Positions 1 through 37,005 of a DNA stretch of 37,005 bases are shown piece after piece. This DNA is from Synechococcus sp. GreenBA-s (GTDB taxonomy: Bacteria; Cyanobacteriota; Cyanobacteriia; PCC-6307; Cyanobiaceae). The stretch covers positions 1 through 37,005 of the forward strand of contig NZ_JAGQBX010000024.1 in assembly GCF_024345855.1 (NCBI RefSeq), in the 5' to 3' direction. The first letter of the stretch is position 1. The number at the start of each line of letters is the position of its first letter. The notes under the pieces were generated by a model. The model saw nothing but the letters and a program-made list of their open reading frames with translations. It was not told the origin of the DNA and ran no database searches. A program made the position numbers and the translations under genes.

Positions 1-1439
1 ACGGCACCTTCAAGGGCAAGCAGGCGATGACCCGCTATGAAGCGGCCGCCCTGCTGAACGCCTGCCTCGACCGGATCACCGAGGTGACCGACGAGCTGAA
101 GCGCCTGATGAAGGAGTTCGAGAAGGAACTCGCCGTGCTGAAGGGCCGCGTGGATGGCCTGGAGGCCAAGGTGGGTGAGCTGGAAGCCACCCAGTTCTCC
201 ACCACCACCAAGCTGAAGGGTGTCGCCACCTTCGTGCTCGGCGCCAACAGCTTCAGCGGTGACGCCCGCTTCCGGGACAACGCCATCACCCGGGAATTCC
301 CGAACGTGGCCGGCCGGAAGTTCAGCGACGTCGCTGCTTCCACGGAGGGTGCCACCACCTTCAACTACGACGTTCGTCTGAACTTCGACACCAGCTTCAC
401 CGGCAAGGACCTGCTGCGCACCACCCTGCGGGCCGGCAACTTTGCTGATTCCGGTTTCGGTAGCTCCTTCCCGGTTGGCCCCAACGGCCAGGTCGGCGTG
501 GGTCTGAACCAGCTGGAAGTGGCCTTCCAGGAAAGCTGCGGCACGGCTGACTGCGGCGATGTTGTGGCGATCAACCGCCTCTTCTACCAGTTCCCCCTGG
601 GCAGCAACTTCACCGCCACCATCGGTGGCCGGGTCCGTCAGGACGACATGCTGGCCATGTGGCCCAGCGTGTACCCCGCTGACACGATTCTGGATGTCTT
701 CACCTACGCCGGTGCCCCCGGTACCTACAACCTGACCCTGGGTGCCGGTGCCGGTATCTGGTGGCAGAACAACGGCTGGAGCATCAGCGCCAACTACGTG
801 GCCGCCAACGGCGATGTGGGTAACCCCAACGAGGGTGGTATCGGCACCGATGGTTCCCAGGAAACCGGGACTGTTCAGGTCGGCTACGCCGGCAAGAACT
901 GGGGCCTGGCCGCCGCCTACAACTACAGCAACGGTGTGAGCCCCGCCAGCGGCACGCCCCTGGCCGTGGGCCTGGGCAGCCAGGGTGGCTTCTTTGAGAC
1001 CGTCAACTCCGTGGGCATCAGCGGCTACTGGCAGCCCTCCACCACCGGCTGGATTCCCTCCATCAGCGCTGGCTGGGGCATCAACTCCTACAACGAGGAC
1101 AATGCCGCCGCCAACTTTGATGGCGTGGCCAGCCAGTCCTGGTATGTCGGTCTGCAGTGGCAGGATGCCTTCATCAAGGGCAACGCCCTTGGCATGGCCG
1201 TGGGTCAGCCCACCTTCATCACCAGCTGTGGCGACTTCTGCAACGACAGCCCCCGCGACGGCAACTACGCCTGGGAGTGGTGGTACAAGTTCCAGGTCAC
1301 CGACAACATCAGCGTGACCCCTGCCATCTTCTACCTGAGCGCCCCCCTGGGTCAGCTCCAGAAGGTGGACAATGCGATCGTCGAAGGCGGCACCTTCAGC
1401 AACTTCGGCGGTCTCGTCAAGACCACCTTCAAGTTCTGA
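1..1439 (+). CDS. SLH/OprB-type outer-membrane porin, 5'-truncated by the window
   Basis: The reading frame is open from base 3, so the true start lies upstream. The first visible residues (GTFKGKQAMTRYEAAALLN) look like the end of an S-layer-homology domain, which anchors the protein to peptidoglycan. A charged coiled-coil follows (about residues 20-60 of the visible part), then a long Gly/Asn/aromatic-rich beta-barrel ending in TTFKF with a terminal Phe, as expected for outer-membrane insertion. This matches the cyanobacterial SomA/SomB or 'iron uptake porin' family, which lets small solutes and ions through the outer membrane. The barrel carries two close cysteine pairs (ESCGTADCG and TSCGDFCND), possibly disulfide-closed loops. 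The ATG at base 27 is inside the SLH region and is not a believable start. A strong terminator follows about 95 bases after the stop. Confidence 0.9.
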   Translation, partial: GTFKGKQAMTRYEAAALLNACLDRITEVTDELKRLMKEFEKELAVLKGRVDGLEAKVGELEATQFSTTTKLKGVATFVLGANSFSGDARFRDNAITREFPNVAGRKFSDVAASTEGATTFNYDVRLNFDTSFTGKDLLRTTLRAGNFADSGFGSSFPVGPNGQVGVGLNQLEVAFQESCGTADCGDVVAINRLFYQFPLGSNFTATIGGRVRQDDMLAMWPSVYPADTILDVFTYAGAPGTYNLTLGAGAGIWWQNNGWSISANYVAANGDVGNPNEGGIGTDGSQETGTVQVGYAGKNWGLAAAYNYSNGVSPASGTPLAVGLGSQGGFFETVNSVGISGYWQPSTTGWIPSISAGWGINSYNEDNAAANFDGVASQSWYVGLQWQDAFIKGNALGMAVGQPTFITSCGDFCNDSPRDGNYAWEWWYKFQVTDNISVTPAIFYLSAPLGQLQKVDNAIVEGGTFSNFGGLVKTTFKF

Positions 1440-1534
1440 TCGATCGTTCAGATCGACTGTCTGGAGTCCGGGTTCAACCCTCACACAACCCGTTCTCCAT
1501 TCATTCTCATCGTCCTCGCTTCTCTCACAATCTG

Positions 1535-1562
1535 GCCGCGGCATTCGCCGCGGCTTTTTTAT
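1535..1562 (+). terminator. Rho-independent terminator of the porin gene
   Basis: Two copies of GCCGCGGC (1535-1542 and 1547-1554) are separated by ATTC and pair as an 8-bp all-GC stem with a 4-base loop. Six T residues follow, then ATT. It lies about 95 bases past the porin stop and is the clearest intrinsic terminator in the window. Confidence 0.9.
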
Positions 1563-1663
1563 TGCCCAGGCGATCCATCGATCCCTGCTGGGGTGTCAGC
1601 CGTGCCATCGGCAACGTCCACGAGCCCCAGGCTCCGACTGTTTCCCCTGCGCTGCCGTACGGG

Positions 1664-1816
1664 GTCCAGGTGGTCGCCACCATCGCCGTGACCCCGGCCG
1701 TCTTCCGGTTCAACCGCCCCCAGGGCCAGGACTCGCTCCACAACGGCTCCGGCCCCAAGGACCGCGGCTCCCTCAACAGATTCGGCGACCTGGTTCAGAC
1801 CACCTTCAGGCTCTGA
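1664..1816 (+). pseudogene. Remnant of a second porin gene (C-terminal barrel end only)
   Basis: The frame ending at the TGA at 1814-1816 reads like the last strands of the upstream porin. IAVTPAVFRFNRPQGQ here matches ISVTPAIFYLSAPLGQ there at 10 of 16 positions, and FGDLVQTTFRL matches FGGLVKTTFKF. The bases just after the two stops are also alike (TGATCCGATGCTCTGATC versus TGATCGATCGTTCAGATC). No start codon, SLH domain or barrel body is present, and the upstream terminator separates it from the intact gene. I infer the decayed tail of a tandem porin duplicate; tandem porin genes are known in Synechococcus. The rest of the 1440-1863 gap shows only the terminator. Confidence 0.75.
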
Positions 1817-1863
1817 TCCGATGCTCTGATCCCGGATGATGGGAACTGCTCCGCCGCCCGCCC

Positions 1864-2544
1864 ATGCCCAAGGCCGCCCCCGACCCCTATCAGGTGCTCG
1901 GGGTGGCGCCCCTGGCCACGGCCGCCGAGATCAAGGCCGCCTACCGCGCCCTGGTGAAGCGGCACCACCCGGACACCGGCGGTGATGACCAGACGATCCT
2001 GGAGCTCAATGCGGCCTGGGAGGTGCTGCGTGACGTGGACCGCCGCCGTCGCCACGACCAGCTGCGGGGCGGGCCTGCTGGCTCGGTGGCGTCAGCAGCA
2101 GGAGGCGCGAGCCCTTGCCAGAGCCGTCGCCGTGCGGTCGACCAGGACAGCGAACTGGGCCAGTGGCTGCAGCTGGTGTACGCCCCGATTGATCGCCTGC
2201 TGGGCCAGGTGATCAATCCCTTCCCAGCCCAGTTGCGGGCTCTGTCGGCCGACCCCTACGACGACCAGCTGATGGAGGCGTTCTGCGCCTACCTCGAACA
2301 GAGCCAGGCCCGGCTGGAGAAGGTGGTGGGTCTCTATCGCTCGCGGGCCTGTCCCGCCTCGGCCCAGGGGTTTGGGCTCAGCCTTTACCACTGCCTCAGC
2401 CAGGTGCAGGACGCCCTGGCCGAGCTGGAGCGCTACACGATGGGCTACGTGGACAGCTATCTCCACGACGGCCGCGAGATGCTGCGGGAGGCGAAGCGCC
2501 GCCGCTCGCGCCTGCAGGAGGAGCGCCGGCGGCTGGACCTCTGA
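1864..2544 (+). CDS. J-domain (DnaJ-like) protein
   Basis: This 226-residue protein starts with a J domain (about residues 7-68) with the diagnostic HPD tripeptide at 35-37. J domains stimulate the ATPase of Hsp70/DnaK. The remainder has no Gly/Phe-rich region or CxxCxGxG zinc fingers, so it is a type III J protein and not canonical DnaJ. A low-complexity linker (about 70-95) precedes a helical C-terminal domain (about 100-225) with a very basic end rich in Arg. I do not recognise a named family for that half; it probably targets DnaK to a specific client. The ATG at 1864 places the J domain right at the N-terminus. It converges with ndhO, 43 bases away. Confidence 0.8.
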   Translation: MPKAAPDPYQVLGVAPLATAAEIKAAYRALVKRHHPDTGGDDQTILELNAAWEVLRDVDRRRRHDQLRGGPAGSVASAAGGASPCQSRRRAVDQDSELGQWLQLVYAPIDRLLGQVINPFPAQLRALSADPYDDQLMEAFCAYLEQSQARLEKVVGLYRSRACPASAQGFGLSLYHCLSQVQDALAELERYTMGYVDSYLHDGREMLREAKRRRSRLQEERRRLDL

Positions 2545-2587
2545 GGCCAGGGCCGAGTTCAGGGGCGATCAACCGGCGGCGACGGGA

Positions 2588-2842
2588 TCAGTAGGACAGC
2601 AGCTGGTCGAGACGCAGCCAGATGTCGGGCACGGGGCGACGGAAGCGCAGCTGGGCGTAGTCGCCCTTCACGGCCAGGATTTCGGCGGGACCTTCAAAGA
2701 GATAGTCGGGCGCGACGGGGTCGCTCGCGCCGGACTCCAGGCTGCCGGCATAGGCGGCCCGGTTCACTTTCGCCAGGCTGCCCTTCTTGAGGGGGGTGGA
2801 AGTCGGCGCTGGGCTCGGCGTCGCTGTCGGCGTCTCGGCCAT
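2588..2842 (-). CDS. ndhO: NAD(P)H-quinone oxidoreductase subunit O (NdhO)
   Basis: NdhO is a small peripheral subunit of the cyanobacterial and plastid NDH-1 complex, at the cytoplasmic arm, involved in cyclic electron flow and respiration. The 84-residue product carries the family core: LKKGSLAKVNR, then PDYLFEGPAEILAVKGDYA, then the closing WLRLDQL motif. The conserved core starts near residue 18. The first 17 residues (MAETPTATPSPAPTSTP) are an Ala/Pro/Thr/Ser-rich tail. A TAGCCT box lies 21 bases before the ATG. A CRR7-like NDH factor is encoded about 12.5 kb away. Confidence 0.93.
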   Translation of the reverse strand: MAETPTATPSPAPTSTPLKKGSLAKVNRAAYAGSLESGASDPVAPDYLFEGPAEILAVKGDYAQLRFRRPVPDIWLRLDQLLSY

Positions 2843-2863
2843 GGGGAAGCGGGCAGTCCCCTC

Positions 2864-2869
2864 AGGCTA
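2864..2869 (-). promoter_or_regulatory. Candidate -10 box for ndhO (TAGCCT)
   Basis: Minus-strand TAGCCT within CTCTAGCCTGAGG lies 21 bases upstream of the ndhO ATG. It fits the TANNNT form of cyanobacterial -10 elements; I see no clear -35. The same CTAGCCTG octamer occurs in the opposite direction before the divergent epimerase gene. Confidence 0.45.
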
Positions 2870-2939
2870 GAGCCCCTGGTGCTGGGTCTGGTTCAGGGGG
2901 GGCGATCCGGCCCTGGCCCTTGCTGGCCCTGCCGGTCCC

Positions 2940-2945
2940 TAGCCT
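2940..2945 (+). promoter_or_regulatory. Candidate -10 box for the epimerase gene (TAGCCT)
   Basis: TAGCCT within CCCTAGCCTGCGG lies 26 bases before the GTG start at 2972. It shares the CTAGCCTG octamer with the ndhO promoter on the other strand. The rest of the 129-base divergent gap is GC-rich with no other clear signal. Confidence 0.45.
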
Positions 2946-2971
2946 GCGGCCAATCTTCGTGCGGTCTCGGC

Positions 2972-3907
2972 GTGCGCATTCTGCTGGTGGGCTGCAGCGG
3001 CTTCGTGGGCGCTGAACTGGTGCCGCTGCTGCTGGAGCGGGGCCATCAGCTCAGCCTGGTGAGCCGCCAGGCCCGGCCCCTGCCAGCCGTGACCGATCCG
3101 CGCCTGGAGCGCCTGCAGGCCGACCCCGCCGATCCGGCCAGCTGGCAGCGCCCGGAGCTGCAGGCGGCCCTGCAGGCCGCCGAGGCCGTGGTGAACCTGG
3201 CGGGCGAGCCCATCGCCGAGCAGCGCTGGACGCCGGACCAGCTGCGGCGGTTGGAATCCAGCCGCACAGCCACCACCCGCGCCCTGGTGGCGGCCCTGGC
3301 GGCCCGGCCCCAACCCCCCGCCGTGCTGGTGAACGGCTCGGCCATCGGCTACTACGGCACCAGCACCACGGCCCGCTTCGATGAGACCAGCCCTGCCGGC
3401 GGCGACGTGCTCGGCCGGCTCTGCCAGGCCTGGGAGGCGGCGGCGGCCGAAGCGACGGCCTTCACCCGCCTGGTGATCCTGCGGATCGGCATCGTGCTCG
3501 CCCCCGGCGGCGGCGCTCTGGGCAAGATGCTGCCGGTGTTCCGCACGGGCTTTGGTGGGCCGATCGGCAGCGGCCGCCAGTGGATGAGCTGGATCAGCCG
3601 TACGGACCTCTGCGCCCTGATCGCTGCAGCCCTGGAGGATCCGGCCTACAGCGGCACCTACAACGCCGTGGCCCCCAACCCCTGCACCATGACGGCCTTC
3701 GCGGCTGAGCTGGGCCGCACCCTCGGCCGCCCCAGCCTGCTGCCGGTGCCGGCGCCGGTGCTGCAGCTGCTGCTGGGGGAGGGCGCCCAGGTGGTGCTGG
3801 AGGGCCAGCGGGTGCAGCCGGTCCGCTTGCAGCAGCAGGGCTTCGCCTTCCGCTATCCCGAGCTCAGCGCCGCCCTCGCCGCTGCCACCAGCCCAGCAGC
3901 CCGCTGA
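2972..3907 (+). CDS. TIGR01777-family NAD-dependent epimerase/dehydratase-like protein
   Basis: This is an extended-SDR Rossmann protein of about 311 residues, close to the family's usual ~300. The nucleotide-binding motif GCSGFVG is at residues 7-13, the dinucleotide-contact segment is VVNLAGEPI, and GSAIGYYG is where the SDR active site lies. A C-terminal DUF1731-like part holds YNAVAPNP and FRYP. The family is often labelled 'cell division inhibitor SulA-like' or 'sugar nucleotide epimerase', but its substrate is unknown. I chose the GTG at 2972 because it places VRILLVG at the N-terminus; the frame stays open upstream without any homology. The last 44 bases overlap the convergent small membrane-protein gene. 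Confidence 0.88.
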   Translation: MRILLVGCSGFVGAELVPLLLERGHQLSLVSRQARPLPAVTDPRLERLQADPADPASWQRPELQAALQAAEAVVNLAGEPIAEQRWTPDQLRRLESSRTATTRALVAALAARPQPPAVLVNGSAIGYYGTSTTARFDETSPAGGDVLGRLCQAWEAAAAEATAFTRLVILRIGIVLAPGGGALGKMLPVFRTGFGGPIGSGRQWMSWISRTDLCALIAAALEDPAYSGTYNAVAPNPCTMTAFAAELGRTLGRPSLLPVPAPVLQLLLGEGAQVVLEGQRVQPVRLQQQGFAFRYPELSAALAAATSPAAR

Positions 3908-4157
3908 CCAGGGCGGCGGCCATCAACAGGCCGATGGCGGGGGTGAACAGGGGCTCCCAGAGGCTCTGGAACAGGGCCAGTGGCCCCCCGATTCCCTGGC
4001 CCTGCAGGACCACCGCCACGGCGAACCACAGGGCGCCGGCGATCACCAGGAACACATCGGCCACCAGTAGGCCGTCGAGCCAGCCCTTGAGGCGCTGCGG
4101 CAGGCCGGGGTTGGGCGTTGTGCTGGGGGTCGTGGCGTCGGCGCTGGACTCAGGCAT
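3864..4157 (-). CDS. Small two-helix membrane protein, unknown function
   Basis: I do not recognise this 97-residue protein. From the ATG at 4157 it has a Ser/Thr/Pro-rich N-terminus, an amphipathic stretch (LPQRLKGWLDG), a first likely membrane helix (VADVFLVIAGALWFAVAVVL) and a second (IGLLMAAALVSGLLGWW). It ends in a basic QRRGRR tail, suggesting a cytoplasmic C-terminus. The start overlaps the end of the upstream LpxB-like gene by 8 bases, so the two are probably translationally coupled. The 3' end runs 44 bases into the convergent epimerase gene. An upstream in-frame start at 4253 is less likely because it lies well inside the LpxB-like gene. Confidence 0.7.
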   Translation of the reverse strand: MPESSADATTPSTTPNPGLPQRLKGWLDGLLVADVFLVIAGALWFAVAVVLQGQGIGGPLALFQSLWEPLFTPAIGLLMAAALVSGLLGWWQRRGRR

Positions 4158-5409
4158 GGGGCTGGGGGGCCGGGGCCGCGCCCTGCAGCTCGGCGCGGAT
4201 GTCGGCGGCCATCCTGGCGGTGCCACCGGGGCTGCCGATCCGCTCGCGGCCATTCGTCACCAGGGCGGTGTGGAAGCTGGGATCGCGCTCCAGCCGCTCC
4301 AGCAACACCGCCACCAGCTGGGCGGTGCCCCGTCGCTGCTGCTCACTGCCGGGGCCGCCGCTGGCGCAGCTCAGGGAGGGCCCCAGCAGCCGGCGCTGCG
4401 CTTCGGCGAAGTTCTCGGTGAACTGGGGCCCGGCGCCCGCCAGCTGCAGCACCGGCTTGCCCAGCCCCACGGCCTGCTCGGCGGCGGTGCCGGCCGCCGC
4501 CAGCAGCAGGTCGCACTGCTGCACCACCGCGGCGAAGCGGCCCCACTCCAGGCCCACGGCCAGGGGCCCGCGCCGCAGCCAGCCCTGCCCCTCGCCCGTC
4601 AGCTCCAGCCGCCAGCCCAGCCGCTGGGCCAGCGGTGCCAGGGCGTCGCCATGGAGCTTGCCCACCAGGGCGGCATGGATGCCGAGGCGACCGGGGTCCT
4701 GCCAGGGGGCCTCCAGCTGTTCCAGGCTGCGCAGCATCAGTTCCAGGTTGTGCAGGGCCTCCGGCAGCCGGCTGCCCGGCAGCAGGCCGAGGCGCTGCTG
4801 CGGCCCTCCGCGGCCCGGCCCGCCGGAGGACGGCGGCTGGGCCAGGGGCTCGGCCGGGGCCAGGGCCCCATCGAAGAACGGATTGCCCAGAAACTCCACA
4901 GGGCGCCCCAGCTGGGCGCTCAGGTCGCGGGCGGTGAGGGCATCGCGGCTGAACACCCGGCGGAAACGGCGGCTGCGCAGGCAGGCGCCACAGGGCCAGG
5001 GCAGTCGCAGGCGCCCCTCGTAATGGCTGGAATAGGCCACCAGGTAGGTCACCACGGGCCGGCGCGTCAGCCAGGTGGCCACCACCGGGATCACGTCGCC
5101 CACCACCACGATCAGGGCGTAGCGGCGGGCGATGCGGAACAGCAGCAGCAGGCGACGCACCAGATAGGCGGCCTGGCCCTCCAGCACCTCCTTGAGGCGG
5201 GCGCCGCCGCTGGTGTACCCCAGGCCGCCGGTGCTGTACTCGCGGGTGCGGCCCAGCAGCGGCAGCCCGGCCTGGAGGTAGGCGCGGCCGTGGCCCACCA
5301 GCGGCAGGGCCTCCACCTCCAGTCCCTGGCTGCGCAGTTCCGTGCCGATCAGGGCACCGCTGAGGTCCTCCCCGTGGCCGTTGCTGACCAGCAGGATGCG
5401 GGCGCTCAA
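4150..5409 (-). CDS. Lipid-A-disaccharide synthase-related protein (TIGR03492-like glycosyltransferase)
   Basis: The 419-residue protein opens with ARILLVSNGHGEDLSG, the nucleotide-sugar fold start of LpxB-related GT-B transferases. It continues with IVVVGDVIPVVATW, a block YLVAYSSHYEGR, and FLGNPFFDG. The C-terminal half has the donor-site-like segments LLPGSRLPEA and LLLAAAGTAAEQAVGLGKP. This cyanobacterial family resembles LpxB, which joins two acylated glucosamine precursors of lipid A, but its own reaction is not established and no lpxA/lpxD/lpxC are nearby. Its start overlaps the stop of the TPR gene by 4 bases (ATGA), so the order TPR, LpxB-like, small membrane protein looks like one transcript. 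Confidence 0.82.
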   Translation of the reverse strand: MSARILLVSNGHGEDLSGALIGTELRSQGLEVEALPLVGHGRAYLQAGLPLLGRTREYSTGGLGYTSGGARLKEVLEGQAAYLVRRLLLLFRIARRYALIVVVGDVIPVVATWLTRRPVVTYLVAYSSHYEGRLRLPWPCGACLRSRRFRRVFSRDALTARDLSAQLGRPVEFLGNPFFDGALAPAEPLAQPPSSGGPGRGGPQQRLGLLPGSRLPEALHNLELMLRSLEQLEAPWQDPGRLGIHAALVGKLHGDALAPLAQRLGWRLELTGEGQGWLRRGPLAVGLEWGRFAAVVQQCDLLLAAAGTAAEQAVGLGKPVLQLAGAGPQFTENFAEAQRRLLGPSLSCASGGPGSEQQRRGTAQLVAVLLERLERDPSFHTALVTNGRERIGSPGGTARMAADIRAELQGAAPAPQPHA

Positions 5410-5873
5410 GCCGTCAGCCAGGCCTTGACCTTCGCCAGGGCCTGCCAGTCGGGCCGCCGGGCCAGGCCATCGGCGATCGACTCATCCAGCTCGGCCGCCA
5501 GTTCGGGGGCCATCAGCCGGATCCGCTTGACCAGATCGATGTGCTCGCGCACGCCTTTGGCATTGGTCTCCAGCATCGCCAGGCTGAGGTTGATGCGGGC
5601 CTGGGGGTCCTGGGGGTTGAGCTTCACGGCGGTGCGCGCCGCGTGCAGGGCCGTCTGGGGCTGGTTGTCGAGCAGCTGCAGCCAGGCCAGGCAGGTCCAG
5701 CCGGCCGAGAGCCGCGGCTCCTGCTGGGTGATGGCCACGAAGTCGTCGATCACCTCGGCCAGGGGAGCGCCCTGCTGGTAGCGGCCGATGGCCTGCTCGA
5801 ACAGGGAGGCCCCCGCCGAGGGCGTGCTGGCGTCGGGGCTGGCGTCTCCCGTGGCGGGGGTGGTGGCCGTCAT
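5406..5873 (-). CDS. TPR-type small soluble protein
   Basis: This 155-residue protein has an Ala/Thr/Ser/Pro-rich tail (about residues 1-22) followed by an all-helical part. The segment SAGWTCLAWLQLLDNQPQTA and the following ALHAARTAVKLNPQDPQARI have the W/L/A-x-A-x-x-L-x-P spacing of tetratricopeptide repeats. A C-terminal helical region ends WQALAKVKAWL. TPRs mediate protein contacts; no partner can be named. A similar protein of this size is conserved in cyanobacteria as far as I recall. It overlaps the LpxB-like gene by 4 bases and follows the Fe-S carrier gene by 58 bases on the same strand, so it may share that promoter. Confidence 0.72.
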   Translation of the reverse strand: MTATTPATGDASPDASTPSAGASLFEQAIGRYQQGAPLAEVIDDFVAITQQEPRLSAGWTCLAWLQLLDNQPQTALHAARTAVKLNPQDPQARINLSLAMLETNAKGVREHIDLVKRIRLMAPELAAELDESIADGLARRPDWQALAKVKAWLTA

Positions 5874-5931
5874 GGCGCTGCAGTGGGGCGTGCGATGCCC
5901 TCAGATTGCCATTCGGGCGGCTGGCCGCGCG

Positions 5932-6399
5932 TCAGACGGCGAAGGAGCTGCCGCAGCCGCAGGTCTGGGAGGCGTTGGGGTTGCTGAAGTTGAAGCCGCC
6001 GCCGATCAGGGCCGTGGAGAAGTCGAGCTGCATCCCGTAGATGTAGAGGAGGCTCTTGGGATCGCTCACCACCGTGAAGCTGGGGGCACCCTCCGGCTCG
6101 TAGAGGTACTGCTCGTCGTCGTCGCGGATCGTGCCGGCCTCCACGAAGTCCATCGTGTAGCTCATGCCGCTGCAGCCACCGGAGCGCACGCCCACCCGCA
6201 GCACCTTGTCGCCGCCCTGTTGGGTCATCAGCAGGGCCAGCTGCTTCATGGCCGGCTCGGTGACCAGGATGCCCTTGCCGCCCTGGGCCGTGAAGGTGGC
6301 CTGGGGGGCTGCGTTGGTGGCCGCCGGCTCCGCGGCGGCGGCTGGTGGCAGGGTCGTGGCCGGGGTGGTCGCGGTGGCCGTCGCGGTCTCGCTGGTCAT
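5932..6399 (-). CDS. A-type iron-sulfur cluster carrier (SufA/IscA/ErpA family)
   Basis: A-type carriers bind an Fe-S cluster and pass it to apo-enzymes. The fold covers about residues 42-155 (ILVTEPAMKQLALLM to the end). The three ligand cysteines are present: C76 in SGGCSGMSY, and C147 and C149 in QTCGCGSSF. LYIYGMQLDFST and GFNFSNPNA are also family signatures. At 155 residues it exceeds the usual ~110-120, because the first 40 residues are a Thr/Ala/Pro-rich tail. A TAGAGT box 25 bases before the ATG supports this start, so the tail is probably translated. It is divergent from crtQ, and the two promoters are mirror images. Whether it is closer to SufA, IscA or ErpA cannot be settled by eye. 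Confidence 0.92.
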   Translation of the reverse strand: MTSETATATATTPATTLPPAAAAEPAATNAAPQATFTAQGGKGILVTEPAMKQLALLMTQQGGDKVLRVGVRSGGCSGMSYTMDFVEAGTIRDDDEQYLYEPEGAPSFTVVSDPKSLLYIYGMQLDFSTALIGGGFNFSNPNASQTCGCGSSFAV

Positions 6400-6423
6400 G
6401 GCTGGCCTGACGGCGTTTGACCC

Positions 6424-6504
6424 ACTCTATGGAGCCTGCCCCGGGCCTGGGCCGGTTTCCCCGCCCGCCGTTGCCCCCGCCGCCGGCAGGCCTCTCCATA
6501 GAGT
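6424..6504. promoter_or_regulatory. Mirror-symmetric divergent promoter region
   Basis: The 11-mer CTCCATAGAGT occurs on the plus strand at 6494-6504 and, as its exact reverse complement, at 6424-6434. Each copy ends exactly 24 bases before its gene's start codon (ATG at 6399 on minus, GTG at 6529 on plus). TAGAGT fits a TANNNT -10 element, so I read these as twin -10 regions of the Fe-S carrier and crtQ. No convincing -35 is seen on either side. The matching five bases beyond the hexamer could also be an operator. Confidence 0.6.
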
Positions 6505-6528
6505 CGTGCCCACTCAGGGAGCAGCAGG

Positions 6529-8010
6529 GTGCGCGTCGCCATCGTGGGTGCGGGATTGGCCGGTCTGGCGGCGGCGGTGGATCTGGTGGAGGCCGGCCAC
6601 CAGGTGGATCTCTACGAGGCGCGCCCGTTCATGGGCGGCAAGGTGGGCAGCTGGGTGGATGGGGACGGCAACCACATCGAGATGGGGCTGCATGTGTTCT
6701 TCTTCAACTACGCCAATCTGTTCGCCCTGCTGCGCAAGGTGGGCGCCTTCGAGAACCTGCTGCCCAAGCCGCACACCCACCTGTTCGTGAACACGGGCGG
6801 TGACCTGCGCGAACTCGATTTCCGCTTTGCCCTCGGCGCTCCCTTCAACGGGCTCAAGGCCTTCTTCACCACCCCCCAGCTCGACTGGATCGACAAGCTG
6901 CGCAACGCCCTGGCCCTGGGCACCAGTCCGATCGTGCGCGGCCTGATCGACTACGACGGCGCGATGAAGGTGATCCGCGATCTCGATCGCATCAGCTTCC
7001 AGCAGTGGTTCCTGGGCCACGGCGGCAGCCAGCAGAGCATCCAGCGGATGTGGAATCCGATCGCCTACGCCCTGGGCTTCATCGACTGCGAGGCCATCTC
7101 GGCCCGCTGCATGCTCACCATCTTCCTGATGTTTGCGGCGAAAACCGAGGCCTCCAAGCTCAACCTGCTCAAGGGCTCGCCCCACCGCTGGCTCACCGGC
7201 CCGATCCTGGATTACATCCAGCAGCGGGGCGCCCGCTTGCACCTGCGCCACCGGGTCACTGAGATCCATTATGCGTCGGCGGCGGCCGGCGAGACCCAGG
7301 TGACCGGCCTCAGCCTGGGGACCCCCGAGGGCGAGATCCAGGTGCAGGCCGATGCCTACCTGGCCGCCTGTGATGTGCCTGGCATCCAGCGGATGATCCC
7401 CGAGGCCTGGCGCTGTCACAGCCTGTTCGACAACATCTACAAGCTCGAAGCCGTCCCCGTGGCCACGGTGCAGCTCCGCTACGACGGCTGGGTGACGGAA
7501 CTGGGCGATTCCCCCGAAGCCCAGGCCGCCCGCAGCGATGTGAGCCGCCCCGCCGGCCTCGACAACCTGCTCTACACCGCGGACGCCGACTTCAGCTGCT
7601 TCGCCGATCTGGCCTTGGCCAGTCCCGTCGACTACCGCAAGCCGGGTGTGGGCTCGCTGCTGCAGTGCGTGCTCACCCCCGGCGATCCCTGGATCCCCAA
7701 GAAAACCGAGGAGATCGTGGCCGCCACCGATGCCCAGGTGCGGCGCCTGTTCCCCTCGGCCGCCGGCCTCACGCTGGTGTGGAGCAACGTGGTCAAGCTG
7801 GCCCAGTCGCTGTATCGCGAAGCCCCCGGCATGGAGCCCTACCGGCCGGATCAGCGCACGCCGGTGGCCAACTTCTTCCTGGCCGGCAGCTATACGAAGC
7901 AGGACTACATCGATTCGATGGAAGGTGCCACCATGAGCGGCCGCCTGGCCGCGGCGGCGATCCTCGACCGCCCCGTCGCCCTGGCCGGCCAGGCTGAGCT
8001 CGCCCACTGA
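6529..8010 (+). CDS. crtQ: Zeta-carotene desaturase (CrtQ/ZDS)
   Basis: The enzyme converts 9,9'-di-cis-zeta-carotene through neurosporene to prolycopene, with electrons passed to plastoquinone at the thylakoid. The 493-residue protein has the FAD-binding dinucleotide motif [14 protein letters not shown] (GxGxxG at 7-12), then [13 protein letters not shown], the plant/cyanobacterial-type block [28 protein letters not shown], and the C-terminal FAD signature [19 protein letters not shown]. That last block and the [10 protein letters not shown] stretch favour ZDS over phytoene desaturase (PDS). Translation starts at GTG 6529, preceded by GGGAGCAGCAGG and a TAGAGT box. The stop lies inside a three-copy 16-bp repeat. 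An SRPBCC gene follows 50 bases later. Confidence 0.93.
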
Positions 8011-8045
8011 CCGGCTCGCCCACTGTCCCGCTTGCCCACTGACCC
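7998..8045 (+). repeat. Three-copy 16-bp tandem repeat spanning the crtQ stop
   Basis: Units are GCTCGCCCACTGACCG (7998-8013), GCTCGCCCACTGTCCC (8014-8029) and GCTTGCCCACTGACCC (8030-8045). The first unit contains the crtQ stop codon; the next two fill most of the 50-base gap before the SRPBCC gene. This looks like local slippage duplication. Confidence 0.9.
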
Positions 8046-8060
8046 CCCGCACCTCCTCCC

Positions 8061-8507
8061 ATGGGCCGTTGGCTCGAGCACAGCGTCACCGCCGAGATCC
8101 AGGCCCCGGCTGATCGGGTCTGGACCGTCTGGGCCGACCTGGAGGCCATGCCCCGCTGGATGCGCTGGATCGAGTCGGTGGTGACCCTCGACGATCCCGA
8201 CCTCACCGACTGGACCCTGGCGGCCCAGGGCTTCCGCTTCCACTGGAAGGCCCGGATCACCCAGCGGGTCGAAGCCCAGCAGCTCCACTGGGAATCGGTG
8301 GGGGGGCTGCCGACCAAGGGGGCGGTGCGCTTCTATCCCCAGGGCCCGGAGCTCACCACGGTGAAGCTCACGGTGAGCTACGAGCTGCCCGGGGTACTTG
8401 CGCCGCTGATGGAACCCAGCATCCTGGGGGGGATTGTGACCAAGGAACTCCAGGCGAACCTCGATCGGTTCCGCGATCTGGTGGAAAGCGGCTATGGAAA
8501 GAGCTGA
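8061..8507 (+). CDS. SRPBCC (START/polyketide cyclase-like) protein
   Basis: The 148-residue protein begins WLEHSVTAEIQAPADRVWTVW, the typical first strand and helix of the SRPBCC fold (VEIxAPxxxVWxxxxD), and LEAMPRWMRWIESV continues it. It ends in a long C-terminal helix (LQANLDRFRDLVESG) that closes the hydrophobic cavity. The fold binds lipids, pigments or other hydrophobic ligands. Directly following crtQ suggests a role with carotenoids or membrane lipids, but this rests on position only. It is likely co-transcribed with crtQ. Its last 14 bases could overlap the next gene if that gene starts at 8494. Confidence 0.85.
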   Translation: MGRWLEHSVTAEIQAPADRVWTVWADLEAMPRWMRWIESVVTLDDPDLTDWTLAAQGFRFHWKARITQRVEAQQLHWESVGGLPTKGAVRFYPQGPELTTVKLTVSYELPGVLAPLMEPSILGGIVTKELQANLDRFRDLVESGYGKS

Positions 8508-8538
8508 GACGAGGGCTGGGACGAGAGCTGCGACACGC

Positions 8539-9096
8539 ATGGGCCGTGCAGGATCCGGTGGTGCAACCGTGCCCCCACAAGCGCGGGCGATCGGGCGGCC
8601 CCCACGGGCGGTGAGCCTGGTGGGGGCCTTGCCCCTGCTGCTCCTGGGCGGCTGCGGTGGCCCTCCGCCCCCGGCCGCCGAGGTGTCCGCGGTTCCAGCA
8701 CCGCCACCGCCGCCGCCGGCTCCGGCGAAGCCCCTGCCGGCCTCCGCGTCGGTCACCCCAGGCTTCACGCCGCTGCCTTCGCCACAGCAGGTGGTGGGCC
8801 CCCTGGCCAAGGGCCGTCCGGATCCCTTCGCGCCGATTATTCAACCTGGCAAAGTCCTGGTCACGCTGCCTAACGGGCTTCGATTCAATGGTGTGATTCG
8901 CAGCTCTGGTCAATCCAAGGCCATGCTTGAGCTGGATGGTCAGGCAGGACCTGTCTGCCTTGGCGCCCGCGGCTTCTGTCCCGATTCTGGTACACCACCG
9001 ATCCTGCCTCCCGGTTGGACTGTGGCCGCCATCGATGTATCGAACGGCCTTCTGTTGCTGCGCCAGGGCAAGCAGCGTTTCACCCTCTCGCTCTGA
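8539..9096 (+). CDS. Putative lipoprotein with a PilP-like C-terminal half
   Basis: The product has a basic n-region, a hydrophobic stretch (LVGALPLLLLGGC) ending in a lipobox-like LGGC, then a Pro/Ala-rich linker with a run of prolines. The globular half opens with KGRPDPFAPI, reminiscent of the pilus-assembly lipoprotein PilP (GRRDPFxP). It then has small beta-strands (LPNGLRFNGVI, MLELDG) and two cysteines (VCLGARGFC). I infer an envelope protein, possibly tied to type IV pili, with low certainty. The start is unclear: ATG 8494 overlaps the SRPBCC gene, ATG 8539 is my choice, and GTG 8569 gives the neatest signal peptide. From about 8830 the DNA becomes visibly less GC-rich than its surroundings. 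Confidence 0.6.
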   Translation: MGRAGSGGATVPPQARAIGRPPRAVSLVGALPLLLLGGCGGPPPPAAEVSAVPAPPPPPPAPAKPLPASASVTPGFTPLPSPQQVVGPLAKGRPDPFAPIIQPGKVLVTLPNGLRFNGVIRSSGQSKAMLELDGQAGPVCLGARGFCPDSGTPPILPPGWTVAAIDVSNGLLLLRQGKQRFTLSL

Positions 9097-9123
9097 GATT
9101 CGCTCACCTGGGCATTCAGACGT

Positions 9124-9137
9124 CAACTCCTGAGTTG
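9124..9137. other. Short palindrome between convergent genes
   Basis: CAACTC-CT-GAGTTG forms a 6-bp dyad in the 47-base gap between the PilP-like gene and hemD. There is no T-run on either side, so it is at best a weak bidirectional terminator. Confidence 0.35.
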
Positions 9138-9143
9138 GACTGC

Positions 9144-10010
9144 TTAGGGACTCAGCACCGTCGCGCAGGCGGCCACCAGGCCATCCAGGTCGTAGGGGTG
9201 GGCCTCGGCGTCCACCCGGCCCAGCAGCTCGCGGCAGGTCCGGCTGGTCTGGGGACCGATTGACACCAGGGCCACCGACGCCAGCCGCTCGCTCCAGGCG
9301 CTGCCGAACTGGCGCTCCAGCAGCTGGGCGGTGTGGCGCACGGTCTTGCCGCTGCTGAAGGTGATGGCGCTCACGCTGCCGGCCGCCAGGGCCGCGGCAG
9401 TGGCCGCCGGCAGGGCCTCCGGGCAGCGGGACTCGTAGGCCGGCACCTCCACCACCCGCGCCCCGGCCTCACCGAAGGCCTCCGCCAGCAGGGTGCGGCC
9501 GCCGCTCTGCACCCGCGGCAGCAGTAGCCTCTGCCCCCAGCCCGACACCGGGAAGTGCTCGATCAGGCTGTCGGCCACGAAGTCCGGCGGCACGAAATCG
9601 GCTGGGGCGCCCAGGGCCTCCAGGCTGGCGGCCGTCTTGCGGCCCACCGCCGCGATCTTCAGGCTGGCGGGCCGGCCGGCCAGGCTGCGGCCCTGCTGCT
9701 GCAGCCGCGCCTCCACGGCCTCGACGCCGTTGGCGCTGCTGACGATCATCCAGTGAAAGTCCTCCAGTTCCGCCAGGGCGTCGTCGAGGGGGCCCCAGCT
9801 GTCGGGCGGACCGATCACCAGGGCGGGCAGATCCAGCACCGTGGCGCCGGCCTGCTCGAACAGGCGGCGCGCTTCGCCCAGCTGCTGTTCGGCCCGGGTC
9901 ACGGCGATGCGGTGGCCGCGCAGGGGCTGGGGGGCGGCTGGGGTCGTGTTGGCGCTGGCCTCGGAGGGTGACGGCCCGGAGGGGGCGCCCGCGGGGGTTG
10001 GCTCAGGCAT
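9144..10010 (-). CDS. hemD: Uroporphyrinogen-III synthase (HemD)
   Basis: HemD closes hydroxymethylbilane with inversion of ring D to give uroporphyrinogen III, the branch point to heme, chlorophyll, bilins and siroheme/B12. The two alternating domains are visible: GHRIAVTRAEQQLGEARRLF and WMIVSSANGVEAVEARL in the first, then AAVGRKTAASLEALG, and ITFSSGKTVRHTAQLL with VALVSIGPQTSRTCRELLG toward the end. The sequence is weakly conserved in this family, but this motif order is typical. The 288 residues include about 27 N-terminal Pro/Ala/Ser-rich residues before LRGHRIAVTR. It starts four bases after the stop of the glycosyltransferase-TPR gene on the same strand, so the two are co-transcribed. 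Confidence 0.9.
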   Translation of the reverse strand: MPEPTPAGAPSGPSPSEASANTTPAAPQPLRGHRIAVTRAEQQLGEARRLFEQAGATVLDLPALVIGPPDSWGPLDDALAELEDFHWMIVSSANGVEAVEARLQQQGRSLAGRPASLKIAAVGRKTAASLEALGAPADFVPPDFVADSLIEHFPVSGWGQRLLLPRVQSGGRTLLAEAFGEAGARVVEVPAYESRCPEALPAATAAALAAGSVSAITFSSGKTVRHTAQLLERQFGSAWSERLASVALVSIGPQTSRTCRELLGRVDAEAHPYDLDGLVAACATVLSP

Positions 10011-10014
10011 TGGC

Positions 10015-11208
10015 TCAGGCCTCCAGCTTCACCATGGCGCCGGCCTGGGCCTGCAGCTGGGCGGCCTCGGCGCCGCGACCCTGGGCCGTCAGCAGCGCGA
10101 TCGCCTGCCGGAAGCTGGCGCGGCAGCCCTCGATGTCCCCCCCCAGCAGCAGCGCCACCGCCAGGTTCTGGTGGGTTTCGGCGTGCTCGGGGCTGCGCCG
10201 CCGGGCCTCGCCGTAGGCCTCCAGGGCGCCGGCCAGATCGCCCGCCCGGCGCCGGATCAGGCCCAGGTTGTACCAGCCCAGGCCCACCTCGGGGGCCACG
10301 GCGGTGGCGGTGCGACAGAGGTCTTCGGCGCCGCTCAGGTCGCCCTGGTACAGCAGCAGGGCCGCCAGGTTGAGGCGGGCCGCCAGGGTGAGCCGTGGCG
10401 GGAGCGGCAGGGCCAGGGCCTGGCGGTAGAGCAGACGGGCGGCCTGGGGATCGGTGGGGGCCACGGCGATGGCCCGGTGCAGCAGCAGCTCGTAGCGTTC
10501 GGGGTGGGCTCCCTCCGGGCAGTGCTCCAGGCCGCGGTTCAGAAGCTCCAGCCCCTGCTCCAGCCGGCCCTCGCTCACGTCCAGGCTGCCGAGCTTGGCG
10601 CAGGCGTAGGGGTCGTTGGGGCGTGCGGCCAGCTCGGCCTCCATGGCCTGCCGCAGCTGGGCGGCCTTGCGGCCGTCGGCCAGCAGCTCGGGCCGATAGC
10701 CGTCGTGGATCAGGGCGGGTTCGGGGCAGTCGGCGACGCGCCAGTGGGGTTCGGCGGCCTGCAGGGCGTCCACGCTGTCGTCCACCAGGGCGTGGTAGGC
10801 ACGGCTCCAGCGGATGGCGGGGTGGCGCCGGAACAGGCGGCTGACGCTGGAGTAGGGCGACTGGACCGCGCCCCGCTCGAAGCGCAGCAGATTGATCAGC
10901 AGCACGTCGGGCTGGGCCATCAGCGCCCGCAGCGGCGCGATGGCCTCCGGCCGCAGGGTCTCGTCGGCGTCGAGCACCAGCACCCAGTCGCCGTGGACGA
11001 ACTCCAGGGCCCGGTTGCGGGCCGGCGCGAAGTCCCCCGGCCAGGGGATCCGGTGCACCGTGGCCCCCAGGCGCTCGGCGATGGCGACGCTGTCGTCGCT
11101 GGAGCCGGTGTCCACCACCACCAGCTCGTCGGCGAAGCCCTGCACCGAGCCCAGGCAGGCCTCCAGCCGCTCCGCCTCGTCGCGCATGATCATCGACAGG
11201 CTGAGCAT
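10015..11208 (-). CDS. GT2 glycosyltransferase with C-terminal TPR repeats
   Basis: The first ~200 residues are a family 2 glycosyltransferase of the SunS/WaaE-like type: LSMIMRDEAERLEACLGS, VVVDTGSSDDSVAIAE, then the metal-binding DxD-type motif VLDADETL. A ring of Trp/Arg residues (RWSRAYHALVDDSV) follows. The second half consists of several tetratricopeptide repeats (for example GWYNLGLIRRRAGDLAGALE and HQNLAVALLLGGDIEGCR). Such proteins add sugars in polysaccharide or glycoprotein assembly, with TPRs as partner sites; the acceptor is unknown. I start it at ATG 11208, just before LSLSMIMRDE, not at the in-frame codon at 11250. A TAGCCT box lies 29 bases upstream. It is followed by hemD. 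Confidence 0.85.
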   Translation of the reverse strand: MLSLSMIMRDEAERLEACLGSVQGFADELVVVDTGSSDDSVAIAERLGATVHRIPWPGDFAPARNRALEFVHGDWVLVLDADETLRPEAIAPLRALMAQPDVLLINLLRFERGAVQSPYSSVSRLFRRHPAIRWSRAYHALVDDSVDALQAAEPHWRVADCPEPALIHDGYRPELLADGRKAAQLRQAMEAELAARPNDPYACAKLGSLDVSEGRLEQGLELLNRGLEHCPEGAHPERYELLLHRAIAVAPTDPQAARLLYRQALALPLPPRLTLAARLNLAALLLYQGDLSGAEDLCRTATAVAPEVGLGWYNLGLIRRRAGDLAGALEAYGEARRRSPEHAETHQNLAVALLLGGDIEGCRASFRQAIALLTAQGRGAEAAQLQAQAGAMVKLEA

Positions 11209-11237
11209 GGGCGACCAGCGGCGGGTATGCAGGCCCG

Positions 11238-11243
11238 AGGCTA
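11238..11243 (-). promoter_or_regulatory. Candidate -10 box for the GT2-hemD operon (TAGCCT)
   Basis: Minus-strand TAGCCT in CCCTAGCCTCGGG lies 29 bases before the ATG at 11208. It is nearly identical to the boxes before ndhO and the epimerase gene. It falls in the 65-base gap after the GH3 gene, so the operon may have its own promoter. Confidence 0.45.
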
Positions 11244-11273
11244 GGGGCACTGGGCCTACCCCTCAGCGCGGCC

Positions 11274-12881
11274 TCAGTCGGTGAAGCCGCCCTCCAGGGC
11301 CGCGGCCGCGAGCCCCAGCCGCTCCAGCAGCACCGCCTGGGCCTGGGGCATCTGGCCGGGGCTGAAGGCCGCCGGGATCCCCGCCGGCACCAGGGGGTGC
11401 AGCCGCTCCCACAGGTAGGGGCTGCCGTAGACCGCCAGCCCCGCCAGCCGACCGGCCGCCACCAGCTGGGCCAGGGCGGCGGGCCAGGGTTCGTCGCCGC
11501 CGGCGCTGCCGCGGAAGGGGTTGCCCCGCACGAACAGCTGCAGCAGCACCGGGCCCGCCGGCAGCCGCTCCAGGGCCAGGGGGGCCTGGGGATCGCCGCT
11601 CCAGGGGCTGCGGCTGCGGCCCTCGATCAGGCAGGCCCCGTAGCCGGCGGCGGAGGGCCTCAGCAGGGCCGGAGCCATCGCAGGCAGGAACGGGCAGTTC
11701 AGGGCCGTGTCCAGCCGGATCAGGTTGACGCCGGGGCCCCCAGGCAGGGCTGGGGGGGTGGTCAGGGCCGGCTCCAGACTCAGCTCCAGGAGCTCCCGGC
11801 TCAAGGCCTGCTCCGCCGCCGACACCAGGCCGTCCAGGGCGACCTCCACCGGCTCCAGGGGGGCGGCGCCGAGCCCGGCCAGGGCCTGCTCCCGTCGCGC
11901 CAGGCTCTGCTCCAGGCGTTCCCTGGCGATGCGGCCGCTGGCGAGGGCCGTCACCAGGCCGTCAATGGCGGCGTCGGCGTCGGCCGGCATCAGGATGATG
12001 TCGGCTCCGGCCCCAAAGGCCAGCACCGCCGCCTCGGCGGCCCCGTAGCGGCCGGCGATGGCCTCCATCACCAAGGCGTCGGTCACCACCAGGCCGCCGA
12101 AGCCCAGATCGCGGCGCAGCAGCCCCTCCAGCACCGCCGCCGAGAGGGTGGCGGGCCGCTCGGGATCCAGGGCCGGCAGCTGCAGGTGGGCCGTCATCAC
12201 CGCGGCCACGCCGGCGGCGATGGCGGCGCGGAAGGGGGGCAGTTCCACCGCCTCCAGGCGGGCGCGGCTGTGGGGCAGCAGCGGCAGCTCCAGGTGGGAG
12301 TCCGTGCTGGTGTCGCCGTGGCCAGGGAAGTGCTTGGCGCAGGCGAGCACGCCGGCCCCCTGGCAGCCCCGCACAAACGCCGACGCCAGGGAACCCGCCG
12401 TGGCCGGATCCTCCCCCCAGGCCCGCACGTTGATCACGGGGTTGGCCGGGTTGTTGTTCACATCGCACACCGGGCCCAGCACCCAGTTCAGCCCCAGCAG
12501 CCGGGCCTGGCGGCCGGTGCAGTGGCCGTAGCGCCCGGCCAGCTCGATCGCCCGCTGCGGATCGCGCCCGTAGAGCCGGCCCACGGCCAGGGGCGGCACC
12601 AGCCAGCTTCCCCCCTCGAAGCGCTGGCCTACGCCCTCCTCCACATCGGCGCAGAGCAGCAGGGGGCCATCCGCCCAGCGGCGCAGCTGGTCCGTGCGCA
12701 GCCGCAGCTCGGCGGCGCTCCCCCCCAGCAGGATCACCCCGCCCACCCCGGCCTCGAGCAGCCGTTGCAGCTCGGCGTTGGGCAGCTCCCAGCGGGGGTA
12801 GCGGCGCTGGCCGTCGCTCCAGTGCCCGCTGCCGCGCACCACCAGCAGCTGGGCCACCCGGCGACGCAGGTCAGACGTCAT
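11274..12881 (-). CDS. Glycoside hydrolase family 3, NagZ-like beta-N-acetylhexosaminidase
   Basis: The NagZ signature KHFPGHGDTSTDSH lies at about residues 182-195 and supplies the Asp/His acid-base dyad. The nucleophile Asp is in VVTDALVMEA near residue 265. NagZ enzymes remove N-acetylglucosamine from muropeptides in peptidoglycan recycling. At 535 residues the protein is much longer than typical NagZ (~340). The extra ~190 C-terminal residues resemble a GH3 C-terminal alpha/beta domain (for example GPVLLQLFVRGNPF, LAGLAVYGSPYLW). No signal peptide is evident, so a cytoplasmic location is likely. It follows rbfA by 17 bases on the same strand. Confidence 0.88.
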   Translation of the reverse strand: MTSDLRRRVAQLLVVRGSGHWSDGQRRYPRWELPNAELQRLLEAGVGGVILLGGSAAELRLRTDQLRRWADGPLLLCADVEEGVGQRFEGGSWLVPPLAVGRLYGRDPQRAIELAGRYGHCTGRQARLLGLNWVLGPVCDVNNNPANPVINVRAWGEDPATAGSLASAFVRGCQGAGVLACAKHFPGHGDTSTDSHLELPLLPHSRARLEAVELPPFRAAIAAGVAAVMTAHLQLPALDPERPATLSAAVLEGLLRRDLGFGGLVVTDALVMEAIAGRYGAAEAAVLAFGAGADIILMPADADAAIDGLVTALASGRIARERLEQSLARREQALAGLGAAPLEPVEVALDGLVSAAEQALSRELLELSLEPALTTPPALPGGPGVNLIRLDTALNCPFLPAMAPALLRPSAAGYGACLIEGRSRSPWSGDPQAPLALERLPAGPVLLQLFVRGNPFRGSAGGDEPWPAALAQLVAAGRLAGLAVYGSPYLWERLHPLVPAGIPAAFSPGQMPQAQAVLLERLGLAAAALEGGFTD

Positions 12882-12898
12882 GGCGCAGCCGTCCCGGT

Positions 12899-13360
12899 TC
12901 AGGCGTCATCGGCGCTGCTGGACGCTGGACCGTCTTCGGGATGGCTGTCTGGATTCGCTTCAGTGCCGGCTTCGTCCGTTCCGGCGGGGATCTCGCCGCG
13001 CTCGCGGCGCTGCTCCTCCAGCTGGTTGAGCAGCCCCAGCACCGAGGTGCCCTTCTCGATGCCCCGGTCCAGCTGAAAGATCACCTCGGGGGTGCGGCGC
13101 ATGGCCAGGCGCCGGCTGAGTTCCCCCTTCACGTAGCCCGAGGCAGCCCGCAGGCCCTCCAGCACCTGCTGCTGGTCCTCGGGGCTGCCGTAGACGCTCA
13201 CGAAGATCTTGCAGTGCTGCAGGTCGCCGGCCACGTCCACGTTGGTCACGCTCACCATGCCGAGGCCGACCCGCTCGTCCTTGATGCCGCTGACCAGCAG
13301 CTCGCTCACCTCGCGCCGGATCAGCGCTGCCACCCGTTCGACGCGCCTGCCCTGTGCCAT
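12899..13360 (-). CDS. rbfA: Ribosome-binding factor A (RbfA)
   Basis: RbfA binds the 30S subunit and helps mature the 16S rRNA 5' end, notably in the cold. The 153-residue protein starts [20 protein letters not shown], the family N-terminus. It continues with [20 protein letters not shown] and [17 protein letters not shown], the KH-like core with its typical P-E-hydrophobic-x-F-x-x-D motif. The last ~35 residues are an acidic, Ser/Ala/Asp-rich tail. The start ATG at 13360 is two bases after the stop of the DUF751 gene. The order DUF751, rbfA, GH3 looks like one operon. Confidence 0.95.
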
Positions 13361-13362
13361 CC

Positions 13363-13569
13363 CTATGCGATCGGTGCTGGGCTCACCATGGCACGCAGGA
13401 TCAGGCCCAGGCTGAGCATCCCGCTCACCAGCGCACCGATCAGCGACACCGCCGTGACCGGGTTGCTGCGGCGCTGGGCCAGCGGTTCCACCACGGAGTT
13501 CAGCACCCCGAGCCCGAAGGCGATCAGGTAGCGGGGGTAGCGGGTGACGTTGACGAAGAAGTCCCTCAT
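13363..13569 (-). CDS. ycf33: DUF751 / Ycf33 small membrane protein
   Basis: The 68-residue protein begins [18 protein letters not shown], the characteristic start of the cyanobacterial/plastid DUF751 (Ycf33) family. Two hydrophobic segments follow ([14 protein letters not shown] and [19 protein letters not shown]) around the conserved R-x-NPVT turn. Its function is unknown; conservation in algal plastid genomes suggests a role in the photosynthetic membrane. The start at 13569 is chosen because homology begins there. Its stop is two bases before rbfA, implying translational coupling. Confidence 0.88.
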
Positions 13570-13605
13570 GGCGCTGGGCTGACGTGGCGGCTGGATCGTG
13601 CTGGC

Positions 13606-13611
13606 TACTCT
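13606..13611 (+). promoter_or_regulatory. Candidate -10 box for the GST gene (TACTCT)
   Basis: TACTCT fits TANNNT and lies 44 bases before the ATG at 13656, in the 86-base divergent gap with the DUF751-rbfA operon. No -35 is clear. Confidence 0.3.
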
Positions 13612-13655
13612 GCCGCCAGAGGTCGCCAAGGCGGCCGATCCGCCGCCCGATCCCC

Positions 13656-14366
13656 ATGCTGGAGCTCCACCAGTTCCGCCATTCCGCCTTCTGCGAGAAG
13701 GTGCGGCTGATCCTGGCGGCCAAACAGCTCACCTACGCCGTGGTGGAGGTCACCCCGGCCCTGGGTCAGCTGGAGCTGTTCCGGCTCTCGGGCCAGCGCC
13801 AGGTGCCGGTACTGGTGGATGGCACGGAGGTGATCGCCGACTCCAGCGCCATTGCCCTCCACCTGGAGGGAAAGGTGACCGCGCCGCCGCTGCTGCCGGC
13901 CGATCCCGCCGCCCGGGCCCGGGTGCTGCTGTTCGAGGACTGGGCCGACACGGCCCTGGCTGCCGGGGCTCGGCTGGCCCTGGTGCAGGCCGCGGCGGCC
14001 GATCCAGTGCTGCGCGGCGCCCTGTTGCCGGAGGCCACGCCGGGCCCGCTGCGCTCCCTGGTGGGGGCGCTGCCGGCTCCGTTGCTCAGCGGCGTGGGCC
14101 AGGTGATGGACCACGGCGGCCTGGAGCAGTTGCGCCGCAACCTGGAGCAGCTCACGGCCCTAGTGGCGGCCGGCCCCTACCTGGTGGGCGAGCGCCTGTC
14201 CCTGGCGGACCTGGCGGTGGCCGGCCAGCTGTCACTGCTCAGGTTCCCGGCCGCCGCCGGCGCTCCCCTGGCGGGCCGGGGCGTGCCCGGCATCGCCGAC
14301 GATCCGCAGCTGGAGCCCCTGTTCGCCTGGCGCGATCGCATCGGCGCCGAGGTGGGACGTCCCTGA
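13656..14366 (+). CDS. Glutathione S-transferase family protein
   Basis: The 236-residue protein has an N-terminal thioredoxin-like domain: [20 protein letters not shown], then [20 protein letters not shown], where the cis-Pro (VPVL) and the E/D-S pair bind the glutathione backbone. The all-helical GST C-terminal domain follows, with [17 protein letters not shown] as the N-capping box. The catalytic position carries S10-x-x-C13, so it could be Ser- or Cys-type. Typical length is 200-240. The substrate is unknown; roles include detoxification of electrophiles and oxidised lipids. It converges with the DUF6816-like gene 18 bases away. Confidence 0.9.
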
Positions 14367-14384
14367 GCAGGGCTGCAGAACCCC

Positions 14385-15293
14385 TCACGGATCTGGGGCT
14401 CGACCGGCTGGTGCTGGCTCCTCCGCCAGCCGCTCCAGCACCAGGCTGCCGTGCCACGGATGGCGGGCCGTGGCCGCCAGGCCCGCCGCCGGTGATCCAT
14501 AGCTGGTCTGCCACTGCTCGGCCTCGATCCGCCCTGGGCCCAGCCGGCGGTAGCGGCTCAGGGTCTCCACGCGGCTGACCCGCGGATCGCCGGGGCCGTG
14601 CAGCACCTGCAGGGCGAGTTCATCGGCCAGGAACACGTCGGCTGGCCCCCGGGCTGTGGATCCCTCGGCCGATCCCGCCGCTGCAGGGCTGGCTCCCGCA
14701 CCGGTGTCGCCCCCAGCCCCTGGCGCGGCGCTGCGCCGGCCGATCACGCTGGATTCCAGCTGGCGATCCCCCGTGAGCTCTGCCAGCTGCCGGTTGGGAT
14801 TGCGGGGATCGTTGCGGACCCCCTGCAGCTGTTCCCCCAGCAGGGCACGGCCGATGGCGGCGGTATTGAAGGCCCGATCGCCCACCACCGCGCCGCGTCG
14901 ATCCGGCCCGAAGCGCACCGTGTAGCGGAGGTCCGGTTCCTGGCCCGAGAGGTCGTGGCTGCGGGCCCGCCAGGTGCCGGCAAACCAGGCGGGATAGGTC
15001 AGATCGGTGTGGCCAGGGCGCGGCAGGGGCGCCGGCAGGCTCCAGTCGGGCCAGCGGGCCAGGCGCGTCTCCAGCCAGGCCGCGTCGGCTGCGACCGTCG
15101 CCGCCGTCGGCCGGCCAGCCGCTGGGGTCACGGCCGCGAAGGCCGGTGCGGCCGTGGGGGCCACCGCGAACACCAGGATCAACGCGATGGGCAGGCCCAG
15201 GTGCAACGCCACGGGCAGGCCGAGGCGCAGGTACAGGGCCGCCGCCCGAACGAGCCGCAGGACCGGAAGCAGGGCCGAAAGCAGGATCGACAC
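14385..15293 (-). CDS. Exported or membrane-anchored DUF6816-like protein
   Basis: From a GTG at 15293 the protein has a long hydrophobic N-terminus with two hydrophobic stretches (LPVALHLGLPIALILVFAVA ends in APAFAA), which is a signal peptide or anchor. The mature part has LTYPAWFAGTWRARSHDLSG, then VRFGPDRRGAVVGDRAFNT and DVFLADELALQVLHGPG. It resembles the cyanobacterial/plant-lumen family DUF6816 as I remember it (YPxWFxGTWxVxS near the start); the reaction is unknown. A low-complexity Gly/Ala/Ser insert (about residues 205-230) interrupts the domain. The start is uncertain: no ATG fits the hydrophobic N-terminus. It is divergent from the CRR7-like gene. Confidence 0.65.
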   Translation of the reverse strand: MSILLSALLPVLRLVRAAALYLRLGLPVALHLGLPIALILVFAVAPTAAPAFAAVTPAAGRPTAATVAADAAWLETRLARWPDWSLPAPLPRPGHTDLTYPAWFAGTWRARSHDLSGQEPDLRYTVRFGPDRRGAVVGDRAFNTAAIGRALLGEQLQGVRNDPRNPNRQLAELTGDRQLESSVIGRRSAAPGAGGDTGAGASPAAAGSAEGSTARGPADVFLADELALQVLHGPGDPRVSRVETLSRYRRLGPGRIEAEQWQTSYGSPAAGLAATARHPWHGSLVLERLAEEPAPAGRAPDP

Positions 15294-15393
15294 GTCGGGT
15301 CTGGGTGGGGCCGCTGGTGGATGGGGCGATCCTGGCGCGCCGCCCCAGGGGCAGCGCCCGCTCCGCCAGGCTGGAGCCCTCCAGGTCCGCTGC

Positions 15394-15675
15394 ATGTCCG
15401 ATCCCCTGATCCGCGAGCTCGACCACTACGTGCTGCTGGAGCCAGGTCGCCCCCAGCAGCTGCTGAGCGCCGCCGACACCCTCGACTGGCTGGCCGCCCG
15501 CCTGGACGGGCTCGACCCCCTGCCCGCCGACCTGGCGGCCCTGCCCAGTTCCCGCGCCCGGGCCGAGCGGCTGCTGGAGACCGCCTGCGAGCTGGAGCTG
15601 GCCCCAGGCGAGGTGGTCCAGTGGTTCGCGATCCGGCTGGAGCCCCCCGGCGACAAGGGCGATTCCCTCAGTTGA
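15394..15675 (+). CDS. CRR7-like (chlororespiratory reduction 7) protein
   Basis: The 93-residue product starts SDPLIRELDHYVLLEPGRPQ, continues LSAADTLDWLAARLDG, and has ERLLETACELELAPGEVVQW, ending FAIRLEPP. This fits the CRR7 family (about 90 residues; 'FVVLEPxQPEQFL...LLETSCELDxxPGxxxQWYxVRLEK' from memory). In plants CRR7 is needed to assemble the NDH complex. ndhO lies about 12.5 kb away. The start at 15394 gives the usual family N-terminus. The last eight bases overlap the convergent aroK. I would not exclude a different small cyanobacterial family. Confidence 0.75.
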   Translation: MSDPLIRELDHYVLLEPGRPQQLLSAADTLDWLAARLDGLDPLPADLAALPSSRARAERLLETACELELAPGEVVQWFAIRLEPPGDKGDSLS

Positions 15676-16372
15676 TCGAGTGGGCCGCCGCCCCATCGGC
15701 GTTGAGCACCGTCACCGCCTCGGCAGGGCCTGCCGGGCGCTGCCTGAGGATCCCGGGCAGGGCCTCCAGCAGTTGCCAGGCCACCTGCTCGGGTGGGCGG
15801 CCGTCCTGGACGATGTGCAGATCGGCCTGGGCATAGAGGGGCCGGCGCTCCTGCAGCAGCTCCGCCAGTCGGCTGGCGGGATCCTCGGCCTGCATCAGCG
15901 GCCGCGGCGTGGGATCGGCGGCCAGGCGCTGCAGCAGCAGGGCGTCGGGAGCATCGAGCCAGATCACCACCCCCTGGCGCAGCTGACCCCAGTTCTGCGG
16001 GCGGGTCACCACGCCGCCGCCGGTGGCCACCACCAGGGAATGCCAGGCCGCGATCTGGTTGAGCACGGCGGCCTCCAGCTCCCGGAAGCCCGCTTCCCCC
16101 TCGGCGGCGAAGAGCTCCGGAATCGAGCGGCCGGCCACCTGTTCGAGGCTGGTGTCGGCATCGAGGAAGCGGTAGCCGAGGGCCTCGGCCAGCGGGCGCC
16201 CCACCGAACTCTTGCCGCTGCCCATCATCCCCACGAGATAGAGGTTGAGCCCCTCGAGGCGCCGGCGCAGCTCCCGGGCCAGCTCCGTGGGCACCGGGGC
16301 GGCCGACGGGCCGGCCGCTGGGGCGGATGGAACCTGCGCGGCCTCGCCGGCGCCGGGGGCGGACTCCGCCAT
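15668..16372 (-). CDS. aroK: Shikimate kinase (AroK)
   Basis: AroK phosphorylates shikimate at the 3-OH using ATP, the fifth step toward chorismate and aromatic amino acids. The P-loop GMMGSGKSS is at residues 48-56. The DADTS motif (D71, D73) contacts shikimate and Mg. GGGVV around 118-122 is the substrate loop, and RPLYAQAD is the lid-side helix. The kinase core is about 190 residues. The first ~28 residues form an Ala/Pro/Ser-rich tail beyond the usual ~170-200 residue length. It is divergent from the 6-PTPS gene (47 bases between starts) and converges with the CRR7-like gene by an 8-base overlap. Confidence 0.95.
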   Translation of the reverse strand: MAESAPGAGEAAQVPSAPAAGPSAAPVPTELARELRRRLEGLNLYLVGMMGSGKSSVGRPLAEALGYRFLDADTSLEQVAGRSIPELFAAEGEAGFRELEAAVLNQIAAWHSLVVATGGGVVTRPQNWGQLRQGVVIWLDAPDALLLQRLAADPTPRPLMQAEDPASRLAELLQERRPLYAQADLHIVQDGRPPEQVAWQLLEALPGILRQRPAGPAEAVTVLNADGAAAHSIN

Positions 16373-16390
16373 GACAGTGGGTGACGTTTC

Positions 16391-16396
16391 TAGGAT
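16391..16396 (+). promoter_or_regulatory. Candidate -10 box for the tandem 6-PTPS gene (TAGGAT)
   Basis: TAGGAT in TTTCTAGGATG lies 24 bases before the ATG at 16420, in the 47-base gap shared with aroK. Its CTAG core reads TAGAAA on the other strand, a weaker candidate for aroK. The box favours the start at 16420 over the earlier in-frame codon at 16381. Confidence 0.45.
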
Positions 16397-16419
16397 GCTG
16401 CCTTACGCCCTGCGCTGCC

Positions 16420-17385
16420 ATGACTCCGCCCGTGATGGCGGCGCCCCCTGGGGCCCCCGCCTCGCCCGAGGCCCCCGCCGCGGCCCATCCCCATGGCCGC
16501 GGCAGGCCCTGCGTCATCACCCGCCGCGCCACCTTCAGCGCCAGCCATCTCTACCGGCTGCCGGAGCTCACCGAGGAGCAGAACGCGGCCCGCTTCGGGC
16601 CCTGCGCCATCGCCCCAGGCCACGGCCACAACTACGAGCTGATCGTGGCCATGGGCGGCGGCCTCGACGCCGACGGCATGGTGCTCAACCTCTCGGAGGT
16701 GAAGCACGCCATCCGCGCCGAGGTGACCGGCCAGCTCGACTTCCGCTTCCTCAACGAGGTCTGGCCGGAGTTCGACCTCTCCCGGCCGCAGGGGATGCTG
16801 CCCACCACCGAGGGCCTGGTGCACGCCATCTGGAAGCGCCTGGCCCCGCAGCTGCCCCTGATGGGCCTGCGCCTCTACGAAACCGACAAGCTCTGGGCCG
16901 ATGTGATCGGCGATGCCATGGAAGCCTTCCTGACGATCCGCACCCACTTCGCCGCCGCCCACCGCCTGGCCCGGCCGGAGCTCAGCCCGGAGCAGAACGA
17001 CGCCATCTACGGCAAGTGCGCCCGGCCCCACGGCCACGGCCACAACTACCTGCTGGATGTCACGGTGCGCGGTCCGATCGATGCCCGCACCGGCATGGTG
17101 TGCGATCTGGCGGCCCTGCAGCAGCTGGTGGACGATCTGGTGGTGGAGGCCTTTGACCACACCTTCCTCAACAAGGACGTGGCCCACTTCGCCACGACGG
17201 TGCCCACCGCCGAGAACATCGCCCTGCACATCGCCGATCTGCTGACGGGCCCGATCGCGGCCACGGGCGCCGCCCTGCACAAGGTGCGCCTGCAGGAGAG
17301 CCCCAACAACGCGGCCGAGGTGTTCGCCGAAGCGCCCCAGCTGGGCATGCGGCCCCTGGCCCTCGAGGCCCTGGCCGCCGGCTGA
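16420..17385 (+). CDS. Tandem 6-pyruvoyl-tetrahydropterin synthase / QueD-like protein
   Basis: This family converts 7,8-dihydroneopterin triphosphate to 6-pyruvoyl- or 6-carboxy-tetrahydropterin (pterin or queuosine routes). The 321-residue protein has two copies of the ~140-residue fold. Domain 1 (about 33-165) keeps the zinc histidines H43, H68 and H70 (SASH, GHGHNY), Cys C62 and E154. Domain 2 (about 171-305) keeps H181, H206, H208, C200 and E293. The catalytic Asp-His pair is D246-H247 in domain 2 (FDHTFLN), but D107-F108 in domain 1 (LDFRFLN), so domain 1 lacks the His of the Cys-Asp-His triad. Single-domain enzymes are usual. A Pro/Ala-rich tail covers residues 1-30. A RibD-type reductase gene follows four bases after the stop. 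Confidence 0.9.
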   Translation: MTPPVMAAPPGAPASPEAPAAAHPHGRGRPCVITRRATFSASHLYRLPELTEEQNAARFGPCAIAPGHGHNYELIVAMGGGLDADGMVLNLSEVKHAIRAEVTGQLDFRFLNEVWPEFDLSRPQGMLPTTEGLVHAIWKRLAPQLPLMGLRLYETDKLWADVIGDAMEAFLTIRTHFAAAHRLARPELSPEQNDAIYGKCARPHGHGHNYLLDVTVRGPIDARTGMVCDLAALQQLVDDLVVEAFDHTFLNKDVAHFATTVPTAENIALHIADLLTGPIAATGAALHKVRLQESPNNAAEVFAEAPQLGMRPLALEALAAG

Positions 17386-17389
17386 GCCC

Positions 17390-18157
17390 TTGCCGGCGGT
17401 CGTTCCCCCGCCCGATCCTGGCGGGTCAGGCCCAGCCCCAGGTCTGCCGCAGATCCGTCTGCCGCAGGCTCCGCTGCCGCAGATCCGGCTGGTGCTGGCC
17501 GTGAGCCTCGACGGCCGCCTGGCACCCCCGGCCGGCGGCGCCGCCCAGCTGGGTGGAGCCGGGGATCGCCGCGTGCTGGAGGAGGCCCTGGCCTGGGCCG
17601 ATGCCGTCCTGATCGGTGCCCGCACCCTGCGCCTGCACGGCAGCACCTGCCTGATCCACCGGCCCGAGCTGCTGGAGCAGCGCCGCCGCGCCGGCCGCAG
17701 TCCGCAGCCCATGGCCGTCGTGGTGAGCCGCAGCGGCCAGCTGGATCCGGCCCTGCCCTTCTTCCGCCAGCCCCTGCGCCGCGGCCTGCTGCGGCCCCAC
17801 GCGCCAGGGGCGCCGCCGCCCCGGCCTTCAGGCTTTGACGAGGGCTGGCCCCTGGGCACCTGGCCCGAGGCCCTGGCGGCCCTCGGCGCCAGTGGCCTGG
17901 ACCGGCTGGTGCTGCTGGGGGGCGCCGAGCTGGCCGGTGCGCTGCTGGCCCTGGATCTGGTGGAGCAGCTGCAGCTCACGCTCTGCCCGCTGCTGCTGGG
18001 TGGTCCCCATAGCTGGCTGCCGGAGGGGGTGGCCCTGCCGGCCGCAGGCTGGGAGCTGCAGGAGCAGCAGCCGCTCGGCGAGGGCGAGCTGCTGCTGCGC
18101 TACGGGCGGCGGCGGTCCTCGGGATGCGGCTCTCCTGGTGCGGGGCCCCAGGGCTGA
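17390..18157 (+). CDS. RibD C-terminal / dihydrofolate reductase-like protein
   Basis: The core begins IRLVLAVSLDGRLAPPAGGAA, the start of the RibD_C fold, a DHFR-like NADPH-dependent reductase. It goes on with WADAVLIGARTLRLHGSTC and DRLVLLGGAELAGALLA, where the dinucleotide binds. No N-terminal deaminase (HAE...PCxxxxC) is present, so this is not a complete bifunctional RibD. Its gene starts only four bases after the tandem 6-PTPS gene, so I infer an operon and possibly a pterin substrate; pyrimidine or another substrate is equally possible. The start is probably TTG 17390, which makes a Pro-rich tail including a 15-bp triple repeat. The last 58 bases overlap the convergent secreted-protein gene. 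Confidence 0.8.
   Translation: MPAVVPPPDPGGSGPAPGLPQIRLPQAPLPQIRLVLAVSLDGRLAPPAGGAAQLGGAGDRRVLEEALAWADAVLIGARTLRLHGSTCLIHRPELLEQRRRAGRSPQPMAVVVSRSGQLDPALPFFRQPLRRGLLRPHAPGAPPPRPSGFDEGWPLGTWPEALAALGASGLDRLVLLGGAELAGALLALDLVEQLQLTLCPLLLGGPHSWLPEGVALPAAGWELQEQQPLGEGELLLRYGRRRSSGCGSPGAGPQG
17444..17488 (+). repeat. Three-copy 15-bp tandem repeat in the RibD-like gene
   Basis: Units CTGCCGCAGATCCGT, CTGCCGCAGGCTCCG and CTGCCGCAGATCCGG are consecutive and in frame. They encode LPQIR-LPQAP-LPQIR immediately before the conserved LVLAVSLDG core. This is a slippage-type duplication extending the N-terminus. Confidence 0.9.
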
Positions 18158-18678
18158 CGCTCGGACCCCCCGGAGATCACGCGCTTTCCGCTCTCCGGCC
18201 CAGGACCGGGCTGAAGCCCGCTGCCGTGATTCTCGAACTTCAGCTCCACCGGGCCAGGCGTCTGCGGCCTGCGGCCGCTGAAGCGTCGCTCCAGCTCCTG
18301 CAGCGACACCCCCTGCAGGGCGTCCGGCGGCAGCCCCACCAGGCGGGCCAGGCAGCGCTTCACCACCACCTCGCCGTCGTTGCCGACGCGGCCCGCCAGC
18401 AGTTCGCTGGCCACACCGAGGCTGCGGCCGCTGCGGGAGGTCTCCTCCACCAGGCAGCGGCTGGTGGGACCTGCCAGCCGGCGACAGGGCTGGCGCAGGC
18501 TGGCGGCGAGCTGGGGATCGCCACCACTGAGCCAGCCCTCGCAGCGCTCCGCCAGGCGGCGCTCCACCTGGGGGCGCAGCAGGCCCAGCAGCGGGGCCAG
18601 CAGGTCGGCCCGGGCCGGTGGCGCCGCCAGCAGGGCCACGGCCGCCAGCAGCAGCGCCGACAGCCGATGGCCAGGCAT
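18100..18678 (-). CDS. Secreted four-cysteine protein, unknown function
   Basis: I do not recognise this 192-residue protein. It begins with a clear Sec signal peptide (MPGHRLSALLLAAVALLAAP) with likely cleavage after ARA. The mature part has four cysteines in regular contexts (ERCEGW, QPCRRL, SRCLVEE, KRCLARL), compatible with two disulfides in the periplasm or lumen. The C-terminus is Gly/Pro-rich and low in complexity. The last 58 bases lie on the strand opposite the end of the RibD-like gene. It could be a cyanobacterial lumenal or periplasmic protein; a homology search would be needed to name it. Confidence 0.65.
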   Translation of the reverse strand: MPGHRLSALLLAAVALLAAPPARADLLAPLLGLLRPQVERRLAERCEGWLSGGDPQLAASLRQPCRRLAGPTSRCLVEETSRSGRSLGVASELLAGRVGNDGEVVVKRCLARLVGLPPDALQGVSLQELERRFSGRRPQTPGPVELKFENHGSGLQPGPGPESGKRVISGGSERQPWGPAPGEPHPEDRRRP

Positions 18679-18744
18679 CGGTCGCCGCGGCAGCTGCCGG
18701 GCCTGCGGTGGTCCTCCTGACGGCGTGATCGGGCTCCCGGTCGT

Positions 18745-18750
18745 TAGCGT
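18745..18750 (+). promoter_or_regulatory. Candidate -10 box for the FemAB-like gene (TAGCGT)
   Basis: TAGCGT fits TANNNT and lies 49 bases before the ATG at 18799, in the 120-base divergent gap. No clear -35. Confidence 0.3.
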
Positions 18751-18798
18751 TGCGGGCCGGTTCCGTTGCCCCGCCGTCCGGCGGTTCGTCGCCTGCCC

Positions 18799-19992
18799 AT
18801 GGCTGAACTTGAGGCCCGCTGGCATGCGTCCATGGCGGAGATTCCGGAGGCGCAATGGCAGCCCCTCACGGCGGCAGCGGGGCTTCCCTTCTACTCCTGG
18901 CGCTGGCTCAACGCCCTGGAGCGCTCCGGCAGCATCGCGCCGCGCCAGGGCTGGCAGCCTGTGCACCTGGGCCTCTGGCGCGGCGAGAGCCTGATCGCCG
19001 TGGCGCCGCTCTATCTCAAGGGCCACAGCTACGGCGAATTCGTCTTCGACCAGTCGTTCGCCCAGCTCGCCGGCCAGCTGGGGCTGCGCTATTACCCCAA
19101 GCTGCTGGGCATGAGCCCCCTGAGCCCGGTGCTGGGCTACCGCTTCCACATCGCCCCCGGCGAGGATCCGGGCGCCCTCACGGCCCTGATGCTGCGGCTG
19201 ATCGACGGCTTCTGCGCCGAGCACCGCATCCTCAGCTGCAATTTCCTCTACGTCGACCCCACCTGGCAGCCCCTGGCCGAGGCCGCCGGCTGTGCCACCT
19301 GGCTGCACCAACAGAGCCTGTGGAGCAACCAGGGCTACCGCCACTTCGACGACTACCTGGCCAGCTTCAACGCCAACCAGCGCCGCAACATCAAGCGGGA
19401 GCGCAGGGCAGTGTCCGCCGCCGGCCTCACGGTGACGCCGATCGTGGGCGAGGCGATTCCGCCGGCGCTGCTGCTGCGCATGCACGGCTTCTACGAGCAG
19501 CACTGCGCCCGCTGGGGCCCCTGGGGCAGCAAGTACCTCACCGAGGACTTCTTCGCCCAGGCCGCCGCCGAGCTGCGCCCCCACCTGGTGCTGTTCAGCG
19601 CCCACCGCGGCGATCCGCTTGATCCGGTGGCGATGTCGCTGTGCGTCCACACCGAGCAGGAGCTGTGGGGCCGCTACTGGGGCAGCGATGAGGAGATCGA
19701 GAACCTGCACTTCGAGGTCTGCTACTACGCCCCGATCGACTGGGCGATCCAGCGCGGCATCCAGCGGTTCGATCCCGGCGCCGGTGGCAGCCACAAGCGC
19801 CGCCGCGGCTTCGTGGCCCGGCCCCACGCCAGCCTGCACCGCTGGCAGCATCCCCGCTTCGAGGCCATCGTGCGCCGCTGGTTGCCGGAGGCCAACGCCC
19901 AGGAGCTGGAGGAGATTGCGGCGATCAATGCCGAGCTCCCCTTCACGGCCGCCCCGCTCCCCCTGGCGGATGCCGCCGATTCGGCTGCGTAG
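18799..19992 (+). CDS. FemAB-like / GNAT-fold protein (PF04339 type)
   Basis: The 397-residue protein matches the FemAB-like 'peptidoglycan biosynthesis/recognition' family: FYSWRWLNALERSGSI near the N-terminus, then GHSYGEFVFDQSFAQL and FNANQRRNIKRERR. The hallmark C-terminal block comprises GRYWGSDEEIENLHFEVCYY, IQRFDPGAGGSHKRRRGF and ARPHASLHRW. These proteins have a double GNAT fold and are thought to transfer aminoacyl groups from aminoacyl-tRNA or similar donors; the actual substrate is not established. I start at ATG 18799, before AELEARWHASM, not at the TTG at 18766. The stop is nine bases before the DUF4346 gene, so the two are probably co-expressed. Confidence 0.88.
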   Translation: MAELEARWHASMAEIPEAQWQPLTAAAGLPFYSWRWLNALERSGSIAPRQGWQPVHLGLWRGESLIAVAPLYLKGHSYGEFVFDQSFAQLAGQLGLRYYPKLLGMSPLSPVLGYRFHIAPGEDPGALTALMLRLIDGFCAEHRILSCNFLYVDPTWQPLAEAAGCATWLHQQSLWSNQGYRHFDDYLASFNANQRRNIKRERRAVSAAGLTVTPIVGEAIPPALLLRMHGFYEQHCARWGPWGSKYLTEDFFAQAAAELRPHLVLFSAHRGDPLDPVAMSLCVHTEQELWGRYWGSDEEIENLHFEVCYYAPIDWAIQRGIQRFDPGAGGSHKRRRGFVARPHASLHRWQHPRFEAIVRRWLPEANAQELEEIAAINAELPFTAAPLPLADAADSAA

Positions 19993-20001
19993 CATCGGGC
20001 C

Positions 20002-20400
20002 ATGGCCACCACCCCCGCCAGCTTCGGTATCGAGCAGCGCCGCGCGCTGGATGAGCGCCTCTCGCAGCGCTTCATCGCCCTCGATGCCGCCGGCTACTTC
20101 CTGATCAAGGTCGACCACGCTGCCGGCGAGCTGATCGCCGAGCACTACGGCAACGGCATCGACGAGCGCGGCCTCGCCACCGACCCCGAGACCGGCGAGG
20201 TGATCAGCTGCCGCGGCGCCGGACCGCGCCAGCCCCTGGCGATCTACCGCGCCCGCTCGGCCAAGGAACTGGGGATCGCCCTGACCGAAGGGGACGGCCC
20301 CCATCCGATCAGCTGCCTCGACCACGCCCTTTACCTGGGCCGCGAATTCCAGCGGGCCGAGCTCTGCCTGGAGCAGGGCGAGCCCTACATCCAGGACTGA
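20002..20400 (+). CDS. DUF4346 domain protein
   Basis: The 132-residue product reads FIALDAAGYFLIKVDHAAGE, then LIAEHYGNGIDERGLATDPE, VISCRGAGPRQPLAIYRARS and DHALYLGREFQRAELCLEQG. This fits the cyanobacterial DUF4346 family, which also occurs fused to dihydropteroate-synthase-like proteins in some organisms; here it stands alone. Its function is unknown. It follows the FemAB-like gene by nine bases. It converges with the radical SAM gene, 18 bases away, with no terminator visible. Confidence 0.8.
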   Translation: MATTPASFGIEQRRALDERLSQRFIALDAAGYFLIKVDHAAGELIAEHYGNGIDERGLATDPETGEVISCRGAGPRQPLAIYRARSAKELGIALTEGDGPHPISCLDHALYLGREFQRAELCLEQGEPYIQD

Positions 20401-20418
20401 CTCCCTCCGGCAGCCGGC

Positions 20419-22029
20419 TCAGGCCGGCTGAAGCTCGCGATCGGCGGAGGCGGGGGCCGTGGGCGGCTCGGGGGGCAGGGCGGCCAGCTGCTGCTCGATC
20501 TCGCGCGTCACCACGCCGCGGTATTCCTGGAAGTGCTCGTTGTGGGCGAGCGTCACCAGGAACTGCTCCAGGTTGGCGGGGTTGCAGCGGGCGATCTTGA
20601 GGATCGAGCGCCAGAAGCGCCAGCGGGTGTCGCGCAGCACGCCCTGGCGCCCGATCACGATCAGCAGGGCGCGCACGTCGGTCCAGGAGGGCAGGCTGGC
20701 CTTGCCGAAGGCCACCGTGGGCACGTACTTCTGCCAGCGGGGCATGCCCACTTTCGTGTAGTAGTGAGTGACCCGGTCGATGTAGGCATTCGGCTCATAG
20801 AGCCGGCAGAAGGCATCCACGTACTCGTTGGCAATGTCGCGGATCGGCCGGGTGGGAACGAAGTTGAGCAGGTTGGTCTGGTTCACGCCCTTGGCGTCGG
20901 CCTTCTCCTGGATCAGGCGACCCTCCTTCTCCAGGCGGTGCCACAGGCCCGTGTTGGGCAGGGCCTGCAGCATGCCCATCATCGCGGCGGGGATGCCGGT
21001 GCGGCTCACGAAGGTCACGATGCGATCGCCGGCTCCGGTCTTCTCGCCGTCGAAGCCGATGATGAAGCCGGCCATCACCCGGATGCCGTAGGAGGTGATC
21101 CGATCGACGGACTCCTCCAGGGAGCTGCGGGTGTTCTGGTGCTTGCCGGCGATCGAGAGGCTGGCCTCATCGGGGGTCTCGATGCCGAGGAACACCGAGT
21201 CGAAGCGGGACTCCGCCATCATCAGCATCATCTCGTCATCGGAGGCCAGGTCCACCGAGGCCTCGGTGGCGAAGCTGAAGGGATAGCCGTGCTCGATCTG
21301 CCACTGCTTGAGGGCCGGCAGCAGCAGCTTGGCGTTGCGCTTGTTGCCGATGAAGTTGTCGTCCACCAGGAAGATGGAGCGGCGCCAACCCAGGTCGTAG
21401 AGGGTCTGGAGCTCGGCGATCAGTTGCTCCGGCGTCTTGGTGCGCGGCTTGCGGCCGTAGAGCACGATGATGTCGCAGAACTCGCACTGGAACGGGCAGC
21501 CCCGCGAGAACTGCACGCTCATTGAGTCGTAGGCGTCGAGCTCCAACAGGTCGAAGCGCGGCACCGGTGTGGAGGTCACATCGGGCTTCTCGCCGTTGGC
21601 GCTGAAGCGGCCCGAGCGCTCGCCACGCTCGACCGCCTCGATGAACAGCGGCAGGGTGATTTCCCCCTCGTCGAGGATCTTGAAGTCCGCCAGGGCCAGC
21701 TCGGGGGCGTCGGGGGTGGAGCTGGCGAAGGGGCCGCCCACGGCCACGGGCAGGCCCCGGGCCTTGGCCTTGCCGATCTGCACGGCCATGTCGGCCTTCT
21801 GCACGATCATCCCGGAGATGACCACCAGCTCGGCCCAGGCCCACTCCGCCTCGGTGACCTCCCGGACGTTGCGGTCGACCAGCTTCATCTCCCAGCGCTG
21901 GGGCAGCAGCGCCGCCACGGTCACCAGGCCGAGCGGCGGCAGCAGCACCTTGCGGTTCACCAGCTCAAGGATCTTCTCGTAGCTCCAGAAGGTCTTCGGG
22001 AACTCCGGGTAGACGAAGAGGGTGCGCAT
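20419..22029 (-). CDS. B12-binding-domain radical SAM protein (DUF4070 type)
   Basis: The 536-residue protein has an N-terminal cobalamin-binding-like Rossmann domain (RTLFVYPEFP, LVDRNV, VVISGMIVQ, VAVGGPFAS; residues 1-135). A radical SAM barrel follows with the cluster motif C178-x3-C182-x2-C185 in SRGCPFQCEFCDI, and LVDDNFIGNKRNAK downstream. The C-terminal ~200 residues are the DUF4070-like region (TRPIRDIANEYVDAFC). Relatives include hopanoid-modifying and methyltransferase-like enzymes. The domain lacks the usual DxHxxG B12 ligand in what I can see, so it may not bind B12 through His. The substrate is unknown. A TAGGGT box lies 81 bases upstream. Confidence 0.9.
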   Translation of the reverse strand: MRTLFVYPEFPKTFWSYEKILELVNRKVLLPPLGLVTVAALLPQRWEMKLVDRNVREVTEAEWAWAELVVISGMIVQKADMAVQIGKAKARGLPVAVGGPFASSTPDAPELALADFKILDEGEITLPLFIEAVERGERSGRFSANGEKPDVTSTPVPRFDLLELDAYDSMSVQFSRGCPFQCEFCDIIVLYGRKPRTKTPEQLIAELQTLYDLGWRRSIFLVDDNFIGNKRNAKLLLPALKQWQIEHGYPFSFATEASVDLASDDEMMLMMAESRFDSVFLGIETPDEASLSIAGKHQNTRSSLEESVDRITSYGIRVMAGFIIGFDGEKTGAGDRIVTFVSRTGIPAAMMGMLQALPNTGLWHRLEKEGRLIQEKADAKGVNQTNLLNFVPTRPIRDIANEYVDAFCRLYEPNAYIDRVTHYYTKVGMPRWQKYVPTVAFGKASLPSWTDVRALLIVIGRQGVLRDTRWRFWRSILKIARCNPANLEQFLVTLAHNEHFQEYRGVVTREIEQQLAALPPEPPTAPASADRELQPA

Positions 22030-22110
22030 ACCGATCGGGGTGACGTCCCGGTGGAACCGGAAGAATTCGGCCTGGCCCCGCGGGGAGCGGACCGGTGGGT
22101 AGTGCGCAAC

Positions 22111-22116
22111 ACCCTA
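22111..22116 (-). promoter_or_regulatory. Candidate -10 box for the radical SAM gene (TAGGGT)
   Basis: Minus-strand TAGGGT in CACCTAGGGTG lies 81 bases before the ATG at 22029 and would give a roughly 75-base leader. It sits in the 153-base divergent gap shared with petL. Confidence 0.3.
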
Positions 22117-22146
22117 GGTGGACTGCCCCGCGGCGGGTGGCCTTTC

Positions 22147-22155
22147 TGCTGTAAT
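22147..22155 (+). promoter_or_regulatory. Candidate extended -10 of petL
   Basis: TGCTGTAAT combines an extended-10 TG with TGTAAT, five of six matches to TATAAT. It ends 27 bases before the petL ATG. No -35 at 16-18 bases is seen, which extended -10 promoters can do without. Confidence 0.45.
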
Positions 22156-22182
22156 GGCCACGACGTTTTGGGATGGCCGCCC

Positions 22183-22275
22183 ATGGGTGCCGCGATTTAT
22201 CTGGCTCTGGTGGGTGGTGGTCTGGCCATCGCTGCCGCCATTTCCCTGGTGCTGCGCGGCGTCAAGCTGATCTGA
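22183..22275 (+). CDS. petL: Cytochrome b6f complex subunit PetL
   Basis: This 30-residue ORF encodes a single hydrophobic helix, MGAAIYLALVGG to AAAISLVLRG, ending VKLI. Length, one helix and the R-x-K-L-I end fit PetL (chloroplast PetL also ends in VKLI). PetL stabilises the dimeric cytochrome b6f complex in the thylakoid membrane. It has its own candidate promoter 28 bases upstream. The gene is monocistronic: the next gene, an MFS carrier, converges from 32 bases away. A different single-helix photosynthetic peptide is possible. Confidence 0.78.
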   Translation: MGAAIYLALVGGGLAIAAAISLVLRGVKLI

Positions 22276-22307
22276 GGGCGCGGCTCCTCAGCCCACGGCT
22301 CCATCGC

Positions 22308-23657
22308 TCAGCAGGCTGTGAACCGGGGCTCCAGGCGGAGCCGGCGGCGCTGCAGCAGCTGCCAGGCCCCCAGGGCTACCCCCAGGCTGCCCAGCAGAGC
22401 GAAGCAGGCGCTGAAGCCCGCCTGAAGGGTCAGTCCCGCCGCTATCAGCCCACTCAGGCCGCCACCGCCGAGGAAGGCGATCTGGCCCAGGCCCGCCATG
22501 CGGCCCCGCAGTCTCTGGGGCGCGTGCACCTGGATCAGCAGGTTCGTCCCCGCCAGCAGGCAGGCCGTGCCGGCCCCGATCAGGTAGGCCATCGCCAGCC
22601 CCCACAGGGGACTCCACGGCAGGGCCAGGCCCACCTGCGCCACGCCGCTGACCAAGGTGGCCAACCCCAGCAGCAGGCCGGGCCGCTCGCCCAGCAGGTT
22701 GGCCCGCCGCTGCAGCAGCACCCCGCCGCTGATGCTGCCGGCCGCCACCACGCTGGTGAACACGCCCAGCTCCTGGGGGCTCGGCCCCAGCAGGCGGCTG
22801 GCCATCAGCGGCGCCAGGCCCGGGTGGAAGAAGCCCACCAGGCAGGCCACGGCCGTGAACACCAGCACGTGGCGCAGGCCCGGCCCGCACTCGCGCCAGG
22901 CGGTGGCGAGGCTGGCGGCCTCACCCCGCTGGCTGCGCTGCTCCCGCTCCCGGTGCGGGGCCATCAGCCACAGCAGCGTGCTGATCGGCAGCAGGTAGGT
23001 GGCGGCATCCAGCGCCAGGGCCAGGGTCGGCCCGGTGGCCGCCAGCAGCAGTCCCCCCAGGGGCGGCCCCACCAGCTTGCCCACGTTGAAGATCACCGAG
23101 AAGCTGGTGAGGTAGGGCCCCAGCTGCTCCGGGGTGTCCACCAGCAGGGCGACGTATTTGTTGCGGGCCGTGAGCTCGTAGGCACTGGCGGTGCCGATGC
23201 CCAGGGTGCTGAGCAGCAGCAGCGCCGCCTGGGTGGCACCCGTGCTGATCGGGATGGCGATGGCGCCGAGCACGGCGGCGGCGAACAGGCCCCACTGGGC
23301 CCGCACCAGCACCTGCTCGCTGCCGAGCCGGTCGGTGAGCACGCCCGCCGGGCCGCTCACCACCAGGGTGGGCAGGGTGAGCAGGGCGAAGTGCAGGGCC
23401 AGCAGCAGCGGGTTGGCGCTGCCGTGCATCAGCAGCCAGCCCTTGGCGGTGAGGCCGGCGAACGATCCCGCGGTGCTCAGGCCCGAGGCCAGCAGGAAGG
23501 TGGTGCGCTGCTGGCGGGTGAGCCGGCGGCGCAGGCGCCCCAGCTGGGCGCGCAGGGCGAAGAGCGGGGGCTGCGCTGCGACGGCAGGCCGCCCGGGAGG
23601 CCGGGTCGGGGCCTCGTCGGCGCGGGGGCCCGGGCTGGGGACCTTCGGCAGGCTCAA
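22308..23657 (-). CDS. MFS transporter, probable drug or metabolite exporter
   Basis: The ~449-residue protein has about twelve hydrophobic segments in the major facilitator pattern, with [20 protein letters not shown] as the loop 2-3 motif (GxxaDrxG) and a similar repeat in the second half. It resembles the enterobactin-exporter/'MFS_3' type, but the substrate cannot be called. About 40 Pro/Arg-rich residues precede the first helix. The longest start is TTG 23657, which overlaps the rimO stop by four bases (TTGA), so the gene is probably translated from the rimO transcript. Confidence 0.85.
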
Positions 23658-25144
23658 GCGCCTGCCTGGCGGGCGGCGAGGGCGTCGCCCACCATCGCCT
23701 TCGCCCCCACCACTTCGCCCACCAGGTCGTAGGTGTCAGCGGCGGTGATGCGCACCGGCACCATCGTTCCCGGCGCGGCGCACAGGCCGCCCTCGCCGGG
23801 GAGCACCCGCACTTCGCCATCCACCTCGGGGGCGAAGCGGGCACAGCGGCCGAGCATCTCGCCCGTGCTCGGGTTCTCCTGCTCGATCAGCACATCCACG
23901 ATGCGGCCCACCCAGGCGGCATTGCGCGCGGCGGCGATCGGCTGCTGCAGGGCCATCAGCCGGTCCTTGCGCTCCTGGGCCACCGCGGGTGGAACCTGAT
24001 CCGGCAGCTCGGCGGCCGGGGTGCCCTCCTCCGGCGAGAAGGTGAACACGCCCACGTGGTCGAACTGCTGCTCGGCCACGAAATCCAGCAGGTGCTGGAA
24101 CTGCTCCTCGGTTTCGCCGGGGAAGCCCACGATGAAGGTGGTGCGCAGCACGGCTTCGGGCAGCTGCTCGCGGATGCGGCGCAGCACGCCGCCGGTCACC
24201 TCGGCCTGCCAGGGGCGGTTCATCGCCCGCAGCACCTCCGGGTGGCTGTGCTGCAGCGGCAGATCGAGGTAGGGCAGCACGTTGGCCACGTCGCGGTAGG
24301 CGGCGAGCACCTCCGTTGTGAGGCCGGTGGGGTAGGCGTAGTGCACGCGGATCCAGGGGATCTCCACCTCCCCCAGGGCCCGCAGCAGTTCGGCCAGCTG
24401 GGGTTTGCCGTACAGGTCGAGGCCGTAGTTGGTGGTGATCTGGCTGATCAGCACCAGCTCCTGCACCCCCTGGGCCGCCAGCTGCTGCGCCTCGGCCACG
24501 ATGCTCTCGATCGGGCGGGAGCGCTGGTCGCCGCGCAGGTGGGGAATGATGCAGAAGGCGCAGCGGTAGTCGCAGCCCTCGGCCACCTTCAGGTAGGCCA
24601 CGGCCTCGCTGGTGGTGCGGTAGCGGGGCAGGTGCTCATCGCCCACGAAGGTGGGGTTGGCACTCACCTGGTTCACCCGCTCGCCGGCCTCCACCCGCTC
24701 CAGCACGCTCACGATGTGCTGGTAGTCGCCGGTGCCCACGATCGCCCTGGCCTCGGGCAGGCTCTCCAGCAGCTCCTCCTGGAAGTGCTGGGCCAGGCAG
24801 CCGGCGATGATCAGCTCCTTGCCCTGCTCCGCCAGCTCCACCAGGGTGCGCACCGACTCCTCGCGCGCCTCCTGGATGAAGCTGCAGGTGTTCACCACCA
24901 CCACGGTGGCGTCGGATTCATCGGCGCTCACCCCATAGCCGGCCTCGGCCAGCAGGCCGAGCATGTGCTCGGTGTCCACCCGGTTCTTCTCGCAGCCCAG
25001 GTGGGCGAAGGCCACGGTCTTGCGGGGAGCCACGGTCTTGCGCTCCGCAGCGGTCTTGCGGGGCGCCTCGCTCTGGCGCGGCGCAGCGGCTTCGCCTGGC
25101 GCAGGGGTGCGGCGGGGGGCGGCGTCGCTGGCGGTCGGGCTCAT
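23654..25144 (-). CDS. rimO: Ribosomal protein S12 methylthiotransferase (RimO)
   Basis: RimO adds a methylthio group to Asp88 of ribosomal protein S12 using two [4Fe-4S] clusters and SAM. The UPF0004 domain begins [16 protein letters not shown] and includes [16 protein letters not shown] and IAGCLAQ, holding three cluster cysteines. The radical SAM CxxxCxxC lies in [16 protein letters not shown], followed by [11 protein letters not shown] and [19 protein letters not shown] domain is at the C-terminus. The HLGCEKN start and S-x-R/P pattern favour RimO over MiaB. From ATG 25144 the protein is ~496 residues, longer than the usual ~440, because of a ~40-residue N-terminal tail built from 6-residue repeats. 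Confidence 0.93.
25011..25100 (-). repeat. 18-bp tandem repeat array in the rimO 5' end
   Basis: Five 18-base units run 25011-25028, 25029-25046, 25047-25064, 25065-25082 and 25083-25100 (plus-strand units such as GCCACGGTCTTGCGGGGA and GCCACGGTCTTGCGCTCC). They encode, in protein order, [24 protein letters not shown] and APRKTV, directly before AFAHLG of the conserved domain. The innermost units are the most alike, the outer ones decayed. Confidence 0.85.
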
Positions 25145-25330
25145 GGCGTCTGGTGAGGCTGTGGGGCTATCCGGGGTCTGGCTGTGCGGTGGCGCAGGGG
25201 GCACTGGTCTGCTCGCCTGGGTGCTGAGGGGGGGCCACCGCGTGCTGCTGCTGATCGCTGGCCGCGCGCCGGCCAATCCTTCACCCTACCCAGACGTGCC
25301 GCGCCCCGCCCCGCCCCCGTCCCTCCCCCC

Positions 25331-26224
25331 ATGGCTGACTCTCCCCACTGGCAGCGGCTGTTCGCCCAGGCCTGCCCCCTGATCGGGGTGGTGCACCTGC
25401 GGCCCCTGCCGGGCTCACCGCGCTGGGCCGGTGACCTGGCTGCGCTGGAGCGGGCGGCCCTGGCCGATGCCCAGGCCTACCTGGACGGCGGCGCCGATGG
25501 CCTGATCGTGGAGAACTTCGGCGATGACCCCTTCTTCGCCAGCGCCGTGCCGCCGGAAACGGTGGCGGCGATGGCCCGCATCGCCTCGGCCGTGGTGGCG
25601 ATGGCCGGGGAGCATCCGGTGGGGATCAATGTGCTGCGCAACGACGCGCTGGCGGCCCTGGGCATCGCTGCGGCCAGCGGTGCCCGCTTCATCCGCGTGA
25701 ACGTGCTCACCGGTGCCACGGTGACGGACCAGGGGCTGATCCAGGGGCCGGCGGCCGAACTGCTGCGCCGGCGCCGCCTGCTCGGCTGTGATGGCGGGAG
25801 CGCCGATGGCCGCGGCCTCAGCACGGGAAGGGCCGACCGCATCGCGATCCTGGCGGATGTGCTGGTGAAGCACGGGGCGCCCCTGGCGCCGCTGCCGTTG
25901 GAGGAGGCCGTGCGCGACACCCTGGAGCGCGGTGGCGCCGACGCCGTGATCGTGTCCGGCAGCGGCACGGGCCAGCCCACCGCCCTTGCCGATCTGGAGC
26001 GGGCCCGGAGAGCCGCGGCCCAGGTGGCGGCAGGGGTCCCCGTGCTGGTGGGCAGCGGCGCCACCCTGGAGACGGCCACCGCCCTGGCGAGCCGCTGCGA
26101 TGGCCTGATCGTGGGGTCCGCCCTCAAGCGCGATGGCCTGCTGGCCAGTCCCGTGGATGTGCAGCGGGTGCGGGCCCTGCGGCACCAGCTGCCGGGACTG
26201 CTGCCACAATCGCCCCAAGACTGA
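25331..26224 (+). CDS. btpA: BtpA, photosystem I biogenesis protein
   Basis: BtpA is a peripheral thylakoid protein needed to stabilise the photosystem I reaction-centre proteins PsaA/PsaB; the fold is a TIM barrel. The 297-residue product shows PLIGVVHLRPLPGSPRW at the N-terminus, DGGADGLIVENFGDDPF, VGINVLRNDALAALGIA and GARFIRVNVLTGATVTDQG. The closing strands are ADAVIVSGSGTGQPT and VLVGSGATLET, then DGLIVGSALKRDG. All are family blocks. The 186-base gap upstream (to rimO, divergent) is GC-rich; I see only a weak TACCCA box. The VKOR gene starts nine bases after the stop. Confidence 0.93.
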   Translation: MADSPHWQRLFAQACPLIGVVHLRPLPGSPRWAGDLAALERAALADAQAYLDGGADGLIVENFGDDPFFASAVPPETVAAMARIASAVVAMAGEHPVGINVLRNDALAALGIAAASGARFIRVNVLTGATVTDQGLIQGPAAELLRRRRLLGCDGGSADGRGLSTGRADRIAILADVLVKHGAPLAPLPLEEAVRDTLERGGADAVIVSGSGTGQPTALADLERARRAAAQVAAGVPVLVGSGATLETATALASRCDGLIVGSALKRDGLLASPVDVQRVRALRHQLPGLLPQSPQD

Positions 26225-26233
26225 AGGGCCCCC

Positions 26234-27175
26234 GTGACCTCCTCCCGCCTGAGCGAGCGCCTCGGCAGCAGCCGGCGTCGCAGCGATCCCGGCCGCAAGT
26301 GGGTGCGGGTGGCGATGGCCGTGCTCGCCACCATCGGCGCCATCGACACCGGCTCCATCACCCTCAAGACGTGGGGGCTGCTCGGGCCGATCAGCTGCGC
26401 CAAGGAGGGCTTCTTCGGCTGCAACGGCTGCGAGAAGGTGCTGGCGAGCGCCTGGGGCAGCCTGCTCGGCCAGCCCCTCGCCCTGTTCGGCTTCCTGGCC
26501 TACAGCTCGGTGCTTCTCCTGGCGGTGGTGCCGCTGGTGCTGCAGGGGGACCTCCGCACCCGGCTGTCGCAGCCGAGCCAGTGGGGGCTGTTCCTGCTCA
26601 GCACCGGCATGGCGGTGTTCAGCGCGGTGCTGGTGGGCGTGATGGCCTTCGGCATCCGCGACTGCTGCCCCTTCTGCATCCTCTCGGCCCTGCTGAGCCT
26701 CTCGCTGTTCCTGCTCACCCTGCTGGGCTGTGACTGGGAGGACCGGGGCCAGCTGCTGTTCCGGGGCGTGATCACGGCCCTGCTGGTGGGGGTGGTGAGC
26801 CTGGGTTGGGCCGCCTCGGCCAACCGCCCGGACGCCTCCCTCGGCCAGGGGGTGCCGCCGGCCGTCGTGGCCGAGAGCAGCCCCGCCAAGCTGGCCCTGG
26901 CCGAGCACCTCAGCGCCAGCGGCGCCCGCATGTACTCGGCCTACTGGTGCCCCCACTGCCACGAGCAGAAGGAGCTGTTCGGCAAGCAGGCCACCGCCAA
27001 GCTCACGGTGATCGAGTGCGCCCCCGACGGCCGCAATAGCCAGAAGGCCCTCTGCGACGCCAAGAAGATCGAGGGCTTCCCCACCTGGGAGATCAATGGC
27101 CAGCTCGATTCCGGCGTCAAGCCGCTGCAGAAGCTGGCGGACCTGAGCGGCTACAAGGGGCCCCGCGGCTTCTGA
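26234..27175 (+). CDS. VKOR-thioredoxin fusion, thiol oxidoreductase
   Basis: Vitamin-K-epoxide-reductase homologues pass electrons from reduced Cys pairs to a quinone and so drive disulfide formation; here a thioredoxin domain is fused. The four/five-helix membrane domain (about 25-195) has loop cysteines C55, C63 and C66, and the quinone-side CxxC pair C145-C148 in DCCPFCIL. The thioredoxin-like domain (about 215-313) has C239-x-x-C242 in YWCPHCHEQ, plus C262 and C274 and a cis-Pro in GFPTWEI. This is the architecture known from Synechococcus VKOR. In cyanobacteria it oxidises lumenal proteins and affects photosystem assembly. GTG start at 26234; likely co-transcribed with btpA. Confidence 0.92.
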   Translation: MTSSRLSERLGSSRRRSDPGRKWVRVAMAVLATIGAIDTGSITLKTWGLLGPISCAKEGFFGCNGCEKVLASAWGSLLGQPLALFGFLAYSSVLLLAVVPLVLQGDLRTRLSQPSQWGLFLLSTGMAVFSAVLVGVMAFGIRDCCPFCILSALLSLSLFLLTLLGCDWEDRGQLLFRGVITALLVGVVSLGWAASANRPDASLGQGVPPAVVAESSPAKLALAEHLSASGARMYSAYWCPHCHEQKELFGKQATAKLTVIECAPDGRNSQKALCDAKKIEGFPTWEINGQLDSGVKPLQKLADLSGYKGPRGF

Positions 27176-27214
27176 GCCTCGCCCTGATGTCGCGGCCGCC
27201 TCCGCGCGGGCGGC

Positions 27215-28909
27215 TCAGGCCGCCCCCACCGGCTCCGCTCCGATCGGATCTGTGGTGACCGCGGTGCTGAGGCCGACGGGCTCGGTGCAGATCTGCTGAC
27301 CCCGCTGCTGCAGGCTGTGGCGCCGCCAGAAGGGCTGGGCCGCCGGGGCATCCACACGGAAGTGGCCGCCCCGGCTCTCCTGCCGGAACAGGGCGGCCTC
27401 CAGCAGCAGCTCCGTCACCGCCAGGCGCTCTCGCAGTTCCTGGGCGGGGATCAGCCAGCGCTGGGAGGCCTCACCGAAGCTCCGTTCCGCCTCCGGCGGG
27501 CTGGCCAGGACGTGTTGCAGCGCCGGGGTGGCCTCCACCGTGCGCCGCTCGCGGCGGATCTGCCGCAGGCCATCGGCGAGGGGACCCGCGAGTCGTTCCA
27601 CCCCCGCCACCTGCCAGCAGCGCTGGCGCAGCTGCTGGATGCGCCGCTGCAGCGCCTCGGGATCAGGGCTGGTCAGCGGTGCCGCTGGGATGGCGCCGTC
27701 GGGCTCTGGCTGGGGCTGTGGCGATCCGGATCGGGGCGGTGCGCCCAGGTGAATCTCCCGCAGCTGGCGGGCGAACACCAGGCATTCCATCAGCGAGTTG
27801 CTGGCCAGGCGGTTGGCGCCGTGCACGCCGGTGCTGGCCACCTCCCCCACGGCGTAGAGCCCGCTCAGGCTGGTGGCCGCGGCCAGGTCGGTGCGGATGC
27901 CGCCCATCCAGTAATGGGCCGCCGGCGCCACGGGGATCGGCGCCGCCAGCGGTTCGAGGCCCAGCTCGCGGCAGCGGCCCAGGATCGTGGGGAACTGCTG
28001 CTCCAGCCGCGCCCGGCCCACTGGCCGTAGGTCCAGGCCCACATGGCTCAGCCGCAGTTCGCGCATGCGCCGCACCAGGGCCCGGCTCACGGCGTCCCGC
28101 GGCGCCAGATCGCCCCCGGCCAGCTGGGCCACCGGGCTGGCCCCATCCGGTTCCACCAGCCGCGCTCCCTCGCCGCGCACCGCTTCGGAGATCAGGAAGT
28201 GGGGGGCCCCCGGCAGCATCAGCGCCGTGGGGTGGAACTGCACGAACTCCAGGTCGCGGATGGCGGCGCCGGCCCGCCAGGCCATCGCCACCCCGTCGCC
28301 GCTGGCCAGGGCCGGATTGGTGGTGTTGGCGAACAGGTGGCCGCCGCCGCCGCTGGCCAGCACCACCGCCCGGGCGCCGATCCAGTGGACGCGCCCCTGC
28401 TCGAGCACCTGCAGGCCGCAGCAGCGGCCGTCCTCCACCCAGAGCTGCAGGGCCAACGCATCGAGGCGCCGCTCCAGCCCCGGCCGGCGCAGCACTTCCC
28501 GTTCCAGGGCATCCACCAGGGCACCGCCGGTGCGGTCCTGGGCGTGCAGCACGCGCCGGTGGCTGTGGGCCGCCTCCAGGGTGGTGCTGAGGCCGCCGTC
28601 CTGGCGGTCGAAGTCCATGCCCAGCTGCAGCAGCCGCTCCACGCAGGCCGGGGCCTGGCGCACCAGCAGCTCCACGGCGGCCGGATCGCAGAGGCCGGCG
28701 CCGGCCCTGAGGGTGTCGCCGATGTGGCTGGCGAAGCTGTCCTCCGGCCGGGTCACGGCGGCGATGCCGCCCTGGGCCCAGCGGCTGGCGGAGCGTGGCG
28801 CCCGCTCCTTGCTCAGCAGCAGCACCCGCAGACCCGCGGGCAGCTCCAGGCAGGCCATCAGGCCGGCGGCGCCGCCGCCCACCACCACCACGTCCACCAG
28901 CTCGCCCAT
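27215..28909 (-). CDS. nadB: L-aspartate oxidase (NadB)
   Basis: NadB oxidises L-aspartate to iminoaspartate, the first step of NAD synthesis, using FAD. The ~564-residue protein begins VDVVVVGGGAAGLMACLELP (FAD-binding GxGxxG). It has ASRWAQGGIAAV, QFHPTAL, AVRGEGARLV (catalytic Arg) and HYWMGGIRTDL, then the FAD closing block LYAVGEVASTGVHGANRLAS. The C-terminal helical domain is also present. I start at ATG 28909; an in-frame TTG at 28954 lies in the U-tract of the psbU terminator and is rejected. A low-complexity Gly/Pro/Gln segment interrupts it around residues 395-420. Confidence 0.94.
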   Translation of the reverse strand: MGELVDVVVVGGGAAGLMACLELPAGLRVLLLSKERAPRSASRWAQGGIAAVTRPEDSFASHIGDTLRAGAGLCDPAAVELLVRQAPACVERLLQLGMDFDRQDGGLSTTLEAAHSHRRVLHAQDRTGGALVDALEREVLRRPGLERRLDALALQLWVEDGRCCGLQVLEQGRVHWIGARAVVLASGGGGHLFANTTNPALASGDGVAMAWRAGAAIRDLEFVQFHPTALMLPGAPHFLISEAVRGEGARLVEPDGASPVAQLAGGDLAPRDAVSRALVRRMRELRLSHVGLDLRPVGRARLEQQFPTILGRCRELGLEPLAAPIPVAPAAHYWMGGIRTDLAAATSLSGLYAVGEVASTGVHGANRLASNSLMECLVFARQLREIHLGAPPRSGSPQPQPEPDGAIPAAPLTSPDPEALQRRIQQLRQRCWQVAGVERLAGPLADGLRQIRRERRTVEATPALQHVLASPPEAERSFGEASQRWLIPAQELRERLAVTELLLEAALFRQESRGGHFRVDAPAAQPFWRRHSLQQRGQQICTEPVGLSTAVTTDPIGAEPVGAA

Positions 28910-28952
28910 TCCGCGTTCACCACTGCCGGCCAGGAACAGCCGTGAAGCCAAC

Positions 28953-28980
28953 AAAAAAGCCGCCGGGAGGGCCCGACGGC
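28953..28980 (-). terminator. Rho-independent terminator downstream of psbU
   Basis: On the minus strand GCCGTCGGG pairs with CCCGGCGGC (nine pairs, one G-T) over a 4-base loop and is followed by six Ts. It lies about 65 bases after the psbU stop and 43 bases before the nadB start, so it separates the two transcripts. Confidence 0.82.
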
Positions 28981-29045
28981 GTTCACCACTGAACCGAGAT
29001 TAGGGGACCGGCACTTGGCACCGAATCGCCGGCTCCGCTTGGCGC

Positions 29046-29423
29046 TCAGCGGTACTGGCCGTCGTTTATCCGGTCGAAGCCCTCGTTGAGGGCGATGGAG
29101 GGGGCGGTGACGGTGAAGTTGGACTTGTACTTCTCGAACAGTTCCTTCTGCCGATCGGTCAGGTCGAGGTTGAGCACGTCGTCGACGTTCTCGTAGGGGC
29201 CACCCAGCACGATCTTGCCGGCCAGGGTGGGATAGAAGCCGGGGTACTGCTTGAAGCGCCGCACCGAGGAGTTGTTGAGGTCCACCTTGTCGCCCCGCTC
29301 GGCGAGCTTCTCGTCCGCCACGTTGCGGCGCTCGGCGGCCTGCACGCTGGGGGGCATCACCAGGCCGAGCAGCAGGCCGGTCAGCAGCACGCCACCGATG
29401 AGCCAGGAAACCAGCCGTTTCAT
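29046..29423 (-). CDS. psbU: Photosystem II extrinsic protein PsbU
   Basis: PsbU is the 12-kDa lumenal protein that stabilises the oxygen-evolving complex. The 125-residue precursor has a signal peptide (basic MKRLVSWLIGGVLLTGLLLG, likely cleavage after VQA). The mature protein contains NVADEKLAERGDKVDLNNSS, VRRFKQYPGFYPTLAGKIV, GGPYENVDDVLNL and LTDRQKELFEKYKSNFTVT, all classic PsbU blocks around its helix-hairpin-helix-like fold. It is monocistronic, with its own terminator downstream and a TTGACA element with a palindrome upstream. Confidence 0.96.
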   Translation of the reverse strand: MKRLVSWLIGGVLLTGLLLGLVMPPSVQAAERRNVADEKLAERGDKVDLNNSSVRRFKQYPGFYPTLAGKIVLGGPYENVDDVLNLDLTDRQKELFEKYKSNFTVTAPSIALNEGFDRINDGQYR

Positions 29424-29445
29424 CGAAAACTCCGTCTGAACGGGG

Positions 29446-29479
29446 ATCTATGCGACTGCCGGGCAGTCAGAGCTGTCAA
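29446..29479 (-). promoter_or_regulatory. psbU promoter region with a 15-bp palindrome
   Basis: On the minus strand a perfect TTGACA (29474-29479) is followed by the dyad GACTGCC-C-GGCAGTC (29454-29468) and a CATAGAT box (29446-29452) 23 bases before the ATG. The spacing between TTGACA and CATAGA is 21 bases, too long for a standard sigma-70 promoter. Either the box pair needs a regulator at the dyad or one of the boxes is coincidental. Confidence 0.5.
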
Positions 29480-29534
29480 CCTACAGGTGGGCCGCCTCGC
29501 CGCTGGCCCGGGGCCTGCAGGCTTTTGCAGTTCT

Positions 29535-30314
29535 TCAGATCAGGCCGCTCAGGTGCGGGGCCCAGAGGGCGGCGGCCAGAAACAGGCCGTCCACGGCGAG
29601 GGTGGTGGCCAGGGCGGAGGCGGCGAGCCGCCAGGCTGGATCCGGGTGGGACCAGTAGCGGCGGCACAGGGCCGCCAGGGCCGTGCCCGCCAGGCTCACG
29701 GCCGCCAGGGGCAGGGGTTCGAGGACCCCCTGGGCCGCCTGCTGCAGCCGCAGCGCGGCGTCCGCCGGTGCGGCCTCCAGGACGGCGGTCCAGTGGCCCA
29801 TCACGCCGGTGAGGGCCATGACGCCATCGGTGCAGGCCGTGCCCAGCAGCGAGGCCAGGTAGAAGCTGGCGGCCAGGCGCCAGCGCCTGGTCCACATGCC
29901 CCCCAGGGCCAGGGGCAGGGCAAACGCTTCGATCGGCAGGTGCCAGAGGGGGTGCAGGCGGAACCAGCCCCAGAACAGACAGCCCCCCAGCCAGCTGCCG
30001 CTGAAACCCACGAGCAGCGGCCCTGCGTCGGGCCAGCCGATGCTGCGGGGCCGCCGCAGCGCCAGCCACTCCAGGGCCACGCCCAGCAACAGCAGCGGCA
30101 CGGTGGCGACGGCGGCGCTGAAGGGGTGCAGCCGCACCCAGGGGGCCTGCAGGAACACCGGCAGGGCCACCAGCAGGGCCGCCGCGGTCGCCAGGCCGTC
30201 GCGTCGCTGCAGCGGCAACCGTCCCAGCTCCCCGGCCGTCAGGGCCAGGACCTGGGGGGCAGGCAGCGACGGGGCCGGCGTTCTGGTGGCAAGGCTGGGC
30301 CGGACCCCGATCAC
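29535..30314 (-). CDS. DUF3120 membrane protein
   Basis: The protein has about six to seven hydrophobic segments, starting AAALLVALPVFLQAPWVRLH. The conserved block FSGSWLGGCLFWGWFRLHPL is followed by HLPIEAFALPLAL and ASFYLASLLGTACTDGVMAL. These fit the cyanobacterial/plastid-lineage DUF3120 family as I recall it; its function is unknown. The start is uncertain. An in-frame TTG at 30338 coincides with a TAAGGT promoter-like box (30338-30343, minus strand), which argues for a later start. GTG 30314 is my choice. The gene is divergent from uppP. Confidence 0.7.
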   Translation of the reverse strand: MIGVRPSLATRTPAPSLPAPQVLALTAGELGRLPLQRRDGLATAAALLVALPVFLQAPWVRLHPFSAAVATVPLLLLGVALEWLALRRPRSIGWPDAGPLLVGFSGSWLGGCLFWGWFRLHPLWHLPIEAFALPLALGGMWTRRWRLAASFYLASLLGTACTDGVMALTGVMGHWTAVLEAAPADAALRLQQAAQGVLEPLPLAAVSLAGTALAALCRRYWSHPDPAWRLAASALATTLAVDGLFLAAALWAPHLSGLI

Positions 30315-30433
30315 CTGGTTGTGAAGAAAGATGATCAACCTTAAGGGACGCGGCGTGTCCGGCGGGCTTCGTCCTGGTCCCGGCGGGATGGCCCGGCGTG
30401 TTCCCCGTGCTGGTCAAGGGAGCGCCGCCGCCA

Positions 30434-30439
30434 TAGGTT
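30434..30439 (+). promoter_or_regulatory. Candidate -10 box for uppP (TAGGTT)
   Basis: TAGGTT in CCATAGGTTCG lies 27 bases before the ATG at 30467. It sits between GCGCCG (30422-30427) and CGGCGC (30440-30445), which can pair. No -35 is clear. Confidence 0.4.
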
Positions 30440-30466
30440 CGGCGCCAAGCTGCCGCCCCCGCGCCC

Positions 30467-31339
30467 ATGGTTCCGATCGCCCCGCCGCAGGACATCGTGG
30501 TCGTCGAGGCCACCTGGCACTACGTGGTGCTGGGGGTGGTGCAGGGGCTCACCGAATTTCTGCCGATCAGCAGCACCGCCCATCTCAAGGTGGTGCCCCT
30601 GATGCTGGGCTGGGGCGATCCCGGCGTCGCCGTCACAGCGGTGATCCAGCTCGGCAGCATCGCGGCAGTGCTCGCCTACTTCCGCCGTGATCTGGTCGAG
30701 GTTTGGGAGGGGATGGTCAAGGCCTTCCGCCAGCGCGACTGGCAGGAGCCCGAGGCGCGCCTGGGCCTGGCGATTCTGCTGGGGACCCTGCCGATCCTGG
30801 TGGCCGGCCTGGCCATCAAGCGCTTCATCCCCAACTACGACCACTCGGTGCTGCGCAGCCTGCCGGTGATCGGCTGGGTGTCGATCGCCATGGCCCTGCT
30901 ACTGGCCCTGGCCGAGCGGTTCGGCCGCCGCCGCCGCCAGCTGGCGGAGGTGCGGGTCCGTGACGGGCTGCTGGTGGGCCTGGCCCAGGCCCTGGCCGTG
31001 GTGCCCGGTGTGTCGCGCTCCGGCAGCACCCTCACGGCCTCGCTGTTCGACGGCTGGCGCCGCTCCGACGCTGCCCGGTTCTCGTTCCTGCTGGGCATTC
31101 CCGCCATCACCCTGGCCGGGTTGATCGAGCTGAAGGATGCGGTGGCCCAGCCCGTCGCCGGGGGGGTGATTCCTCTGGTGGCGGCCATTGTCACGGCCGC
31201 CGTGGTCTCGTGGCTGGCCATCGCCTGGCTGCTGCGCTTCCTGCAGCAGCACAGCACCTGGTGGTTCGTGGGCTATCGCCTGCTGTTCGGCCTGTCGCTG
31301 CTGCTCTGGGCAAGCCGGCATAGCGGCGTCGCAGACTGA
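30467..31339 (+). CDS. uppP: Undecaprenyl-diphosphatase (UppP/BacA)
   Basis: UppP dephosphorylates undecaprenyl diphosphate to recycle the lipid carrier for peptidoglycan and other envelope polymers; excess gives bacitracin resistance. The 290-residue membrane protein has the first active-site motif QGLTEFLPISSTAH at residues 26-39. The second, PGVSRSGST, is near residue 180. It shows about eight hydrophobic segments and the usual length. The TIGR03279 gene follows 26 bases later on the same strand, so the two may be co-transcribed. Confidence 0.95.
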   Translation: MVPIAPPQDIVVVEATWHYVVLGVVQGLTEFLPISSTAHLKVVPLMLGWGDPGVAVTAVIQLGSIAAVLAYFRRDLVEVWEGMVKAFRQRDWQEPEARLGLAILLGTLPILVAGLAIKRFIPNYDHSVLRSLPVIGWVSIAMALLLALAERFGRRRRQLAEVRVRDGLLVGLAQALAVVPGVSRSGSTLTASLFDGWRRSDAARFSFLLGIPAITLAGLIELKDAVAQPVAGGVIPLVAAIVTAAVVSWLAIAWLLRFLQQHSTWWFVGYRLLFGLSLLLWASRHSGVAD

Positions 31340-31365
31340 GGCCAGCGAGCAGAGCCAGGCCGCCT

Positions 31366-32742
31366 GTGTGGAATGAACCCTCGGCCGGCATTGCCCTGGC
31401 GGATCTGGGCGATCACCAGCGCCTGCCCCAGCCGGCGCTGGTGGAGTTGGTGGAGCCGGGCTCCATCGCCGAGGAGCTGGGCTTCCAGCCCGGCGACAGG
31501 CTGATGAGCATCAATGGTGTGCGCCCGCGCGACCTGATCGACTTCCAGTTCCTGGTGGGGGCCGAGGAGCTCACCCTGGAGGTCCAGGACCCGGACGGCA
31601 CCGTCCATGTGGTGGAGCTGGAGAAGGACGCCGACGAGGGCCTGGGCCTGGGCTTCAGCGAGGCCCTGTTCGATGGCCTCAAGCAGTGCAACAACGCCTG
31701 CGCCTTCTGCTTCATCGACCAGCAGCCGCCGGGCCACCGCCGCAGCCTCTATCTCAAGGACGACGACTACCGCCTCAGCTTTCTCTACGGCTCCTACCTG
31801 ACCCTCACCAACCTCACGGCCGCCGACTGGCGGCGCATCGAGGAGCAGCGCCTCTCGCCCCTGTTCGTGTCGGTGCACGCCACGGATCCCGAGCTGCGCT
31901 CGCGTCTGCTGGTGAATCCCCGCGCGGCCCTGCTGATGGAGCAGCTGGCCTGGTTCGCCGAGCGGCAGCTGCAGATCCATGCCCAGGTGGTGGTCTGCCC
32001 CGGCGTCAACGACGGCCCGGCCCTGGAGCGCACCCTGCTGGATCTGGCGGGCTTCGCCGCTGGCGACTGGCCCGCCGTGCTCTCGGCGGCGGTGGTGCCG
32101 GTGGGCCTCACCCGCTTCCGCCCCGAGGGCGATGGCCTGGAGCCGGTGGATCGGGCCTGCGCCCGGCGGGTGATTGCCCAGGTGGAGCCGCTGCAGCAGC
32201 GCTTCCGCCACCAGTTCGGCAGCCGCTTCGCCTGGCTGTCGGATGAGTGGTATCTGATGGCGGGCCTGCCGTTGCCCCCGCGGGATGCCTACGAGAACCT
32301 GCCCCAGGAGGGCAACGGCGTCGGCAGCATCCGCGCCTTCCTGGAGGCGATGGAGGAGGCCACCGCCGACCTGCCCGCCGCGCTGTCGGCGCCGCGGCGG
32401 GTGAGCTGGGTGGTGGGCAAGCTGGTGGCCGAGGCCCTGCAGCCGGCCGTCGATCGGCTCAATGCCGTGGCCGGTCTGGAGGTGCTGCTGCATGGGCTGC
32501 CCAGCCCCTACTGGGGCCAGGACCAGGTGGTGACCGGCCTGCTGACCGGGGCTGATCTGCTGGAGGGCCTGGCCGGCCGCGACCTGGGGGAGGAACTGCT
32601 GCTGCCGGCGGTCACCCTGCGCCAGGGCGAGCCGGTGTTCCTCGACGACCAGACCCTGGAGGCCGTGGCGGTGCAGCTGCCCGTGCCGATCCGGCTGGTG
32701 CATGGGGCAGATGACGTCGTGGCCGGATGCCTGGCTGATTGA
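31366..32742 (+). CDS. TIGR03279-type PDZ / radical-SAM-like / DUF512 protein
   Basis: The 458-residue protein has an N-terminal PDZ-like domain (VELVEPGSIAEELGFQPGDR, SINGVRPRD; about residues 23-85). A radical-SAM-like core follows with C108-x3-C112-x2-C115 in KQCNNACAFCFIDQQPPG. Downstream are FLYGSYLTLTNL, LFVSVHATDP and HAQVVVCPGVNDG, then a DUF512 C-terminal half (WVVGKLVAEAL, LLTGADLLEGLAG). TIGR03279 is described as a cyanobacterial FeS-containing oxidoreductase of unknown substrate. The frame begins at GTG 31366. The conserved pattern suggests an iron-sulfur enzyme with a protein-binding PDZ arm. Confidence 0.9.
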   Translation: MWNEPSAGIALADLGDHQRLPQPALVELVEPGSIAEELGFQPGDRLMSINGVRPRDLIDFQFLVGAEELTLEVQDPDGTVHVVELEKDADEGLGLGFSEALFDGLKQCNNACAFCFIDQQPPGHRRSLYLKDDDYRLSFLYGSYLTLTNLTAADWRRIEEQRLSPLFVSVHATDPELRSRLLVNPRAALLMEQLAWFAERQLQIHAQVVVCPGVNDGPALERTLLDLAGFAAGDWPAVLSAAVVPVGLTRFRPEGDGLEPVDRACARRVIAQVEPLQQRFRHQFGSRFAWLSDEWYLMAGLPLPPRDAYENLPQEGNGVGSIRAFLEAMEEATADLPAALSAPRRVSWVVGKLVAEALQPAVDRLNAVAGLEVLLHGLPSPYWGQDQVVTGLLTGADLLEGLAGRDLGEELLLPAVTLRQGEPVFLDDQTLEAVAVQLPVPIRLVHGADDVVAGCLAD

Positions 32743-32754
32743 GGATCCACTCAC

Positions 32755-32760
32755 TAAGCT
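32755..32760 (+). promoter_or_regulatory. Candidate -10 box for the TolC-like gene (TAAGCT)
   Basis: TAAGCT fits TANNNT and lies 31 bases before the GTG at 32792, in the short gap after the TIGR03279 gene. A TTGAGG at 32739 is too close (10 bases) to serve as -35. Confidence 0.35.
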
Positions 32761-32791
32761 CTGCCCAACGAGTAATCCGGGTCAGTAGGCG

Positions 32792-34582
32792 GTGGGACGT
32801 TCCTGGAAGGCATGGCTGGCACTCACGGGGGCCTGCCTCGCTCCCCTGCCGGTCACGTCCGTGCGGGCTGAGCCCGTCGCCAAGCCTGCGGCCCCGGCGG
32901 AGGTCGCCCAGGTCACCCCTGGTACCACGGCGATTCCGATCCAGGCGCCCCCGGCTTCTGCGGTTCCGCTCCAGCCCGTCAATTCCTTCCCCAATCTCGA
33001 TCCCCAGCAGCAGATCCTGCCGCTGGCCCCGAGCATCAAGGGCTCTCGCCCCAAGTCCAACCCCAAGGTGCTGACCCCGGCCGCCACGCGGCTCGATCCG
33101 GCCCTGCAGCGGCTGGCGGCCCCCGCCACCCTGGCCCTGCCCACCACCGTGCAGCAGGTGATGATCCGCGAGCTGCGGCCCCTGGATCTGCGCGAGGTCG
33201 AGAACCTGGCTGAGGTGAACAACCCCAACCTCAAGGCCATCGCCAGCCAGGTGGAGCAGGCCAAGTCCAACCTGCGGGCCCAGATCTCGGCCTGGTACCC
33301 CACCATCACCCTCAACGCCCAGAACGCTCCAGGCCTGTTCCAGGCTGAGTCCTTCAACGCCCTGCCGGATGGCTCCTTTGCCCAGGACGGGCTCTCCTTC
33401 ACCAAGCTCGCAGGCGCCCAGGCCACCCTGGGCATCAACTGGGCCCTGATCAATCCCCAGCGGGTGCCCCAGATCGCCGCGGCCCGTGATCAGTTCGAGA
33501 AGGCCAAGAACCAATACCTCATCGGTCTGCGGGAACTGCGGCTGCAGGCGGCCCAGGCCTACTTCCAGCTCCAGCTCGCCGACGACCGGGTGCGGATCGG
33601 CCAGGAGTCGGTGCGGGCCTCGCTGGTGAGCCTGCGCGATGCCCGGGCCCGCTTCCAGGCCGGCGTGGCCACCAAGCTGGAGGTGCTCGAGGCCGAGACC
33701 CAGCTGGCCCGCGACCAGCAGTTGCTGACCAACTCGATCGCGGACCAGGCCATCGCCCGCCGCGACCTGGCCCGCATCCTGGCTCTTCCCCAGAACATCA
33801 CCCCCACGGCCAAGGAACCCCTGCGGGCCCTGGGCGTCTGGACTCCGTCGCTGCAGGAGAGCATCATCGCGGCCTACGCCTTCCGTGAGGAGCTCAGCAA
33901 CGCCATCCTCGACATCTCGGTGTCGAACAGCCAGGCCAACGCTGCCCTGGGTGCGGTTCAGCCGTTCCTGAACATCTTCAACAACTTCTCGGCCGAGCGC
34001 TTCGCTGGTGGTGTCACGCTTGGCACCAACACGGTCAGTTGGGATGACTACCAGTACCAGATCAGTAACGCCGTGGGCCTCAACCTCAGCTGGCGGCTCT
34101 TCGATGGTGGCCGGGCGGCGGCCGAATCGCGCCAGTTCAAGCAGCGGGCCCAGGAGAACGCCTTCCGCTTCGCCGATCAGCGCGACACGGTCCGCTTTGA
34201 GGTGGAACGCAGCTTCGCCGAACTGGGCAAGAACAACCGCGACATCCAGACCACGTCCCGCGAGGTGATCTCCACCCGCGAATCCCTGCGTCTGGCCCGT
34301 CTGCGCTTCCAGGCCGGTGTGAGCACCCAGCGGGAGGTGGTCGACACCCAGCGCGACCTCACCAACGCCGAGGTGCGCTACTCCCAGGCCCTCGCCCAGT
34401 ACAACAGCAGCCTGGCCGAGCTGCGCCGCCGCACCGGCCTCGACACGGTGGCCGTCTGCCAGCCCCCGAACCTCGGCGCCGTCAAGCCCAGCACCGGCAT
34501 CGATGTGCCCGTGCCGCCCGAGCCGCTGCAACCTGCCTGTCAGGCCACCCTGCGCCGTGCCCCGGCCCCGGCCGGCAGCTGA
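32792..34582 (+). CDS. TolC-family outer-membrane efflux protein
   Basis: TolC-like trimers form the outer-membrane tunnel of tripartite efflux pumps and type I secretion. From GTG 32792 there is a signal peptide (MGRSWKAWLALTGACLAP, likely cleavage after VRA). A long Pro/Ala-rich region with a second proline-rich stretch leads to about residue 120. Two outer-membrane-efflux repeats then follow: LREVENLAEVNNPNLKAIAS with ARARFQAGVATKLEVLEAET, and ESLRLARLRFQAGVSTQREV with YNSSLAELRRRTGL. The FQAGVxT repeats are the equivalent second-helix turns. About 596 residues. No membrane-fusion or RND gene is adjacent. A BCD carrier gene follows 70 bases later. Confidence 0.93.
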   Translation: MGRSWKAWLALTGACLAPLPVTSVRAEPVAKPAAPAEVAQVTPGTTAIPIQAPPASAVPLQPVNSFPNLDPQQQILPLAPSIKGSRPKSNPKVLTPAATRLDPALQRLAAPATLALPTTVQQVMIRELRPLDLREVENLAEVNNPNLKAIASQVEQAKSNLRAQISAWYPTITLNAQNAPGLFQAESFNALPDGSFAQDGLSFTKLAGAQATLGINWALINPQRVPQIAAARDQFEKAKNQYLIGLRELRLQAAQAYFQLQLADDRVRIGQESVRASLVSLRDARARFQAGVATKLEVLEAETQLARDQQLLTNSIADQAIARRDLARILALPQNITPTAKEPLRALGVWTPSLQESIIAAYAFREELSNAILDISVSNSQANAALGAVQPFLNIFNNFSAERFAGGVTLGTNTVSWDDYQYQISNAVGLNLSWRLFDGGRAAAESRQFKQRAQENAFRFADQRDTVRFEVERSFAELGKNNRDIQTTSREVISTRESLRLARLRFQAGVSTQREVVDTQRDLTNAEVRYSQALAQYNSSLAELRRRTGLDTVAVCQPPNLGAVKPSTGIDVPVPPEPLQPACQATLRRAPAPAGS

Positions 34583-34622
34583 GCCGGCTCCCCACAGCGG
34601 CTGATCAGCTGCACTTTCGTCC

Positions 34623-34628
34623 TAACCT
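34623..34628 (+). promoter_or_regulatory. Candidate -10 box for the BCD carrier gene (TAACCT)
   Basis: TAACCT in CCTAACCTCC lies 24 bases before CTG 34653, nearly the same spacing as the Fe-S carrier and crtQ boxes. It supports a translation start near 34653 and resembles the CTAGCCT boxes elsewhere. Confidence 0.4.
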
Positions 34629-34652
34629 CCACTCCCAGCTGAAGGTGGCCAG

Positions 34653-36023
34653 CTGACTCTCCCCCTCCCCCGCCTGCTGCGCCTCGGTCTGTTCCAGGCC
34701 TGTCTGGGCTGCCTGGCGGTGATCTTCGCGGGCATGCTTAACCGGGTGATGCTCAGCGAGCTCCAGTTCCCCGGCCTGCTGGTGGGTGGGGCCCTGGCCT
34801 TCGAGCAGTTCATGGCCCCCTCCCGGGTGCTGTTCGGGCAGATCTCCGATGCCCACCCCTTCGCCGGTCGCCATCGCGTCCCCTACGTCCGCCTCGGCGC
34901 CGCGCTGTTCTCGGCCCTGGCGGTGGCGTCGATTCCGCTGATCTTTGCGCTGCACGGGGCCTTGGCCAGTGGCAGCTCCACGGCCATCGCCGCGGGAGTC
35001 GTGGCCCTCTGCGGCCTGTTTTCCCTCTATGGGCTGGCGATTTCCCTGGCCAGCACCCCCTACCTGGCCCTAGTGATCGACATCACCGATGAGCAGGAAC
35101 GGCCCCGGGCCGTTGGCCTGATCTGGTGCATGCTCACGGTCGGCATCGTGGTGGGGGCGATCGCCACCGCCGTCAGCCTCAAGGGCCTTGATGGTGTCAC
35201 CGATCCGGCCCTGCTGCAGCCAGCGTTGCTCGGCTTCATGGCCAAGGTTGGCGCCGTGGTGTTCGCCCTTACGCTGGTGGCCACCCATGGCATGGAACCG
35301 CCCGCCGCAGACCGCAGCCGCAGCGCCGAGCGCGACGATGCCCTCACCCTGCCCCAGGCCTGGCGACTGATCACCTCCAGCCGTCAGGTGCTCGTGTTCT
35401 TCGCCTTCCTGCTGCTGTTCACCCTGGCCCTGTTCCTGCAGGATCCGATCCTGGAGAGCTACGGCGCCGAGGTGTTCGGCATGCCGATCGCGGCCACTGC
35501 CTCCCTGAGCGCCACCTGGGGCATCGGCACCCTGGCCGGGCTGCTGCTCGCGGGGTTCTGGATCGTGCCCCGGCTCGGCAAGTTCGCCAGTGCCCGGCTC
35601 GGCTGTCAGCTGATCCTGGTCAGCCTGCTGCTGCTGGTGTTGGTGGGCCTCACGGCCCGGGTACCGCTCCTCCAGCTGGTGATGCTGCTGTTCGGCATCG
35701 CGTCTGGGATTGGTACTAACAGCACCCTGTGTCTGATGCTCGATCTCACCCTGCCCGAGGCCGCCGGCACCTTCGTGGGCGTGTGGGGCCTGGCCCAGGC
35801 CATCTCGCGGGCGCTGGGCAAGCTGGTGGGGGGCGGACTGCTGGATCTGGCCCGTTGGATTCAGCCGGGGGATGGCGTGTTTTTGCCTTTTGCGGCCGTG
35901 CTGCTGATTGAGGTGGCCATTGCCCTGGCGGCCCTGGTGTTGCTGGAGCGGATCAACCTGCGCCAGTTCCGGGCCGACACTGGCCAGAGCCTGCAGCGTG
36001 TCCTGGTCGCGGAACTCGGATGA
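34653..36023 (+). CDS. BCD-family (PucC-like) MFS carrier, probable CTG start
   Basis: The protein has about twelve hydrophobic segments and belongs to the PucC/LhaA group thought to handle (bacterio)chlorophyll delivery to antenna or photosystem proteins. It shows LNRVMLSELQFPGLLVGG, APSRVLFGQISDAHPFAG, LALVIDITDEQERPRAVGL and the closing GGLLDLARWIQPGDGVFLPF. Homology extends upstream of the first ordinary start (GTG 34719), with LPRLLRLGLFQACLGCLA as the family's first helix. No ATG, GTG or TTG occurs in frame between the TAA at 34623 and GTG 34719. CTG 34653, preceded by GAAGGTGG, is the best candidate, giving ~456 residues. Its stop overlaps the next gene by four bases. Confidence 0.85.
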   Translation: MTLPLPRLLRLGLFQACLGCLAVIFAGMLNRVMLSELQFPGLLVGGALAFEQFMAPSRVLFGQISDAHPFAGRHRVPYVRLGAALFSALAVASIPLIFALHGALASGSSTAIAAGVVALCGLFSLYGLAISLASTPYLALVIDITDEQERPRAVGLIWCMLTVGIVVGAIATAVSLKGLDGVTDPALLQPALLGFMAKVGAVVFALTLVATHGMEPPAADRSRSAERDDALTLPQAWRLITSSRQVLVFFAFLLLFTLALFLQDPILESYGAEVFGMPIAATASLSATWGIGTLAGLLLAGFWIVPRLGKFASARLGCQLILVSLLLLVLVGLTARVPLLQLVMLLFGIASGIGTNSTLCLMLDLTLPEAAGTFVGVWGLAQAISRALGKLVGGGLLDLARWIQPGDGVFLPFAAVLLIEVAIALAALVLLERINLRQFRADTGQSLQRVLVAELG

Positions 36024-36838
36024 CGGTCACCCCCCCTGCCTTTCCCGCTGACCTGGCACCCCTCGAAGCGCTGCTGGATCGGGTGGCCGACCGCCAGCGC
36101 CAGGATTTCGGCCAGCTGGATTCCGAAGCCAAGCCCGATGGCAGCCTGATCACCGCCTGCGACCGCTGGAGCGACGCCACCCTGGTGGCCGGTCTGGCGG
36201 AGCTGTTCCCCGGCGAGGGGGTGCTCAGCGAGGAGGGGAACCAGTCCGTACCCCGCAGTTCCGCCTTCTGGGTGGTGGATCCCCTCGATGGCACCACCAA
36301 TTTCGCGGCCGGCATCCCCTACTGGGCCATCTCGATCGCCCGCTTTGAGGCGGGCGTGCCGGTGCTGGCGGTGTTGGATGTGCCGCCGTTGCGCCAGCGC
36401 ATCGTGGCGGTGCGGGGCGCTGGTGCCTGGCGCAACCACAAATGGCTGGCACCCCCCTCGGCCCGGACCCAGGTGGCCGGCTGCGCCTCGCTCTGCAGTC
36501 GTTCGATCGGTGTCCTGCAGAGGCTGCCGAACCGGCGCTTCCCCGGCAAGATCCGCCTGCTCGGGGTGGCGAGCCTCAACCTGGTGAGCGTGGCCATGGG
36601 CCAGACCGTCGCGGCCCTGGAGGCCACCCCCAAGATCTGGGATCTGGCGGCGGCCTGGCTGGTCCTTACCGAGCTGCGGTGTCCGCTGCGCTGGCTGCTG
36701 CAGGATCCGGCCCTGCTGGTGCCCGGCGACGACCTGGCCCGGGCCGACTACCCCGTGCTGGCGGCCCGCAACGACGCGACCCTCACCACCTTCATGCCCT
36801 GGGCCGAGGCCCTGGTGGCGGGCGATCTGCCCAGCTGA
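36020..36838 (+). CDS. Inositol-monophosphatase family phosphatase
   Basis: The 272-residue protein has the Mg/Li-sensitive phosphatase motifs: E71-E72 in VLSEEG, D87-P-L-D90-G-T in WVVDPLDGTTNF, and D208 in KIWDLAAAWLVLTE. Family members hydrolyse inositol phosphates, PAP or fructose bisphosphate; SuhB and HisN belong here too, and the substrate cannot be told by eye. The first residues (TVTPPAFPADLA) are unremarkable. The ATG overlaps the TGA of the BCD gene (ATGA), implying translational coupling. It is the last complete gene in the window. Confidence 0.93.
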   Translation: MTVTPPAFPADLAPLEALLDRVADRQRQDFGQLDSEAKPDGSLITACDRWSDATLVAGLAELFPGEGVLSEEGNQSVPRSSAFWVVDPLDGTTNFAAGIPYWAISIARFEAGVPVLAVLDVPPLRQRIVAVRGAGAWRNHKWLAPPSARTQVAGCASLCSRSIGVLQRLPNRRFPGKIRLLGVASLNLVSVAMGQTVAALEATPKIWDLAAAWLVLTELRCPLRWLLQDPALLVPGDDLARADYPVLAARNDATLTTFMPWAEALVAGDLPS

Positions 36839-36849
36839 GCATGCCCTGT

Positions 36850-36879
36850 TTGCGGGAAGGGCGAGAGGGGTGTTATGGT
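36850..36879 (+). promoter_or_regulatory. Strong candidate promoter near the window end
   Basis: TTGCGG (36850-36855) and TATGGT (36874-36879) are separated by 18 bases, the best-spaced -35/-10 pair seen here. The following bases (ggactgcgcggg) are GC-rich, as in the discriminator of growth-rate-controlled rRNA and tRNA promoters. It starts 11 bases after the phosphatase stop. Confidence 0.55.
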
Positions 36880-36885
36880 TTTGGA

Positions 36886-37005
36886 CTGCGCGGGAGCCGA
36901 GAGGCGAGCGTGCAGCGCCAAGGAGCCAGCGGGGGGACCCGAGGGAATTCCGAGGCGGACTGACGACAAAGGAGGCGCGAGCCGCCGGTGTTGTAAGTTC
37001 AAAAG
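36886..37005 (+). ncRNA. Probable start of a structured transcript, perhaps the rRNA operon leader
   Basis: Downstream of the promoter lie about 120 bases with many short complementary stretches (GGCG/GCGCC near 36903-36920, the palindrome GGAATTCC near 36944-36951, GGCGG/CCGCC around 36955-36986). No recognised protein is encoded; an ATG frame at 36875 stays open to the window edge but looks spurious. I infer a non-coding RNA or a long leader. The 16S rRNA 5' sequence is not reached, so an rrn leader is only one possibility; the window ends inside the element. Confidence 0.35.

Follow-up and report, generated by a model that had tools for sequence, protein, structure and literature searches.

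The rimO gene and its repeated 5' end

The stretch of DNA analysed here (the window, 37,005 nt) belongs to the genome of the freshwater picocyanobacterium Synechococcus sp. GreenBA-s (G000; 2.85 Mb in 92 contigs) and carries on its minus strand the gene rimO, specifying 30S ribosomal protein S12 methylthiotransferase (Table 1). The product reaches 575.7 bits with TIGR01125, the RimO equivalog model (cut-off 356.95), and falls below the cut-offs of the related MiaB (277.2; cut-off 355.3) and MtaB (257; cut-off 357.05) models. Pfam domains UPF0004, radical SAM and TRAM are present, and the protein agrees with RimO in domain order as well as in family score. Six cysteines, C51, C87 and C116 of UPF0004 and C191, C195 and C198 of the radical SAM domain, are invariant among 58 aligned proteins. 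The spacing of the latter three is CX3CX2C, as given in the accessible text of a review (PMC5352715). The UPF0004 spacing is CX35CX28C, the second gap being shorter than the CX32-33C quoted for methylthiotransferases in the same text. The rimO matches among named loci (best 80 of 575 candidates) come mostly from picocyanobacteria of the genera Vulcanococcus, Cyanobium and Synechococcus.

The RimO structure 4jc0, which we take to be that of Thermotoga, is homologous to residues 45-479 of the window protein (E = 2.9e-90). Residue 45 aligns with residue 4 of the 4jc0 chain, so that only three residues precede the aligned part in 4jc0, whereas the window protein has a leader of 44 residues containing a repeat. 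The same genome encodes an S12 protein with the motif RVKDLPGVRYH, presumably the site of the modified aspartate. Apart from the array at its 5' end, rimO appears otherwise normal, and methylthiolation of the S12 aspartate is the activity predicted from its family. Upstream of the gene lies what we take to be a BtpA-like gene followed by probable VKOR and NadB genes, and the gene just downstream (22308-23657, minus strand) looks like one for a membrane transporter. The BtpA-like, VKOR and NadB arrangement matches the cyanobacterial rimO synteny described, along with a rimO-crhR operon, in the accessible text of PMC8190605, but where that operon has the crhR helicase gene, the gene here looks like one for a transporter.

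Table 1. Features of the rimO gene and of the array at its 5' end (window coordinates)
Feature	Position	Strand	Remarks
rimO CDS, 30S ribosomal protein S12 methylthiotransferase	23654..25144	-	ATG at 25144, stop codon ends at 23654, 496 aa
N-terminal tail (residues 1-44, first conserved valine included)	25013..25144	-	predicted disorder, variable length
Unit 0, APRRTP, weak, probably pre-existing leader	25103..25120	-	8-13/18 bases in common with other units; opposite the L085 and L004 leaders
Unit 1, APGEAA, weak	25085..25102	-	its APG lies opposite the APG of the unexpanded relatives
Unit 2, APRQSE	25067..25084	-	13/18 bases in common with any of units 3-5
Unit 3, APRKTA	25049..25066	-	15/18 bases in common with unit 5
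Unit 4, AERKTV	25031..25048	-	14/18 bases in common with unit 5; last codon GTG, which could in principle initiate
Unit 5, APRKTV, likely seed, ending in the [K/R]-x-T-V domain edge	25013..25030	-	T43 and V44 near-invariant; predicted strand at 43-48
AFAHLG, first conserved residues, in phase, not a repeat copy	24995..25012	-	5-7/18 bases in common with the units

The preliminary description of this DNA reported five in-frame units of 18 bases at 25011-25100, reaching up to AFAHLG. Such a repeat is present, shifted by two nucleotides: the 18-bp units 1 to 5 span 25013-25102, are in frame and end at the first strand of the domain. Four of them are clear and one or two more are degenerate, as the inner units (2-5) have 13-15 of 18 bases in common pairwise and the outer ones (0 and 1) only 8-13 of 18 with the rest. 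Tandem Repeats Finder returned 25011-25084 with a period of 18 (4.1 copies, 75% matches) and 25015-25089 with a period of 36, the score of the latter (108) being the highest of the 21 rows for the window. The self-match score of the tail was 34, a value reached by none of 20,000 codon shuffles (best shuffle 27), and the tail was the strongest of 4,918 positions when 129-nt stretches on both strands of the window were scored. Self-matching peaks at lags of 18 and 36 (0.62 and 0.65), with other in-frame lags up to 48 at or below 0.42. The array is therefore in frame and periodic beyond its composition. The differences between units are substitutions, indicating that the array is not fresh.

At synonymous positions alone, copying at the DNA level is only marginally visible. 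When the inner four units were recoded with random synonymous codons they were as alike in 247 of 5,000 trials by identity and in 304 of 5,000 by identical codons (p about 0.05-0.06); for units 1 to 5 the numbers were 635 and 467 of 5,000 (p about 0.09-0.13). These values are read against a background of strong codon bias, which makes recoded units alike, and so the case for copying is made by the periodic amino acids and by the comparison with relatives, leaving the silent sites aside.

Between AFAHLG and the units no more than 5-7 of 18 bases agree. The start of the domain is therefore not itself repeated, and the copied segment ends at the domain edge. The last unit overlaps the domain only by the K-T-V of this edge. 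T43 and V44 are kept in at least 90% of the 58 aligned proteins, from which it follows that the edge of the domain is furnished by unit 5. In the structure predicted from the same alignment (mean pLDDT 76.6), residues 1-37 have values below 50 and the first strand covers residues 43-48.

Two other kinds of repeat were considered. A phase-variable (frame-switching) repeat was rejected because the 18-nt unit is a multiple of three. A dispersed repeat was likewise rejected. With up to three mismatches allowed, the 18-mer pattern has 42 occurrences genome-wide, 20 on the forward and 22 on the reverse strand, compared with 21 for a reversed-pattern control. The only site without mismatches, one of five with two mismatches and one with three lie inside the rimO array; no further adjoining sites were seen, and one pair of three-mismatch sites is 60 bases apart on C15. 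Nothing in this distribution points to a mobile or dispersed element.

RimO tails of related cyanobacteria

Homologs were drawn from the best 80 of 575 named candidates and from 23 of 25 genomes of the genus, that of the window included. Duplicates were merged; the N-terminal motif was unreadable in L074, L103 and L105, and the start in L047 and L083. Starts were set at the nearest in-frame ATG, a rule that can err, and by hand at GTG in L010, L019 and L057. This set (hereafter the rimO set) gave 79 distinct tails at the DNA level, 6-48 residues long, and 74 at the protein level, with a median of 15 residues. A core tree was reconstructed from 89 domain sequences without their tails. No starred branch of this tree holds the window sequence, and the nearest of the sequences taken in, by tree path, are L085 and L004, with core DNA identities to the window gene of 93.5% and 92.6%.

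The tails of these two relatives, MSQNAGDAAPRSPAAPGKTV (L085) and MSQSTSDAGTRQTPAPGKTV (L004), are 20 residues long, compared with 44 in the window, and their MSQ- start and leader resemble those of the window protein. The excess of the window tail is 24 codons, or 72 nt, which is exactly four times 18. When one gap is set by hand behind codon 17, the 17 codons before it and the three at the end of the tail pair without further gaps, the codon-position differences being 4, 2 and 5 in one comparison and 2, 4 and 7 in the other. At the domain edge both relatives have APGKTV; APRKTV is found in L010, L012 and L100, and EPRKTV in L104. Intermediate copy numbers (3, 4 or 5 units) were absent from the relatives' tails compared in the rimO set.

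Similar events were detected in other lineages. Each of the 70 distinct tails of at least 10 codons in the rimO set was compared with 2,000 codon shuffles for tandem copies, and five gave p <= 0.0015 where about 0.1 would be expected: the window (lags 18 and 36), L023 (24 nt), L104 (15 nt), L012 (15 nt) and L075 (12 nt). A sixth tail, that of L030, has an uncertain start and gave p = 0.0075. The clearest case is Synechococcus sp. Baikal-G1 (L023), which is a sister of L020 on the core tree (SH-aLRT 82). Its tail carries one added 24-nt in-frame unit at the domain edge (STAAPARKATV and STAAPARKATAAPARKATV are the two sequences compared), and the remaining differences between the two tails are all synonymous third-position changes. 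As in the window gene, a segment at this edge of the domain was duplicated in tandem and in frame; the case differs in its unit (24 nt, AAPARKAT), in having a single extra copy and in its lineage. The preliminary description had the start of the domain copied outward by slippage. The 24-codon excess and the duplications in other rimO tails do point to growth by copying of the segment that adjoins the domain, but AFAHLG was not part of it.

A separate observation concerns L005, L014, L015 and L097, whose tails show no third-position differences in 17 codons in any of the six pairs, while 84-100 of about 450 third positions differ in their rimO cores. The RNA around the start may be under constraint.

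Several alternatives bear on the reading of the array as duplicated coding DNA. Likeness between units could stem from biased composition, since the tail is rich in Ala, Pro, Arg, Lys and Thr and the genome sample has about 69% G+C; random synonymous recoding keeps the units nearly as alike, and the outer units are weak. The shuffles that failed to reach the observed score keep composition, however, lags 18 and 36 alone stand out, and the excess over the nearest relatives is an exact multiple of the unit. Composition is unlikely to be the sole source of the likeness, and that it replaces duplication altogether is hardly credible. Convergence on, or selection for, an APRKT-like peptide in place of DNA copying is possible, as synonymous sites back copying only marginally. 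If translation instead began at the in-frame GTG of unit 4 (25033-25031) or unit 5 (25015-25013), the array would be 5' leader DNA. Several relatives have tails of six residues by the nearest-ATG rule, and GTG starts were assigned to three sequences, as noted above. Against this, L085 and L004 have an in-frame ATG followed by Ser at the corresponding place, their tail frame is open and the length difference is a multiple of three. The codon for V44 is not GTG in relatives such as L009 (GTC), L010 and L100 (GTT) and L033 (ATC), and the purely synonymous differences outside the extra unit of L023 also speak for translated tails. A downstream start is accordingly improbable.

The tail might be a functional basic extension that docks RimO on rRNA, nascent 30S particles or S12, its copy number having been raised by selection. 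Its net charge is +5 (nine K/R, four D/E), the joint highest of the 74 distinct tails of the rimO set together with L077, whose start is uncertain, and the genome encodes the S12 protein with the presumed modification motif. Of the 74 tails, however, 39 have a net charge of +1, 15 of 0 and one of -1, the length and sequence of rimO tails are not conserved, the tail is predicted to be disordered, and RimO 4jc0 lacks such a tail. Moreover, S12 is strongly basic, and the accessible text of PMC5352715 describes the TRAM domain of RimO as having a polarity suited to holding it. On these grounds the earlier suggestion that a basic tail could touch rRNA or S12 is not upheld, and a docking function is very unlikely. 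Lys or Arg occupies the third or fourth position from the tail end in 70 of the 74 distinct tails, and because copying the domain edge also copies its Lys/Arg, a basic tail is explained without a binding role. The array probably has no consequence for RimO function.

Repeats and leaders elsewhere in the genome

In 427,005 bases of this genome, window included, 16 arrays had a self-match score of at least 26. The rimO array ranks joint sixth among them, so arrays this strong are no rarity here. Several of the 16 lie near possible protein starts. The strongest (L133:6418-6546) has a 24-nt period and encodes a repeat of NRDVNRNV type. An array at the cation-efflux gene (L133/L171; PF01545) was considered as a leader and set aside: the sister protein begins at the corresponding M-x-E-H or close to it, which probably places the array outside the coding sequence, upstream of the actual start.

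An M3 peptidase identified by Pfam (L128:2-1462, minus strand; L147) carries the leader MTAASASSSAPDSAVPGAAVPAAAAPAAAVSGVPPLL, with 15-nt (5-residue) repeats. Leaders of this peptidase were read across the genus genomes by tblastn anchoring (25 genomes searched), and that of the window genome has 37 residues. The sister genome has 24, and the leaders read in 22 others have 9-17. An ArdC-type protein (PF08401, PF18818; L121:13997-15001, minus strand) has a SGSRASGSRASG repeat at its start, directly before the domain.

The position of arrays was examined over 604,508 bases, including the window, with a home-made gene finder. This finder shortened some of the likely leaders and placed 21 of 55 arrays between genes, those of the M3 peptidase and the ArdC-like protein included. 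Twelve of the 34 arrays within genes were centred in the first 60 codons (21% expected, p = 0.04); at stricter thresholds the counts were 6 of 19 (p = 0.20) and 3 of 11 (p = 0.42). Any excess of arrays near gene starts is thus borderline.

Leader lengths were also compared with those of the sister genome G001. For the 14 measurable genes of the 32 listed in the window, 11 leaders are equal, three are longer and none is shorter; rimO failed the automatic leader-length rule and was compared with its relatives separately, as described above. Two of the three longer leaders (9144-10010 and 5932-6399) look rich in Ala, Pro, Ser and Thr, and the third (14385-15293) has an uncertain start. The leader of the gene at 9144-10010 (minus strand), which we take to be HemD (uroporphyrinogen-III synthase), is MPEPTPAGAPSGPSPSEASANTTPAAPQPLRG, which exceeds its G001 counterpart by 14 residues and that of G005 by 20. 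A case against general lengthening is the gene at 11274-12881, with a tail of three residues in the window and 13 in G005. Two further repeats of the window were recorded: a 24-bp tandem array of 2.4 copies (15173-15229) inside the ORF at 14385-15293, in its hydrophobic N-terminal region, and a 16-bp unit present three times (7998-8045) over a predicted gene end (8010) and the gap before the next gene (8061).

The wider proposal that the N-terminal tails of this genome may grow in this way is weakly supported by the M3 peptidase parallel; the enrichment at gene starts is lost at stricter thresholds, and 11 of 14 leaders are equal to those of the sister.

Origin and significance of the tail

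The tail of RimO is best explained by tandem duplication of the hexapeptide next to the domain, through which a disordered and dispensable leader grew in this particular lineage, a reading we regard as likely. The array would then be a middle-aged in-frame coding minisatellite, its seed being the AP[R/G]KTV hexapeptide that adjoins the UPF0004 domain at its first beta strand. We infer that replication slippage or unequal recombination copied this seed outward, with a net gain of 72 nt, or four 18-nt units, and that the outer units were later blurred by substitutions. As a disordered, non-essential leader the tail would tolerate growth, any multiple of 3 nt presumably being harmless in it. Selection would hold the domain edge, so that the same seed is supplied again and again, and the basic charge may be a by-product, each copy bringing along the Lys/Arg that nearly all these proteins have ahead of the first strand.

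In the accessible text of a review (PMC3899988), the growth of tandem repeats is ascribed as a rule to strand slippage or recombination. With bacterial coding minisatellites and variable tandem repeats the rimO array has in common a short in-frame tandem unit. The bacterial cases in that text concern unstable repeats by which surface genes or others are switched, whereas the rimO array is imperfect, keeps the frame and lies in a housekeeping enzyme, and the length differences of the rimO tail are seen between species. A literature search, which covered few subscription papers, showed nothing on RimO tails among the titles and abstract openings listed, and no paper on rimO together with a tandem repeat. 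The array represents ordinary protein-end evolution.

As a doubtful extension, a conserved domain edge might act as a standing seed from which DNA is duplicated outward while the outer copies decay, so that tails lengthen by a ratchet; besides rimO, this could apply to the M3 peptidase and perhaps the ArdC-like protein in this high-G+C picocyanobacterial lineage. The rimO gene offers a compact example of leader lengthening: the nearest relatives are unexpanded, the window tail exceeds theirs by exactly four units, and the same gene provides at least one clean parallel in L020 and L023. If such growth occurs genome-wide at domain edges, it would provide a testable explanation both for the Ala/Pro/Ser/Thr-rich leaders of high-G+C picocyanobacteria and for misplaced start codons in annotation.
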